DNA of 64,000 bases. Source: Gordonia iterans (lineage in GTDB: Bacteria > Actinomycetota > Actinomycetes > Mycobacteriales > Mycobacteriaceae). A program made the position numbers and the translations under genes. The stretch's first letter is position 1; every line of letters starts with the position of its first letter. The stretch covers positions 310,001 to 374,000 of the forward strand of contig NZ_CP027433.1 in assembly GCF_002993285.1 (NCBI RefSeq), given 5' to 3'. Below are positions 1 to 64,000 of the stretch, piece after piece. Under the pieces are notes generated by a model. That model saw only the letters and a program-made list of their open reading frames with translations. It made no database searches and was not told where the DNA came from.

Positions 1-321
1 CTCGATGCCGGTGTCCCACACCGTGCCGGCCCACTCCCGCAGGATTTCGGCGATCACCTCCGGCCGCGCGTCGGTGGTGAAGTCGAGGTCGTTGCCGAGG
101 CGGCCGAGCACAGCGTCGCGCACGCTGCCGCCGACCAGGTACAACTCGTGGCCCCGCTCGGCGAAACGCTGTGCGACCGGCGTCAGGACGTCACCCAGAT
201 CGCGGAGGCCGACGGCCGCGGCGGCGAGGAGCCGCACCCGCCGTTCGGCCCGGGCCTGCGCGGTCGAAGCGACATCGGTGTTGTCGGCGCCGGCGCGGTA
301 CGCCCCGAGACGATCGGTCAT
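1..321 (-). CDS. pcnA: CCA tRNA nucleotidyltransferase / poly(A) polymerase family, N-terminal part (cut by window edge)
   Basis: Only the first 107 codons are present; the gene runs off the left edge. The ATG at 321 reads into a class II nucleotidyltransferase head domain. At residues about 62-68 there is the nucleotide-binding motif GGSVRDA, followed by the metal-binding DLDFTT, both hallmarks of CCA-adding enzymes. The family adds or repairs the 3' CCA of tRNAs. It diverges from the Nudix gene at 405, the same arrangement as pcnA-mutT4 next to the mycobacterial origin. The gene matters here because the tRNA-Ala and tRNA-Leu genes in this window lack an encoded CCA. Identity is confident for the family; whether it also polyadenylates cannot be judged from this fragment. 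Confidence 0.9.
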   Translation of the reverse strand, partial: MTDRLGAYRAGADNTDVASTAQARAERRVRLLAAAAVGLRDLGDVLTPVAQRFAERGHELYLVGGSVRDAVLGRLGNDLDFTTDARPEVIAEILREWAGTVWDTGIE

Positions 322-404
322 GAGAAACCAGCCTACCGAGGCCGCGGGGTGCGCCGACCGACTGCCTGAGCTAACAGCGGGTAACAAGCGGATAGAGTCG
401 TGGT

Positions 405-1373
405 GTGTCTGCTGAGTCGCCAGTGAGCCGACCGGACGTCGCCAACGACGGTCCGGCCTCCGGCGACCCGCAAAGCCCGCGCCCCCGGCGCCGCCGCGGC
501 CGACGACGTGGCCGTCGCCGCGGCAAGAACGGCGGTCAACAGCAGAATCCCCAGGCGGCGGCCGCCGGGAAGGACGGTGCGCCCGGCGCCGATCGACCCC
601 GCGAAGGCCAGCCGGCGGCCGGCCCGAAACCGTCAGACCTGGTGAAACCGCGCCGCAAGCAACAGGCGGGGACCCCGGCGGCGATGCCGCAGACCCGGCG
701 CCGTTCGTCCGGCTCCGCCGCGGCGCCGAGTCCGGGTTCCGGCCCGCGCCTGCGCACGGTGCGCGAGACCTCGGCGGGCGGCCTGGTGCTCACCAATCTC
801 GACGAGCCGTACGACCAGCTCAAGGCGGTGCTGATCGGACGGATCGACCGCCGGGGCCGCATGATGTGGTCGCTGCCGAAGGGGCACATCGAGACCGGCG
901 AGACCGCCGAGCAGACGGCGATCCGGGAGATCTCGGAGGAGACCGGCATCACGGGCAGCGTCGTCGCGCCGCTGGGCAAGATCGACTACTGGTTCGTCAG
1001 CGAGGGCCGGCGCATCCACAAGACCGTGCACCATTTCCTGCTCCGCTGCACCGGAGGCGAACTCTCCGATGCCGATTACGAAGTCAGCGCGGTGGCGTGG
1101 GTGCCGTTACCGGAGTTGCCGCGCCGGCTCACGTACTCTGACGAGCGACGGCTCGCCCGCACCGCGGAGGCGGTGATCGCCGAGCTCCGCAGCGACCCCG
1201 CTCGGCTGGCGCAGTCCGAAGCCGAGGCCAACCGGACCGAGCCGAACGACTATGAGAAAGCCGCAGCCGCCCGCAACCAGCGTCGAAACGAGCCGACGCC
1301 CGCGAAGCCTCGACGGCGGCGCCGACGACCGCGGCGCGGCGGCACGGCGACCCGTACCGACGGTGCGAACTGA
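405..1373 (+). CDS. mutT4: Nudix hydrolase, MutT4-like, with long basic tails
   Basis: A 322-residue protein from a GTG start. A complete Nudix box lies at about residues 163-185: [10 protein letters not shown] followed by REISEETG, giving the metal-binding Glu residues. Nudix enzymes cleave nucleoside diphosphates linked to another moiety; the exact substrate is unknown, though MutT4 in mycobacteria is linked to removal of damaged nucleotides. The catalytic domain (about 115-255) is flanked by an R/P/A/G-rich N-terminal extension of roughly 110 residues and an R/K-rich C-terminal tail ending in [11 protein letters not shown]-type sequence. These look disordered and suited to nucleic-acid or membrane contact. 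The stop overlaps the next gene's likely start by 11 bp, indicating co-transcription with the DUF6049 gene and murJ. Confidence 0.85.
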
Positions 1374-3831
1374 TCCGGTGCGGCGGATCGCCGCCGTCCT
1401 CGGCGCCGTGGTCGCCATCGTGCTTCTGGTCCTGGGGCTCGGGGCGGCTCCGCAGACGTCCGGGCCGGCGCACGCAGAGGACACCGAGTACGCCGGACTG
1501 ACGATCACCGAGTTGACGCCGTCGACGGTGACCAGTGCCGACGGCGACGTGGTCCGGGTGAGCGGGCGCATCGAGAACACCTCGGACCGGCCGATGAGCG
1601 ATCTCCGGATCCGCCTGCAGATCGGCGATCGGATACGCACCGCGGTCGGCCTGCGCACCTCGCTGATGGCGCCCGACTCGGCCTTCCCGATCCGGACGTC
1701 GCCCCAGCGGGTCAGTGACCGGCTGCCGCCCGGCGCGACCGCCGAGTTCTCGGTCGACACGCCGGTCAGTGGGCCCGACGGCCTGCGCATCGGCCAGACC
1801 GGCGTCTATCCGCTGAAGGTCGCCGCCCTCGGTGCGCCCGAAGCGGTCGGGACCATCCAGGTGGCGGAGTCCCGCACCCTGCTCCCCGTGCTCTCCCTTC
1901 CGGCCGACGCCCAGCGCGCCACCGGCTTCGTCGACCCGGCTTGGGGGACCGGCGACGCGCGCATCGGCCGCGACGGCTCGCTCGCCCCCGACGACTCCTC
2001 GCCGGCTGCGCTGACGATGATCTGGCCGCTGTCGGCGTCCCCGCAGCTGGCTCCCGGCATCCTCGGGGGCGAGACCGAGCCGGTGCGCCTGATCAGCGAC
2101 CAGCTCGCCGAATCGCTCAAGCCCGAAGGCCGCCTCGGCCGGCAGCTGACCGTCTTGCAGCGACTGACCGGCGAGGACGCCGACCAGCGCGTACGACAGA
2201 GCCTGTGCGTCGCCGTCGATCCGGACCTGCTGGTGACCGTCAACGCCATGACGCAGGGTTACGTGGTCAGCGAGGATGCCGCCGATCCTCGCGCGCCGAC
2301 CGCGCCGGGCACCGGGCAGCAGGCGGCCCGCACCTGGATGGCCGACCTCCGGGCCCTCGCGGGCAGGCTGTGCGTCATCGCGCTGCCTTTCGCACAAGCC
2401 GGACTGGACTCGCTGGGCGTCCTGGACGACGCGCCGACCACGACGGCGGCCCTCGACGGCGCCGCCGACCTGGTCGACCGCCTCCTCGGCGTCGAATCCC
2501 TGCGCGGCCCGACACTGCCCGCGATCGGCACCCTCACCGCGCGCGGCCGCTCGGTGCTCGCCGCCGCCGACCGCACCACCGCGGCGATCGCGTCGTCGTC
2601 CGTGGAGCCCACGGTGACCACCGCCAGCGGCCGGTACCGCTCCGGTCCCGTCGCGATCCAGACCTACGACGCCCCCGTCACCGCCGCGCTCGGCGCCGCC
2701 GGGGCCCGGCCGGTGGTGCCCTCGATCATCCCCGGTTGGCAGCAGCCCGAACTGAACCGCGAGTCGCCGGTGAGCCGGCGACAAGCCGCGATCGCTGCAT
2801 TGGCGTATCCGATGCTGACCGTGCCGTCGGTTTCCGCCGGCGAGATCGGCAGCCCGGTGACCGGCCGCAGCGCGTTCATCATGCCGCCGACGTACTGGTC
2901 GCCGACCGTCGAGGATGCACAGTCGTTGATCGACACCGCCGCGCTGCTGCTGGCATCCGGGACCGCCCGCGAGTTGCCGCTGGGCGAACTGTCCTCGGCG
3001 CTGCCGCACACCGAACAGACCGCTCCGCTGGCGACGCCCGGAGACGTACAGGGCCCGATGGCACAGGGACTTCCGCTCACGTCGTCGGACGCCGCACGCA
3101 TCCGCGCGAACCTGGCGCTCACCGCGCAATGGCAGACCTCACTGGTCGGGGCGCGCGACATGGTGACCACACCGCAGGCCTACCTGGCTCCGCTCAACGA
3201 GGACGCGCTCCGCGCGATGAGCACCCCCGAAGGACAGGACTTCGAACGCACGCGGCGGCTGCGCGAGGAACGGATCGGCGCGGTCGAATCGACGCTCGGG
3301 CGAATGAAGAAGGCCGTCTCACTGCTCGATCCCGGTGGCCGCTACACCCTCGCCTCCGAGCGGAGTCCGCTGCTGCTGATCGTCCGCAACGACCTGGCCC
3401 TTCCGGTACGGGTGCGACTGGAGATCGATGCGCCCGACGCGCTCAACGTCGGCGACGTCGGCGTCCAGGAGATCCCGCCGATGGGTACCCGGCAGATCCA
3501 GATCCCGACCCACGCGTCGTCGTCGGAACGTGCGACGGTCCAGATCGGCATGTTCACCTCGACCGGTGTGCCGCTGAGCGAGCCGGTGTCCCTGGAGATC
3601 TACTCGAACGCGTACGGCAAGCCCCTGTTCTGGATCACCATCGCCGCGGCGGTCGCGCTGGTGCTGCTGACCGGGCGGCGCCTGTGGCACCGCTTCCGGG
3701 GCGAGCCGGATCCGGCGGACGAGGATCGTCCGGAACCCGGCGCGGAGGAGATCCGTCTGGCAGCGTCGACCCCGTACTCACGCCGTGTCGATCTGGCCCG
3801 GGAACAGACCGGCGATCGGGAGGACTCATGA
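1363..3831 (+). CDS. DUF6049 family secreted, membrane-anchored protein (Rv3909-like)
   Basis: An open frame exists from 1252, but the GTG at 1363 (or 1378) is preferred because it places a signal peptide at the N-terminus: RR, then a hydrophobic stretch of about 20 residues, then a Pro/Ala-rich cleavage region. The result is about 822 residues, close to the roughly 800 of the mycobacterial homologue. The bulk is predicted extracytoplasmic, with beta-rich N-terminal segments. A single C-terminal membrane helix (around nt 3622-3680) is followed by a short charged cytoplasmic tail. The function is unknown. The stop overlaps the murJ start by 4 bp (ATGA), so the two are translationally coupled, and a role near lipid II export or the cell wall is inferred from that context only. 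Confidence 0.8.
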
Positions 3832-6800
3832 GCGACCGACGCGAACGGCCGGATCCCGCACAGCCGCACCCGCCGAGACATCAGCCGCCCGCACCGGGCC
3901 GCCACGAGAGTCAGGCGAACGAGAGTCAGACGAACGAGAGTCAGACGAACGAGGACCCGGAGCACCCGGGCCGACAGCGCCTGACCGCCGGCGACCTGGC
4001 CAAACGTGCCGGACCGCAGCGGATCCCGCCGCGGCTCAGAGGGACCGCACACCGGCCTGGGGGATCGCTGTCGGAGGCGGCGACGCCCGCGATGCTCGAG
4101 ACCACGCAGATCGCCGCCGAGAACGAGCTCGTCCGAGCCGAGACGAGGACCCGGGCCCAGCGGGCCGGCGACGGCCCCGACGATTCGGACTCCTCGGTGA
4201 TGCGGACCAGCGGGTCCATCGCGATCGCCACCCTGATCAGCCGGATCACCGGCTTCATCCGGACCGTCCTGGTGCTGGGCATGCTCGGCGCCGGACTGGC
4301 GTCGGCGTTCCAGGCGGCCTATGTGCTGCCGAACATGATCGCCGAAGTGGTCCTGGGCGCGGTGCTCACCGCGATCGTGATTCCGGTGCTGGTGCGGGCC
4401 GAGGCCGAGGACCCCGACGGCGGCCAGGACTTCATCAACCGCATATTCACGATCACCGTCCTCATCCTCGGCGCGGCCACCGTCCTCGCGGTGATCGCCG
4501 CACCGTTGCTGACAGCGATGAACGTCGGCGACGGCAAGGTGGATAAACCGCTGGTCACCGCGCTGGCCTACCTGCTGCTCCCGGAGATCCTGTTCTACGG
4601 GTTGTCGGCGCTGTTCATGGCGATCCTGAACGTCAAGAACGTCTTCAAACCGGGTGCCTGGGCGCCGGTGCTGAACAACATCATCCAGATCGCCACCCTG
4701 GTCCTGTTCGCGGCGATGCCCGGCGAGATCACCCTCAATCCGGTGCGGATGAGCGATCCGAAGCTCCTCGTCTTGGGCGTCGGCACCACGCTCGGCGTGA
4801 TCGTGCAGGCCGCGATCCTGCTGCCGTACCTGCGCAAAGCCGGTGTCCGGCTCCGCCTCAAGTGGGGCATCGACGCCCGGTTGCGCCGCTTCGGCAACAT
4901 GGCGGTGGCGATCATCATGTACGTCCTGATCCTGCAGGTCGGCCTGGTCATCACCTACCGCATCGCCGCTGCCGCGACCGAAGGGGGCATCGCCGCGTAC
5001 GCGACAGCCTGGCAGCTGCTCCAGCTCCCGTACGGGGTCCTCGGCGTCACCATCCTCACCGCGATCATGCCCCGGCTGTCTCGCAGTGCGGCTTCGCAAA
5101 ACCGTGACGCGGTGATCGACGACATGTCACTGGCCACGCGGCTGACGATGCTCGCGCTGGTGCCGACCGTCGCCTTCATGACCTTCTTCGGGCCGGCCAT
5201 CGGCGTCGCGGTCTTCCACTTCGGGGACTACAGCACCGGCGACGCGTCCCAGCTCGGCTCGGTGCTCGCGTGGGGCGCATTCACGCTGATCCCGTACGCG
5301 ATGACCCTCGTCCAGCTCCGCGTGTTCTACGCCCGCGAGGACGCCTGGACACCGACGCTCATGGTGCTCGGCATCACCATCGTGAAGGTGGGTACCTCGT
5401 ACCTCGGCCCGGTCCTGTTCGACGACCCCGACCTGGTGGTTCGCTGGCTCTTCCTGACCAACGGCCTGGGCTACCTGGTCGGCGCGCTGGTCGGTCAGTA
5501 TCTGCTGTACCGGGCGCTGGACCGAGGGCGGATGCGCGACGTGCTCAACCCCTCCGCCCTCACCCTCGCGGTCTCGATCGCCGTGGCCGGCGCCGTCTGG
5601 GCCGTCGCCCGCTTCACGCATGTCGACCGGATGGCCACCCACGGCGGCAAGATCGTCTCGCTGCTGTACCTCGCGATCACCGCTGTGGTCGTGTTGTCGG
5701 TGATCTATCTGTTGCTCATCGCGTTCCGGATCCCGGACATGGTGACCATCAGCAACTCGGTGCTGCGCCTGGTGGGCCGCTTCGTGCCGCGCCTGGCCCC
5801 GAAGGAGGCCGCGCGGCCGGTACCGGACTCGACCACCATGACCGTGCAGTTCCCGCGTATCGGGCACGACGAGGCGGTCCCGTACTCGGGTCAAGTCGAG
5901 GTGCGACGACGCTTCGACCGCGGCTCGGCCACCTGGCAGTCGTACGCTGTCACCAGTGGCGGCGCAGCCGGCGAGACCATGGTCCTCCCGCGGATCGGAG
6001 CCGATCCGGACTACCTCCCGTCTCAGCTGCCCACGCGCGTGCACCGGACACCGCACCGGTCACGCCCCGGAGCCGCCTCCGACAGCAGGCCGCCCGCCGA
6101 AGCAGCCCCGTCCGCCCGACCAGCCCAGCCAGCAACCGTACCGACAGGATCAGATCCGATGAGCCAGACGCCCCCGGCGAACGCGGAGCCGCCGCACCGG
6201 CCGCGCGGACCCCGCCTGGCACCGGGCGCCGTCGTCGCCGGCGGTCGCTACCGCTTGCTCGAAGCGTGCGGCGGCACCCGCGGCCTGCAGTTCTGGAAGG
6301 CGCAAGACTCGCAGCTGAACCGCGAGGTCGGACTCACCTTCGTCGACCCGGAACAGACGGCACCGCCGTACCGGCCCGAAGACCACGACGCCGATCCGGA
6401 CGGGCCGCAGGCCATCCTCAACCGGACGCGCCGCTTGGGGCAGTTGCACACCGCGGGTGTCGCACGAGTGCTCGACGTGGTGCGCGCGGCCTCGGGCGGA
6501 ATCGTGGTGACCGAGTGGGTACCGGGCTCCTCGCTCGCCGAGGTGGCCGAGGCGTCCCCGTCGGCAGCCGGTGCGGCACGTGCGGTCCGTGCCCTCGCCG
6601 CAGGTGCCGAGGCCGCGCATCGCGCGGGTGCGGCGCTGTCCATCGATCACCCGGACCGGATCCGTGTCAGCCGCGACGGCGACGCGGTGCTGGCCTTCCC
6701 GGCCGTGTTCTCCGGCGACGACCGTGCCTCAGACGTCCGCGGCCTCGGCGCCGTCCTGTACGCGCTGCTGCTCGGTACGTGGGCGCTCGACGGAGCCACC

Positions 6801-7754
6801 GGCCGCGAGGTGACCACCGCGCAGGACCGGCAGGGCCCCGTCGGCGGGCTCCCGCCGGCCGCCCCCGACGTCGAACGCAAGGGCCAGCCCGTTCCACCGA
6901 TCAAGGTGAAGCAGGAGATCCCGTTCGAGATCTCCGCCGTCGCCACCCGGGCCCTCGAGGGCGGCGCCGGAATCCGCACCGCGGGCACCGTTCAGCACAT
7001 CCTCGACCAGGCCACTGTGGTCGATCTGGCCACCGATGTGATTCCTCGTGTCGCCGACGACCCGCCGATCTCCGTGGCCCCGATCAGCCGCACCCGCAAA
7101 CAGCGCCTTCTCGGCGAAGGCGAGGCCGGAAAACGCAACGGCGCCTTGCTGATCGGCACCGGAGTGTTCCTCGTTTTCCTGCTGATGGCGTTGATCCTCT
7201 GGCTGGTGAATCCCTTCGCCGACGACCAAGCCAACGACCTGGAGTCCTTCGTCGGAGATCCGGGAACCTCCGAGTCGGCCCCGGCCACGGCACCCCAGAA
7301 CGAGGCCGAACGCGTTGTGCCGCGCAGTGTTTCGCTCTTCGATCCGATCGCGGACAAAGACACCACGGCCGCTGAGAACCTGCCGAACCTGATCAGTGGG
7401 CGCGAACCCGCTTGGCGCACTTCGGACTACCGGGGGACTGGTCGATTCGGCGGTCTCCGGGAAGGCCTCGGCCTGGTGTTCCGGCTCCCGGCCGGAGCCA
7501 CGGTGTCCACCGTGCAGATCAGAACCCAGACACCCGGGATCGACGTAGAGCTGCGCACCGCGCAGCGGGCGGTCACCAACATCGATGCGACGTCGGTCGT
7601 CGGCAGTGGGACGGTGAGCCGCCGCACCACGACGCTGACCCTGGAGAGTCCGGCGGACTCGCCGTACCTCGTCGTCTGGATCACCGAGCTCCCGGAGAAC
7701 GACCAGGGGTACTACCAGGCCGTGATCGACCAGGTGTCGTTCCGTGGACGCTAG
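3828..7754 (+). CDS. murJ: MurJ (MviN) lipid II flippase with C-terminal pseudokinase and extracytoplasmic domain
   Basis: A 1308-residue protein. Residues about 1-125 are a disordered cytoplasmic head with a three-fold ESQ(A/T)N repeat made by a 15-bp DNA repeat at 3906-3950. Residues about 127-650 are the multi-pass MurJ flippase domain. Residues about 795-1080 form a protein-kinase-like fold lacking recognisable HRD and DFG catalytic motifs (pseudokinase). A membrane helix lies at about 1105-1127, and an extracytoplasmic discoidin-like beta domain ends the protein. MurJ flips lipid II for peptidoglycan synthesis. In mycobacteria PknB phosphorylates the pseudokinase, which recruits the FHA protein FhaA; both partners are encoded in this window. 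The gene is coupled by ATGA overlap to the upstream gene. The mycobacterial protein is slightly shorter (about 1180 residues). Confidence 0.93.
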   Translation: MSDRRERPDPAQPHPPRHQPPAPGRHESQANESQTNESQTNEDPEHPGRQRLTAGDLAKRAGPQRIPPRLRGTAHRPGGSLSEAATPAMLETTQIAAENELVRAETRTRAQRAGDGPDDSDSSVMRTSGSIAIATLISRITGFIRTVLVLGMLGAGLASAFQAAYVLPNMIAEVVLGAVLTAIVIPVLVRAEAEDPDGGQDFINRIFTITVLILGAATVLAVIAAPLLTAMNVGDGKVDKPLVTALAYLLLPEILFYGLSALFMAILNVKNVFKPGAWAPVLNNIIQIATLVLFAAMPGEITLNPVRMSDPKLLVLGVGTTLGVIVQAAILLPYLRKAGVRLRLKWGIDARLRRFGNMAVAIIMYVLILQVGLVITYRIAAAATEGGIAAYATAWQLLQLPYGVLGVTILTAIMPRLSRSAASQNRDAVIDDMSLATRLTMLALVPTVAFMTFFGPAIGVAVFHFGDYSTGDASQLGSVLAWGAFTLIPYAMTLVQLRVFYAREDAWTPTLMVLGITIVKVGTSYLGPVLFDDPDLVVRWLFLTNGLGYLVGALVGQYLLYRALDRGRMRDVLNPSALTLAVSIAVAGAVWAVARFTHVDRMATHGGKIVSLLYLAITAVVVLSVIYLLLIAFRIPDMVTISNSVLRLVGRFVPRLAPKEAARPVPDSTTMTVQFPRIGHDEAVPYSGQVEVRRRFDRGSATWQSYAVTSGGAAGETMVLPRIGADPDYLPSQLPTRVHRTPHRSRPGAASDSRPPAEAAPSARPAQPATVPTGSDPMSQTPPANAEPPHRPRGPRLAPGAVVAGGRYRLLEACGGTRGLQFWKAQDSQLNREVGLTFVDPEQTAPPYRPEDHDADPDGPQAILNRTRRLGQLHTAGVARVLDVVRAASGGIVVTEWVPGSSLAEVAEASPSAAGAARAVRALAAGAEAAHRAGAALSIDHPDRIRVSRDGDAVLAFPAVFSGDDRASDVRGLGAVLYALLLGTWALDGATGREVTTAQDRQGPVGGLPPAAPDVERKGQPVPPIKVKQEIPFEISAVATRALEGGAGIRTAGTVQHILDQATVVDLATDVIPRVADDPPISVAPISRTRKQRLLGEGEAGKRNGALLIGTGVFLVFLLMALILWLVNPFADDQANDLESFVGDPGTSESAPATAPQNEAERVVPRSVSLFDPIADKDTTAAENLPNLISGREPAWRTSDYRGTGRFGGLREGLGLVFRLPAGATVSTVQIRTQTPGIDVELRTAQRAVTNIDATSVVGSGTVSRRTTTLTLESPADSPYLVVWITELPENDQGYYQAVIDQVSFRGR

Positions 7755-7957
7755 CGCCTGTCCGTGCGTGGGCGGGCGCGCGGGTGATCTTCGGTCTTAC
7801 TAGTCCTCGCCACGCGACATCTCGCGAGAATGCCCGCCTGTCTGGCAACAGGACGCGTGTCGTGCGGAGGGGCGCTGCGACTCGAAATCACCCGCGCACC
7901 CGCACTCCTGGCCAGAGGGCGCTCGCCAAACCTGTTCCAGAGCGTGGCGGTATGGCG

Positions 7958-8887
7958 CTAGGCGGCGGACTGCTCCCGGGCCTGCTCGGCGTGCCGCTCG
8001 GCCCGGACCGCCGCGGGCGCCCACCCGGGCGGCCCGAAGATGTAGCCGAGCTTGTCGCGGAAACGCGGAGCGGACGCGACGTCGCGCCCGAGGCTCACGT
8101 ACTCGTGCGTCTGCAGCTTCCAGATGTTGTACGTGCCGACGGGCTTGGTGAGTCCGTAGTGGGGACGGAAGAGCTCCTTCTGGAAGCTCCCGAACATCCG
8201 ATCCCAGACGATGAAGGTGCCGGCGTAGTTCTTGTCCAGGTACTCCGGATCACTGCCGTGGTGCACGCGGTGGTGGGAAGGCGTGTTCATGACGAATTCG
8301 AACGGTCGCCACATCGTTCCGATGCGCTCGGTGTGGATCCAGAACTGGTAGATCAGGTTGAGCGAGTAGCAGGCGAAGACGACGGCCGGCGGCACCCCCA
8401 GACAGACGAGGGGGGTCCACATGATCATGCTCATCGAGTTGTTCCACTTCTGCCGCAGGGCGGTCGCGAAGTTGAAGTACTCACTCGAATGGTGCGCCTG
8501 GTGGGTCGCCCAGACCAGCCGGACGCGGTGGGCGATCCGGTGCTCCCAGTAGAAGAGGAAGTCGAGCCCGACGAAGCCGATCACCCAGGTGTACCAGGCG
8601 GAGATCGGGAGTTGCCACGGGGCGAGGTAGGTGAAGATCGCGACGTAGGCGAACAGCGCGACGAACTTGCTCAGCGCCGAGGTGCCGATGGAGACGACGC
8701 CCATCCAGAGGGAGGCCTTGGTATCGCGCTTGTGGTACGCGCCTTGCGGGGCGCGGCCGTCGTCGTCGACGTCCTCGAGGCGGGCCGCGGCGAAGAACTC
8801 CAGGCCGAGCATGAGGGCGAAGAAGGGGACGGCGAGCACGGTGGGTTCGCGCATGGCGGCGGGCAGGAAGTCGAGGACGTCGAGCAT
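7958..8887 (-). CDS. Sterol desaturase / fatty acid hydroxylase superfamily protein
   Basis: A di-iron membrane oxygenase. The histidine motifs of the family are all present: HRIAH, HQAHHSSE and SHHRVHH, together with several membrane helices. The family hydroxylates or desaturates lipids or sterols; the substrate is not readable from sequence. The frame is open from a GTG at 8926, but I choose the ATG at 8887 (309 residues). It has a GAGG Shine-Dalgarno sequence five bases upstream, and the GTG lies inside a palindrome and -10-like element that look like the promoter. It is transcribed divergently from a TetR-family regulator, which probably controls it. It converges on murJ and sits where mycobacteria have sigM. 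Confidence 0.82.
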   Translation of the reverse strand: MLDVLDFLPAAMREPTVLAVPFFALMLGLEFFAAARLEDVDDDGRAPQGAYHKRDTKASLWMGVVSIGTSALSKFVALFAYVAIFTYLAPWQLPISAWYTWVIGFVGLDFLFYWEHRIAHRVRLVWATHQAHHSSEYFNFATALRQKWNNSMSMIMWTPLVCLGVPPAVVFACYSLNLIYQFWIHTERIGTMWRPFEFVMNTPSHHRVHHGSDPEYLDKNYAGTFIVWDRMFGSFQKELFRPHYGLTKPVGTYNIWKLQTHEYVSLGRDVASAPRFRDKLGYIFGPPGWAPAAVRAERHAEQAREQSAA

Positions 8888-8920
8888 GGGCACCTCGGGG
8901 ACGATCGTCGCGGTCAGTTC

Positions 8921-8938
8921 TGACACTATAGCGTGTCA
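8921..8938. promoter_or_regulatory. Palindromic operator in the TetR / desaturase divergent promoter
   Basis: TGACAC-TATAGC-GTGTCA is a perfect inverted repeat with 6-bp arms and a 6-bp centre. On the minus strand it contains TATAGT (8930-8925), a good -10 element about 38 bases ahead of the desaturase ATG at 8887. The position in the gap between a TetR gene and its divergent neighbour is classic for a TetR operator. A further TGACAC half-site overlaps the tetR start at 8993-8998. The binding assignment is inferred. Confidence 0.65.
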
Positions 8939-8991
8939 CATTGACGCCGGTCTAGAGCGGCGCCGGAAGTTCGCCCACATAGACTGAACCG

Positions 8992-9687
8992 GTGACACAG
9001 GAGACCGAACGCGTTTACGGAGGTGTGAGTGCCCAGGAGCGGCGAGAGCACCGCCGCGCCGCACTGATCGAAGCCGGCCTCGAACTCTTCGGCACCGAGG
9101 GCTACCCGAACGTGCCGGTGAAGCGGATCTGCGATCAGGCCGGTCTCACTCAGCGGTACTTCTACGAATCGTTCTCCGACCGCGAGGCGCTGCTGCACGC
9201 GGTCTACCGGTACTGCTTCGAGGACCTGCAGACCGCGACGACCGCCGCCGCGGTCGAGTACCTGGACCAGTTCCCGGACGCCGCCGACGGGGGAGCGATT
9301 GACCCGGAGCGGGTCCCCGGTCTGGCCCGCACCGCCTTCGGGGCCTTCCTGCGGACCCTCACCGTCGATCCGCGGCGGGCGAGGGTGATCCTCATCGAGG
9401 TGGTCGGCGTGAGCCCGGCCCTCGAACGGCTCCGGATCGGCGCCATTCACCAGTGGGCGGACCTGATCCTCGGATTCGCCGGGACCCGAGACGGTGACAC
9501 CGCACGCCAGAAGCTCGCCGCCATCGGTCTGGTCGGGGCCATCACCCAACTGCTGGTCGACTGGCAGATGGCCGCCGCCACTCCGATCAGCCCGGACGCG
9601 GGTCCCGACATGTTCACCGTCGACGCCATCCACGACGTCATCACCGAGATGCTCGTCGGAACCTACGAGCATCTCTTCCAGAACTGA
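8992..9687 (+). CDS. TetR/AcrR family transcriptional regulator
   Basis: A 231-residue regulator. The N-terminal helix-turn-helix spans about residues 15-65, with the typical RRAALIEAGLELFG start and the recognition region LTQRYFYESFSDREALL. The C-terminal half is an all-helical ligand and dimer domain without a recognisable ligand class. The GTG start at 8992 lies about six bases after a TAGACT -10-like hexamer (8980-8985), so the transcript may be leaderless. It is divergent from the desaturase-family gene and most likely represses it through the 8921-8938 palindrome. The 3' end carries a 22-bp tandem duplication that spans the stop codon. Confidence 0.88.
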   Translation: MTQETERVYGGVSAQERREHRRAALIEAGLELFGTEGYPNVPVKRICDQAGLTQRYFYESFSDREALLHAVYRYCFEDLQTATTAAAVEYLDQFPDAADGGAIDPERVPGLARTAFGAFLRTLTVDPRRARVILIEVVGVSPALERLRIGAIHQWADLILGFAGTRDGDTARQKLAAIGLVGAITQLLVDWQMAAATPISPDAGPDMFTVDAIHDVITEMLVGTYEHLFQN

Positions 9688-9716
9688 CCGGCCGCTCTTC
9701 CAGAACTGACCGGCCG
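9673..9716. repeat. 22-bp perfect tandem duplication at the tetR stop codon
   Basis: Copies at 9673-9694 and 9695-9716 are identical. The unit starts CTCTTCCAGAACTGACC and ends GGCCG. The first copy holds the last codons and TGA of the TetR gene, and the second lies after the stop. This looks like a recent slippage or duplication event; no function is evident. Confidence 0.9.
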
Positions 9717-9721
9717 CAGCA

Positions 9722-10051
9722 CTACCGCCCCGGCTGGGCGAGTCGACCCTGGATCGCTTCCACCGCGCCGGGGAGGTCGTCGACGACGAACTCCCACTGG
9801 GAGCCGTCGCCGAGGGTCAAGCACAGCCGATCGATCTTGCGCGCGAACCAGCCGCCTGAGCCCGGAACCGTTCCGGCCGCGACGAGGTGCTTCACCGCCA
9901 CGGAGAAGCGAAGTCCGTCGACGCGCGCGGCAAGGCCCTTCGGCTCGAAGACCACGTGTGTCCGCGTGAGCTGAAGCTCGCCCGCCGCGAGGCCGCGTCC
10001 GACCGGCCGGCGGGCTCGCCAGGTCTGCTGCGGTGCGTCGTCGTCGTTCAT
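9722..10051 (-). CDS. Small GRAM/PH-like domain protein
   Basis: 109 residues with no signal peptide or membrane helix. After an Arg-rich start the chain alternates short beta strands (GELQLTRTHVVFEP, LRFSVAVKHLVAAG, LCLTLGDGSQWEFVV) and ends in one amphipathic helix (PGAVEAIQGRL). This is the topology of GRAM or PH-like folds, which often bind lipids or proteins. The assignment rests on pattern only, without conserved catalytic residues. It is convergent with the TetR gene and divergent from the RsmA-like remnant, so it is probably its own transcription unit. Confidence 0.6.
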   Translation of the reverse strand: MNDDDAPQQTWRARRPVGRGLAAGELQLTRTHVVFEPKGLAARVDGLRFSVAVKHLVAAGTVPGSGGWFARKIDRLCLTLGDGSQWEFVVDDLPGAVEAIQGRLAQPGR

Positions 10052-10173
10052 CGTCGTCCTCTCTCGCCGCCGCCCGTGAGGATCGGCCGTTCCCGAAGGA
10101 ACCTACCGGGGCCCGGTGCATCCGACTAGGGTGGGGGAAACGGCCGGAGGATGCGGAAGTTGCGGTAGGCGAA

Positions 10174-10449
10174 ATGAACTCTCCGAACTCGCTGGGCGGC
10201 ACACTGCCCGAGCCCCCGTTCGCTCCCGAACTGCTGGCCGCATACGACGCGCAGGCGCTGCCGGCCGCCGTCGCCGACCACATCACCCGGTGCCTTCCGC
10301 ACGATCCGCGCGCACAGCGGATCCTCGACGCACTGGCTGCCACCCGCGCACAGCTGCGGGCGGCCGGCACGACCGTCGCCGACCTGCCGCCGGCCGTCGA
10401 CGAGCGCCTGCAGGCCCTGCTTGGCGACCTCGGGAACATCAGCCCCTAG
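10174..10449 (+). CDS. Short anti-sigma-factor-like protein, possible truncated RsmA remnant
   Basis: A 91-residue protein from the ATG at 10174. The central part, with PELLAAYDAQALP, DPRAQRILDALAATR and an H-x3-C pair (HITRC), resembles the N-terminal cytoplasmic part of mycobacterial RsmA, the anti-SigM factor. It sits in the same place, just upstream of trxB. The membrane helix and extracytoplasmic domain of the roughly 250-residue family member are missing, and no sigM gene lies between murJ and trxB. It may be a decayed remnant or a retained soluble anti-sigma module. The upstream extension of the frame to 10033 is low complexity (Arg/Ser) and was not accepted as coding. Confidence 0.5.
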   Translation: MNSPNSLGGTLPEPPFAPELLAAYDAQALPAAVADHITRCLPHDPRAQRILDALAATRAQLRAAGTTVADLPPAVDERLQALLGDLGNISP

Positions 10450-10532
10450 GCTGGTGTTGAACGCAGACGAGCCAGGCCGCACGCTGCCTGAGCCTGCTGG
10501 CCCGCACGACGACACCGCTCCACGGAGGATTG

Positions 10533-11474
10533 ATGACCGAGACCGACACGACGATCCACGACCTGATCATCGTGGGCTCCGGCCCGGCGGGCTACACCGC
10601 GGCGATCTACGCCGCCCGCGCCGAACTCAAGCCCCTGGTCTTCGAGGGAATGGCTTTCGGCGGTGCCCTGATGACCACCACCGAGGTGGAGAACTTCCCG
10701 GGTTTCCGGGCCGGCATCCAGGGACCGGATCTCATGGACGAGATGCGCGAACAGGCGCTGCGCTTCGGTGCGGACCTGCGCACCGAGGAGGTCGACGCCC
10801 TCCGCCTCACCGGTGAGATCAAAGAGGTCGAGGTGGCCGGCGAGGTGTTCCGCGCCCGGGCGGTGATCCTCGCGATGGGTGCGGCGGCCCGCTACCTGGA
10901 CGTCCCCGGCGAGCAGGACTACCTCGGCCGCGGCGTCTCCGCCTGCGCCACCTGCGACGGCTTCTTCTTCAAGGACCAGGACATCGTGGTGGTCGGCGGC
11001 GGCGACTCGGCGATGGAGGAGGCCACCTTCCTCACCAAGTTCGCGCGCAAGGTGACGCTGATCCATCGTCGCGACGAGTTCCGGGCCTCCAAGATCATGC
11101 TCGAGCGCGCGCGCGACAACGAGAAGATCGAGTTCCTCACCAACGCCACGGTCGCCGGGGTCAAGGGCGGGGACGGTGTCACCGAGCTCATCATCGAAGA
11201 CACCCGAACCGGCGAGCAGCGCCCGCTCGAGGCCACCGGCATGTTCGTGGCGATCGGTCACGACCCGCGCAGTGAACTGGTGCGCGATCAGGTCGCCGTC
11301 GACGACGAGGGCTACGTGCTGGTCCACGGCCGGTCCACCCAGACCGATCTGCCCGGCGTCTTCGCGTGCGGCGACCTCGTCGACCACACGTACCGGCAGG
11401 CCATCACCGCCGCCGGCAGCGGTTGCAGCGCAGCGATCGACGCCGAGCGCTGGCTCGCCGCACAAGAATCCTGA
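10533..11474 (+). CDS. trxB: Thioredoxin reductase
   Basis: A 313-residue flavoenzyme. The N-terminal FAD site is [17 protein letters not shown], the redox-active pair is CATC within [10 protein letters not shown] (about residue 135), and the NADPH-binding site is [12 protein letters not shown]. It transfers electrons from NADPH via FAD to thioredoxin in the cytoplasm. The ATG at 10533 follows GGAGG (10524-10528); a TTG three bases earlier is possible. Thioredoxin is encoded 28 bp downstream, forming the trxB-trxA pair seen next to cwlM in mycobacteria. Length is normal for the family. Confidence 0.96.
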
Positions 11475-11502
11475 CGACACCTTCGACCACAAGGAGCAAC
11501 CC

Positions 11503-11841
11503 ATGGGTGCACACACCGTCGACATCACCGACACGACCTTCCAGTCCGAGGTTCTCGAATCCGAGAAGCCGGTCCTGGTGGACTTCTGGGCGCCGTGGTG
11601 CGGCCCCTGCAAGATGGTTGCGCCCGTCCTCGACGAGATCGCCCGGGACAACGCCGACGCGCTGACCGTCGCCAAGGTCGACATCGACCAGAATCCCGGT
11701 GTCGCCGGCCAGTACCAGATCATGTCGATCCCCACGATGATGGTGTTCTCCGGCGGCGAGGTGGTCGCCACCATCCGCGGTGCCAAGTCGAAGAGCTTCA
11801 TCCTGCGCGAGCTGGCCCCGGTTCTCGGCGCCGACGCTTGA
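11503..11841 (+). CDS. trxA: Thioredoxin
   Basis: 112 residues with the canonical active site WCGPC (about residues 32-36) and the cis-proline motif IPT later in the chain. It is a cytoplasmic dithiol reductant that reduces protein disulfides and is recycled by TrxB. AAGGAG at 11491-11496 gives a strong ribosome site, six bases before the ATG. It is co-transcribed with trxB and is followed by a small hairpin at 11866-11888. The mycobacterial equivalent in this position is called trxC. Confidence 0.96.
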   Translation: MGAHTVDITDTTFQSEVLESEKPVLVDFWAPWCGPCKMVAPVLDEIARDNADALTVAKVDIDQNPGVAGQYQIMSIPTMMVFSGGEVVATIRGAKSKSFILRELAPVLGADA

Positions 11842-11865
11842 CCGTCGCACCTGATCACGCGCACG

Positions 11866-11888
11866 GAAGGGCCGTTCGACGGACCTTC
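11866..11888 (+). terminator. Hairpin after trxA, probable weak terminator
   Basis: GAAGG-G-CCG-TTCGA-CGG-A-CCTTC forms an eight-base-pair stem with one internal mismatch and a five-base loop, 24 bases after the trxA stop. No U-tract follows, so it is at best a GC-type terminator common in actinobacteria. Confidence 0.4.
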
Positions 11889-11939
11889 GGTCTCACCCGA
11901 TCGGTACGCTGACCGGAAGTGACAGAAGGCCCGGATCAT

Positions 11940-11969
11940 TTGTCGCACCCGGCGCGGAACTGAGACAAT
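11940..11969 (+). promoter_or_regulatory. Candidate promoter of cwlM
   Basis: TTGTCG (11940-11945) and GACAAT (11964-11969) are separated by 18 bases, a reasonable vegetative promoter. Transcription from here would start near 11976. That excludes the open-frame start at 11968 and supports the cwlM ATG at 12040. Confidence 0.4.
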
Positions 11970-12039
11970 GGGGCCGCAGTGCGGGGCTGTCCGTCGGGGA
12001 GTCGTGCGGGGCGGAAGCGATCAGGAAAGCGGGTACTAC

Positions 12040-13158
12040 ATGGCAACGTTGCGTCCGGGAGATCGTGGGTCCGGCGTCGCCGAAGTCCGGACCATTCTCA
12101 GCGGACTCGGGTTGCTTCCCGAGTCGACCGCGGGAGGCGAGGACGCCTATGACGAAGCCTGTACCACGGCTGTTCGGGCATTCCAGCAGCAGCGCGGACT
12201 GATCGTCGACGGTGTCTGCGGTCGTTCGACGTACGCCGCGCTCCGCGAAGCGTCGTACCGACTCGGCAGCCGGGTGCTCACCTACCGTCTGTCCGCGCCC
12301 ATGACCGGTGACGACGTGGCCACCCTGCAGGGGAGACTGCAGAATCTCGGCTACTACCACGGTCTGGTCGACGGCACTTTCGGCGAGGACACTCATCGCG
12401 CGGTGTGCCTGTATCAGGCCGAGTACGGTCTGGCCTCCGACGGCATCTGCGGACCGGCGACGCTGCTCTCGCTCAACCGCCTCGGGTCGCGCGTCACGGG
12501 CGGCTCGCCGCACGCCATCCGCGAAGAGGAGCACGTGCGTCGTTCCGGGCCCCAGTTGGCCGGCAAGCGCATCGTCATCGATCCGTTCGGTGAGGACGCC
12601 CCGGAGACCGAGAAGACCATCCTGTGGGATCTCGCGGCCCGGCTCGAGGGCCGGATGGCGGCCGCCGGGATGAACACCACCCTGTCGCACGACCTGACGG
12701 CGACTCCTTCCGACGACGAGAAGGCCACCGTCGCCAACACCATCGACGCCGATCTGGTGATCGCGCTCCGTCTCGGGCACTACCGGAATCAGCGGGCGAA
12801 CGGCACCGCGACCTTCTATTTCGGCAACCATCACGGGTCGTATTCGACCATCGGCCGGCACCTCGCCGGATACATCCAGCGCGAGGTGGTGGCCCGCACA
12901 CCGCTGCTCGACGGCCGGGCGCACGAGCGCACGTGGCCACTCCTCCGGTTGACCAGGATGCCGGCGGTGATCCTCGAGGTCGGCTACCTGACCAATCCCA
13001 ACGACGCGCGGTTGCTGAGCACCGCCGAGTATCGCGACACCATCGCCGAGGCGATTCTGGTGGCCGTCAAGCGGCTCTATCTTCAAGGACAGAACGACCG
13101 CCCGACGGGCACCTACACGTTCGCCGATCTCCTTGCGGCCGAAGAACTCCCGTACTGA
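12040..13158 (+). CDS. cwlM: CwlM, peptidoglycan amidase-fold regulator
   Basis: 372 residues with no signal peptide. There are two peptidoglycan-binding-like repeats (about 5-60 and 85-140; motifs FQQQRGLIVDGVCG and YQAEYGLASDGICG), then an N-acetylmuramoyl-L-alanine amidase type 3 domain (about 170-360). In mycobacteria CwlM is cytoplasmic and, once phosphorylated by PknB, stimulates MurA, the first step of peptidoglycan precursor synthesis. The C-terminal RPTGTYTFADLL resembles the phosphorylated tail of the mycobacterial protein, which is an inference. The frame is open from 11968, but promoter position and domain start favour 12040. pknB lies in this window. Confidence 0.9.
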   Translation: MATLRPGDRGSGVAEVRTILSGLGLLPESTAGGEDAYDEACTTAVRAFQQQRGLIVDGVCGRSTYAALREASYRLGSRVLTYRLSAPMTGDDVATLQGRLQNLGYYHGLVDGTFGEDTHRAVCLYQAEYGLASDGICGPATLLSLNRLGSRVTGGSPHAIREEEHVRRSGPQLAGKRIVIDPFGEDAPETEKTILWDLAARLEGRMAAAGMNTTLSHDLTATPSDDEKATVANTIDADLVIALRLGHYRNQRANGTATFYFGNHHGSYSTIGRHLAGYIQREVVARTPLLDGRAHERTWPLLRLTRMPAVILEVGYLTNPNDARLLSTAEYRDTIAEAILVAVKRLYLQGQNDRPTGTYTFADLLAAEELPY

Positions 13159-13185
13159 GCCTGGCCGTCAGTGCTGTCTCCGGCT

Positions 13186-13307
13186 GATCTCGACTCCGCT
13201 CGATCATCGTAGGGTACTCCTCGACGACCGAGCGACGGCCTCCTCGAGGATCGAGCCGACCCTCGATGATCGAGCCGACCTCTCGATGATCGAGCGGAGT
13301 CGAGATC
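13186..13307. repeat. Long inverted repeat with internal TCGATGATCGAGC repeats between convergent genes
   Basis: A 24-bp sequence at 13186-13209 (GATCTCGACTCCGCTCGATC..) recurs perfectly inverted at 13284-13307. Between the arms are related copies of CTCGATGATCGAGCCGACC and CTCGAGGATCGAGCCGACC. It sits between the 3' ends of cwlM and the acetyltransferase gene, so it may act as a bidirectional transcription stop or a mobile-type intergenic repeat. The arms are perfect; the role is inferred. Confidence 0.75.
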
Positions 13308-13322
13308 GAACGGCGGGGCGCG

Positions 13323-13336
13323 GTTTCATGTGAAAC
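13323..13336. promoter_or_regulatory. Degenerate parS-like site
   Basis: GTTTCATGTGAAAC differs by one central base from the parS core GTTTCACGTGAAAC found perfectly at 16174. It lies about 0.8 kb from parB on the origin-proximal side where parS sites cluster, so it may be a weak ParB site. Confidence 0.5.
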
Positions 13337-13351
13337 CAAGCCTCGTCCGCA

Positions 13352-14050
13352 TCAGCAACTACTCTGCAGCGCCATGCTCTCCGCGACGACCAGCTTTTCG
13401 AGCGCCCGCTCCACCTGAATCTTCCAGCCCAGTCCCTCGCGGAGGTCCAGGCGCAGCCGGGGGAGGTACTGATCGGGAGCGACTACCTCGAAGCTGGACT
13501 GCTCCAGGAAGCCGGTCGGCATGATGCAGTCCGAGCACACGTTGCCGGCCACACCTCCGCCGAGCAGCAGGGAGACCAGGTCCCCGGCCAGCTCCGAATC
13601 CGAGCCCGTGTACCCGAAGGCTTCGATCGCGCGGACGCCGCGCCCCACCACATCGGCCACCACCGCGTCGAGCAGCAGTGCAGCGGCTTCGTCGAATCCA
13701 GGCTCGGTCGTGATCGTCGTCAGCAGGACCGCGTCGGCGCTCACCGGTGCGGTGGGAAACCGCTTCGCCCGCGGCACCCTGCCAGGGGGAGCATAAAAGG
13801 CGGAGCCCACCACGCGGCCGGTGGTCGCCTCCACGGCGATCTGGCAACAGCTGCCCCACTCCAACAGCAGACCGGAGATCCACGCCTCTTTGTCGAACTC
13901 GCTTTCGAATCCGCCGAGGGAGCCGTTCAGGGCGGCATCGAGCGTGTCCGTGGCCGTTTCGGGGTCCATCTCCCAGAAGACGCACCGGCGCGTGTGCCGG
14001 GGGAGGCTCTCGAATCCGTCGAGCTCCAATGCCCGCACGGTCACACCCAT
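13352..14050 (-). CDS. GNAT-like acetyltransferase, Rv3916c-like
   Basis: About 232 residues from the ATG at 14050; the frame is open to 14107 but the conserved start (VTVRALELDGFESLPRHTRRCVFWE) follows 14050. The chain has the alternating beta-alpha layout of GNAT enzymes, with a Gly-rich VVGSAFYAPPGRVPRA segment where acetyl-CoA pyrophosphate binds. The family neighbour of parB in mycobacteria is an uncharacterised acetyltransferase of similar size. Substrate is unknown. The gene is on the parB strand, downstream of it with about 110 bp between, and converges on cwlM. Confidence 0.7.
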   Translation of the reverse strand: MGVTVRALELDGFESLPRHTRRCVFWEMDPETATDTLDAALNGSLGGFESEFDKEAWISGLLLEWGSCCQIAVEATTGRVVGSAFYAPPGRVPRAKRFPTAPVSADAVLLTTITTEPGFDEAAALLLDAVVADVVGRGVRAIEAFGYTGSDSELAGDLVSLLLGGGVAGNVCSDCIMPTGFLEQSSFEVVAPDQYLPRLRLDLREGLGWKIQVERALEKLVVAESMALQSSC

Positions 14051-14160
14051 CGTCGTCTCACATCCCTTCCCTGGATCCTCGGCCGCCCATCGAGAACCCA
14101 CCGTCACAGTGACGTTTCATGGTCCACCCCGTGTCAGGGGTCTCCACACCGTGAAAACGG

Positions 14161-15216
14161 CTACTTCTCGGCGATCACCCCGACGATGCGCTCGAGGTCG
14201 TCCACGGAGCCGAACTCGATCACCACCTTGCCCTTGCGCTTCGACAAACTCACCGACACCTTGGTATCGAGTCGGTCGGACAGCCGATCCGCGACGTCCT
14301 GTAGGCCCGGCATCACCATCGGCGGCCGACGCTTGCTTGGCGCCGGAGAATCCGGAACGCCCTCGTGGTTCGCGAGAGTCACCGCCTCCTCCGTCGCGCG
14401 TACCGACATGCCCTCGGCGACAATGCGTGCGGCAAGTGCCTCCTGCGCCTCACTTCCCGCCTCGAGCGCCAGCAGGGCACGCGCATGACCTGCCGACAGC
14501 ACACCGGCTGCGACCCGGCGCTGAACCGGAATCGGGAGCTTCAGCAGTCGAATCATATTGGTGATCACCGGGCGGGAGCGGCCGAGTCGGTTCGCCAGCT
14601 CCTCGTGCGTCACGTCGAACTCCTCGAGGAGCTGCTGATACGCAGCCGCCTCTTCGAGCGGGTTCAGCTGAGCGCGATGGATGTTCTCCAGCAGCGCGTC
14701 CCGGAGCATGTCGGCATCGTTGGTCTGCCGGACGATCGCCGGAATCGCCTCGAGGCCCACCCGGGTGCTGGCACGCCAACGACGCTCGCCCATGATGAGC
14801 TGATAGCGGATCCCGTCAGCCTTGGGGGAGGAGAGCTCACGGACGACGATCGGCTGCATGAGGCCGAACTCCCGGATGGAGTGCTCCAGTTCAGCGAGTG
14901 CCTCCTCGTCGAAGACCGTGCGCGGCTGTTGCGGGTTCGGCTCGATCTCAGCGGGGGAGATCTCTCTGTACACGGCGCCGACCTCGTCGACGGAGGCGCC
15001 ACCGGGAGTCGCGGCCGTGGTGTCCGTGGCTGGGGCTTCGGCGCGCGATCCGCTGCCGAGCAGGACGTCGGCAGCGGCAGAACCCATGCGGGTGGTATTG
15101 ATACCCTGGCCGCCCTTGGCGGGAGCCTCCGCGGCCGGCTCCTCGGGCGGCCCGGTCGGGATCAGGGCCGCCAGACCTCGACCGAGGCCGCCTCGTCGGT
15201 TGTCACGCTGACTCAC
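14161..15216 (-). CDS. parB: Chromosome partitioning protein ParB
   Basis: 351 residues. The N-terminal head GRGLAALIP is the ParA-interaction motif; about residues 85-175 are the ParB/Srx CTPase domain ([19 protein letters not shown]), then the helix-turn-helix that reads parS (about 185-230), and the C-terminal dimer domain. ParB loads at parS, spreads as a CTP-dependent clamp and recruits SMC and ParA. The GTG start at 15216 overlaps the parA stop by 4 bp (GTGA). parS sites lie at 16174, 17055 and 17091, with a weaker one at 13323. Confidence 0.96.
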
Positions 15217-16223
15217 TTGCTGCTCTCCTTCACACCCGGCACGTTCACAGTCGGCCCGTTCACAGTCGGCCCGTTCACACCCTGCCCTGCGACTTGCTGC
15301 GCAAGTTCACGCGCGGCGTCCATGTAGCTCATGGCTCCACGTGAACCGGGGTCATAATCGATGATCGTCATCCCGTATCCCGGAGCCTCCGAGACCTTGA
15401 CGCTACGAGGAATGATCGTCGACAGGACCTTGTCGCCGAAGTGCGAACGCACCTCGGCGGCGACCTGGTCCGCCAGCTTGGTTCGGCCGTCGTACATCGT
15501 GAGAAGAATCGTCGTGACGTCGAGATCGCGGTTGAGGTGAGCCTTCACCATGTCGATGTTGCGGAGCAGCTGGCCCACGCCTTCAAGGGCGTAGTACTCG
15601 CATTGAATCGGGATCAGGACTTCCTTCGCCGCCACCATCGCATTGACCGTAAGCAGCCCCAGGGAGGGCGGGCAGTCGATCAGGACGTAGTCGATACCCA
15701 GTTCCGCCAGTGTCGCCGGGTCGAGAGCACTCCGCAACCGGCTCTCACGCGCCACTACCGACACCAGTTCGATCTCCGCACCCGCGAGATCGAGCGTCGA
15801 GGGCACACAGTAGAGCCGCTCGTTGGCGGGGGATCGCTGGATAGCCTCGCGGAGCGGCACGTCGTCGAGGAGCATCTCGTAGACCGAGGCTATTCCGGGC
15901 TTGCGATGATCGATGCCCAACGCGGTGCTCGCATTGCCCTGTGGATCGAGGTCCACCACCAGCACGCCCAATCCGTGCAGCGCCAGTCCAGCGGCGAGGT
16001 TGACCGCACTGGTGGTCTTGCCGACGCCGCCCTTCTGATTTGCCACAGTCATGATGCGCGGAGCCGGCGGACGGGGGAGCGTTCCCGTCGCACCCGGAGT
16101 GAGGACCTGACTCGCTCGTTCCGCCGCCGCTGCGATGGGGGTGTCCGCGAACGAATGGTTCACGGTCGGCGGCGTTTCACGTGAAACTCCACCTCGCGGA
16201 TCGGGCATGTCATGCTTCGCCAC
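15213..16223 (-). CDS. parA: Chromosome partitioning ATPase ParA
   Basis: 336 residues from the GTG at 16223, chosen because AAAGGAG lies just upstream with a good spacer; the open frame extends to 16280. The deviant Walker A motif KGGVGKTT (about residue 62), the switch DLDPQGN and DCPPSLG identify a ParA/Soj ATPase that moves the ParB-bound origin. A perfect parS site is inside the N-terminal coding region and is read as VSRET. Near the C-terminus a 15-bp DNA repeat gives [15 protein letters not shown], an unusual flexible tail. It is in an operon with rsmG (61 bp upstream) and parB (4-bp overlap). Confidence 0.95.
16174..16187. promoter_or_regulatory. parS site, perfect core, inside parA
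   Basis: GTTTCACGTGAAAC is a perfect 14-bp palindrome matching the bacterial parS core. It lies within the N-terminal codons of parA, where it encodes VSRET. ParB is expected to nucleate here. Confidence 0.9.
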
Positions 16224-16283
16224 TCCGGCACTCCTTTGGTCGACGTCTACATTCTGCGCCTTGCGCCTGAACGACACCACAGT

Positions 16284-16997
16284 TCAGCTCTTCCTCTTCT
16301 GTCGCCGTCGGTTGCGGACCTCTGCGCGGCGATCCGCGTCCGTCTCGACTCGCGTTCCGATCACCAGGATCGAGGGTGGATCGACCAGCCCGGCGCCGAT
16401 CTCTCGAACATTCAGATCGGTGAGACCCGTACGGGCGACGGACGCACGGTGTTCGACGATCTCGTCCGGCGCGGATCGCCCCTTCAGAGCGACCAGCCTG
16501 CCGCCGACGCGGATCAACGGAGCCGACCACCGGGCGAGCCGATCCAGGGGAGCGACGGCGCGAGAGGTGACGACATCGGCACCCCCCGCCTGCTCGATGA
16601 TGGACTTCTCCTCGGCGCGACCGCGCACCACGGAGACATTAGTCAACGATAGTCCGTCCACGACCTCATCGAGGAACGTGGTCCGGCGCAGCAGAGGCTC
16701 GACGAGCACCACCTCGAGGTCCGGGCGCGCAATGGCCAGAGGAATCCCCGGGAATCCGGCACCGCTCCCGATGTCCACCACGCGCTGCCCTTGTTCGATC
16801 GCCTCACCCAGGACCGCACTGTTCAGCACGTGACGCGACCACAGCCGACTGGGCTCTCCTGGACCGATGAGTCCGCGCAGCACGCCCTGATCGCTCAGAA
16901 TCTCGACATATCCCTCTGCCAGCGCCAGCCGCTCTCCGAAGACGCGTTCGGCAGCTGCGGGCCGCTCTTCGCTGTCGTGCGTAGTCGTCTCGTCCAC
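16284..16997 (-). CDS. rsmG: 16S rRNA (guanine-N7) methyltransferase RsmG (GidB)
   Basis: 237 residues from the GTG at 16997, which is preceded by GAGGAG. The open frame continues to 17276, but that part contains two parS sites and has no family similarity. The domain is a Rossmann-fold SAM methyltransferase with the motif VVDIGSGAGFPGIPLA (about residues 75-90) and the later VTSRAVAPL. The enzyme methylates G527 (E. coli numbering) of 16S rRNA; loss gives low-level streptomycin resistance in other bacteria. It is the first gene of the rsmG-parA-parB unit. Confidence 0.94.
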   Translation of the reverse strand: MDETTTHDSEERPAAAERVFGERLALAEGYVEILSDQGVLRGLIGPGEPSRLWSRHVLNSAVLGEAIEQGQRVVDIGSGAGFPGIPLAIARPDLEVVLVEPLLRRTTFLDEVVDGLSLTNVSVVRGRAEEKSIIEQAGGADVVTSRAVAPLDRLARWSAPLIRVGGRLVALKGRSAPDEIVEHRASVARTGLTDLNVREIGAGLVDPPSILVIGTRVETDADRRAEVRNRRRQKRKS

Positions 16998-17054
16998 CCT
17001 CGCTCCTCTGTTCTTGTCCACTCTGTCATGTCCCTCCGACGGCGCCGCCGGCAG

Positions 17055-17070
17055 TGTTCCACGTGAAACA
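17055..17070. promoter_or_regulatory. parS site (one mismatch in dyad)
   Basis: TGTTCCACGTGAAACA is a 16-bp parS sequence with one dyad mismatch. It lies upstream of rsmG, 20 bp from a second parS, in the rsmG-jag spacer. Confidence 0.85.
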
Positions 17071-17090
17071 GCTGCCGCTGTGTCCGGCTC

Positions 17091-17106
17091 CGTTTCACGT
17101 GGAACC
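17091..17106. promoter_or_regulatory. parS site (one mismatch in dyad)
   Basis: CGTTTCACGTGGAACC is a parS variant in opposite asymmetry to the neighbouring site; the centres are 36 bp apart. Together they form a double site between the rsmG start and the jag terminator. Confidence 0.85.
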
Positions 17107-17172
17107 CAACCGTCCGACGCCGCTCCCGCGCTACGAACTACAGCTTTGTGATTCACGGTCGCGAAAGCAGAA

Positions 17173-17194
17173 AGTCCCGGCCGAAGCCGGGACT
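17173..17194 (-). terminator. Rho-independent terminator after jag with UUCG tetraloop
   Basis: A perfect nine-base-pair stem AGTCCCGGC / GCCGGGACT. Read on the minus strand the loop is TTCG closed by C-G, the extra-stable tetraloop, followed by TTTCTGCTTTCG. It lies 21 bases past the jag stop and should end the rpmH-jag transcript. Confidence 0.85.
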
Positions 17195-17214
17195 CTCTCC
17201 ATGACGACTGGCGA

Positions 17215-17826
17215 TCAGCCCTTGAGGACCACCACACGACGCTTCGGCTCGGCGCCCTCGCTCTCGCTGTACACACCGTCGACCGCGGCGACAGCGTCGT
17301 GCACGATCTTGCGCTCGAAGGGAGTCATCGGATCCAGCGACTCGCGCTCACCGCTCTCGCGTACGCGCTCAGCGACCTCGGTGCCGAGGGCCGCCAGCCG
17401 CTCCCGACGATCCGCTCGCCACCGAGCGACGTCGAGCATCAGGCGGCTCCGCTCGCCGGTCACCTGTTGAACCGCCAGCCGAGTCAGCTCCTGGAGCGCA
17501 TCGAGCACCTCGCCGCGCCGACCGACGAGCTGATCCAGATCGTCGCCGCCGTCGATGCTCACCACCGCGCGATCGCCGTCGACATCCAGATCGATGTCAC
17601 CGTCGAAGTCCAGGACGTCGAGTAGCTGCTCCAAATAGTCGCCTGCGATCTCGCCTTCCTCGACGAGAGCGTCCTCGGTCTCGTCCTCGACCGCGACGAG
17701 CACCTCCTCGTCGGACCCTTCCTCGGTAGCGAGAACGTCGCTCTCCACCACTTCGGATTCTGCGATCTGATCAGTCATTTCCGATACCTCACTTACTTCA
17801 TCAACGTTCGGGCCGGGTTCGGTCAT
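17215..17826 (-). CDS. jag: Jag/KhpB-like RNA-binding protein (KH and R3H domains)
   Basis: 203 residues from the ATG at 17826, which overlaps the yidC stop by one base (a GTG three bases earlier is possible). The N-terminal about 60 residues are highly acidic. A KH-like fold follows with the RNA-contact loop LVGRRGEVLDALQ (about 105-117), and then an R3H domain with R-x3-H replaced by RWRADRRERL and PMTPFERKIVHDAV. Such proteins bind RNA and tune cell elongation and division in Gram-positive bacteria. It always travels with yidC and ends this operon before the hairpin at 17173-17194. Confidence 0.93.
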   Translation of the reverse strand: MTEPGPNVDEVSEVSEMTDQIAESEVVESDVLATEEGSDEEVLVAVEDETEDALVEEGEIAGDYLEQLLDVLDFDGDIDLDVDGDRAVVSIDGGDDLDQLVGRRGEVLDALQELTRLAVQQVTGERSRLMLDVARWRADRRERLAALGTEVAERVRESGERESLDPMTPFERKIVHDAVAAVDGVYSESEGAEPKRRVVVLKG

Positions 17827-19802
17827 CACCGACCGCCGCGGCGCTTCTTGCTCGAGCGAGCCTGGTTCTTGGCACCGGGCTTCTTGCCGCCCTGCTTCTT
17901 GCCGGACGCCGGCGCAGCGGCCTCATCCTTGACCGCCGGCCTCTCGGTCACGGTTCCGGCGGGACGCTTCTCGGCTTCGGTCCTCGTCGTCGGTGCCGCC
18001 GTGGCGACTGCAGTGTCGGCCAAGGCCTTCGAGGCCTCGCGCACCTGGTTCTGCACACCGGGGGAGAGGACCTTCTTGCCGTGCGCCGCGCTGGCGGTCT
18101 GATACCACGCCTCTGCCGCACCCGCGACGTCGTCGGGACCGTCGGTGATCAGTGCGAGACCTTCCCGGCCTTCCAGTTCACGCGTTCTCTTCTCCGCGGA
18201 CGCCACCGTGAGCTGTTTCCAACTGGTGTCCGACGGCGCCGCCGCGATCAGCTTCACGTGAGCCAGCTCGGCCTGGTAGCCCGGAACGTCGACGGCCGCG
18301 GCGCCGTCGGCGCGCTCGGCCTGGTCGATGATCTTCTCGTAGATCGCGGCGGCCTGACGGGCGTAGATCCGCGCCTCGTCGTACTTTCCGTTCCGGAACA
18401 TCGCCGTCGCGACCATCCGTGCCCAGTCCGCCCGACGATCGCGAGCCAACTCCGGGACCGGCGCGTTCTCGCGGTCGGCCTCCCACGCCGTCTCGTAGGC
18501 GGTGAGGATCGGGTTGTCCTCACGCATGACGGTGTTGAGACGACCATCATGCCCGTCGTTCAGCCAGGCGAGCAGCTGCTGTCGCCGCAACGTCAGATAT
18601 GCATCGAGCGCCGCCGGATCGGCGTCCTCCACCGTCGCATCTGCACGGGCCGTGTCGGTCCACGTGAAGGCGAGAGCGGCGCGCTGTTCCGGATCGTCGA
18701 GCAGCCGGACCAGTTCGTCGGCGGCCTGCACCGGACCGTTGCGACCCTTGTACTTCCATTCCGAGTTGCGCTGACCGAAGCGGACAACCTTGCGGAACTC
18801 CGCGATCGCCTCTCCGTTGCGTCCCTCGGCAAGAGCCGCGAAACCGCGGTTCATAGCCTTGCCCGGCTCGAAGTTCTTCGGGAGCGGACGTTCACCGGGC
18901 TGCGGTGCGGCCGCCTTGCGCTTCTCTTCGCGAATGGCCTTCGCGTGATCCTCCTCGCGCTCGATGCGCCCGAACACGATGTGCTGCTGCCCGTAGGTCC
19001 ACAGGTTGTTGCTGACCCAGTACAGCAGGATCGCGGCCGGGAAGAACGGACCGGTCACCAGGATGCCCAGCGGGAAGATGTACAGCGACAGCCGGTTCAT
19101 GATGCGGGTCTGGGGGTTCTCCATCGCCTCCGGACTCTGTCGCGAGACCGAAGCGCGGGAGTTCATGTGCGTCGCGATCGAGGCCACGATCATCAGCGGC
19201 ACCACCAGCGCGGCGATCTGCCAACGAGTGAAGTCAATCTCCGTGGCGCCGGGCTGCATGAACGCCCAGAACTCGGTCTCGGGCTGCGTGATGAATGCCG
19301 ACAGCGGTACGCCGAAGAGCCGGGCGTCAAGGAAGTTCTGAACCAGCTCCGGACTGAACGCGTAGTTGCCCAGCGACCGGGTCTCCTCGACCGACAGGCC
19401 CTCCTGTCCGATGCCGGTGCCCATCCGGTTGAACGAACGCAAGACGTGGAAGAGACCGATGAACACCGGGATCTGCAGCAGCATCGGCAGGCAGCCGAGC
19501 AGCGGATTGAAGCCGTGCTCCTTCTGGAGCTTCTGCATCTCCTCGGTCATCTTGACGCGATCCTTGGCGTACTTCTTGCGGATCGCCTGCATCTGCGGGT
19601 TGATTTCCTGCATCTTCTTCGTCGTGCGGATCTGCTTGACGAAGGGCTTGTACAGGATCGCCCGCAGGGTGAAGACCAGGAAGACGACGGAGAGCGCCCA
19701 CGCGACGCCGGAACCACCCGGACTGTCCGGCAGGATCTTGTCGAACAGCCAGTGCCAGACCCACATGATCCAGGACACCGGGTAGTAGATGAAGTTGAGC
19801 AC
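17826..19802 (-). CDS. yidC: Membrane protein insertase YidC with very long C-terminal helical extension
   Basis: 658 residues from a GTG three bases after the yidD stop. Residues about 1-280 are the Oxa1/YidC core: a first membrane helix, the [16 protein letters not shown] hairpin and helix, and the last helices ending [16 protein letters not shown]. YidC inserts proteins into the membrane with or without SecYEG. After the core come about 375 further residues: a charged linker, an alpha-helical region of about 280 residues with TPR-like helix pairs (for example [20 protein letters not shown] and [18 protein letters not shown]), and a Lys/Arg/Gly tail. Usual actinobacterial YidC proteins are about 350-420 residues. 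The basic tail resembles ribosome-binding tails; the helical module has no assigned function. Confidence 0.93.
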
Positions 19803-19805
19803 GGC

Positions 19806-20132
19806 TCACAAACCCCTATCTGACATTGCTCGCTCGCCCTCGGCGGGCGGGCCATTGGGTACGGAAGTCTCGTCATCCGATTCGCCGCGGCCGAAGAGCC
19901 GTTCGGGAACCGGGTCGTAACCGGGCTTGTGCCACGGTCCACATTTCAGGAGGCGCCAGGCTGACAACGCCGACCCCGCCACGAAGCCGTGGCGATCGAG
20001 CGCCTCCACGGCATAGGTGCTGCAACTCGGTTCGAACCGGCAGGTCGGCATCCGGGTCGGCGATATCCACGTCCGGTACAACTCGATCACAAAGATCAGG
20101 GCTCGCCGTGGAAAGGCGTACAGCGCAGTCAT
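19806..20132 (-). CDS. yidD: YidD membrane insertion efficiency factor
   Basis: 108 residues from the ATG at 20132, whose first base also belongs to the rnpA stop (TGATG). The family signature is complete: IELYRTWISP, CRFEPSCSTYAVEAL and LLKCGPWHKPGYDPVP, with the conserved cysteines. YidD is a small inner-face membrane-associated protein that assists YidC insertion. It sits between rnpA and yidC exactly as in other bacteria. Confidence 0.95.
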   Translation of the reverse strand: MTALYAFPRRALIFVIELYRTWISPTRMPTCRFEPSCSTYAVEALDRHGFVAGSALSAWRLLKCGPWHKPGYDPVPERLFGRGESDDETSVPNGPPAEGERAMSDRGL

Positions 20133-20575
20133 CAGTTCACCGGCGCGGCTCGGCCCGGGAGCGGGTCGCCGTCGAACGCCGCCGCGCAGGCGGCGGTCAC
20201 CTTCGGGTGCCCGAAGCCGCGACGGAGCTGACTCTCGAGGTCGTCCGCCGAACACCGCGCCGCGCCCGGTCGGGCCCGGACCACCACATAGACATCGGCG
20301 GAACCGAGGACCTCGCCGGCCCCGGCGAAGGCGTGCCGGAGTCGTCGTGCGACGGTGTGCCGAACCACTGCGTTGCCGACCTTCTTGGAGACGATCAATC
20401 CCAGCCGCGGACCGCCGAACGATGCGACGTCCGGACGCACTCCGGACGCATCCGGCCACCGAGAAGGTAACGGCGCCACCGAGATCTGCAGATCACGCGC
20501 CGAAACCCGCACGCCCTTGTCGAGCGTGCGGGTGAAGTCGGCCTTGCGATGCAGGCGCGTTGAGTCAGCGGTCAC
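20132..20575 (-). CDS. rnpA: Ribonuclease P protein component
   Basis: 147 residues from the GTG at 20575; the open frame reaches 20794 but overlaps rpmH and lacks similarity. The start VTADSTRLHRKADFTRTL matches the family N-terminus, and the RNA-binding signature KVGNAVVRHTVARRLRHAF is present. With the RNA subunit it removes 5' leaders of tRNA precursors. It lies 28 bp after rpmH and overlaps yidD by one base, so it is part of the rpmH operon. Confidence 0.93.
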   Translation of the reverse strand: MTADSTRLHRKADFTRTLDKGVRVSARDLQISVAPLPSRWPDASGVRPDVASFGGPRLGLIVSKKVGNAVVRHTVARRLRHAFAGAGEVLGSADVYVVVRARPGAARCSADDLESQLRRGFGHPKVTAACAAAFDGDPLPGRAAPVN

Positions 20576-20603
20576 CGAACGGGCCGACTGGACTCGAAGC
20601 GGC

Positions 20604-20747
20604 TCAAGCGGTGAGCTTGGCGCGGCCCTTGCGACGGCGGCTGGTAACGATCGAGCGGCCGGCACGGGTCCGCATGCGCAGACGGAAGCCGTGCACACGA
20701 GCACGACGACGGTTGTTGGGCTGGAAAGTACGCTTCCCCTTAGCCAT
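20604..20747 (-). CDS. rpmH: 50S ribosomal protein L34
   Basis: 47 residues, [20 protein letters not shown] followed by the invariant [13 protein letters not shown] and [17 protein letters not shown] lies just upstream of the ATG at 20747. It is the first gene of the operon running away from dnaA. Confidence 0.97.
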
Positions 20748-21166
20748 GGGAACTCCTCGATCTTGAGAACAACGGTGGTCTGGCAGGCCCGCACGGTGCC
20801 GGCGGAGAGGATCCACTCGGGCCCGTGACCGGACGATGCCGACAGGGCTCAGCCCATGCGCGGGCGACCGCTCGAGACTACTCAGCCCGCGTGTCCAAAT
20901 CAAACGCAGGGGTGTCGTCCGCTATTCTGCCGATTTTCGGCCGTCATCGGACGCCGTCGTCACAGCACTGATCACGAGTCACTTTCGTCTCATGCCCCGG
21001 GGCTTCTCCCCAGGCCACGCCTCGCCCGGCGAATCGGCACTGGAAGCGGGCTGCCGATATTTCCACAAGTGTGCATAACATTGTGGACAGCTCGTCGTCA
21101 GGTGCATGTTCGTGGCACCCTCGGGGTTCGGGCATTGTGGACGTCATTGGGGACAAGGAGGACAGC
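20748..21166. promoter_or_regulatory. Divergent rpmH / dnaA promoter region with DnaA-box-like sites
   Basis: 419 bp without a gene. Toward rpmH, TTTGAT and TAGTCT with 18-base spacing (minus strand, about 20903-20874) could be a promoter. Toward dnaA there are DnaA-box-like TGTGGACAG (21082-21090) and TGTGGACGT (21136-21144), plus a TTCCACAAG at 21061. These would allow DnaA to autoregulate its gene. AAGGAG at 21155-21160 is the dnaA ribosome site. Confidence 0.5.
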
Positions 21167-22648
21167 GTGGCCGACGAGCACGACTCGTTCAGTGCGATCT
21201 GGAGCCGCGTGGTCGCCGAGCTCTCCGACGCCGCGCCCCCGGACTCGCCGCCGCTGTCCCGCCAGCAGAAGGCGTGGCTCTCGCTGGTGCATCCGTTGAC
21301 CATCACCTCCGGATTCGCCCTGCTCACCGCACCCACCGCACTGGTGCAGGAGCAGATCGAGCGCAATCTCCGGGACACCATCAGCAACGCCCTCAGCCGG
21401 CATCTCGGCGAACCTGTGGAGATCGCCGTCCGTATCGCCGAGGCGCCGGAGGAGCCCGCACCGGCCGCCGACCCGGTCACCGCCGCACCGCCTCCCCAGA
21501 ACGTCGAACGGGTGAACACCGGTGAACACGCGATACCCGCTCGGAGCGAGGGGACCCGCGACTGGGCGTCGTACTTCGACGACAAGCACACGGCCACCCC
21601 GGCCGCCGACAGCACGACGACGCTGCATCCGAAGTACACCTTCGACACCTTCGTGATCGGCACCTCGAACCGCTTCGCTCACGCCTCGGCCGTCGCCGTG
21701 GCCGAAGCCCCGGCCCGCGCCTACAACCCGCTGTTCATCTGGGGCGAGTCCGGCCTGGGCAAGACGCATCTGCTGCATGCTGCCGGCCACTACGCACAGC
21801 GGCTGTTTCCGGGCATGCGGGTGAAGTACGTGTCCACCGAGGAGTTCACCAACGACTTCATCAACTCGCTGCGCGACGACCGGCAGATGGCGTTCAAGAG
21901 CCGGTACCGCGAGGTCGACATGCTGCTGGTCGACGACATCCAGTTCCTCGAGGGCAAGGAAGGCATCCAGGAGGAGTTCTTCCACACCTTCAACGTGCTG
22001 CACAACAGCAACAAGCAGATCGTGGTCTCCTCCGACCGCCCGCCGAGCAAGTTGGCGACCCTGGAGGACCGTCTGCGGACCCGGTTCGAGTGGGGCTTGA
22101 TCACCGATGTCCAGCCGCCGGACCTGGAGACGCGCATCGCGATCCTGCGTAAGAAGGCCCAGATGGACAAGCTCGACCAGGTGCCCGACGACGTCCTGGA
22201 GTTGATCGCCTCGCGGATCGAGCGGAACATCCGCGAGCTCGAGGGGGCCCTGATCCGCGTGACGGCCTTCGCCTCGTTGCAGAACACCGAGTTGGACCGG
22301 TCCCTGGCCGAAGTGGTGCTCAAGGCGCTCATCCCCGACACCGGCCCGGCCGACATCAGCGCCGCCGGGATCATCGCGATCACCGCCGACTACTACAACA
22401 TCTCAGTCGACGATCTGCGCGGCACCGGGCGCAAGTCGCCGCTGGTCACGTACCGGCAGATCGCCATGTATCTGTGCCGGGAACTCACCGACCTCTCGCT
22501 CCCGCAGATCGGCGAAGCGTTCAACCGCGACCACACCACCGTGATCCACGCCAACCGGAAGATCAGCGAGAAGATCGGCACCAGTACTGACATCTACAAC
22601 GACGTCTCGCAACTGACCGAGCGCATCAAAAAGCGCGCGCGCAGCTGA
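21167..22648 (+). CDS. dnaA: Chromosomal replication initiator protein DnaA
   Basis: 493 residues from the GTG at 21167, preceded by AAGGAG; the open frame from 21071 has no family similarity before this point. Domain I occupies about 1-90 and an acidic/Pro-rich domain II follows. Domain III is the AAA+ ATPase with Walker [11 protein letters not shown] (about 193-202), Walker [10 protein letters not shown] and sensor [11 protein letters not shown]. Domain IV carries the DNA-box-reading [12 protein letters not shown]. It opens oriC in the adjacent spacer and acts as a transcription factor at DnaA boxes. Confidence 0.97.
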
Positions 22649-23187
22649 CCGTCCACGGCTGACTCTCAAGTACTACGGCAGAGTTCTGCGGCGTCGCATC
22701 GGCGGTGCGAAGAATCCGTGCCCTGCCGCCGACGGCGGGGAAAAGGCCAGGTGAACGATCCCCGCGGGCCTGTGGACAAGGTGCGGATAACCGGGGGTCC
22801 GGGTGTGGACGACGCGGGGACAGGTGTGGACGAGACCCAGTGTCCACAGGCCGGCCGAGTTGTCCACCGCTGCAGTCCACCGACGCTCCACAGGGCTCGA
22901 GCACGAGAGACCTGCACAGACACCGGTTCTCCCCAGGATCCACAGGACTTATTACTAAGAAGAATTTCTCTCTAGAAGAAACTCTTTTAAGAGTAAGGCT
23001 GGGGAAACCGCGTCGCCGGCGGCGCGAGCCAGGCATCGGCCTCCGGTCCGGCCCGCATCGAGCCACTGCTTCCACGGAGCCGGTGCGGGCGCTCTAGAGT
23101 GGGACACGGCGACTCTCGCAGAGCCGCCGGACCGGTACGTGGCCACGTACCGGGAGTGTGTACGTTCCAGAAGGGCCAACACCGCAG
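22649..23187. other. oriC: Origin of replication oriC (dnaA-dnaN spacer)
   Basis: 539 bp without a gene. DnaA boxes or near-boxes occur at 22771-22779 (TGTGGACAA, perfect), 22804-22812, 22825-22833 (both TGTGGACGA), 22840-22848 (GTGTCCACA), 22860-22868 (TTGTCCACC), 22884-22892 and 22936-22944. Immediately after them, 22947-22997 is the only strongly A/T-rich stretch in the neighbourhood (ACTTATTACTAAGAAG ...) and includes the dyad ACTCTTTTAAGAGT (22981-22994). It is the likely unwinding element. Position between dnaA and dnaN is where mycobacterial oriC lies. Confidence 0.9.
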
Positions 23188-24390
23188 ATGAAGTTTCGTG
23201 TCGTTCGCGACGAATTCGCCGATGCCGTCGCCTGGGTCGCCCGCAGCCTGCCGTCTCGCCCGCCCGTTCCGGTCCTCGGCTGCGTGGTGCTGACCGCGAC
23301 CGAACAGGGCCTGCAGGTGGCCGGTTTCGACTACGAGGTCTCGGCCACTGAGACCATCTCGGCCGAGGTCGCCGAAGGCGGCACGGTGCTGGTCTCGGGC
23401 AAACTGCTGGCCGACATCACTCGTGCGCTGCCCAACAAGCCCGTCGACGTGACCATCGACGGCGCTCGCGTGGCGATCGCGTGCGGCAGCTCCAAGTTCT
23501 CGCTGCCGACGATGCCCGTCGAGGACTACCCGGATCTGCCCGACGTCCCCGAGGAGACCGGAACCGTGCCCGGCGGTCTGTTCGCCGAAGCGGTTTCGCA
23601 GGTCGCCGTGGCCGCCGGCCGCGACGACACCCTGCCGATGCTGACCGGCGTCCGGGTGGAGATCGACGGGGATCGCATCGTCCTGGCTGCCACCGACCGT
23701 TTCCGGCTCGCTGTCCGAGAACTCGACTGGATGCCGCGCGACAGCGCCGCGACGGGCGCAGCGCTCGTACCGGCCAAGACGCTCTCGGATGCCGCCAAGT
23801 CGGCGGGCGCCGACCACGCCGGTTCGGTGGAACTCGCCTTCGGGTCGGGCCAGGCGATCGGCGCCGACGGCATCCTGGGCATCACCTCCGGACCGAAGAA
23901 GACCACGACGCGCCTGCTCGACGCGGAGTTCCCGAAGTTCCGCCAGCTCTTCCCGGCCAGCCACACATCGGTTGCGGCCGTCGAGAGTGCGGCGCTGATC
24001 GAGGCGATCAAGCGCGTATCGCTGGTGGCCGAGCGCGGAGCGCAGATCCGCATGGACTTCGGACACGACTCGGTGCTGCTCACCGCCGGCGGCGACGAGG
24101 CCGGCAAGGCCGAGGAGTCCCTGGATGTGCAGTTCTACGGCGAGCCGATCCTCATCGCCTTCAATCCGACCTACCTGCTCGACGGCCTGGCCGCGATCGG
24201 CGCACCGCGCGTGCAGTTCGGCTTCACTAATCCAGAACCGGACGGCTCGGGCGAGCGCCGTGCCGCGATCCGGCCTGCGGTGCTGCGACCGGCTTCCGAG
24301 GACGAACCGGCCGCCGACGAGTCGGGAAGCTTCCTGGCTCCGCAGAGTGAGTTCAGCTATCTCCTGATGCCGGTGCGACTGCCGGGTTGA
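23188..24390 (+). CDS. dnaN: DNA polymerase III beta subunit (sliding clamp)
   Basis: 400 residues from the ATG at 23188 ([20 protein letters not shown]), matching the usual actinobacterial length. Three repeated clamp domains are visible, and the C-terminus ends in the typical [10 protein letters not shown]. The clamp encircles DNA and tethers polymerase and repair proteins. A GTG at 23158 in the same frame is possible but would add ten residues outside the family start. It is the first gene after oriC. Confidence 0.96.
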
Positions 24391-24430
24391 GCACCGGCGC
24401 GGGCAGGCGTCTTTCGAGAGGAATCGGCAC

Positions 24431-25351
24431 ATGCAACTGGGACTTGTCGGTCTGGGCAAGATGGGCGCCAACATGCGGACCCGCATCGCGGCCGCCGGTC
24501 ACGAGGTGGTCGGGTACGACCCGCGTTCCGAGCTGAGCGACGTGGCGAGCCTTGCCGAACTCGTCGCGCGGCTCGAGGGTCCGCGGGTGGTGTGGCTGAT
24601 GGTTCCGCACGGTGATCCCACCCGGCACAGCGTCGTCGAACTGGCCGGCCTGCTCGCCAAGGGCGACGTCGTGGTCGACGGCGGAAACTCGCGGTTCACC
24701 GATGATCGACCGAACGCAGATCTGTTGGGCGCCAAAGGAATCGGTTATGTCGACTGCGGTGTGTCCGGTGGGGTCTGGGGCCTGGAGAACGGCTACGCCC
24801 TGATGGTCGGCGGTGCCGACGACGATGTGGCGAAGGTGATGCCGGTCTTCGATGCGCTGCGCCCGGCGGGGCCGCGGGAGAACGGCTTCGTCCACGTCGG
24901 TCCGGTCGGAGCGGGGCACTACGCGAAGATGGTGCACAACGGTATCGAGTACGGGCTCATGCAGGCCTATGCCGAAGGGTACGAACTGCTGCAGGCGGAA
25001 CCGTTGATCCAGGACGTGACCGGCACGCTCAAGGCGTGGACGCAGGGCACCGTCGTGCGTTCGTGGCTGCTCGATCTGCTCGTTCGTGCCCTCGAGGAGG
25101 ATCCCGAGCTGGCCGAGATCTCCGATTACACGACCGACTCCGGTGAGGGTCGGTGGACTGTCGAAGAGGGTGTGCGCCATGCGGTCCCGTTGCATGTGAT
25201 CTCGGCGGCGCTGTTCGCCCGCTTCGGGTCGCGCCAGGAGAGTTCGCCGGCGCTGAAAGCCGTGTCGGCACTCCGGAATCAGTTCGGCGGTCACGCGATG
25301 GTCGACCAGCAGGGTCGTACGGTCGGCGAGACCGCCGCACCCAGGGAATGA
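24431..25351 (+). CDS. gnd: 6-phosphogluconate dehydrogenase, decarboxylating (short form)
   Basis: 306 residues. The Rossmann motif GLVGLGKMGANM is at the N-terminus; VDGGNSRF, CGVSGGVWGLENG and the catalytic GPVGAGHYAKMVHNGIEYG follow. It oxidises 6-phosphogluconate to ribulose 5-phosphate and CO2 in the pentose phosphate pathway. The roughly 300-residue length is the YqeC/GntZ-type short form, often NAD-preferring, not the long 470-residue form. Its place between dnaN and recF is common in Mycobacteriales, and it is likely co-transcribed with recF, 10 bp downstream. Confidence 0.94.
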   Translation: MQLGLVGLGKMGANMRTRIAAAGHEVVGYDPRSELSDVASLAELVARLEGPRVVWLMVPHGDPTRHSVVELAGLLAKGDVVVDGGNSRFTDDRPNADLLGAKGIGYVDCGVSGGVWGLENGYALMVGGADDDVAKVMPVFDALRPAGPRENGFVHVGPVGAGHYAKMVHNGIEYGLMQAYAEGYELLQAEPLIQDVTGTLKAWTQGTVVRSWLLDLLVRALEEDPELAEISDYTTDSGEGRWTVEEGVRHAVPLHVISAALFARFGSRQESSPALKAVSALRNQFGGHAMVDQQGRTVGETAAPRE

Positions 25352-25361
25352 TCGCTGCCCG

Positions 25362-26579
25362 GTGTTCGTCCGCGCGTTGGCACTGAGCGACTACCGATCG
25401 TGGGATCGGATGGAGATCGACCTCCGTCCCGAACCGACGATCTTTGTGGGGCGCAACGGATTCGGCAAGACCAACCTCCTCGAGTCGCTTTTCTACCTCG
25501 CGACTCTCCGTTCGCATCGGGTGTCCGCCGACGCGCCGCTGGTGCGCACCGGGGCCGGGGCCGCGACCGTCCGGTCGACGGTGGAGAACGACGGCCGTGA
25601 GCTCACTGTGGAATTGACCATCGCCGCGCAGGGGTCGAACAAGGCCACGGTCAACACCGCTCCGGTGCGGCGTCCGCGGGAGATCCTCGGCATTCTGCGG
25701 GCCGTCCTGTTCGCGCCGGAGGACCTGGCGCTGGTCCGCGGCGACCCCGCCGAGCGTCGACGATTCCTGGACGAGATCGTCGTGCAGCTGCGTCCGATCG
25801 CGGCGGGTTCGCGCGCCGACTACGACCGGGTGCTGCGTCAGCGGTCCGCGCTGCTCAAGACCGCGGGCGCCGCGATGCGTCGCTCGTCGTCGGAGGCCGA
25901 CTCCGTGATGAGCACGCTCGACGTGTGGGACGAGCAGCTCGCGCAGTTCGGCGCCGAGGTCACCGCGGATCGCCTCGCCGTCATTCGTGAGTTGAATCCG
26001 CTTGTCACACAAGCCTATTCGTCGATCGCTCCGCATTCGCGTCCGGCGAGGATCAGCTATCGGGCGGCAGCCGGGCCCGAAGTGGACGCGTCGTGGGGAG
26101 GCCCGGCGGCGGTCGACGAGATCCGCGAGGTGCTCGCTGCCCGGCTGCGCGAGGTTCGTTCCAAAGAGATCGACCGGGGTCTGTGCCTGATCGGGCCGCA
26201 CCGCGACGATCTGCTGCTCAGCCTGGGCGACGAGCCGGCCAAGGGCTTCGCGAGCCACGGTGAATCGTGGTCGATGGCACTGTCGCTGCGCCTGGCCTGC
26301 GTCGATCTGCTGCGTGCGGACGGGGTGGAGCCGGTCATCATGCTCGACGACGTCTTCGCCGAACTCGACGCGGCGCGGCGCGAGAAGCTGGCGGCGTACA
26401 CCGGCTCCGCCGAACAACTCCTCATCACCGCAGCGGTGGGGGAGGACATTCCGGGCGTGCTGGCCGGGCGGCGCGTTTCTGTCGGAGTGGACCAGGAGGA
26501 TGGTCGCAGGAGATCGCAGATCATCGGCGACGAACCGATCGGGTCCGAGGGATCCGGCCCGACTGACGACAATCGGTGA
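25362..26579 (+). CDS. recF: DNA replication and repair protein RecF
   Basis: 405 residues from a GTG. Walker [14 protein letters not shown] (about residues 30-42), the ABC-type signature near [14 protein letters not shown] and Walker [12 protein letters not shown] place it in the RecF/SMC-like ATPases. RecF loads RecA at single-strand gaps and helps restart replication. It sits in the standard dnaN-(gnd)-recF-dciA order. Confidence 0.95.
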
Positions 26580-26592
26580 AGGGAGAGCAGTG

Positions 26593-27129
26593 ATGAACGA
26601 CGACGCCGGGCACAGTCCGGGATACGACGTCGCCAGGCGCGCCCTCGAGGAGGCGCGCGCGCAGGCGCAGGCGGCCGGCAAGCAGGTCGGCCGCGGGCGG
26701 TCCGGACCGGTCGCCAGTCCGCGCCGGACCGGTGACCGTCGGCGTCGTACCTGGTCCGGCGCCGGGCCGGACGGCCGTGACCCGCAGCCGTTCGGCCGGC
26801 TGGTCGGTTCTCTCGCGCGCACCCGCGGGTGGTCGCCGAAGATCAGCGAAGGCGCGGTCTTCGGTTCGTGGCCGGCCATCGTCGGCCCGGAGATCGCCGC
26901 GCATGCCGAACCCTCCGCGCTGAACGACGGCGTGCTGCACGTCCGCGCCGAGTCGACCGCGTGGGCCACCCAGCTCCGTTACATGCAGCCGCAGATCCTC
27001 GCGAAGATCGCGGCGGCGGTCGGCGACGGCGTGGTCAAGAGCCTTCGCATCACCGGGCCGTCGGCGCCGTCGTGGCGCAAGGGCCCGCTCCATGTTTCCG
27101 GCCGCGGTCCGCGCGACACTTACGGCTGA
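26593..27129 (+). CDS. dciA: DciA-like DUF721 protein, helicase-loading factor
   Basis: 178 residues from the ATG at 26593 (a GTG at 26590 is equally placed); GGGAG lies just upstream. The N-terminal about 60 residues are Arg/Gly-rich and disordered. The DUF721 KH-like fold follows: [19 protein letters not shown] and [17 protein letters not shown]. The mycobacterial homologue Rv0004 acts with the replicative helicase DnaB. Position between recF and gyrB is conserved. Confidence 0.9.
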
Positions 27130-27261
27130 AGTCTGACAGCCACGAGGGGCGGCTGAATTCCCGTCGGATACAACCGGACCCATGGGGGACTCGATTCGCC
27201 CATCTGTGGGCGTTTCAGGGCATGGCGCTGCACACGTCTGAACGACTTCGAAGTACACTGA

Positions 27262-29348
<2,087 letters not shown>

Positions 29349-29349
<1 letters not shown>

Positions 29350-29632
29350 TGCGTCCGTCCGCAGACACCTGCTCGACGGTCGAGCGAGCCGCCCGCCCGA
29401 TGGTCGAGCGAGCGGAGCGAGTCGAAGCCACCGTGCCATCGATGGTGAGCCGAGCGCACGAGACATCGACGCGCGAGCGTGCGGCCTCCTCGACGCGCGA
29501 GCGTACGGCCTCCTCGACGCGCGAGCGTCCGGCCTCCTCGGCGGTCGAACGTGCGGCCTCCTCGATGGTTGAGCGAGCGCAGCGAGTCGAAACCACTACA
29601 GAGCGACCCGAAACAAAGACAGAAGGAACCCG

Positions 29633-29636
<4 letters not shown>
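29349..29636 (+). CDS. Possible small protein spanning the gyrB-gyrA spacer (repeat-derived)
   Basis: A 95-codon frame starts at an ATG overlapping the gyrB stop (TGATG) and ends in a TGA overlapping the gyrA ATG (ATGA), so both junctions look like coupled cistrons. The predicted chain is rich in Glu, Arg, Ser, Thr and Ala, with an eight-residue repeat of the type SSTRERTA that comes from a 24-bp DNA repeat. No Shine-Dalgarno is evident and no family is recognised. Related intergenic repeats in actinobacteria are usually non-coding, so this may simply be a repeat that stays open because its unit is a multiple of three. Confidence 0.25.
29466..29585. repeat. 24-bp tandem repeat in the gyrB-gyrA spacer
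   Basis: Units at 29466-29489, 29490-29513, 29514-29537 and 29538-29561 begin TCGACGCGCGAGCGT or a variant and end CGGCCTCC. The first three differ by one base each. A fifth, diverged unit (29562-29585) merges into GAGCGAGCGCAGCGAGTCGA, a motif also seen in inexact form at 29401-29430. Confidence 0.9.
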
Positions 29637-32137
<2,501 letters not shown>

Positions 32138-32193
32138 TCGGCGCGTGCGCAGTCTCGTGTCGTGAGAGCCACTAGGGTTGAGGCGACGCCGTC

Positions 32194-33330
32194 GTGAGTG
32201 AGGACACTTCAGTGACAAATGCCAACGAGCCGGAGGATGCCGAGCGCGGGCAGGTGCCGCCGCCGTGGAAGCGCGGGGAGACCACCGCTGCCACCGGCCT
32301 CACGGCAGGCGACGTGGCCAAGTCCGCTCCGCAGATCACCGGCGACGGTGTGTCCGAGAGCGGCGGGCAGGGCTCGTCCGCGCCGTCGAGTGCGCCGACC
32401 CGCGCAGTCCCGGCGGTCGGGCCGGAGGCCGCCGGCGCGGCGGGACGCCCGCCGGTGCCGGCGTCCGGCACTGCGCCGGGACAGTCGGGCGGGCGTCCGA
32501 CGGGCGGACCGGGTGGGCCCGGCTCTCCGGGACCGGGTCAGCAGAAGACAGGTTCGAAGGGACCGGGTCAGAACGCTCCCGGTCCGGGCAAGGCCGCTCC
32601 GACGGGGTCGAGCGCTGCGGGTCCGGCCGGAACCCAGAAGCCCGGAACCCAGAAGCCCGGAACCCAGCAGTCCGGTTCGCAGCAACCTGGCCCTCAGCAG
32701 AATGTGCCCGGCACCACGGGGTCGGCGCCGAAGGCACCCGCTCCGGCCGGTCCGATCCCGAAGAATCCTCCGCCCCAGGGTATGCCGGCTCCGGCGAAGT
32801 CGGCCCCGCCACAGGCGTCGGCTCAGGCGGCCACCGCAGCGGTCGCCACGCCGAAGCCCGCCGAGGAGCGGCCCGATCTGGATGCGATTCACAAGACAGG
32901 TGCCAAATCCGATACGAGTGATCGGGCCGCAGTGCGGCGCATTCCGGCGTCGTCGTCCATTGGCACGCCGCTGCGGGCGGCGGTCCAGGTCCGGCGGGTC
33001 GATCCGTGGTCGATCTTCAAGGTGAGCGGGGTGCTCGCCGTCGCCGGCTTTCTGATCTGGATGATCGCCGTCGCGGTGCTCTACGGTGTGCTGGCCGGCA
33101 TGGGCATCTGGGATCAGATCAACAGCTCGTTCAGCACCATCGTGAGCGCCGACGGCAGCAGCACCAGCGACGAGCTGATCACCACGGGCCAGGTCTTCGG
33201 GTTCGCAGCGCTCTTCGGGATCTTCGCGGCGATCGTGCTGACCGCCCTCTCGACGATTCTGGCGTACATCTACAACGTGTGCGCCGACGTGGTGGGCGGC
33301 GTCGAGGTGACCCTGGCCGACCTGGACTGA
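32194..33330 (+). CDS. DUF3566 membrane protein with long Pro/Gly/Gln-rich head (Rv0007-like)
   Basis: 378 residues from a GTG (another GTG at 32212 is possible). Residues about 1-245 are disordered and rich in Pro, Gly, Ala and Gln, including a GTQKP repeat from a 15-bp DNA repeat near 32630-32675. The DUF3566 domain begins around VRRVDPWSIFKVSGVLAVAG and has two membrane helices with an outside loop (MGIWDQINSSFSTIV), ending NVCADVVGGVEVTLADLD. The gene follows gyrA in all mycobacteria; its function is unknown, with proposed links to growth or envelope. Confidence 0.9.
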   Translation: MSEDTSVTNANEPEDAERGQVPPPWKRGETTAATGLTAGDVAKSAPQITGDGVSESGGQGSSAPSSAPTRAVPAVGPEAAGAAGRPPVPASGTAPGQSGGRPTGGPGGPGSPGPGQQKTGSKGPGQNAPGPGKAAPTGSSAAGPAGTQKPGTQKPGTQQSGSQQPGPQQNVPGTTGSAPKAPAPAGPIPKNPPPQGMPAPAKSAPPQASAQAATAAVATPKPAEERPDLDAIHKTGAKSDTSDRAAVRRIPASSSIGTPLRAAVQVRRVDPWSIFKVSGVLAVAGFLIWMIAVAVLYGVLAGMGIWDQINSSFSTIVSADGSSTSDELITTGQVFGFAALFGIFAAIVLTALSTILAYIYNVCADVVGGVEVTLADLD

Positions 33331-33367
33331 CCGTCGTCGCTCCGTCGGTCGTTGAGCTCGTCCCGCT

Positions 33368-33606
33368 CGTTGAGCTCGTCGAAACGTCATCGCTCCGTCG
33401 CTCGTTGAGCTCGTCGAAACGTCGTCGCTCCGTCGCTCGTTGAGCTCGTCGAAACGTCGTCGCCCATCGCCCGTTGAGCTCGTCGAAACGTCATCGCCCG
33501 TCGAGCCGCCCGTCGCTCGTTGAGCTGCCCCGTCGCTCGTTGAGCTTTGTCGAAACGTCGTCGCCCGTCGAGCGGTGGCCCGTCGCTCGTTGAGCTTGTC
33601 GAAACG
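33368..33606. repeat. 35-bp-spaced repeat array upstream of tRNA-Ile
   Basis: The core CGTTGAGCTCGTCGAAACG occurs at 33368-33386, 33403-33421, 33438-33456 and 33472-33490, spaced 35, 35 and 34 bp. Variants follow at 33518 (truncated), 33538-33557 and 33588-33606. The array fills the 337-bp gap between the DUF3566 gene and tRNA-Ile. No gene is seen here. Confidence 0.9.
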
Positions 33607-33667
33607 GACCTGACCACGTGTTTTGCAACTCCTCGAGGCTCTCCTGTAATGTTCCATCTCGGTTCAC

Positions 33668-33744
33668 GGGCCTATAGCTCAGGCGGTTAGAGCGCTTCGC
33701 TGATAACGAAGAGGTCGGAGGTTCAAGTCCTCCTAGGCCCACCA
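33668..33744 (+). tRNA. tRNA-Ile (anticodon GAT)
   Basis: 77 nt including an encoded CCA. The acceptor GGGCCTA pairs with TAGGCCC, the D arm is AGCTCAGGCGGTTAGAGC, the anticodon GAT is at 33702-33704 in a CTTCG/CGAAG stem, and the T arm has GGTTCAAGTCC. Followed 26 bp later by tRNA-Ala, as ileT-alaT next to gyrA in mycobacteria. Confidence 0.97.
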
Positions 33745-33770
33745 GCACCACCCTCCGGCTCCGCCGGTAC

Positions 33771-33843
33771 GGGGCCTTAGCTCAGTTGGTAGAGCGCCGC
33801 CTTTGCAAGGCGGATGTCAGGAGTTCGAATCTCCTAGGCTCCA
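33771..33843 (+). tRNA. tRNA-Ala (anticodon TGC)
   Basis: 73 nt. The acceptor GGGGCCT pairs with AGGCTCC (one G-U), the anticodon TGC is at 33814-33816 in a CCGCC/GGCGG stem, and the T arm is GAGTTCGAATCTC. The CCA end is not encoded (ACAG follows), so it depends on the CCA-adding enzyme. Confidence 0.97.
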
Positions 33844-33908
33844 CAGCAACAACAGTTGAGGCGCAGTCCCGCCAGCTCGCGCATACCCGACGTTCGCGAG
33901 TGTCGGAT

Positions 33909-35285
33909 CTATTCTCTCTCGTCGGGAATCGGGATCGAACGGTGGGGCTGCTCGCCGCTGTGCTCGGGCAAGTGCATCTCCAGGCGTGCGCCGCCCGACG
34001 GAGAGTCGGTGAGCCGGGCGTCTCCGCCGGTGTGCTGAGCCGCTTCGGCGATGATGGCCAGCCCCAGTCCGCTGCCGCCGCTGTCGCGACTGCGGGCATC
34101 GTCGCGGCGTTCGAAGCGGTGGAACACGCGACGGCGATCCTCCTCGGGTACTCCGGCGCCGTCGTCGTCGACGCACAACGTCACGCGCCCGTCGAGCGCG
34201 TACAGCGAGAAGTCGATGCGGCTCCTGGCGTGCCTCCGGGCATTCTCTGCGGCGTTGCGCACCGCACGCGTGAGCAGCACCTCGTCGCCGAACACCCTGG
34301 CCGGGCCGACCCCCGAGGTGTCGACGGTCAGCCCGAGCGTCCGCAGACGCGAACCCTCCGCCAGGATGATGTCGTCCAGATCGACCTCGCGACGCTGCCG
34401 GGACAAGCCCTCGTCCAGACGCGCCAACAGGAGCAGATCACTGACGAGCTCGTGCAGGCGCCGTGCCTCGTCGTCGACGACGCCGGCCAGCTCGTGCAGC
34501 GACGTGGCTTCGGGATGCCGGAGTGCGACCTGGGTGTGCTGCCGGATGGCGGCCACCGGCGAACGCAGCTCGTGTGAGGCGTCGGAGACGAACCGGCGCT
34601 GGGTCCGTTGCGCGGCCTCGAGCTTCTCGAGCATGCCGTTCATCGTGGACGCGAGCCGGGCCACCTCGTCACCGCCGCCGGGCGGTTCGATGCGGCGCGT
34701 GACGTCGTCGCCGGCCGACTCGACGTCACGCCGGATCCGCTCGACCGGACGCAGGGCGCGGCCGACCACCGTCCAGATCAGCAGGGCGACGAAGGCACTG
34801 ACCGCGGGCACTGCGAAAGCCATCAGCGTGGTAGCCGCCCGGACGGCGTCGTCGGCGGTGTCGAGGCTGCGAGCCACGACGACGTGATGCTCACCGCCGG
34901 CGAGCGTGACGTCCTCCGACCGCACCACGTACCGGTCGCCGTCGAACTCGACGATGCGGTCGTCCTCGACGGGCAGCGGAGGAGTCTCGTCGAGGTCACC
35001 GTCGCCGACGCCGATCACCGCGCGGTCGCGCTGCAGCTGGATGAGGACGTCGTCGTCGTAGCTGGGGAGCGCGCCGCCGGCCTCAGTGGTCTCGGCGTAC
35101 TGCTCGGCCTGGTTCTCGGCGGTCTGCGCCTCGGACTCGACCAGCGACCGGCCGAGGAGCAGAACCAGAGCCACAGCGCCGACCGCGAGCACGGCGAGCA
35201 CGATCGCCGCGGTCGACGCGGTGATCCGCACCCGCAACGACAGCCGTGGCCGACGGGTGCCCGTGCGGGTCCGGGAATCAGCCAC
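33909..35285 (-). CDS. Two-component sensor histidine kinase
   Basis: 458 residues from the GTG at 35285, which overlaps the response-regulator stop by 8 bp. There are two membrane helices (about 20-42 and 165-187) around an extracytoplasmic sensor of about 120 residues, then HAMP, the HisKA box SDASHELRSPVAAIRQH with the phospho-accepting His, and an ATPase domain with NAAENARRHA, DDDGAGVP and GGSGLGLAI. The signal is unknown. It forms an operon with the OmpR-type regulator and a PepSY protein, an arrangement often tied to envelope stress or metal sensing. It is not part of the mycobacterial core at this locus. Confidence 0.93.
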   Translation of the reverse strand: MADSRTRTGTRRPRLSLRVRITASTAAIVLAVLAVGAVALVLLLGRSLVESEAQTAENQAEQYAETTEAGGALPSYDDDVLIQLQRDRAVIGVGDGDLDETPPLPVEDDRIVEFDGDRYVVRSEDVTLAGGEHHVVVARSLDTADDAVRAATTLMAFAVPAVSAFVALLIWTVVGRALRPVERIRRDVESAGDDVTRRIEPPGGGDEVARLASTMNGMLEKLEAAQRTQRRFVSDASHELRSPVAAIRQHTQVALRHPEATSLHELAGVVDDEARRLHELVSDLLLLARLDEGLSRQRREVDLDDIILAEGSRLRTLGLTVDTSGVGPARVFGDEVLLTRAVRNAAENARRHARSRIDFSLYALDGRVTLCVDDDGAGVPEEDRRRVFHRFERRDDARSRDSGGSGLGLAIIAEAAQHTGGDARLTDSPSGGARLEMHLPEHSGEQPHRSIPIPDERE

Positions 35286-35952
35286 GAGGAACCAGACGGT
35301 AGCCGGCCCCGCGGACCGTCTGAATCGTGTCCAGCCCGAACGGACGGTCCAGCTTCGCGCGCAGGTGCGCAACGTAGACCTCGACGATGTTGGCGTCCCC
35401 GTCGAAATCGTCGTCCCACACGGAGGCCAGGATCTCGGCCTTGCTGCGCACCGCGCCCGCCTCGCGGGCGAGGTAGAGCAGCACCGCGAACTCCCGCGCG
35501 GTCAACGTGATCGGCGTGCTGCCGCGGCGCACCTCACGGGTCGCCGGGTCGACGACGAGGTCGCCCACCTCGAGCACGGTCGGCCGCTCCGGTCGGCCCC
35601 GGCGAACGAGCGCCCGCAGGCGAGCCATGAGCACCACGTGCTCGGTCGGCTTCACCACGTAGTCGTCGGCGCCGAGGTCGAGCCCGTCCACCTGGTCCCA
35701 CGGACCGTCCTTGGCGGTGAGCATCAGGATCGGCGTCCAGTTCTCCTCCTCCCGGAGCGTTCGGCACACCGTGTAGCCGTCCAGACCGGGCATCATCACG
35801 TCGAGCACGATCGCGTCGTAGCGCACCTCCCGCGCGCGCCAGAGCCCGTCGACACCGTTGTGGGCCAGGTCGACCGAGAAGCCCTCCGCCTCCAATCCGC
35901 GGCGCAGCCCGTCCGCGAAGTGGATCTCGTCGTCGACGACCAAGATGCGCAT
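35278..35952 (-). CDS. OmpR/PhoB-family response regulator
   Basis: 224 residues from the ATG at 35952 (MRILVVDDEIHFADGLRRGL). The receiver domain has the acidic pair DDE, the phospho-accepting Asp in VLDVMMPGLDG, and the conserved Thr and Lys (LTAKD, VVKP). The C-terminal winged helix ends TIQTVRGAGYRLVPRG. The longer open frame to 36405 is the antisense shadow of the PepSY gene and was rejected. It pairs with the overlapping histidine kinase. Confidence 0.95.
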   Translation of the reverse strand: MRILVVDDEIHFADGLRRGLEAEGFSVDLAHNGVDGLWRAREVRYDAIVLDVMMPGLDGYTVCRTLREEENWTPILMLTAKDGPWDQVDGLDLGADDYVVKPTEHVVLMARLRALVRRGRPERPTVLEVGDLVVDPATREVRRGSTPITLTAREFAVLLYLAREAGAVRSKAEILASVWDDDFDGDANIVEVYVAHLRAKLDRPFGLDTIQTVRGAGYRLVPRG

Positions 35953-36028
35953 GGTGTCATTCTCCGTCCCGACGTCCTCCGCGACGAGCGGAGTCCTGCC
36001 TGCGGGCACCCGAGGGGTCGATGGACGG

Positions 36029-36757
36029 TCAGTCGTCGCGCTCGACGGAGACGACGGCGAGATCCCGGGTGAGCTCGACTTCGGCATCGCGGCCGTCGTC
36101 GAGATCGACGTTGACCTCGTAGAAGTGGTCGTCATCGTCGTCGTCCGTCGCGAGGGAGTCGATCCTGCCGGGGCCGGCGGCGGCGAGTGCGGCATCGACG
36201 ACGGCTCCGATGCGCGAGGTGTCCAGGACCGGGTCGGCGTCGTCATCGTCTTCGTCGTCGTCGCGGATGCCGGCGGTCCCGTCGCGGCTGACGAAGACCT
36301 CGACCTCGCCGCCTCCGGAGCGGACGACGTCCACGTCCCATCCGGTGCGTTCGACGTCGATCGCCGACGCGCCGAGCGCGCCCGGGACGACTGCCACAGC
36401 GGCATCGATCGCCCGGGTCAGCGCCGCGGCGTCAGCGGGGACGTCCGGGGTGGAGCCGGGCGCGGGAGAGTCGTCCGGCCGATCACGGTCGGTGTCGGCG
36501 TGATGGTTGCCGGCGTGGTCGTCGTCGGCAGCGCGCGGGTCGTCGTCGACGCGGCTGGAGACGTTCGCCGGTTCGTCGTCGCCGGTCACCGAGAGCGCGA
36601 TGGCGGTGCCTGCGCCGCCGACCACCAGAACTGCCGCGGCGACGGCCGCACCCAGCAGGATCGTGCGGCGCCGGCCTCCGGGTTCCGGACTTCCGGGTTC
36701 CAGGGGCTGCGTCGACGGGGGATCGGGGGCCGGATTCGGTGTCGTGTGCTCGTTCAT
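36029..36757 (-). CDS. Membrane-anchored PepSY-like protein
   Basis: 242 residues from the ATG at 36757. A short Pro-rich cytoplasmic head precedes one membrane helix (RRRTILLGAAVAAAVLVVGG). An acidic Asp/His-rich linker follows, then two PepSY-like repeats: about 115-170 with ALTRAIDAAVAVVPGALG, and about 180-240 with FYEVNVDLDDGRDAEVELTRD. PepSY domains sit outside the membrane and often inhibit or modulate enzymes or sensors. It is 76 bp upstream of the response regulator on the same strand, so it probably serves that two-component system. The Asp-rich stretches may bind metal ions. Confidence 0.82.
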   Translation of the reverse strand: MNEHTTPNPAPDPPSTQPLEPGSPEPGGRRRTILLGAAVAAAVLVVGGAGTAIALSVTGDDEPANVSSRVDDDPRAADDDHAGNHHADTDRDRPDDSPAPGSTPDVPADAAALTRAIDAAVAVVPGALGASAIDVERTGWDVDVVRSGGGEVEVFVSRDGTAGIRDDDEDDDDADPVLDTSRIGAVVDAALAAAGPGRIDSLATDDDDDDHFYEVNVDLDDGRDAEVELTRDLAVVSVERDD

Positions 36758-36863
36758 GGAACCATCGTGGCCCACGAACGCTGAACCGGGGCTGAACGAT
36801 CCTGAACGGGCCTTCAGCCGCTTCCGGGATCCGGATGTCAGCGGGCGGTGCGAAGATGCACCC

Positions 36864-37553
36864 ATGACTGATCCGGCGCGCCACCTCCTGCTTCTCAGCG
36901 GAGCGGGCCTGCCGCCGTGGATCTGGGACGACGTCGCCCGGGCGCTCGGCCCCGCGTTCTCCACCACGGTCGCGCCGCGACCGGCGGGGGGTGGCGGCGG
37001 CCCCGCCGAGTACGCCGCTGCCGCCCTGCACGCCGCGACGGCGGAGCGGTTCACCGTCGTGGCGCACTCGGCCGGAGGAGTCGTGGCCGCCGAGATCGCC
37101 GCTCGGGCGCCGGACCGTGTCGACGCCGTGCTGGCGGTCAGTGCAGTGGTGCCGGAACCGGGCGGCTCATTCGTCTCCGCGTTGCCGGCTCCCCAACGCT
37201 GGGTGGTGCCCCTGGTGATGCGGGTGGCCGGGACCCGGCCGCCGGAGTCGGTGATCAGAAAGTCACTGGCGGCCGGACTGGAGGCGGAGGTGGTGGACCG
37301 CCTCGTCGCCGACTTCACCCCGGAGCCGCGCTCGTACTACTCGGGCCGGGTCGGGGCCGGAGCCTGGCCCGGGCGCCGCGGATACGTCGTCACGTCGCAC
37401 GACAAGGAATTGGCACCAGCGCTGCAGCGCACGTTCGCCGAGCGCATGGGGAGCACACAGGTCGACGAGCTGGACACCGGACACCTGCCGATGCTTCAAG
37501 ACTCGGCGGCACTGGCTCTGCTGATCAAGCAGTTCACGGACCATCCCGCCTGA
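36864..37553 (+). CDS. Alpha/beta hydrolase
   Basis: 229 residues from the ATG at 36864. The N-terminal HLLLLSGAGLPPWIWDDVA is the typical first strand and oxyanion region, VVAHSAGGVVAAEIA holds the nucleophile serine (about residue 70), and the C-terminal ELDTGHLPML supplies the catalytic histidine. It looks like a small soluble esterase or lipase-type hydrolase; the substrate is unknown. It is divergent from the PepSY gene and convergent with the first cutinase gene. Confidence 0.85.
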   Translation: MTDPARHLLLLSGAGLPPWIWDDVARALGPAFSTTVAPRPAGGGGGPAEYAAAALHAATAERFTVVAHSAGGVVAAEIAARAPDRVDAVLAVSAVVPEPGGSFVSALPAPQRWVVPLVMRVAGTRPPESVIRKSLAAGLEAEVVDRLVADFTPEPRSYYSGRVGAGAWPGRRGYVVTSHDKELAPALQRTFAERMGSTQVDELDTGHLPMLQDSAALALLIKQFTDHPA

Positions 37554-37566
37554 GCACCGTGACTGC

Positions 37567-38280
37567 CTACCGCACGAAGCGGGCGACGAAGTTCGCCGCC
37601 GATGCGGTCATCCCGTTGTGGGAGTAGTTGCCGTGCACCGTGTTCGGGCGGTCGATGCGGCCGCCGTCGCAGATGTTGTCGCCCTTGATGCAGTAGCGCT
37701 TGGTCTTGTGCGCGTAGCGGGCGCCGGGGCGCATGGGCGGCGCACCGACCTCGCGGAACCAGCGGTCGTTCGGGGCCCCGAAGGTGACGACGCCGGCGAC
37801 CTTGCGGGCCACCGAGGCCGGCAGGACGTTCGGCACCTCGGCGACGACGACGGAGGCGGCGGCGATCTGATCGCTCACCGCGTAGATCGCGACGACGCCG
37901 CCCTGAGAGAAGCCGCCGAGCACGATCTTGGTCTTCGGGCAGGTCCGCGCGATGTGCATCATCTGGTTCTGCGCGTCGCGGACGCCGGCGGCGACGGTCT
38001 TGAGGAAGACTGTGCCCTTCTGGAAGTCGTCGCTGGCCTGGTAGCGGACCGGCGAGACGCGGACGTCCTTGCCCGGGAAGCGGGCCTGAAGCGAACGTCC
38101 GAACGCCTGGCCGGTGGTGCCGACCGGCGCTCCCGCCTCCTGCGTCCCGCGTGCGAACAGCAGATGCACGTCGGCGCAGTCCGCCGCAGCGGCTTTGCCG
38201 CCGCCGATCGGGGTGGCCAGACCGACGAGCAGGGCCAGGCACGCGACGAGGAGCACGATCCGCTTTGTCATGAAACGCAT
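37567..38280 (-). CDS. Secreted cutinase-family esterase (copy 1)
   Basis: 237 residues with a Sec signal peptide (MTKRIVLLVACLALLVGLA ... AAAADC). The cutinase nucleophile motif is GGFSQGG, with conserved paired Cys residues (ADCADVHLL, RTCPKT, YCIKGDNICDGG); the Asp lies in ICDGG and the His in VHGNYSHNG. In mycobacteria such Culp proteins are cell-surface esterases, lipases or phospholipases. The ATG at 38271 is an alternative start. It lies next to a second cutinase, 74 bp apart on the same strand; these two diverged duplicates likely share a transcript. Confidence 0.92.
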   Translation of the reverse strand: MRFMTKRIVLLVACLALLVGLATPIGGGKAAAADCADVHLLFARGTQEAGAPVGTTGQAFGRSLQARFPGKDVRVSPVRYQASDDFQKGTVFLKTVAAGVRDAQNQMMHIARTCPKTKIVLGGFSQGGVVAIYAVSDQIAAASVVVAEVPNVLPASVARKVAGVVTFGAPNDRWFREVGAPPMRPGARYAHKTKRYCIKGDNICDGGRIDRPNTVHGNYSHNGMTASAANFVARFVR

Positions 38281-38354
38281 GCTAAGCGACGCGCAACCCC
38301 CGCGCATCCGACGGGGCGTGTCCGGCACAAGAAGACTCGGCGAACGACAAGGCG

Positions 38355-39080
38355 TCAGCGAATCCGACGGGCGGCGAAGTCTGCGGCCACACCCGTCATA
38401 CCGTTCACCGAGTACAGCACATGCAGCGGAGACGGCTGGCCGACGCGGCTTCCGTCGCACACGTTGTCGCCCGGAATGCAGTAGTGCGCGGTCTTGTTCC
38501 GGTACGCGGCCCCGACGCGCATCGGCGGAGCGCCGACGTCACGGATCCATCGCGCCGACGGCGTTCCGAACAGGACGACGGCGGCGATGCGCGGCGCGTA
38601 GGCGGCCTCCAGCGGTCGAGGCGCGTCCGAACGGTACTGGGCATAACGCGCGGGGATGTCGATGCGATCGGCGACGGCGTAACTGGCGACCACGGCACCC
38701 TGCGAGTAGCCGCCGAGGACGATCGACGAGTTCGGGCAGCGCCGGGCGAGCGAGCGGATCTGTGCCTGTGCGTCGTTGATCCCCTTGACGACGTTGCGGA
38801 CGAAGGCGTGCCGGTCGGAGAAGTTCGAACTCGCGGGGTAGCGCACGGCATTCAGCCCGACCGACGAGTTCGGCAGCCGATTGTTCAGCGCGAACTCGAA
38901 CGAGAGCCCCGTCGCGCCCGCCGGCGGCAGCGCCTCGGCAGTTCCGCGGGCGAACACGACTTCGACGGCCGCGCAACCGGGAGCGGCCGCGGCGGGGGCC
39001 GAGGAGCCGAGCGGGGTGGCGTTCAGCAGGGTGAGGCCGAGTGCGGTCGCTGTGAGAACGAGGAGGATCCGCTTGATCAT
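38355..39080 (-). CDS. Secreted cutinase-family esterase (copy 2)
   Basis: 241 residues. The signal peptide is MIKRILLVLTATALGLTLLN up to AAAAPG. The nucleophile motif is GGYSQGA, the Cys pattern is as in copy 1 (GCAAVEV, RRCPNS, YCIPGDNVCDGS), and the catalytic His is in PLHVLYSVNG. It is probably transcribed first, followed by copy 1. The two differ enough in sequence to suggest an old duplication with different substrates. Confidence 0.92.
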   Translation of the reverse strand: MIKRILLVLTATALGLTLLNATPLGSSAPAAAAPGCAAVEVVFARGTAEALPPAGATGLSFEFALNNRLPNSSVGLNAVRYPASSNFSDRHAFVRNVVKGINDAQAQIRSLARRCPNSSIVLGGYSQGAVVASYAVADRIDIPARYAQYRSDAPRPLEAAYAPRIAAVVLFGTPSARWIRDVGAPPMRVGAAYRNKTAHYCIPGDNVCDGSRVGQPSPLHVLYSVNGMTGVAADFAARRIR

Positions 39081-39128
39081 GTTCGAACTATAGCGGGCGC
39101 GAGTTCGCGGACCTCCCAGGTCGCGTGC

Positions 39129-40388
39129 TCAGATCAGGATCCACAGGTAGGTGATCAGAGCCAGCACCCAGAACACCACCCACATCCAGCCGAGCCAGAC
39201 AGCGAACTTCGCGAACTGGACGCCCTCCCGGCCGCCCCGCGTGCATTCTTCCCGGCCGCGGTAGCCGAGCCACAGGCCGATCGGTGCGGTGACCAGAAGG
39301 AAGCCGAGGCCCGAGAGCACGAAGCCGACGATCGCCGCGATGCTGATCTGGCCTCCGGCGGAGGCCTGCGGACCGCGCACCGACGCGCTCTGGGTGGAAG
39401 TGGGTCGAGACTGCACGGCGCCCACGGTAGTCGGTTTCTGCACGGTGCCGCCCGCGGCGGCGGCCGGCGGCGGTCCGCTCGGGCTCGACGCAGCGGACGC
39501 CGCCGCGTAGGCGCGCCCCTTCTGTTCGGGAGCCTGCGGTCCCGAAGAGCCGGACCCGGGGGAAGCGGACGGCGGCGCACCGGGGGCGGTCGTAGGCCGA
39601 GCTGCGGCCGTCGATCCCGGACCGGAGGTGCCGCCCAGCACCGCGGTGGTCTCCTCGGGCACCGCCGAATAGGCGAGCGGACGATCCTGCGGCGGAGCCT
39701 GCGCCGGCTGCCCGTGCGGTCGGGGCCCCGGTCCCGGCGGCGTCTGGGCCGGTCTGCCGGAGGGCTGTCCGCTCGCCCGTGCCGAGCCTGACTCGTGGGC
39801 TCCGGCCGGCCGCTGGGCGGGACGGGCACCGGGCGGAGGCCCGGACGGTGAGGGCGCCGCAGGCGCTGCGGCGGGCCGAACCTGGCCTGCGGGTCCTTGG
39901 ACGGATGGTGCTTGGCCTGACGGTGGTTGGCCTGACGGTGGTTGGGCCGCGGGTGCTTGGGCTGACGGGGCACGGCGCTGTTGCGCCGCGGGTGTGGGCA
40001 GGGGTCCGCTCGACGGAGAAGGCGGACCCGACGGGGCGGATTGAACAGGCCTACCGGCCGGTGACGGCGCGGCACTCGGGCTCGGTCCACCCGATGCGAC
40101 CGGGGAAGGTCCGTTCGACGACGTGGCAACAGGCCCGCTGATCGGCGCCGAGACGGGCCCGCTCGACGGTGCGTGCCGGGTGGCCGGAGCCGGACCGCTT
40201 GGGGGAGCCGGGTCGTCGTTCGCCCTCCCGGCGACCGGGGCCTCCGAGCGCTCCCAGGGGGCGGCGACCATTCCGCTGCCCTCCTCGGGGCCCGGCGCAG
40301 GCGTGGACGCGGCTGCCGCGGGTCCGGGTGCGGGCTCGGCGGCCGAGTCTCTGGGATCTGCGGAGTCTCTGGGATCTTCGGTGGCCAC
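39129..40388 (-). CDS. Pro/Ala/Ser-rich protein with C-terminal DUF4190-like membrane domain
   Basis: 419 residues from a GTG. Residues about 1-335 are low complexity (Pro, Ala, Ser, Gly, with PSGQ-type repeats) and surely disordered. The last about 75 residues have two membrane helices: [31 protein letters not shown] and [25 protein letters not shown], as in DUF4190-type proteins. The layout (long disordered head, small membrane tail) mirrors the DUF3566 protein at 32194. Another open frame on the same strand is Arg/Pro-rich and lacks the membrane domain, so it was rejected. Confidence 0.72.
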
Positions 40389-40456
40389 GGATCCAACCTA
40401 CCCGCCGGACCGGGGACGAGGAGAGAACCTCGGGACGTAGGTCCCCGGACGTGCGC

Positions 40457-40588
40457 CTACGACTCGATGCGCGGCGGTTCGGCGGCGACCGGCGGATGTT
40501 CGGTGCGGGCTCGGCGGGCGACGGCGACGAGCGCGGCCAGCAGGGCCAGAACGGCGGAGACGGTGATGCCAGCGGCTTTGTTCGACAT
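40457..40588 (-). CDS. Small single-helix membrane protein (43 residues)
   Basis: A short frame from the ATG at 40588: a five-residue head, one membrane helix ([20 protein letters not shown]), then RRAR and a Pro/Glu-rich cytoplasmic tail ending PPRIES. The positive-inside rule puts the tail in the cytoplasm. It lies 58 bp from, and divergent to, ppiA. No family is recognised; similar tiny membrane proteins are seen near ppiA in related genomes only by supposition. Strand, codon use and hydrophobic pattern favour a real gene, without certainty. Confidence 0.5.
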
Positions 40589-40646
40589 GTGTTCAGCCTG
40601 CCAGGTGCGGACCTCCTCGAGCCACCGCGCGTGGTTGTATGGAGAC

Positions 40647-41168
40647 GTGAGTGATCAGAAGAAGACCGCAACCCTGCACACCAACCGCGGCGACATCGTC
40701 GTCGAACTGTTTCCGAATCACGCGCCGAAGACCGTGGCGAACTTCGTGGGCCTCGCAGACGGGTCCAAGGAGTACTCCTCTGCCAATGCCAAGGGCGAGG
40801 CCAGCGGCCCGTTCTATGACGGCTCGGTGTTCCACCGGGTCATCGACGGCTTCATGATCCAGGGCGGCGACCCGACCGGCACCGGCCGTGGCGGCCCCGG
40901 CTACCGTTTCGAGGACGAGTTCCACCCGGATCTGCAGTTCAACAAGCCCTACCTGCTGGCCATGGCGAACGCCGGCCCCGGCACCAACGGCTCGCAGTTC
41001 TTCATCACCGTCGGCCCCACCCCGCACCTGAACCGCCGGCACACCATCTTCGGCGAGGTCACCGACGCCGCCAGCCAGGCCGTCGTCGATGCGATCGCCA
41101 CCACCGCCACCGATCGCAGCGATCGTCCGCTCGACGAGGTCGTGATCGAGAGCGTCGAGATCTCCTGA
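40647..41168 (+). CDS. ppiA: Peptidyl-prolyl cis-trans isomerase (cyclophilin)
   Basis: 173 residues from the GTG at 40647. The cyclophilin signature is present: [25 protein letters not shown] (active-site Arg, Phe), [16 protein letters not shown] and [13 protein letters not shown]. No signal peptide, so it is cytoplasmic. It catalyses proline isomerisation during folding. A TTGTAT element close upstream may give a nearly leaderless mRNA. The rhomboid gene starts two bases after its stop, so the two form an operon. Confidence 0.96.
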
Positions 41169-41169
41169 C

Positions 41170-42051
41170 TTGACGCCCACCTGTCACCGGCATCCCGACC
41201 GCCCCACCGCGCTCTCGTGCACGCGGTGCGGGCGGTCGGCCTGTCCCGACTGCCTGCGGCCGGCGCCGGTCGGCCAGCACTGCTCGGACTGCGTGGCCCG
41301 GGAACAGGCCGCGGCCCGCGTCGACCCGGCGGCCGCCGCCCAGGGCTCACACACGACCCCGTACGTGACGTACACGCTCATCGGGGCCAACCTGCTGTTG
41401 TTTCTGGCCTGCATCGTGCAGGCCGGCACCGGCGCGCTGCGGGACCGTGCCGACCTGTGGACGTCGTCGATCATGCGGGACGGCGTGCTCATCACGGGAT
41501 ACGACGACGTCTTTCTCGGCGAGTACTGGCGACTGCTGAGCTCGGGGTTCCTGCACTGGTCGATCGTGCACATCGCGGTGAACATGATCTCGCTGTACAT
41601 CATCGGCCGGGATCTGGAGCAGCACTTCGGGCCCGCCCGCTACGGCGTCGTCTATCTGACGAGCCTCCTCGGCGGCAGCGCCGCAGTGGTGATCCTGGAA
41701 CGGGAGAACGCTCTGACCGCCGGCGCATCCGGCGCGATCTACGGTCTGCTCGGTGCGATTCTGGTGGTGGTGTTGCGCCTCAAGCTGCCTGCGACGTCGG
41801 TGCTGACGATCATCGCGCTCAACATCGTGGTGTCGTTCACGATCCCCGGGATCTCCCTGTGGGCACACCTGGGCGGTCTGGTGTTCGGGGCCCTCGGCGC
41901 CCTCGCCGTGCTGTGGCTCCCGGCGGTCGCCCTCGCCCCGGAGGACCGGACGCAGACGAAGGTGAGCGTCGTCGGATGGACCGCCCTGGCGGCGTTGCTG
42001 GTGGCGGCGATCGCCCTCGGCGTCGGCTACAGCATGGCGCTGAGCCCCTGA
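41170..42051 (+). CDS. Rhomboid family intramembrane serine protease with N-terminal zinc-finger-like head
   Basis: 293 residues from a TTG start placed directly after ppiA. Residues about 5-45 hold eight Cys or His residues (CHRHPDRPT, CTRCGRSACPDC, CSDC) forming a B-box-like zinc site. Six or seven membrane helices follow. The catalytic serine is in TAGASGAIYGLLGA, the catalytic His in LWAHLGGLVFG, and the HxxxN helix reads HIAVNMISLY. Rhomboids cut membrane proteins inside the bilayer. Rhomboid genes next to ppiA are common in actinobacteria. Substrate unknown. Confidence 0.92.
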   Translation: MTPTCHRHPDRPTALSCTRCGRSACPDCLRPAPVGQHCSDCVAREQAAARVDPAAAAQGSHTTPYVTYTLIGANLLLFLACIVQAGTGALRDRADLWTSSIMRDGVLITGYDDVFLGEYWRLLSSGFLHWSIVHIAVNMISLYIIGRDLEQHFGPARYGVVYLTSLLGGSAAVVILERENALTAGASGAIYGLLGAILVVVLRLKLPATSVLTIIALNIVVSFTIPGISLWAHLGGLVFGALGALAVLWLPAVALAPEDRTQTKVSVVGWTALAALLVAAIALGVGYSMALSP

Positions 42052-42164
42052 ACGCCCGTGACACGGGTCGGGTTCACGTCCTGCTGCCGGATTGAGTTCC
42101 GGCTGCCGCATCAATCCGGCGGCACGACGTGGATCCGGCAGCCGGAGTCGACCCGGCCAGGCGA

Positions 42165-42638
42165 TCAGTCCGCGGACGCGGGCTTTCCGCCGGTCCGGTC
42201 GTGCACGGAGAAGCCGGCGTCGGCCAGACGCCCGGCCACGACGGCGGGGTTCGCGCCGAGGTCCCACTGCCCGAAGACCAGCAGTCGTCCCGGGCGCTCG
42301 GAGTCGTCGGACTCCTCGATCAGGAGCTGTCGTGAACGGAACGCCAGTCGCCGCGTGCCCAGCAACTCGATGCTCTCGATGTCGGCGGCCGTCAGGTCAT
42401 ACCGGCCGCGCAGCGTGCCGACGGTGAGGACCGGTCCGTCCGACAGCGCCAGCCGCGGACGGCGCATCAGTGCGGCCAGCCCGGTGAGGAAGGTGGCCAG
42501 CGCCGCCACGCCCAGCAGCACCATCGCCGGCGGTTCGGTGTACGACGCTGCCGACGCCACGGCCAGCGCTATCCCCAGGGCGAGCAGAGCGATTCCCGCA
42601 GGTACCGGCGTCGCCCACTGTTGCGTCCCGCGATTCAC
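42165..42638 (-). CDS. PH-domain membrane protein, Rv0010c-like
   Basis: 157 residues from the GTG at 42638; the frame is open to 42716 but that part is a DNA repeat. Two membrane helices (about 10-30 and 38-58) are followed by a bacterial PH-like domain: PRLALSDGPVLTVGTLRGRYDL ... RLLVFGQWDLGANPAVVAGRLADAGF, matching the end of Rv0010c. The function is unknown. The gene is downstream of crgA on the same strand, and the gap between them is filled by DnaA-box-like motifs (42643-42740). No good Shine-Dalgarno is seen. Confidence 0.8.
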   Translation of the reverse strand: MNRGTQQWATPVPAGIALLALGIALAVASAASYTEPPAMVLLGVAALATFLTGLAALMRRPRLALSDGPVLTVGTLRGRYDLTAADIESIELLGTRRLAFRSRQLLIEESDDSERPGRLLVFGQWDLGANPAVVAGRLADAGFSVHDRTGGKPASAD

Positions 42639-42642
42639 AGAG

Positions 42643-42740
42643 TTATCCACAGGATTTACCCACACTGGGGACGAGTTACACACATGTGATTTCCACAGTG
42701 TGGATGAATTACACACATGTCATTCGCGTCCTGTGGACGA
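42643..42740. promoter_or_regulatory. Cluster of five DnaA-box-like sites between crgA and the PH-domain gene
   Basis: TTATCCACA (42643-42651, perfect E. coli-type box), TTACCCACA (42656-42664), ATTTCCACA (42689-42697), TGTGGATGA (42699-42707) and TGTGGACGA (42732-42740) lie within 98 bp. The middle two face each other as TCCACA-G-TGTGGA. Interleaved is a 12-bp direct repeat, TTACACACATGT, at 42676-42687 and 42709-42720, offset by 33 bp (three helical turns). No gene fits here. Confidence 0.7.
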
Positions 42741-42753
42741 CCGTCGACGCCGG

Positions 42754-43050
42754 TCAGCGCCAGCCCATCGTCATCAGCAGGCCGACCACCCCGAGACCGA
42801 AACCGATCAGCAGGTTCCACGAGCCGAGCTGATTCATCCAGTGCAGGGGCTTGCCCTCCGCGCCGAATCCGGAGGTGCTGTTGGACGCACCGAGGTAGTA
42901 GACGAGGAGCCACGCGAGCCCCACGAGCATGAACCCGAACATGAAGGTCTGGTACAGGACGCCCGAGGGGCCCGCCTTCACCTTCACCGGCGTGCGGCTC
43001 GCCGTGTTGATCGTGTAGTCGGTCTTCTTCCGCACCTTTGACTTAGGCAT
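42754..43050 (-). CDS. crgA: Cell division protein CrgA
   Basis: 98 residues from the ATG at 43050 (MPKSKVRKK). It has two membrane helices (YQTFMFGFMLVGLAWLLVYYLG and LLIGFGLGVVGLLMTMGW) and a conserved outside loop containing PLHWMNQLGSWN. In mycobacteria CrgA coordinates divisome proteins including FtsZ, FtsQ and PbpA-type enzymes. It is divergent from trpG with a 54-bp gap, in the conserved ppiA-crgA-trpG-pknB context. Confidence 0.95.
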   Translation of the reverse strand: MPKSKVRKKTDYTINTASRTPVKVKAGPSGVLYQTFMFGFMLVGLAWLLVYYLGASNSTSGFGAEGKPLHWMNQLGSWNLLIGFGLGVVGLLMTMGWR

Positions 43051-43104
43051 ACTTCTACGGTAACCCAGGGGCGGCGTCCGGCGGGAAACCGCTAACCTGG
43101 CTCC

Positions 43105-43746
<642 letters not shown>

Positions 43747-43861
43747 GCGGCCGCGGTCCGAGCGCGGGGTCTCGAGGGTCTCGATACGTCTCGCCTAGCG
43801 GCTCGACTACTCGACCACCAACTTGATCGTCGCGTGCTCCGCCACGCATGCTCAGGACGAC

Positions 43862-44114
43862 GCTCGACTACTCGACCACCAACTTGGTTGCGGCTCGACT
43901 ACTCGACCACCAACTTGGTTGCGGCTCGACTACTCGACCACCAACTTGATTGCGGCTCGACTACTCGACCACCAACTTGGTTGCCGCTCGACTACTCGAC
44001 CACCAACTTGGTTGCCGCTCGACTACTCGACCACCAACTTGGTTGGCGCTCGCCCACCAACTTGGTTGCCGCTCGACCACCAAGTCGACCGCCGCTCGAC
44101 CACCAAGTTCGACC
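43862..44114. repeat. 31-bp tandem repeat array between trpG and pknB
   Basis: Six 31-bp units start at 43862, 43893, 43924, 43955, 43986 and 44017. Each begins GCTCGACTACTCGACCACC and continues with AACTTGGTTGCG; the first two are identical and others differ by one or two bases. Three shortened 23- or 21-bp units follow (44048, 44071, 44094), lacking the 8-bp ACTACTCG block or nearly so. An isolated copy is at 43801. Each unit holds the dyad ACCAA-C-TTGGT. The array fills the whole gap between two convergent genes (376 bp). Confidence 0.92.
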
Positions 44115-44122
44115 GACGCCGG

Positions 44123-46018
44123 TCAGCCGGGGATCAGGCTGGACCGGCCGATGACGACCGAGACCGATTCGTCCTTCTTCATCCGGGAGCCCGCAGCGGG
44201 ACTCTGCGAGACCACCTTGCCGTCCAGCGGCGAGTTCAAGCCCACCGCACGCTGCGTGGTGGTGAGGGTGTTGTCCTCCCAGCCCGCGGACTTCAGCGCG
44301 GCGCGGGCCTGGTCCGGAGTCTTACCTCGCAAGTCGGGCACCACGAATTGGTTGCCGCGGGAGATCGTCACCTGAACCACGCTGCCGGCCTCGACGGTCT
44401 CGCCGGCGCCCGGCGACGACGAGACCACCTGTCCGGCCGGCCGCTCGGAGTCGCCCTGTACCGCGACCATGTCCAGCCCCATCTGCTCGAGGGTCTTGCG
44501 GGCCTGGTCCTCGGTCTGTCCGACCAGATCCGGGATGGTCACCTCCTTCGGCCCGGTGCCGACGAAGACGACGACGGTCGTGTTGACCGCGGTGTCGCTC
44601 CCGGTGGTGGGACTGGTCCGCACCACTTTGTCTTTCATGGCCACCGTCGAGTCGGTCTTGTCCGGCTTGATCTGGGTGAAGCCGAGCTTCTCCAGCGCCT
44701 CGGTCGCCTCCTTGAGCGATTTGCCGCGCAGATCCGGGATCGGGTGCCGCTGCGGCCCGGACGAGACGTACAGCGTCACTTCCGAACCCTTGCGGGTCGG
44801 GACGTCGTTGCCCGGCGCGGTGCGCGTGGCGCTTCCGGCGGCCACCTCCAGGCTGGGTTCGGACAGCTCTTTCACCCGGAACCCGGCCTGCTCGAGGTTG
44901 GCTTTGGCGGCGTCGGCAGCCAGCCCGGTCACCTTCGGCACCGCGACGAGCGGCGCCGACGACCACGGCGCCCACGCGAACAGGCTGACGGCGAGCACCA
45001 GAACCAGCACGACGGCGAGCGCGGCCTTCGCCGATCGCCTCCGGTACAGCGGCAGCTCGTCGTCGTAGTCGTCACTGCGGGAGTCGTCGCGGCGGCGTCG
45101 TCCGGCGCCGAGCACGCCCTGCGGCACCGTTTCCAGGGAGTCGTCGTCGAGGTCGTCGTCGAGCAGCATCGGGGCCGACGGCTTGCCCCCGGCTAGCACC
45201 TTGATCAGGTCCGACCGGAACTCGGCCGAGGTCTGATAGCGGTTGGCGGGATTCTTGCTCATCGCCTTCATCACGACCGAGTCGAGTTCGGGCGAGACGT
45301 CCGGATTCACCTGCGACGGCCGCCGCGGATCCTCGTGCACGTGCTGATGCGCGACGGCGATCGGCGAATCGCCGGTGAACGGCGGCTCGCCGGTGATGAG
45401 TTCGAACAGCACGCAGCCCATCGAGTAGATGTCGCTGCGCGGATCCACCTTGATGCCGCGGGCCTGCTCGGGTGACAGGTACTGGGCGGTGCCCATCACC
45501 GCGGAGGTCTGCGTCATGGTGGCCGACGTGTCGTCCATGGCGCGGGCGATGCCGAAGTCCATCACCTTGACCGCGCCCTGGTGATCGATCATCACGTTGG
45601 CGGGCTTCATGTCGCGGTGCACGATCCCGGCCCGGTGCGAGAAGTCCATCGCGGCGGCGACGTCGGCCATCCAGGTCATCGCCTGCCGTTGCGGGATCGG
45701 CCCGTCCGAGCGCAGGATGTCGCGCAGGGTCTCGCCGTCGACGTACTCCATCACGATGAACGGCAGCGGCCCGTCCGGGGTGTCGGCCTCGCCGGTGTCG
45801 AAGACCTGGACGATGGTCGGGTGATTCAGCTTGGCGGCGTTCTGGGCCTCGCGCCGGAAGCGGAGGTAGAACATCGGGTCCCGGGCCAGATCGGGCCGCA
45901 GGATCTTGATGGCGACGTCGCGGTGCAGCAGCAGATCCCGGGCGAACTGGACCTCGGACATGCCTCCGAAGCCGAGCGTCTCGCCCAGCTCATACCGGTC
46001 GGAGAGCAGCTCGTCCAT
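44123..46018 (-). CDS. pknB: Serine/threonine protein kinase PknB with four PASTA domains
   Basis: 631 residues. The kinase domain spans about 9-270: Gly loop GFGGMSEV, catalytic Lys in VAIKIL, HRDMKPANV (about 135), DFGIAR, and an activation loop with TSATMTQTSAVMGTAQY. A juxtamembrane acidic region and one membrane helix (about 330-352) follow, then four extracellular PASTA repeats. PknB senses muropeptides or lipid II and phosphorylates CwlM, the MurJ pseudokinase and FHA proteins. It is the last gene of the fhaA-fhaB-pstP-rodA-pbpA-pknA-pknB operon and ends at the 31-bp repeat array. Confidence 0.97.
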   Translation of the reverse strand: MDELLSDRYELGETLGFGGMSEVQFARDLLLHRDVAIKILRPDLARDPMFYLRFRREAQNAAKLNHPTIVQVFDTGEADTPDGPLPFIVMEYVDGETLRDILRSDGPIPQRQAMTWMADVAAAMDFSHRAGIVHRDMKPANVMIDHQGAVKVMDFGIARAMDDTSATMTQTSAVMGTAQYLSPEQARGIKVDPRSDIYSMGCVLFELITGEPPFTGDSPIAVAHQHVHEDPRRPSQVNPDVSPELDSVVMKAMSKNPANRYQTSAEFRSDLIKVLAGGKPSAPMLLDDDLDDDSLETVPQGVLGAGRRRRDDSRSDDYDDELPLYRRRSAKAALAVVLVLVLAVSLFAWAPWSSAPLVAVPKVTGLAADAAKANLEQAGFRVKELSEPSLEVAAGSATRTAPGNDVPTRKGSEVTLYVSSGPQRHPIPDLRGKSLKEATEALEKLGFTQIKPDKTDSTVAMKDKVVRTSPTTGSDTAVNTTVVVFVGTGPKEVTIPDLVGQTEDQARKTLEQMGLDMVAVQGDSERPAGQVVSSSPGAGETVEAGSVVQVTISRGNQFVVPDLRGKTPDQARAALKSAGWEDNTLTTTQRAVGLNSPLDGKVVSQSPAAGSRMKKDESVSVVIGRSSLIPG

Positions 46019-46022
46019 CGTC

Positions 46023-47365
<1,343 letters not shown>

Positions 47366-47366
<1 letters not shown>

Positions 47367-48853
47367 CAGTTACCTCCCGTATAAGCATTCAACACTGCGC
47401 GTCCAATCGGGGCGGCGATCACGCCGCCGTAGGATTGCGCCCCCTGGTTTCCGTTCTCGATCATCACCGCGACGGCGATCCGTGGACTCGAGCTGGGGGC
47501 GAAGGCGATGTACCAGGCGTAGGCGCTGCCACTGCGGTTCGGATCGGTGGTCCCGGTCTTCGACGCGATCCCGGACTGGGACTGATACGTCTGCTGCTCG
47601 GACCGGATCATCATGTCGGTCAGTGTGTCAGCCTCCTCGGGGCTCAGCGGTCGGTTGACCGCCGACGGAGACGTAGTCGAGACGGTCCGCAGATCGGCGG
47701 TCTGCAGCTTGTCGACCAGGTAGGGCCGCATCCGGACGCCGCCGTTGGCGACGGTCGCGGCGATCACGGCGTTCTGCAGGACGGTCAGGCGGACGTCGCG
47801 CTCGCCGATGGACGCCTGAGCGAGGGCGGCGGCGTCGTCGCCCAGATCGCCGACCGTCGACTTGGCGACCCGCATCGGGATGCCGGCCGGATCCTCCCCG
47901 ACGCCGAACTTCGCCGCGGTGTTCCGGAAATCGGCGAACTCGTCGCCGGGTAGCTTCTCGGTCACCAGCTGCGCGAAAGCGGTGTTGCACGACGACTCGA
48001 AGGCCTGGGCGAGGGTCACGGTGCCGCCGGACGCGCCGGGGCAGGTCTCATTCGCATTGTTCGGCAGCACGGTGTTGCTGTTCGGCAGCGGGAAGGACGC
48101 CGCGGAGGTCAGTCGGGTGTTCGCGTTCAGTCCGGCGTTCAGCCCGGTGGCGGTGGTGACCACCTTGAACGTCGAACCGGGCGGGTACAGCTCGGCGATC
48201 GCCCGATTGGTCAGCCGGGACGGTACGCCCTCGCGGGTGAGCTCGTTCCAGCTGTTCTCCGCGGCCTGGAAGTTCTGTGTGGCCAGAGTGTTCGGGTCGT
48301 AGCTGGGCGTCGACGCCATCGCCAGGATCTTGCCGGTGCCGGGTTCCAGTGCGACGACGGCGCCGCGGCACGGGCCCGAGCACTGACCCCGGCGCAGGGC
48401 GTTGAACGCGGCGACCTGCAACGTGGAGTCGATGGTGGTCACCACGTTGCCGCCGCGGGGATCGCGGCCGGAGAACATGTCGACGAAGCGCTGCGTGAAC
48501 AGCCGGTCGTCGCTGCCGGACAGGAACGGGTCCTCGGCGGCCTCGAGCCCCCGATCGGCGCCGTAGCGCAGCGAATAGAAGCCGGTGACCGGGGCGAAGG
48601 CGGCCGGATCCGTCGGGTAGGTGCGCTGGTACTTGAAGCGGTTCCCGCTCGGCACCGACTGCGCCACGATGGTGCCGTCGGCGGTGACGATCATGCCGCG
48701 CTGGCGGGAGTACTCGTCGAACAGCACCCGCGCGTTGCGGCCGTCGTTGCGCAGGGCGCCGGCCTGGAACACCTGGACGTAGGTGGCGTTGGCCAGCAGC
48801 AGCACGATGATCGCGATCACCGCGATCCCGACGCGCTGAATGGGACGGTTCAT
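47366..48853 (-). CDS. pbpA: Class B penicillin-binding protein PbpA (transpeptidase)
   Basis: 495 residues with an N-terminal signal anchor (about 10-30). The transpeptidase motifs are SxxK in [11 protein letters not shown], SxN in [10 protein letters not shown] and KTG in IASKTGTTD. It cross-links peptidoglycan and is the partner of the SEDS glycosyltransferase RodA, encoded just upstream with a 4-bp overlap (ATGA). The stop overlaps the pknA start. Confidence 0.96.
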
Positions 48854-50274
48854 GCGCGCTTCACCACCTGCGTCGGCATGGCCTCGACCTGCACCTTGGG
48901 CCGCGGCTTGGGGGCGTCGGGCTCCCGGGCGGCGTTGGAGATCCGGATCAGGATCGCGAGCAAGATGTAGTTCGCGAGCAGCGACGAGCCGCCGTAGGAG
49001 AGGAACGGCGAGGTGAGCCCGGTGAGCGGGATCAGTTTGGAGACCCCGCCGAACACCACGAACAGCTGGATGATGATCGTCACCGAGAGGCCGGCGGCGA
49101 GCAGTTTGCCGAAGCTGTCGCGCACGGCGACGGCGGTGCGCAGGCCGCGCATCACGAAGACGAAGTACAGCATGAAGATCGCGGCCAGGCCGACCAGACC
49201 GAGTTCCTCACCGAAGGAGGTGAGGATGAAGTCGGTGTTGGCGAACGGCACGATGTTCGGCCGGCCCGACCCCAGGCCGGTTCCGAAGAGGCCGCCCGTC
49301 GCCAGCCCGAACAGGCTCTGTGCGATCTGGTACCCGTAGGTGTCGTACTGGGCGAACGGGTCGAGCCACACCTGCACGCGGATCTGGAGATGGTCGAACA
49401 GCTGATACGCGACGACGGCGCCCGCCGCGAACAGGCCCACGCCGAGCAGCAGCCAGCTCACGCGCTCGGTGGCGATGTACAGCATCGTCAGGATGGTGGC
49501 GAAGATGAGCAGTGCGGTGCCCAGGTCCGACTCGAAGCCGAGGACCCCGAGCGCGATGATCCACGCGGCCAGCAGCGGGCCCATGTCGCGGGCCCGCGGG
49601 AAGTCGATGCCCATGATCTGCTTGCCCGCGGTGGTGAACAGGTCGCGCCGGGACACCAGGAAGGCCGCGGTGAAGATGATGACCAGGATCTTGGAGAATT
49701 CGCCGGGCTGAATGTTGAACAGCGGCGTGCGGATCCAGATCTTGGAGCCGTTGATCTCCGACATCGACGCGGGCAGGATCGCCGGAATCGCGAGGAAGAT
49801 CAGGCCGGCCAGGCCGAGCGTGTAGGCGTACCGGGCCAGGGTGCGATGGTCGCGCAGCAGGATCAGTGTCGCGGCGAAGGCGATCATGCCGATCACCACC
49901 CACAGCAACTGCTGGTTGCCGTTGGCGGTGCGTTCGGTGGAGGCCAGCAACTCGTCCGTGCGGGCCGTGCCCAGGTCGAGGCGGTGGATCATCACCAGAC
50001 CGAGGCCGTTGAGCGCGGCGACGGCAGGTAGCAGGGTCGGGTCCGCGTAGGGGGCGAACCGGCGGATCACCAGGTGTGCGACGGCGAACATCGCGCCGTA
50101 CGCGCCGACGTACTTGGCCAGATCCCAGGTGATCGCCTGGTTCTGGGCGGCCTCGACGATCAGCAGGGCCACGGTCACCAGCACCAAAGCACAGATCAAC
50201 AGCACCAACTCCGTGGTGCGTCCTCGACTGGCGGGCGCCGCGGCGGGCGCGGACGAAACGGGGGCGGCAGCCAT
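48850..50274 (-). CDS. rodA: SEDS-family peptidoglycan polymerase RodA/FtsW-like
   Basis: 474 residues with about ten to twelve membrane helices and SEDS signatures such as [22 protein letters not shown] and [16 protein letters not shown]. It polymerises glycan strands from lipid II together with PbpA. The ATG shares a base with the pstP stop. The Pro/Ala N-terminus before the first helix is short. Confidence 0.95.
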
Positions 50275-51704
50275 CAGGACCCCCGGCAGGTCCGGTGACC
50301 CTCGGGGTCGACGCTGGGCGACGCCGGCGGGGAGCTCGGCTGCTCGGAGCGGGGAGCGGCGGGGCCGGGGGTGCGGGGGGCGGGCTCGGGTTGTTCGGGA
50401 GGCGCTTGGCCGTCACCGGCGGGCGGTGTGCACAGCGGCAGGAACTCGAGCTCGCGCACCCGGTCCTGGACGTCGAGCAGTTTCAGGTTCTTGATGCTCT
50501 TGGAGGTGATGGTGGTCTGGCCGATGCCGGTGAGATCGTCGACCTTCATCGGCACGCACTGCGCGGCGTCGTGGTCGGCGAAGGTCACCGTGGGCCGGTC
50601 GGAGTCGAGGTCGCTGACGCAGACCTTCTCGGCGGGCCCCTCGAAGTTGACGAAGAGCAGGCTGTCGGGAGTGCCGCGCTTGATCACCACCGAACCGTTC
50701 TCGGAGGTGACGAAGAAGTTCTCCATGGCCTTGGAGCGCACCACGAAGAACGCGGTCACCAGCAGGGCTACGATCGCCACCGCAGTGATCAGCAGCAGCG
50801 GGATGCGCCAGGGACTGCGCGACGGCGCGGGCTCGGGGTCGGTGTGCAGCGTCGGGCGCGCAGTGGGCTCGGGCGGCGGGCGCAGGGCGGCGGCCCGCCC
50901 GGCCGCGGTCTTCGGATTGGGCACGTACCCGGCCTGATCGTCGGTGCCCGCGGCGCCGCCCAGGATCGGCCGGGACTCCCCGTACTCGGTGTCGATCACG
51001 TCGGCGACGACGACGGTGACGTTGTCGGGGGCGCCGCTGCGCAGCGCGAGCTCGATCAGGCGGTCCGCGCATTCGGTGTGGTCGGGGATCGAGGCGAGCG
51101 TCTCGGCCAGCGTCTCTTCGCTCACCACGTCGGAGAGGCCGTCGCTGCACAGCAGGTAGCGGTCGCCGGCGCGCGCTTCGCGGATGGTGAGAGTGGGCTC
51201 CACTTCCTGCCCGGTGAGCGCCTTCATGATCAGCGAGCGCTGCGGGTGGCTGTGTGCCTGTTCGGCGGTGATGCGGCCCTCGTCGACGAGGGACTGAACG
51301 AAGGTGTCGTCCCGGGTGATCTGGGTCAGCTGACCGTCGCGCAGCAGATAGCCGCGCGAGTCGCCGACGTGGCACAGCCCGATGCGGCTACCCGCGAACA
51401 GGATGGCGGTCAGCGTGGTGCCCATGCCCTCGAGCTCGGGGTTGCGCTCCACCTGGGCGGCGATCGCCTCGTTGCCGGCGCGGGTGGCCGCCCCGAGGGC
51501 GTCGAGCAGATTGCCGGGGGGCTCGTCGTCGTCGAGCGTGCGCAGGGACTGGATCACCAGCTGGCTGGCGACCTCGCCGGCCGCGTGCCCGCCCATGCCG
51601 TCGGCGAGCGCGAGCAGTCGTGCGCCGGCGTAGACGGAGTCTTCGTTGTTGGACCGGACCAGGCCGCGGTCGCTTCGCGCGATGTAGCGCAGGACGAGGG
51701 TCAC
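50274..51704 (-). CDS. pstP: PP2C-family serine/threonine phosphatase PstP
   Basis: 476 residues from a GTG. The N-terminal PP2C domain (about 1-235) carries the metal-binding acidic residues in [22 protein letters not shown] and SDGLSDVV and [13 protein letters not shown] membrane helix (about 301-323) and a C-terminal extracytoplasmic region of about 150 residues follow; it is Pro-rich at the end. PstP reverses PknA and PknB phosphorylation. It overlaps fhaB by 4 bp (GTGA). Confidence 0.96.
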
Positions 51705-52165
51705 GAGCGCAACTCGATCACGGTCTTGCCGATGCGGATCGGCGTGTTCAGGGGTGCGCGGACCGCGGTGGTGACCTTGCCGCGGTCCAGATAGGTGCCG
51801 TTGGTGGAGCCGAGGTCTTCGACGTACCAGTCGTCTCCGCGTTTGGACAGGCGCGCATGGCGCTCGGAGGCGTAGTCGTCGGACAGCACCAGGGTGGAGT
51901 CGTCGGCCCGGCCGATCAGGACCGGCTGGTCGCCGAGGGTGATCCGCGTGTTGGCCAGGGCGCCGGCGGTGACCACCAGGTAGCGCGCTCCGCCGCGGGT
52001 GGCGCCGCGACGACGTCGTCGTTCCCGGAACCCGCTGCCGGAGGCGGCGCGAGTGCCGGCGGCGGAGGCGAGATCATTGCGCATCGAGCGGATGATGGCG
52101 TACACGAACAGCCACAACAGGATCAGGAACCCGAATCGGGTCACCTGCAAGACGATGCCCTGCAT
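51701..52165 (-). CDS. fhaB: FHA-domain membrane protein FhaB (FipA)
   Basis: 154 residues from the ATG at 52165, with a textbook AGGAGGTGA upstream. One N-terminal membrane helix (FGFLILLWLFVYAIIRSM) precedes an Arg-rich linker and an FHA domain (about 65-150) with GRADDSTLVLSDDYASERHARL and LGSTNGTYLD, which bind phosphothreonine. In mycobacteria FipA links PknA signalling to FtsZ and septal synthesis. The longer frame to 53407 is antisense to, or out of frame with, fhaA and was rejected. Confidence 0.95.
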   Translation of the reverse strand: MQGIVLQVTRFGFLILLWLFVYAIIRSMRNDLASAAGTRAASGSGFRERRRRRGATRGGARYLVVTAGALANTRITLGDQPVLIGRADDSTLVLSDDYASERHARLSKRGDDWYVEDLGSTNGTYLDRGKVTTAVRAPLNTPIRIGKTVIELRS

Positions 52166-52287
52166 TCGCGCTTCACCTCCTAGTGAGTCGGTCGAGCCGG
52201 CGGCGCCGGCGTCTCGGGTGCACCGGGGCGATGCACGCCGACGGCCGGGGCGCTGATCGGCCCCGACCGCATTGTATTGGCTAGTGG

Positions 52288-53685
52288 CTACTGGAACCTG
52301 ACGGTGATGTCGGAATGCCCGAGCCGGATCCTGTCGTTGTCGGCGAGTTTCCAGCTCGTCACGGCCATTCCGTTGACGGTGGTGCCGTTGGTGGAGTGCA
52401 GGTCCTGGAGCATCGCGGTCTGCCCGTCCCAGCTCACGTCGACGTGCCGGCGCGAGACGCCGGTGTCGGGCAGGCGGAACTGCGCATCCTGGCCGCGCCC
52501 GATCACGTTGGATCCCGGGCGCAGCGCGTACGTGCGGTTGCTGCCGTCCTCCAGGATCAGGGTGATGGCCGCCGGCGCCTGAGCGCCGCCGGGGCCCGGC
52601 TGACCCAGACCCGGCTGCGCGTAGGCGGTCTGGTCGTAGGCGGCGGGCTGGTCGTAACCCTGGGGTGCGGCGTCGTACGCGGGCTGCTCGTAGCCCGGCT
52701 GCGCATAGCCCTGCTGGCCGTACCCCTGGTCGTAGCCCTGCGGCTGTGCGTACGGATCCACGGCGGGCTGCGCGTAGGGATCGGCGGCCGGCTGGGCGTA
52801 CGGATCGGCAGCGGGCTGCGCGTAGCCCTGCTGGTCGTACCCCTGCTGCTGGTCGTACCCCTGCTGGCCGTAACCCTGGTCGTAGCCCTGCGCGCCGTAG
52901 CCGGGCTGCTGGCCGTAGCCCTGGTCGTAGCCGGCGGGCTGTGCGTAGCCCTGCTGGTCGTATCCCTGCTGGCTGTAGCCCTGCTGGTCGTACCCCTGCG
53001 GCGCGTAGCCCTGCTGGTCGTAGCCGGCGGGCTGCTGGCCGTACGCCTGCTGGTCGTAGCCCTGCTGGCCCTGGTCGTACGGCTGTTGTGCGTAGCCCTG
53101 CTGGTCGTAGCCCTGCTGCTGGTCGTACCCCTGCTGGGGGTCGTACGCAGGCTGCTGCTGTCCGTACGGGTCGTAGCCACCCTGCTGGCCGTAGCCCTGT
53201 CCGGGGTACTGGCCGTCGTTTCCGGGGGGATTGGTCATGTCGGGGGCTCCTTGACTGGGGCTTTCGGTTGGCGGGGTCGGTTCTGGTCGGGACGGCACCG
53301 GTCGTGGTCTGGCGTCTGGATCGACGACGCCCTGGGTCCGGAACTGCCCGGTGTGCAGCGACGGCACCTGATCGAACTCTACGACGACCGGCCCGTAGGT
53401 CTGCCATCCATTGTCCCGAATGAAGTCTTCGAGGTGGCGGGAAAAGATCTTACGATTGAGTTCATACTCTTCGCTGACGTGTGCGAGGTCCGATCCGCTG
53501 AGGACCACCGTGTAGCTGTTGGCGACGAGGGTCGCGCCGTCGCCGAGGTCTTCCGCCGAGGCCTCGGCCGAGCGCTGGAGATTGTTCTCGATCTCCTGCG
53601 GCGCCACCTGACCCCCGAAGACACGCGCGAATCCGCCGTCGACGGCGGACTCGAGCTTGCGCTCGATGCGGTCCAGCAGGCCCAC
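52288..53685 (-). CDS. fhaA: FHA-domain protein FhaA with Gly/Tyr/Gln-rich middle
   Basis: 465 residues from the GTG at 53685, chosen because AAGGAGGA lies just upstream and [15 protein letters not shown] is the family N-terminus. Residues about 1-115 are the DUF3662 domain. Residues about 155-360 are a low-complexity region of repeated GYDQQGYAQ-type units (Gly, Tyr, Gln, Asp, Pro). The C-terminal FHA domain (about 375-465) has [28 protein letters not shown] and STNGTTVNG. FhaA binds the phosphorylated MurJ pseudokinase and restrains peptidoglycan synthesis in mycobacteria. It is the first gene of the operon. The mycobacterial middle region is Pro-rich instead. Confidence 0.95.
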
Positions 53686-53938
53686 GAGTCCTCCTTCGAT
53701 GTGTCTCGGCGGGTCGACGTGCGTCGGTCGTGGATCAATGCTACCGGCAAGCGATGGCATCGCACCCTTCATAGTGAACTTGAGCCCCTTCTGTCACACG
53801 GACACCGGTGCTGTGCCTTTCAATGAACATCGCCGTCGCTGGTCAGCGCCGTGCTGGGGGGCCGATTTTTGCTCGGGCGGGGATCCGTGTAATCTTCGTT
53901 AAGTCCAAGCGGACGCCGTCGAGAGATCGACAGGCCAC

Positions 53939-54021
53939 GGGCGAGTGGCGGAATGGCAGACGCGCTGGCTTCAGGTGCCAGTGTCCTTCGGGACGTGGGG
54001 GTTCAAGTCCCCCTTCGCCCA
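53939..54021 (+). tRNA. tRNA-Leu (anticodon CAG)
   Basis: 83 nt class II tRNA. The acceptor GGGCGAG pairs with TTCGCCC (last pair G-U), the anticodon CAG is at 53972-53974 in a CTGGC/GCCAG stem, the variable arm is TGTCCTTCGGGACG-like, and the T arm has GGGTTCAAGTCCC. CCA is not encoded. It matches leuT downstream of fhaA in mycobacteria. Confidence 0.96.
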
Positions 54022-54024
54022 CAT

Positions 54025-54065
54025 AGAGAAGAGACGACCCCGGCTCCGGCCGGGGTCTTCTCTTT
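54025..54065 (+). terminator. Rho-independent terminator after tRNA-Leu
   Basis: ACCCCGGC-TCCG-GCCGGGGT (54037-54056) forms a perfect eight-pair stem, extended outside by AGAAGAG paired with CTTCTCT, and followed by CTTTG. It begins a few bases after the tRNA. Confidence 0.85.
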
Positions 54066-54289
54066 GCGGCGGCGTTCAGATTCCCGTCGTGGGGACCTCG
54101 CTGCAGAGCAGAACCCTCGACGCGGGAGAGGCTTTCGAGATCGGACCCACGGGGTGGTCACAGTTCCGGGAAGCGGTCTGGGCACGGGGAACCGGACGGC
54201 CTGATCCGCGCGAACGGGCAGCGGTCGGCGCTACTCGGCGAGGATACCGATGGTGCCGGGGATCAGCTGGATGTCGCGCGGGGCGTCGT

Positions 54290-54751
54290 TCACGTCTTCC
54301 ACACGTTGCGCACAGTGGCCACGACGGGGCCTGCGCCGGTGGCGGCGGTCGCGGAGGTGGGCAGGCGCCAGAAGCCGTTGTCGGCCTGCGGGCCGGGTCG
54401 CTGCGCAGGGCGGTGCCAGTAGCGGAGGCGTTCGGCGCCGGTCTTGCCGGTCTGCAGGTTGCGCCAGTCGACGATCAGGTACCGCGCGGCGTTGTACGAC
54501 GTGTGCGGGGCCAGCGGTGCGACGCGGAATTCCGTGGTCGCCGGCGCTCCGATCATCAGCGGGCGCACGCCGGGGGCGGCGGTCACGGTGACGGGCGTGA
54601 ACGATGCGCCGGGCGGTGCCACCGGCGGGAGTTCTATCCCGGTCACCGCCGGGGTCGAGAATGTCGGTGCGGCGCTCGCCGGGGCCGCACCCAGGCAGAG
54701 CGCAGCGACGGTTCCGAGCGCGATCGCTGCCAGCCGGGGCCGAAGTCGCAT
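54290..54751 (-). CDS. Secreted protein of unknown function
   Basis: 153 residues from the ATG at 54751, with GGGGAG upstream. A clear Sec signal peptide (MRLRPRLAAIALGTVAALCL ... ASAAPT) is followed by a Pro/Val/Thr-rich mature domain of about 120 residues that looks beta-structured (PPGASFTPVTVTAAPGVRP, YLIVDWRNLQTGKTG). The C-terminus GPVVATVRNVWKT is compatible with an MPT63- or similar small secreted beta-sandwich fold, but this is only a resemblance. No family is recognised with confidence. There are no cysteines after the signal peptide. Confidence 0.72.
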   Translation of the reverse strand: MRLRPRLAAIALGTVAALCLGAAPASAAPTFSTPAVTGIELPPVAPPGASFTPVTVTAAPGVRPLMIGAPATTEFRVAPLAPHTSYNAARYLIVDWRNLQTGKTGAERLRYWHRPAQRPGPQADNGFWRLPTSATAATGAGPVVATVRNVWKT

Positions 54752-54827
54752 GGTGATCTCCCCTGTAGTCCGGACATTTCGGTCCCCGTCCCTCCTGCCT
54801 ACCATCTCGTGACTGAAGTGACCAGAG

Positions 54828-55661
54828 TCACTCCTGAATCAGAACTGCGGTCCGGTCTATCCGAGGCGAGGGTGCCCGGCACCCTTGTCTCGTTCTGGCA
54901 CCCTTGACTGACGGTGCCAGAACGTGCCCGGGGTGCCGGGCACCCTCGTTTCGGCCGGGCACCCCGTCTCCAACTGGCACCCTCGTCTCCAACTGGCGCC
55001 CTCTCTCCAGGCTGCCGCATCGTCGGCAGGGTGGTCTCGACGCCGCGGTTGAAGGGCGACCAGCGAGGGACTCGCCGGTGGTCGTCGGCGGGGCGGAGCC
55101 GGTGAGGACACGCGGTCGAAGGACGTCCGGTGCGACGGCTGCCTGGACGTCTTTGGGGACGACGAGGGCTGCGGGCATGCCCCGGTTCAGGCAGGCGGCC
55201 GCTTCGTCGAACGCCGCGTCGACGTCTGCGGGATGGTCGACGATGCGGCAGCAACCGACCACCCCGGACAGGATCGCCGGCAGGTCGATGGTGTCCGGAG
55301 GGTCGAGCATGTCCTGAAATCCGCCGCGCCCCACGGTCGCCCGCGGCGCGCTGCCGATGATCGCGAGGACGGGCACGCGGCTGTCGTACGACTCGCCGAG
55401 CGCCGGCACCAGGTTGAGCGCCCCGCCGCCGGAGGTGGTCAGCACAGCGGTCGGTCCGCCGCTGATCCGAGCGAGCCCGTCGGCCATGGCGCCCGCGCCG
55501 AACTCGTGCTTGGCGATGACGGGGCGGATTCCGCGATGGCGCACCGCGGCGTCGAACACGTCCTCGGCGTTGGCGCCGTGCACGCCGAAGAGGGTGTGCA
55601 CGCCGAGTCCGGCGAGACGCTCGACGATTCGCTCGGCGATCGTCGGCTCGGTCCGGCTCAC
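54828..55661 (-). pseudogene. Truncated thiamine-pyrophosphate enzyme (acetolactate-synthase-like N-terminal domain)
   Basis: The GTG at 55661 overlaps the stop of the upstream oxidase by 4 bp (GTGA). The first about 170 residues are a normal TPP-enzyme PYR domain: VERLAGLGVHTLFGVHGAN, the catalytic-type Glu in AKHEFGAGAMADG, TTSGGGALNLVP and VPVLAIIGSAPR. Full-length family members have about 550 residues, but similarity ends near nt 55130. The remaining about 100 codons read through repeat DNA (54870-55010) into unrelated Arg/Gly/Pro-rich sequence. The central and cofactor-binding PP domains are missing. It is best seen as a decayed gene; a PYR-only protein would lack TPP chemistry by itself. 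Confidence 0.7.
54870..54945. repeat. Nested inverted repeat (outer 15-bp, inner 11-bp perfect arms)
   Basis: Outer arms GGGTGCCCGGCACCC (54870-54884) and its exact complement (54931-54945) enclose inner arms GTTCTGGCACC (54892-54902) and GGTGCCAGAAC (54913-54923). The gaps between outer and inner arms are both 7 nt and the loop is 10 nt, so the whole folds as one symmetrical hairpin. Related motifs (TCTCCAACTGGCACCC and variants) repeat to about 55010. Confidence 0.85.
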
Positions 55662-57295
55662 CGGCCGATGCTGGCCAGGAACCGGTCCATGGTGCGCTCC
55701 GCCAGCGCCGTGATGGTCAGCGAAGGGTTGACCAGTCCGACCGCGCCCGGGCAGAAGGCGCCGTCCACGACGAACAGGTTGTCGTAGCCCTTCACCGAAC
55801 CGCCGGCGTTCGCGCCCTGACCGACGGCCACGCCGCCGAGCCCGTGGAATGTGGCCCCAGACCCGAATCCGGCTGCGCGAGAAGAGATCACGAGGCCGTT
55901 GTGCGGTGTGCCGTGACGCACCTCGGTTCTCTGATGGAAGTGCCTGGCGAAGACGTTGGCACGACGGTCCAGGACGCTGGTCCCTTCGCGGAACGGGTAG
56001 TTCAGTTCGGTTCCGCGGGTGCCGTGGACGTAGTCGATGGTGCCGCGCTCGTCGGTGTGCACCTGGATCAGGTGCGTGAGGGCCGCGCCGCCGAGCGGAG
56101 CGGGAAGCGGTGCGGCCTGGTAGATCATCGCGGCGGGCCCGCCGGGGAGCCGGTCGTCGCGAATGCGGGCGTAGCCTGGCCCGCCCTGGCGGGGACCCTG
56201 AGCGTCGCGCAGGTTGGTGCGGACGATGAGGAAGTCGCCGTTGCCGCCGAAGCCGTCGCCGATCTTGCCGGAGAGGGCCGGCAGCGCACCCTGGGCTCGG
56301 GCGCGCACCAGCAGGGACGTGGTGTGGAAGGAGCCCGCGGCCATGAAGACGTAGTCGGCTTCGGCGGTCACCGTGCGCAGGGTGCGGCGCTTGTCGTCGA
56401 TGAGACGGGCCCGCACCACGAAACCCTTCTTCCGGCTGCGGGGCCGGATGTCGAAGACCTCGTGCATGGCTTTGACGACGACGTTGCCGGTGGCTTCGGC
56501 GGCGGGGAGGTAGTTGCGGTCGACGGAGTTCTTGGCGCCGCTGTTCACGCCGTAGGAGAGGTCGCCGACGCTCACGCCGGGTCGCGCCTTGCCGGCGAGC
56601 TCGCGGCGGACGACGTCCCAGTTCACCGAGAAGTCGGGGAAGGCGGGCTCGGCCCCGTAGCGGGCGATGGTGTTCAGCCACGTGCGCGCGCCGGTGTAGT
56701 TCGGCGTGGCGAGGATGTCCCGCGGGAGGCCGGTCGCATCGAGCATCTTCCGGGCCCGCGGGAAGTAGACACGCGCGAGTTCGTCGTACCCGGTCCCGCC
56801 GGGGAACACCTCGTCGAAGTCGGCTTTGTCCGGCTGCGCGGAGAAGGCGCCGAACACCAGGGATCCGCCGCCGACGCCGGCTCCGTGCACCGATTCGATG
56901 CCGTTGCCCTTGACGGTCTCCAGGACGCCGGGGTAGCGCTCCACCGGCACCTGCATCGAGCTGGAGATTCCCGCGGTGTCGGAGAACCACGCGGCCCTCT
57001 TGTCGGGGTTGTCGAAGGTGGCGAAGGTGTTTCCGTCCTTGCGGATCGGCCAGCGGCGCCCGCGCTCGAAGACGGTGGTGCGGATGCCCGCGCGTCCGAG
57101 GCGGAGTGCGGCGACCGCACCGCCGAAGCCGCTGCCGATCACGATGGCGGTCGGGCCGCCGGGCTGTGCCGCCGCGGGTGATGCGCCGAGCGTGCCGATC
57201 GCTGCGGCACCGGCGACGACGGCGGACGTTCCGAGGGCGCCGCGGAGGAAGGCGCGGCGGGAAACCTGGGAGGTTTCTGAGCGAGATTGTTGCAC
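55658..57295 (-). CDS. Tat-exported GMC oxidoreductase, cholesterol-oxidase-like
   Basis: About 545 residues from the GTG at 57295 (a TTG at 57301 is possible). The N-terminus has a twin-arginine signal SRRAFLRGALG. FAD binding is by VIGSGFGGAVAALRLG, and GVGGGSLVFGAF and YFPRARKMLDATG match class I cholesterol oxidases. The catalytic His (FHGLGGVAVG) and Asn (NPSLTITALAERT) are conserved. Such enzymes oxidise 3-beta-hydroxysterols to 3-keto steroids with H2O2 release. An IdeR-like box lies in the promoter. The truncated TPP gene follows by overlap. Other GMC alcohol oxidases remain possible. Confidence 0.85.
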   Translation of the reverse strand: MQQSRSETSQVSRRAFLRGALGTSAVVAGAAAIGTLGASPAAAQPGGPTAIVIGSGFGGAVAALRLGRAGIRTTVFERGRRWPIRKDGNTFATFDNPDKRAAWFSDTAGISSSMQVPVERYPGVLETVKGNGIESVHGAGVGGGSLVFGAFSAQPDKADFDEVFPGGTGYDELARVYFPRARKMLDATGLPRDILATPNYTGARTWLNTIARYGAEPAFPDFSVNWDVVRRELAGKARPGVSVGDLSYGVNSGAKNSVDRNYLPAAEATGNVVVKAMHEVFDIRPRSRKKGFVVRARLIDDKRRTLRTVTAEADYVFMAAGSFHTTSLLVRARAQGALPALSGKIGDGFGGNGDFLIVRTNLRDAQGPRQGGPGYARIRDDRLPGGPAAMIYQAAPLPAPLGGAALTHLIQVHTDERGTIDYVHGTRGTELNYPFREGTSVLDRRANVFARHFHQRTEVRHGTPHNGLVISSRAAGFGSGATFHGLGGVAVGQGANAGGSVKGYDNLFVVDGAFCPGAVGLVNPSLTITALAERTMDRFLASIGR

Positions 57296-57316
57296 GCGCA
57301 AACAGTAGCTCAGAAG

Positions 57317-57335
57317 TTTGATTAGGCAAACCTAA
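57317..57335. promoter_or_regulatory. IdeR/DtxR-like iron box upstream of the oxidase gene
   Basis: On the minus strand the 19-mer reads TTAGGTTTGCCTAATCAAA against the iron-box consensus TTAGGTTAGSCTAACCTAA, with about 15-16 matches; the half TTAGGTTTGCCTAA is the best part. It is about 22 bases upstream of the GTG start, within a local A/T-rich stretch, so a repressor bound here would block transcription. Confidence 0.55.
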
Positions 57336-57447
57336 ATAATGAGACGGATGCGACCAATTTCGCTTCCCGCCACGACTCCGCGAACCGGCGCCCCAGCCGT
57401 GGGTGGGGGCTCGGTGCCGAACAGACCCTCGATGCGCGGCGAGCTGG

Positions 57448-58239
57448 TCAGGGGGAGCTGAACAGCACTTGGCCGGCCGGGTTCAACAGGCCGGCGAGCC
57501 GCGGCCACGGAATCGTGACGGGGACGTAGTCGCCCAACGCGTGGATCACCGGAACGTAGAGGTGCAGCCCTTCGTCGAGGGCGATCCACGCGCGCAGCGC
57601 GTCGGGCGCCGACTCGGTCTGGGCCAGTCGGCCGCTGGTGTCGGCGGCCGCGGCCAGCACCAGCAGTTGCCGGCGGGCCGCACCCGGATCGGTGAACAGC
57701 GAATCCAGCGTCAGTGCTTGATTCTTACCGGGATCGAGAACCGTGGTCTCGACGCTGTGGGACGGATAGGCGGCGCCGTCGGTCGCGCCGAGCGTGATCA
57801 GAACGCCCGACAGCGTGGTCTTCGCGACGACGGTGCGCGACACTTCGCGGGGGGTCAGCTCGCCGTCGGACACCGTGGTGCGCCGATCGGCGCGCGCCCG
57901 CGCCGTGATTCCGTTCGCCGCCCGGTCCATCGCCTGGTTGAAGGCCTGCCGGGTGCGCGTGGTACCGCCGGTGACCTGGGGAACGGTGACGTCCCACGTC
58001 GAGCCGTTGTCTGCGCTGCCGGTGAGCCGCCGGGCGCCCGGCTCGAATCCGGCGGTCGACGGTGCGACGGACACCGACGTCGCGGTGACCGACGTCGCAC
58101 TCGTCGACGGGTACGAGACCGCGCTCGACGGCGGGGAGCCGTCCGGGGACGGCGAGGTCCCGGCGGAGGCGCAGCCTGCGGCGAGCGCCGCCGTCGCGGC
58201 GGCCGCGGCGATCAGCAGCGCAGGCCTGGAACGGTACAT
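57448..58239 (-). CDS. Lipoprotein with DUF3298/RsiV-like domain
   Basis: 263 residues from the ATG at 58239. The signal peptide ends in a lipobox (LAAGC), so the protein is lipid-anchored outside the membrane. A Ser/Thr/Pro-rich linker of about 45 residues precedes the folded domain (about 75-263), with AFNQAMDRAANGITARAR, the region SHSVETTVLDPGKNQALTLDSLF typical of DUF3298, and the C-terminal HALGDYVPVTIPWPRLAGLLNP. MPT64- and RsiV-like proteins share this fold; function here is unknown. It lies between the oxidase promoter and a TetR gene, all on the minus strand. Confidence 0.75.
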   Translation of the reverse strand: MYRSRPALLIAAAAATAALAAGCASAGTSPSPDGSPPSSAVSYPSTSATSVTATSVSVAPSTAGFEPGARRLTGSADNGSTWDVTVPQVTGGTTRTRQAFNQAMDRAANGITARARADRRTTVSDGELTPREVSRTVVAKTTLSGVLITLGATDGAAYPSHSVETTVLDPGKNQALTLDSLFTDPGAARRQLLVLAAAADTSGRLAQTESAPDALRAWIALDEGLHLYVPVIHALGDYVPVTIPWPRLAGLLNPAGQVLFSSP

Positions 58240-58316
58240 GGGACGAGAGTTTAGTGGCCTCGACCGGGATATCGGCCCCGAGCGCGGTGTCCGCGAACAG
58301 GCGAGTCGGGACGGAG

Positions 58317-58913
58317 TCAGGCGAGAGGCGACGTGAGATGGCGGCGTGCGTGCGCGACGAGGTCGTCGAGCGGGGCGACGGTGCGCAGGCTCTGCGCGGT
58401 GATGATCGCGCCTTCGACTCCGCTCACCATGACCCGCGCGGCCGAGCGGGCCGCGTCGTCGCCGAATCCGGACCGGACGAACGCTGCGGCGATCCGGTCG
58501 GTGAACCCGGCGAAGGCGCGGGCGGCGGCCGCGGCGGCGGCCGGATACTCCTGGGCGGCCTGCGTCGCGGCGGCGAGTGGACAGCCGAACCGGTAGTCGC
58601 TGGCCGTCAGCGCGTGCTTCCACTGCTCCACCCACAGGGCGAGCGCCTCGACCGGCGGATGCGCGGCCAGCACCGCGTCGAGTTCGGCGCCGATTCGCGC
58701 ACCGGCCTCGGCCGCGGCGGCCTCGAGCAGTTGGGCCTTGCCGCGGGGAAAGTGCTGATACATCGAACGACGGGCGACGGCGCTGCTGTCGAGCAGTTCG
58801 GTCATTCCGAATCCATCCGCTCCGCGACTGCGCAGCAGCACGATCGCCGAGTGCAGAAGTCGTTCGCGGACACCGGCTTTCGTGTCCTGCTCTCGGCCGG
58901 AATCAATGGTCAC
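58317..58913 (-). CDS. TetR-family regulator, LmrA/YxaF-like
   Basis: 198 residues from the GTG at 58913. The helix-turn-helix is at about 15-60 with GFGMTELLDSSAVARRSMYQHFPRGKAQLLEAA, and the C-terminal domain has RFGCPLAAATQAAQEYP, typical of the LmrA-like subgroup. Such regulators respond to small aromatic or lipophilic molecules and repress neighbouring genes. It is divergent from the thioesterase gene with a 48-bp gap that contains two overlapping dyads (58922-58948), likely its operator controlling both promoters. Confidence 0.9.
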   Translation of the reverse strand: MTIDSGREQDTKAGVRERLLHSAIVLLRSRGADGFGMTELLDSSAVARRSMYQHFPRGKAQLLEAAAAEAGARIGAELDAVLAAHPPVEALALWVEQWKHALTASDYRFGCPLAAATQAAQEYPAAAAAAARAFAGFTDRIAAAFVRSGFGDDAARSAARVMVSGVEGAIITAQSLRTVAPLDDLVAHARRHLTSPLA

Positions 58914-58921
58914 GCCGCCCA

Positions 58922-58948
58922 GTCTACCCAAGTAGACCGATCGTTCTG
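58922..58948. promoter_or_regulatory. Operator-like overlapping palindromes between tetR and thioesterase genes
   Basis: GTCTAC-CCAA-GTAGAC (58922-58937) is a perfect dyad. It overlaps TAGACCGATCGTTCTG (58933-58948), which is near-palindromic around CGATCG and resembles LmrA-type TetR operators. The gap is only 48 bp, so binding would affect both promoters. Confidence 0.65.
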
Positions 58949-58961
58949 TATCGTCTCGCCC

Positions 58962-59780
58962 ATGAGCCATGTATTCGACGAGGCGATCTCGGTCCGGCGC
59001 ACGGACGACGTCTTCCACGCCACCACCCATCCGGCCTACTCCAACATGGTCGGACCGTTCGGCGGAATCACCGCGGCGACGGTCGTCCACGCCCTCCAGC
59101 AGCACCCGGACACGCTCGGCGAACCGCTGGCCGTGACCATCAACTACACGGCGCCGATCGCCGACGGCGACTGGGATCTGTTCACCAGCGCGGTGCGCAC
59201 CAACCGCACCAACCAGCACTGGGTGTTCCGCATCGAGCAGCACGGCGACATCGTCTCGACCGGCACCGCGGTGTTCGGTCTGCATCGTCCTACCTGGTCG
59301 AACACCGAAGCCCAGCCGCCGACCGCGCCGCCGGTGGAAGAGATCGAACCGCTGGAGTTCCCGGAGTTCATCGCGTGGGCGCGCAACTACGACAAGCGGT
59401 TCGTGACCGGCGGGCTCGACGCCGGTGCGAGCGACGACTCGACGTCGACGCTGTGGATCCGCGATGCGCCGGAGCGTCCGCTCGACTACCCCGCCCTGAT
59501 GTCGATCACCGACAGCTTCTATCCGCGCGTGTTTCTGCGGCACGGGACGTACATGCCGGCCGGCACCATTTCGCTGACCACGTACTTCCACGCCACGCCG
59601 GGGGAACTCTCCGAGCACGGCACCGCCCATCTGCTGGCGACAGCGAGCGCCGCCCGGTTCGCCGGCGGGCACTACGACCAGCACGGCCGGGTCTGGAGTG
59701 TTCCCGGCGAGGGCGAGCCGGTCCTGCTGGCGTCGACGCATCAATTGGTCTACTTCAAGAACCCGCAGCCGCAGGAGTAA
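58962..59780 (+). CDS. Acyl-CoA thioesterase family protein (double hot-dog)
   Basis: 272 residues from the ATG at 58962. The N-terminal hot-dog has HPAYSNMVGPFGGITAATVVHALQQHP, and the C-terminal one ends in DQHGRVWSVPGEGEPVLLASTHQLVYF, the TesB-type pattern where a residue near the start of this strand activates water. It releases free acids from acyl-CoAs in the cytoplasm; chain length is unknown. It is probably regulated by the adjacent divergent TetR protein and precedes the acyl-CoA ligase gene by about 130 bp. Confidence 0.88.
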   Translation: MSHVFDEAISVRRTDDVFHATTHPAYSNMVGPFGGITAATVVHALQQHPDTLGEPLAVTINYTAPIADGDWDLFTSAVRTNRTNQHWVFRIEQHGDIVSTGTAVFGLHRPTWSNTEAQPPTAPPVEEIEPLEFPEFIAWARNYDKRFVTGGLDAGASDDSTSTLWIRDAPERPLDYPALMSITDSFYPRVFLRHGTYMPAGTISLTTYFHATPGELSEHGTAHLLATASAARFAGGHYDQHGRVWSVPGEGEPVLLASTHQLVYFKNPQPQE

Positions 59781-59877
59781 CCGTCCGCGGCCTGCCGGCT
59801 TGTGCTCCGGGCACAAAGACCCGCCGATAGTTCGTGTCTCGCGGCCGTTCCCACCGCCGACCCCGGCCCATAGTGTC

Positions 59878-59909
59878 AGCAATCACATTCGAGAGAAAAG
59901 GTGATTGCT
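59878..59909. promoter_or_regulatory. Inverted repeat overlapping the acyl-CoA ligase ribosome site
   Basis: AGCAATCAC (59878-59886) and GTGATTGCT (59901-59909) are perfect 9-bp arms with a 14-nt loop. TGTC outside the left arm pairs with GACA downstream after a 2-base bulge. The right arm covers most of the AAAAGGTGA Shine-Dalgarno, directly before the GTG at 59910. It may be a protein operator or an RNA switch. Confidence 0.6.
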
Positions 59910-61373
59910 GTGACACCGGGAACCTACTTCGCCTGGGAGTCTGCCGACCGCGGCGACGCCCCCTGCATCCGCGACGACGCGCTCGACCTGACCTACGCCG
60001 AGTTCGCCGCACGCGTCGACGCCGCCGCAGAGCAGCTGCAGTCGCTGGGCGTCGGTCGCGGCGACGTGGTGGCGACCTTTCTGCCGAACCGCGTCGAACT
60101 GGTCGTCACCCTGATGGCCGCGTGGCGACTGCGGGCGGTGGGCACTCCGGTCAACCCCGGTTTCACCGATGCCGAAGCCGAGTACCAGCTGCGCGATTCG
60201 TGCACGTCGGTCGTCGTCGCGGAGACGCCGATCGGCGACCGTGACGCACGGACCCTTCTCCTGGTCGACGATCTGGCCGCCGCCCCGTCGCCCGGCTGGA
60301 TGCCCCCGCAGCCGCCGACCGAGGCCGACGACGCGTTGCTGATCTACACCTCCGGCTCCACCGGCCGCCCCAAAGGGGTGCTTCTCGGACACGACAACCT
60401 GCACTTCTTCGCGCGCAGCTCCGCCGAGTTCTTCGGGCACGGGCCCGACACCCACGCCCTGCTGATCCTCCCGCTGTTCCACTCCAACGCCATCAACGTC
60501 AGCGTGCTGGCGCCGCTCGCGGTCGGCGGGCAGGTCAGCATCACCGGCCGCTTCTCGGCGGGCCGGTTCTTCGACGACGTCGCCCGCCTGCGGCCCACCT
60601 TCTTCTCGGCCGTCCCCGCCGTCTACGCGATGCTCGTCGCCAAGGGCGAGGTTCCCAGCGGCGCGCTGGACTCACTCCGCTTCGCGATCTGCGGCGCCGC
60701 GCCGATCTCCCGGGAACTGCTGGACAGGACCGAGCAGACCTTCGGGATCCCGATCGTGGAGGGCTACGGCCTGACCGAGGCGACGTGCGCGTCCTGCTGC
60801 AATCCGATCGACGGCCCCCGCAAGCTCGGCACCGTCGGACCCGCGCTGCCGGGCCAGACGGTGCGCGTCGTCGGTCCGGACGGGCGAGAGGTTCCCGTCG
60901 GCGAGCGCGGCGAAGTGCTGATCGCCGGACCCGCGGTGATGCGCGGATACTTGAACCGTCCGGAGGCGACCGCAGAGGCGGTCGTCGACGGCTGGCTGCA
61001 CACGGGCGACGTCGGGGTGCTCGACGAGGACGGCTATCTGAGGATCGTCGACCGCATCAAGGACATGATCATCCGCGGCGGCGAGAACGTCTATCCCAAG
61101 GAGATCGAGATCGCGCTCGCCGGCCACGACGCCGTTCTGGAGTGCGCGGTGGTCGGCGCGCCCGATCCGGTGCTCGGCGAGGTGCCCGTGGCCTTCGTGG
61201 TCACCTATCCGGACCTGCCGGTCACCGCAGAGGAGCTCGCCGAGTTCGTCCAGCCGCAGCTCGCAAAGGTCAAGTGGCCCCAGCACGTTCACCTCGTCGA
61301 GGCGTTGCCCCGGAACCCGGTGGGCAAGGTCGACAAACCGGGACTGCGCGGTCGGCTGCGCGCCCCGGCCTGA
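59910..61373 (+). CDS. AMP-dependent acyl-CoA synthetase/ligase
   Basis: 487 residues from the GTG at 59910; another GTG at 59901 lies inside the ribosome site. ANL-family motifs: P-loop YTSGSTGRPKGV (about 146-157), GYGLTEATC, HTGDVG, RIKDMIIRGGENVYPKEIE, and the C-terminal catalytic Lys in RNPVGKVDKPGLRG. It activates a carboxylic acid as acyl-AMP and loads CoA. The substrate is unknown but the context (thioesterase, DUF3556, flavin oxidoreductase) suggests a fatty or sterol side-chain acid. Confidence 0.92.
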   Translation: MTPGTYFAWESADRGDAPCIRDDALDLTYAEFAARVDAAAEQLQSLGVGRGDVVATFLPNRVELVVTLMAAWRLRAVGTPVNPGFTDAEAEYQLRDSCTSVVVAETPIGDRDARTLLLVDDLAAAPSPGWMPPQPPTEADDALLIYTSGSTGRPKGVLLGHDNLHFFARSSAEFFGHGPDTHALLILPLFHSNAINVSVLAPLAVGGQVSITGRFSAGRFFDDVARLRPTFFSAVPAVYAMLVAKGEVPSGALDSLRFAICGAAPISRELLDRTEQTFGIPIVEGYGLTEATCASCCNPIDGPRKLGTVGPALPGQTVRVVGPDGREVPVGERGEVLIAGPAVMRGYLNRPEATAEAVVDGWLHTGDVGVLDEDGYLRIVDRIKDMIIRGGENVYPKEIEIALAGHDAVLECAVVGAPDPVLGEVPVAFVVTYPDLPVTAEELAEFVQPQLAKVKWPQHVHLVEALPRNPVGKVDKPGLRGRLRAPA

Positions 61374-61500
61374 TTCCACCGCCGAACACGCAGAGAGATC
61401 GACGGCGAGCGACCTCGCCCGCGATGACCCCTGCCCGCTACACGGCATCGATTCCTCTTTCCGTCATTCCACGCACAATCCGACAAGGAGACGACACATC

Positions 61501-63300
61501 ATGGGTTTCACAGAAGGCGACTTCCCGCCGGTCGATCCACCGGTGTTCCTCGAGCAACCGCTTCGGGACCGGGTCCGCACCCTCGCCACGCATTGGGCCG
61601 AGTACGGCTTCGGCACGCCGAAGATGGTGCACACGATCTATCTGATGAAGGTGGGCCTGGTGTACATCGTGGCGGGCTGGTGCCTCGCCGCGCTGACCTC
61701 CGGAATGAATCCTCTGCACCTCGGCGAGATCTGGAATCAGCCGATCGTGTATCAGAAGATCCTGCTCTGGACCGTGTTCCTGGAATCGGTGGGCATCGCC
61801 GGCTCGTGGGGTCCGCTGGCCGGGAAGTTCTCGCCGATGACCGGCGGCATCCTGTTCTGGGCACGCCCGGGCACCCTCCGCATGGCGCCGTGGCCGGACA
61901 AGGTCCCGGGAACCGGCGGCGACACCCGCACCGTCGTCGACGTCGCGATTTACCTGCTGTTCCTGGTGAACATCCTGGTCGCGATCGTTCTTCCGGGCTG
62001 GACCGGCGCGAACGGCGTTCCCGCCTGGGTCAACGAGCACGGGTTGGTCGACCCGGCGGTCCTGTATTCGCTGATCGTGCTCTGGTTGTTGCTCGGCCTG
62101 CGCGACAAGGTCGCTTTCCTGGCTTCACGTGCCGAGCAGTACCTTCCGGCGGTGATCTTTTTCGCGTTCCTGCCGATCCTGACGGGTTTCGCGAGCATGA
62201 TCATCGCCGCGAAGCTGCTCATCGTGATCGTGTGGGTCGGTGCGGGCGTCTCCAAGATCGGCTACCACTTCACCAACGTCATCCCGCCGATGGTGTCGAA
62301 CACCCCGTGGCTCACGATCAAATCGGCCAAGCGGATGAACTACCGCGACTTCCCGAAAGACCTGCGCCCGAGCCACTCGGCCTCGCTCACCGGTCACGTC
62401 CTGGGCACACTCGTCGAGATCGTCGCACCGCTGATTCTGCTGTTCTCGACGAGCAAGTGGCTGACTCTGGCCATGGTGGTGCTGATGGTCTGCTTCCACC
62501 TGTTCATCTTCTCGACGTTCCCGCTGGCGGTGCCGCTCGAGTGGAACATCCTGTTCGCCTATCTGACGATCTTCCTGTTCTGGGGCTTCCCGAATCAGAA
62601 CGGCTACGCCCCGTGGGACTTCGACCCGGCCTGGGGCCTGGCGGTGATCGCCGTGCTGCTGTTGATCCTTCCGGTGCTGGGCAACCTGCGGCCCGATCTG
62701 GTCTCGTTCTTGCCGTCCCTGCGGCAGTACGCGGGCAACTGGGCGTCGGCGCTGTGGGCGTTCGCTCCGGGGGCCGAGCAGAAGCTCAACGGTCAGGCAG
62801 TGGTCCGCCCGACGGTGAACAATGTGAACCAGCTGGAGAAGACCTACCCGGCGGACATCGCCGAGATCACCATGCAGCAGACCATCGCGTGGCGTGCCAT
62901 GCACAGTCAGGGCCGTGGCCTCTATTCGCTGCTCTACCGGGAACTGGGCGAGGACCGGATCGGCGAGTACACCATTCGCGAAGCGGAGTTCGCCTGCAAC
63001 TCGCTGCTGGGATTCAACTTCGGCGACGGTCACTTCCACAACTGGCGGCTGATCGAGGCTCTGCAGAAGCGCTGTGACTTCGCTCCGGGCGAGTTCACGG
63101 TGGTATGGGTGGAGTCCCAACCCATCCACAAGACGACCCAGGAGTACATGGTGATCGACGCGGCCCTCGGCATCCTCGAGCGCGGTACCTGGGACGTCCG
63201 GGATGCGGTGGCGGAGCAGCCGTGGCTCCCGAACGGCCCCATCCCGGTCGAGGTCGCCTGGCGCCGGGCGAACGCCCCACGACTGTCGGGCGTCCGGTAA
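61501..63300 (+). CDS. DUF3556 multi-pass membrane protein
   Basis: 599 residues with AAGGAG upstream. About ten membrane helices in the first 430 residues (for example VGLVYIVAGWCLAALTSG, LPAVIFFAFLPILTGFASMIIAAKLLIVIVW), then a soluble C-terminal domain of about 165 residues with FGDGHFHNWRLIEALQKRC and a histidine-rich pattern. The size fits DUF3556 (about 580-600). The family has no known biochemical function; the arrangement of helices plus conserved His resembles HTTM or carboxylase-like membrane enzymes, which is only a hint. It lies between an acyl-CoA ligase and a phytoene-dehydrogenase-like flavoprotein (2 bp gap), so a shared pathway is likely. Confidence 0.82.
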   Translation: MGFTEGDFPPVDPPVFLEQPLRDRVRTLATHWAEYGFGTPKMVHTIYLMKVGLVYIVAGWCLAALTSGMNPLHLGEIWNQPIVYQKILLWTVFLESVGIAGSWGPLAGKFSPMTGGILFWARPGTLRMAPWPDKVPGTGGDTRTVVDVAIYLLFLVNILVAIVLPGWTGANGVPAWVNEHGLVDPAVLYSLIVLWLLLGLRDKVAFLASRAEQYLPAVIFFAFLPILTGFASMIIAAKLLIVIVWVGAGVSKIGYHFTNVIPPMVSNTPWLTIKSAKRMNYRDFPKDLRPSHSASLTGHVLGTLVEIVAPLILLFSTSKWLTLAMVVLMVCFHLFIFSTFPLAVPLEWNILFAYLTIFLFWGFPNQNGYAPWDFDPAWGLAVIAVLLLILPVLGNLRPDLVSFLPSLRQYAGNWASALWAFAPGAEQKLNGQAVVRPTVNNVNQLEKTYPADIAEITMQQTIAWRAMHSQGRGLYSLLYRELGEDRIGEYTIREAEFACNSLLGFNFGDGHFHNWRLIEALQKRCDFAPGEFTVVWVESQPIHKTTQEYMVIDAALGILERGTWDVRDAVAEQPWLPNGPIPVEVAWRRANAPRLSGVR

Positions 63301-63302
63301 CC

Positions 63303-64000
63303 ATGACCACCGCGATCGTCGTCGGCGGCGGGCCCAACGGGCTCGCCGCCGGCCTGCAACTCGCGCGTCACGGTGTGGACGTGACCGTCCTGGAGGCGGC
63401 GGACGAGATCGGCGGCGGCGCAAAGTCCGGCGAGCTCGGCGTGCCCGGTCTGATCCACGACTACTGCTCGGCGTTCCATCCGCTGGGCGTCGGTTCGCCG
63501 TTCTGGCGGGAGGTCGGCCTGGACCGTCACGGCCTGGAATGGGCGTGGCCGGAGATCGATTGCGCGCATCCGCTCGACGACGGATCGGCGGGTCTGCTTC
63601 ATCGGTCGATCGAGCAGACCGCCGCCGGGCTGGGCGCCGACGGGCGACGGTGGCTGCTGGCATTCGGCGACCTGGTGTCCGGTTTCGACCAGATCGCTCC
63701 CGACCTCCTGCGTCCGGTGGTGAACGTGCCCCGGCACCCGTTCCGGCTCGCCGCGTTCGGTCCCCGGGCGCTGCTGCCGGCGACCTGGCTGGCGCGCTTC
63801 TTCACCACCCCGCAGGCGCGGGCTCTGTTCGGCGGAGTGGCGGCGCACGCATTCCACCGACTGGACCGTCCGATGACCGCATCGCTCGGCATGATGATCA
63901 CCGCGAGCGGGCACCGGTTCGGCTGGCCGGTCGCAGTCGGCGGCTCCGGGGCCATCACCCGGGCTGCCGCTGCGGCGCTGACCCGGGCCGGCGGCCGGAT
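63303..64000 (+). CDS. FAD-dependent oxidoreductase, phytoene-dehydrogenase-like (cut by window edge)
   Basis: The first 232 codons are present from the ATG at 63303, two bases after the DUF3556 stop; the rest is outside the window. The dinucleotide-binding motif is VVGGGPNGLAAGLQLARHG with ADEIGGGAKSGEL, matching the NAD(P)/FAD amine oxidase / phytoene desaturase superfamily. Members desaturate or oxidise lipids, carotenoids and amines. VGGSGAITRAAAAALTRAGG near the end is the family region before the second FAD contact. Co-transcription with DUF3556 and probably the ligase is likely. Confidence 0.88.
   Translation, partial: MTTAIVVGGGPNGLAAGLQLARHGVDVTVLEAADEIGGGAKSGELGVPGLIHDYCSAFHPLGVGSPFWREVGLDRHGLEWAWPEIDCAHPLDDGSAGLLHRSIEQTAAGLGADGRRWLLAFGDLVSGFDQIAPDLLRPVVNVPRHPFRLAAFGPRALLPATWLARFFTTPQARALFGGVAAHAFHRLDRPMTASLGMMITASGHRFGWPVAVGGSGAITRAAAAALTRAGGR

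What the first reader, a model, noticed from the sequence alone, without database searches (positions are those of the whole stretch)
42643..42740. Compact cluster of five DnaA-box-like sites about 20 kb from oriC
Within 98 bp lie TTATCCACA (perfect), TTACCCACA, ATTTCCACA, TGTGGATGA and TGTGGACGA, two of them facing each other around one base, plus a 12-bp direct repeat TTACACACATGT offset by 33 bp. This density exceeds the boxes upstream of dnaA here and rivals oriC. It lies between the division gene crgA and a PH-domain gene. It could be a DnaA titration or reactivation site (datA- or DARS-like), or DnaA control of the PH-domain gene, linking replication to division.
Basis: partly seen in the sequence, partly recalled or inferred. 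Interest (0 to 1): 0.75.

Follow-up and report, generated by a model that had tools for sequence, protein, structure and literature searches.

The report
Ancient DnaA-binding site beside crgA
Just after a cell-division gene near the replication origin lies a short non-coding DNA element made of binding sites for the replication initiator DnaA plus a second palindromic site; it is conserved in many actinobacteria and probably tunes DnaA, although what it does has not been tested here.

Summary
The 98-bp cluster ties with oriC as the densest DnaA-box site in the window. It contains a core of about 50 bp: two tandem DnaA boxes, a third box facing them, and an inverted repeat AATnACA-N4-TGTnATT that is not a DnaA box; here part of it is repeated after 33 bp. 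The core is beside crgA in 59 of 59 genus genomes, its profile matches 287 of 301 family genomes, and it sits at crgA in other families and in two genomes outside the class. It persists without the PH gene between convergent genes, and has extra copies in other 3' regions, so it is not primarily the PH-gene promoter. DnaA binding at the homologous mycobacterial region was shown in 2020 (PMC7738170); its function stayed open. The box topology (one opposed to two) matches E. coli DARS; the spacing does not. Best reading: an old actinobacterial site that regulates DnaA, DARS-like rather than datA-like, with an unidentified second protein (MtrA is the lead candidate). DnaA binding here is known; the composite element was not found described in the papers searched.

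The parts
42643..42651 (+). DnaA box 1, TTATCCACA
   Evidence: TTATCCACA in 58 of 67 genus copies, TTGTCCACA in 8, TCGTCCACA in 1
42656..42664 (+). DnaA box 2, TTACCCACA, 13-bp pitch to box 1; TTATCCACA in 23 of 46 aligned family copies
42666..42674 (-). DnaA box 3 (weak), TCGTCCCCA, facing box 2 across one base; commonest family form TCATCCCCA (28 of 46), also TCATCCACA and TTATCCCCA (5 each)
42674..42691 (.). Inverted repeat P1, AGTTACACACATGTGATT, 1 mismatch to AATnACA-N4-TGTnATT; operator-like, not a DnaA box
42689..42697 (+). Box 2' of the 33-bp repeat, ATTTCCACA (weak)
42699..42707 (-). Box 3' of the 33-bp repeat, TCATCCACA
42707..42724 (.). Inverted repeat P2, AATTACACACATGTCATT, exact match, 33 bp after P1; a second strict palindrome at exactly 33 bp is found in 12 of 67 genus copies
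42732..42740 (-). Outer box TCGTCCACA; outside the conserved core
42754..43050 (-). crgA (98 aa); the element lies just 3' of it here and in most relatives examined
42165..42650 (-). PH-domain-type gene (Rv0010c-like by position; label partly recalled). The listed ORF begins at 42716 inside the element; an in-frame GTG at 42650, inside box 1, is a more likely start because minus-strand frames through the element are closed in most copies
   Evidence: minus-strand frames open in 3, 3 and 13 of 67 copies; Pfam no hit
17136..17153 (.). Another copy of the inverted repeat (1 mismatch), between the R3H/KhpB gene and gidB-parA (gidB inferred); no DnaA element there

Best explanation
A non-coding, oriC-proximal DnaA-regulating site of actinobacteria. 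Shown here: two tandem DnaA boxes, a third box facing them, and a palindromic operator are kept in fixed order and nearly fixed spacing, mostly at the 3' end of crgA. Shown by others in mycobacteria: DnaA binds the homologous region in vitro and in vivo. Inferred: DnaA assembles there in a head-to-head complex outside the origin, and a second dimeric DNA-binding protein on the palindrome helps or gates this assembly. Inferred, favoured but weak: the outcome is to sustain active DnaA (a DARS-like action) rather than to remove it, so that loss behaves like weakened DnaA. It works like a DARS or datA site; it is not filed as a member of either.
For: Conservation: beside crgA in 59 of 59 genus genomes (58; G032); profile match in 287 of 301 family genomes at E<=0.01 and in 85 of 197 class genomes at E<=1e-4, 15 of them from the own family. 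Box identity is kept although the sequence varies: box 2 is TTACTCACA, TTACCCACA, TTGTCCACA, TTATCCACA and others. Not a promoter: crgA and rhomboid converge on it in 4 of 4 class loci with crgA; extra copies lie 3' of other genes, 7 of 9 in the genus between converging genes; no consensus RNA pair and no Rfam match. DnaA binding: IDAP-seq, EMSA and M. smegmatis ChIP-seq at Rv0010c-Rv0011c, one of five regions (PMC7738170). DARS topology: in E. coli the boxes are + at 0, - at +14, - at +26 at both DARS1 and DARS2 (regions chosen from memory); here, read on the - strand, + at 0, - at +10, - at +23. A review states that box I opposes II and III and that head-to-head contact is a prominent DARS feature, while datA's essential boxes share one direction (PMC5742627). 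Sign: site variants in M. tuberculosis lengthen cells as the dnaA variants do (PMC7738170).
Against: The spacing differs from E. coli DARS (facing gap 1 bp instead of 5; tandem pitch 13 instead of 12), and box 3 is weak in most copies. One of four orientation classes of three boxes would match by chance. In M. tuberculosis the initiation rate was unchanged in dnaA mutants, and the discussion states unchanged initiation for both kinds of mutant. One genus (G088) has crgA but no box there, so the element can be lost; in G065 it lies about 0.7 kb from crgA beyond a trpG-like gene. Deletion of a Streptomyces DnaA-box cluster is recalled (searched, not found) to raise initiation, which would point to titration if that cluster is the same one.
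Confidence: 0.5

Rival explanations
1. DnaA titration or inactivation site (datA-like): the cluster binds or inactivates DnaA after initiation and is duplicated early because it is near oriC, so it delays re-initiation.
For: High box density near oriC; extra copies raise box number in some genomes; a crgA-linked box cluster with other geometry in the Streptomyces-like family f33; recalled, not read: deletion of a Streptomyces cluster raised initiation.
Against: A pure sink needs no fixed geometry, no facing box and no conserved palindrome; datA's essential boxes share one direction, here they do not; reported mycobacterial site variants behave like the dnaA variants.
Confidence: 0.27
2. Site governed mainly by the palindrome-binding protein (MtrA or another dimeric regulator), in which DnaA is a co-regulator or is displaced; it links division and envelope control to replication, or organises the ori region.
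For: The palindrome has its own set of sites: 2-15 per genome in 19 genomes against 0-1 for the reversed-pattern control (at most 1 mismatch), before a WhiB gene and fbiA, ripA-type genes, gidB-parA and a glpR-like gene, and in the dnaA-dnaN and pre-dnaA regions of a Corynebacterium-like genome. The 7-4-7 layout equals that of the MtrA motif, and ripA, dnaA and oriC are given as MtrA targets (PMC11215152).
Against: MtrA motifs are described as direct repeats; this one is an inverted repeat. whiB2, Rv0010c, Rv0011c and Rv0996 do not occur in the main text of that paper (supplements not read). The DnaA boxes are as strongly conserved as the palindrome.
Confidence: 0.13
3. Transcriptional switch: DnaA controls the PH-domain gene or a read-through transcript of crgA.
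For: In this genus the element lies just before the PH gene start; HigA2 was reported to bind this intergenic region and Rv0010c rises in the higA2 mutant (PMC11205783).
Against: Element kept where the PH gene is not detected (L112) and between converging genes; copies in other 3' regions; Rv0010c and Rv0011c unchanged in dnaA mutants.
Confidence: 0.07
4. Secondary origin or orisome remnant.
For: Box score equal to oriC.
Against: The core is only about 50 bp; the five DnaA-bound regions in mycobacteria include oriC separately. An unwinding element was not sought.
Confidence: 0.03

Closest known systems
DnaA-binding site Rv0010c-Rv0011c of M. tuberculosis / M. smegmatis (Hicks et al. 2020, PMC7738170; abstract, sections 7 and 9 and passages read)
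   Same: Same position between the crgA and Rv0010c homologues; a cluster of DnaA-box-like sequences and a small palindrome; DnaA binding shown
   Different: That work concerns one pathogen and one relative and says the site has no obvious correspondence in other species; in the parts read it does not describe the core shared across families, the place 3' of crgA without the PH gene, the extra copies or a separate operator with its own target set
DARS1 / DARS2 of E. coli (PMC5742627 section 20 and passages; PMC4585315 passages)
   Different: Box spacing 0/+10/+23 instead of 0/+14/+26; palindrome instead of IHF/Fis sites; close to oriC; ADP release not tested
datA of E. coli (PMC5742627 passages)
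   Same: Non-coding DnaA-box cluster outside oriC
   Different: datA's essential boxes share one direction and need IHF; here boxes oppose each other
MtrA binding motif (PMC11215152, PMC6265350, PMC3353115, PMC5650626, PMC13189361; passages)
   Same: Two 7-bp halves with a 4-bp spacer, n in the middle of each half; division and replication targets
   Different: Direct repeat in MtrA, inverted repeat here
Streptomyces DnaA-box clusters (D78 and others; recalled, from no call)
   Same: DnaA-box cluster near oriC reported to affect initiation
   Different: Not read; whether it lies at crgA is not known to me

Membership tests
Rv0010c-Rv0011c DnaA site | DnaA-box cluster between crgA and the Rv0010c homologue | tested here: met
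Rv0010c-Rv0011c DnaA site | Bound by DnaA | not testable with these tools
   Shown by others in mycobacteria only
DARS | Core of three DnaA boxes, box I opposed to II and III | tested here: met
   box 3 has 2 mismatches in the window
DARS | The box spacing common to DARS1 and DARS2 | tested here: not met
   0/+10/+23 here, 0/+14/+26 in E. coli MG1655
DARS | Flanking site for a second DNA-binding protein | tested here: inconclusive
   A conserved palindrome is present; its protein is unknown
DARS | Promotes ADP release from DnaA; loss delays initiation | not testable with these tools
   needs biochemistry and a deletion strain
datA | Essential DnaA boxes in one direction | tested here: not met
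   boxes in both directions
datA | IHF-dependent hydrolysis of DnaA-bound ATP | not testable with these tools
   -
MtrA binding site | Two 7-bp repeats with a 4-bp spacer | tested here: met
   AATnACA-N4-TGTnATT against the motif
MtrA binding site | Halves arranged as direct repeats | tested here: not met
   halves are inverted: 79.5% of cells pair as an inverted repeat, 21-40% when slid; the shuffle control is not outstanding (58 of 500 as high) because the symmetry lies in constant columns
oriC | Lies between dnaA and dnaN | tested here: not met
   about 19.5 kb away
oriC | Has a DNA-unwinding element | not tested
   -

The most novel reading that the evidence does not exclude
The crgA-linked element is the ancestral DnaA-reactivating site of the phylum Actinomycetota: a three-box, head-to-head DnaA platform gated by a dimeric regulator (MtrA-type) on the adjoining palindrome, which couples the activity of the initiator to the division programme that the same regulator controls at WhiB, ripA-type, glpR-like and gidB-parA promoters.
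Probability: 0.2. Interest if true: 0.9.

Novelty: new variant of a known kind. Interest (0 to 1): 0.72.

Why it matters
How DnaA activity is reset outside the proteobacteria is little known (general knowledge). A site of about 50 bp kept at one place in many actinobacterial families gives a defined target for that question, and gives relatives to a DnaA-bound spot that was found in mycobacteria with 'no obvious correspondence' in other species. The second operator offers a testable link between replication initiation and division.

Tried and rejected
Coding explanation: minus-strand frames through the element are closed in most of 67 genus copies (open in 3, 3, 13). Two plus-strand frames are open in 55 and 51 of 67, which 28 codons with few stops allow; I did not test a plus-strand peptide further.

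RNA element: no consensus pair and no Rfam match in 41500-43500.

Phage or plasmid origin: no match among phages; one weak match (47% of the query, E = 7e-3) in a Tsukamurella plasmid record.

TTACACACATGT as a DnaA box: the second letter of TnACA is free across 46 sequences (T 18, G 11, C 9, A 8), so the constraint is the inverted repeat. The free position does not covary with its mirror (27 of 46 unpaired), and the covariation score is reached by 60 of 500 shuffles. The HigA2 motif ATCAC-N6-GTGAT fits the form with n = C; HigA2 as the general binder is judged unlikely (not tested).

Weak profile matches (L169-L174, E 0.0055-0.021) were looked at: no crgA in the locus, not counted as elements. 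L064 holds a single exact box.

Word count as a conservation control: 12-mers of the element occur on average in 12.6 of 57 other genus loci against 2.6 elsewhere in 41201-43800, but stretches of the trpG-type coding sequence reach 49, so single words of the element (up to 54) are not unique in this.

Papers not held: PMC3067596, PMC4700885. Streptomyces cluster D78: searched, not found. The statement that the composite element was not found described rests on paper searches in an open-licence library only.

Full report
WHAT IS THERE. The window is bases 310001-374000 of a 4.0-Mb single-contig genome. Its genus is Gordonia: three contigs of 'same genus' genomes have the lengths of named Gordonia records, 21,610, 25,342 and 8,791 bases. 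The five DnaA-box-like sites and the repeated TTACACACATGT are all at the stated places, and a further weak facing box lies at 42666-42674. By box score the element ties with oriC (13 each); the dnaA promoter scores 9, the next place 3, and the best of 100 dinucleotide shuffles 6. Counting only boxes with at most one mismatch, oriC has 6, the element 4, the dnaA promoter 3.

ANATOMY. Read along the + strand the core is box 1 (>), 4 bp, box 2 (>), 1 bp, box 3 (<), then an inverted repeat. The family-wide alignment of 46 copies gives TTATCCACAGG-n-GTTATCCACA-n-TGGGGATGAATnACA-N4-TGTAATT, with ACA and TG of the repeat invariant. A second strict palindrome at 33 bp is found in 12 of 67 genus copies, so the repeat is a local duplication.

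CONSERVATION IN GENUS AND FAMILY. A 139-base DNA query gave a match in all 59 genus genomes, but in one (G032) only at E = 0.18. With loci in hand, 58 genomes have the element in a locus with crgA, and the family profile finds it in G032 at E = 1e-9, about 40 bases from crgA: 59 of 59. At least nine of the 59 carry a second copy of the core: four between the converging 3' ends of the PH and rhomboid genes (L049, L050, L053, L061) and five 3' of a methyltransferase gene (L031, L037, L038, L045, L057). Of these five, three lie between converging genes (L031, L038, L045), one before a gene of the same direction (L057), one is unclear (L037). A sequence-only profile (R1) matches 287 of 301 family genomes at E<=0.01, 30 of 31 genera; some of the weak matches may be partial. 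The 14 misses were searched again at E<=5 with profile R2. G065 holds a form with three boxes about 0.7 kb from crgA, beyond a trpG-like gene. G088 has crgA, with what looks by eye like the PH gene beside it, and no box within 1 mismatch in that 3.3-kb stretch. The other twelve gave weak or no matches; seven are of genus g3 (Corynebacterium-like by size) and three are under 90% complete. Of 44 family loci taken, 41 hold crgA and 39 the PH gene. The three without crgA (L100, L102, L130) are additional copies: G322 and G085 also have a crgA-linked one; the other match of G272 was not checked. L100 and L102 lie 3' of a hydrolase-like gene (label recalled).

BEYOND THE FAMILY. Profile R2 matched 128 of 200 order genomes at E<=0.01, 30 of them own-family, the weaker ones often partial; 85 of 197 class genomes at E<=1e-4, 15 own-family; and 10 of 119 phylum genomes at E<=1e-5, of which 5 own-family, 2 of the class and 3 outside it. 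crgA is in 7 of 7 order loci examined and 4 of 6 class loci; in the other two the rhomboid gene precedes the element. In 20 further loci chosen from the listed hits, 18 hold crgA by a profile, two of these outside the class; the third outside the class (L332) and L333 do not. In four genomes of family f33 (7.8 to 9.2 Mb, Streptomyces-like by size) crgA is also followed by a DnaA-box cluster, but with another arrangement and no strict palindrome.

NOT A PROMOTER. In the four class loci with crgA, crgA and rhomboid point toward the element and no PH match better than E = 0.43 was found. In L112 of the family the element stays without a detected PH gene. The extra copies also lie 3' of genes. No consensus RNA pair and no Rfam family were found.

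PRIOR WORK. Hicks et al. 2020 (PMC7738170; abstract, sections 7 and 9, and passages) report that M. tuberculosis DnaA enriches five regions, one of them Rv0010c-Rv0011c, with EMSA support, and that M. smegmatis ChIP-seq gives homologues of the same five. Clinical variants converge on a small palindrome 65 bp upstream of Rv0010c, which the authors describe as two DnaA-box-like sequences, and three rebuilt variants lengthen cells as dnaA variants do. Neither neighbouring gene changed in dnaA mutants. The authors leave open titration against reactivation. By distance their palindrome most likely is the inverted repeat described here, but I saw neither the figure nor that sequence; the facing boxes 2 and 3 remain possible. 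DnaA binding at this locus is thus known; what is added is its spread, its core grammar, its independence of the PH gene and its copies.

MECHANISM. As a yardstick I scanned E. coli MG1655 in the regions that I recalled for DARS1 and DARS2: both show boxes at + 0, - 14, - 26, which agrees with a review stating that the spacing is the same at both and that box I opposes II and III; it calls head-to-head contact a prominent DARS feature, while datA's essential boxes share one direction (PMC5742627). The element has the DARS orientation class with other distances (0/10/23). This supports 'works like DARS' modestly, since one in four orientation classes would match by chance, and it fails the spacing test for membership. 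The sign of the mycobacterial phenotype (variants like weakened DnaA) agrees, but the initiation rate was reported unchanged, which is against a simple effect.

THE SECOND SITE. The inverted repeat, with at most one mismatch, occurs 2-15 times per genome in 19 family genomes against 0-1 for the reversed pattern (each site is counted on both strands). Among the places looked at, sites lie before a WhiB-family gene divergent from cofD/fbiA in several genera, before NlpC/P60 (ripA-type) genes, between the R3H/KhpB gene and gidB-parA, and before a glpR-like gene. Pfam supports Whib, CofD, R3H, ParA and NLPC_P60 for one example each; glpR-like, gidB and def are recalled labels, and the glpR-like protein had no Pfam hit. 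Other sites have no such neighbour (for example L309, L312, L147/L314). In a Corynebacterium-like genome one exact site falls between dnaA- and dnaN-like frames and one near-match in the stretch before dnaA. Its 7-4-7 layout equals that of the published MtrA motif, and ripA, dnaA and oriC are given as MtrA targets, but MtrA halves are direct repeats and these are inverted. MtrA is the lead candidate, not an identification.

VERDICT. It is best described as an old, crgA-linked DnaA-regulating element, a new variant of the known kind of extra-origin DnaA sites, whose exact action needs a deletion and DnaA biochemistry.

Noticed in passing
window 17136-17153 and G000 places 1773718, 2332402, 2395122, 3180040, 3930319: The inverted repeat AATnACA-N4-TGTnATT has a small target set of its own: before gidB-parA, two ripA-type genes, whiB/fbiA and a def-like gene, among others. 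It looks like the operator of a division and envelope regulator.
   Followed up: partly
window 17055-17070 and 17092-17105: Two sequences resembling parS (consensus recalled), TGTTCCACGTGAAACA and GTTTCACGTGGAAC, beside the palindrome before gidB-parA.
   Followed up: no
window 43861-44119: Tandem repeats, a 31-bp unit in 6.2 copies followed by a 23-bp unit, between the trpG/pabA-type gene and the kinase gene.
   Followed up: no
L324 (G088): One genus of the family has crgA but no DnaA box within 1 mismatch near it: a natural loss.
   Followed up: partly
L350-L353: Streptomyces-like genomes carry a DnaA-box cluster 3' of crgA with another arrangement.
   Followed up: partly
L114, L130, L134: Two or three elements within about 0.9 kb of each other in single genomes.
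   Followed up: no
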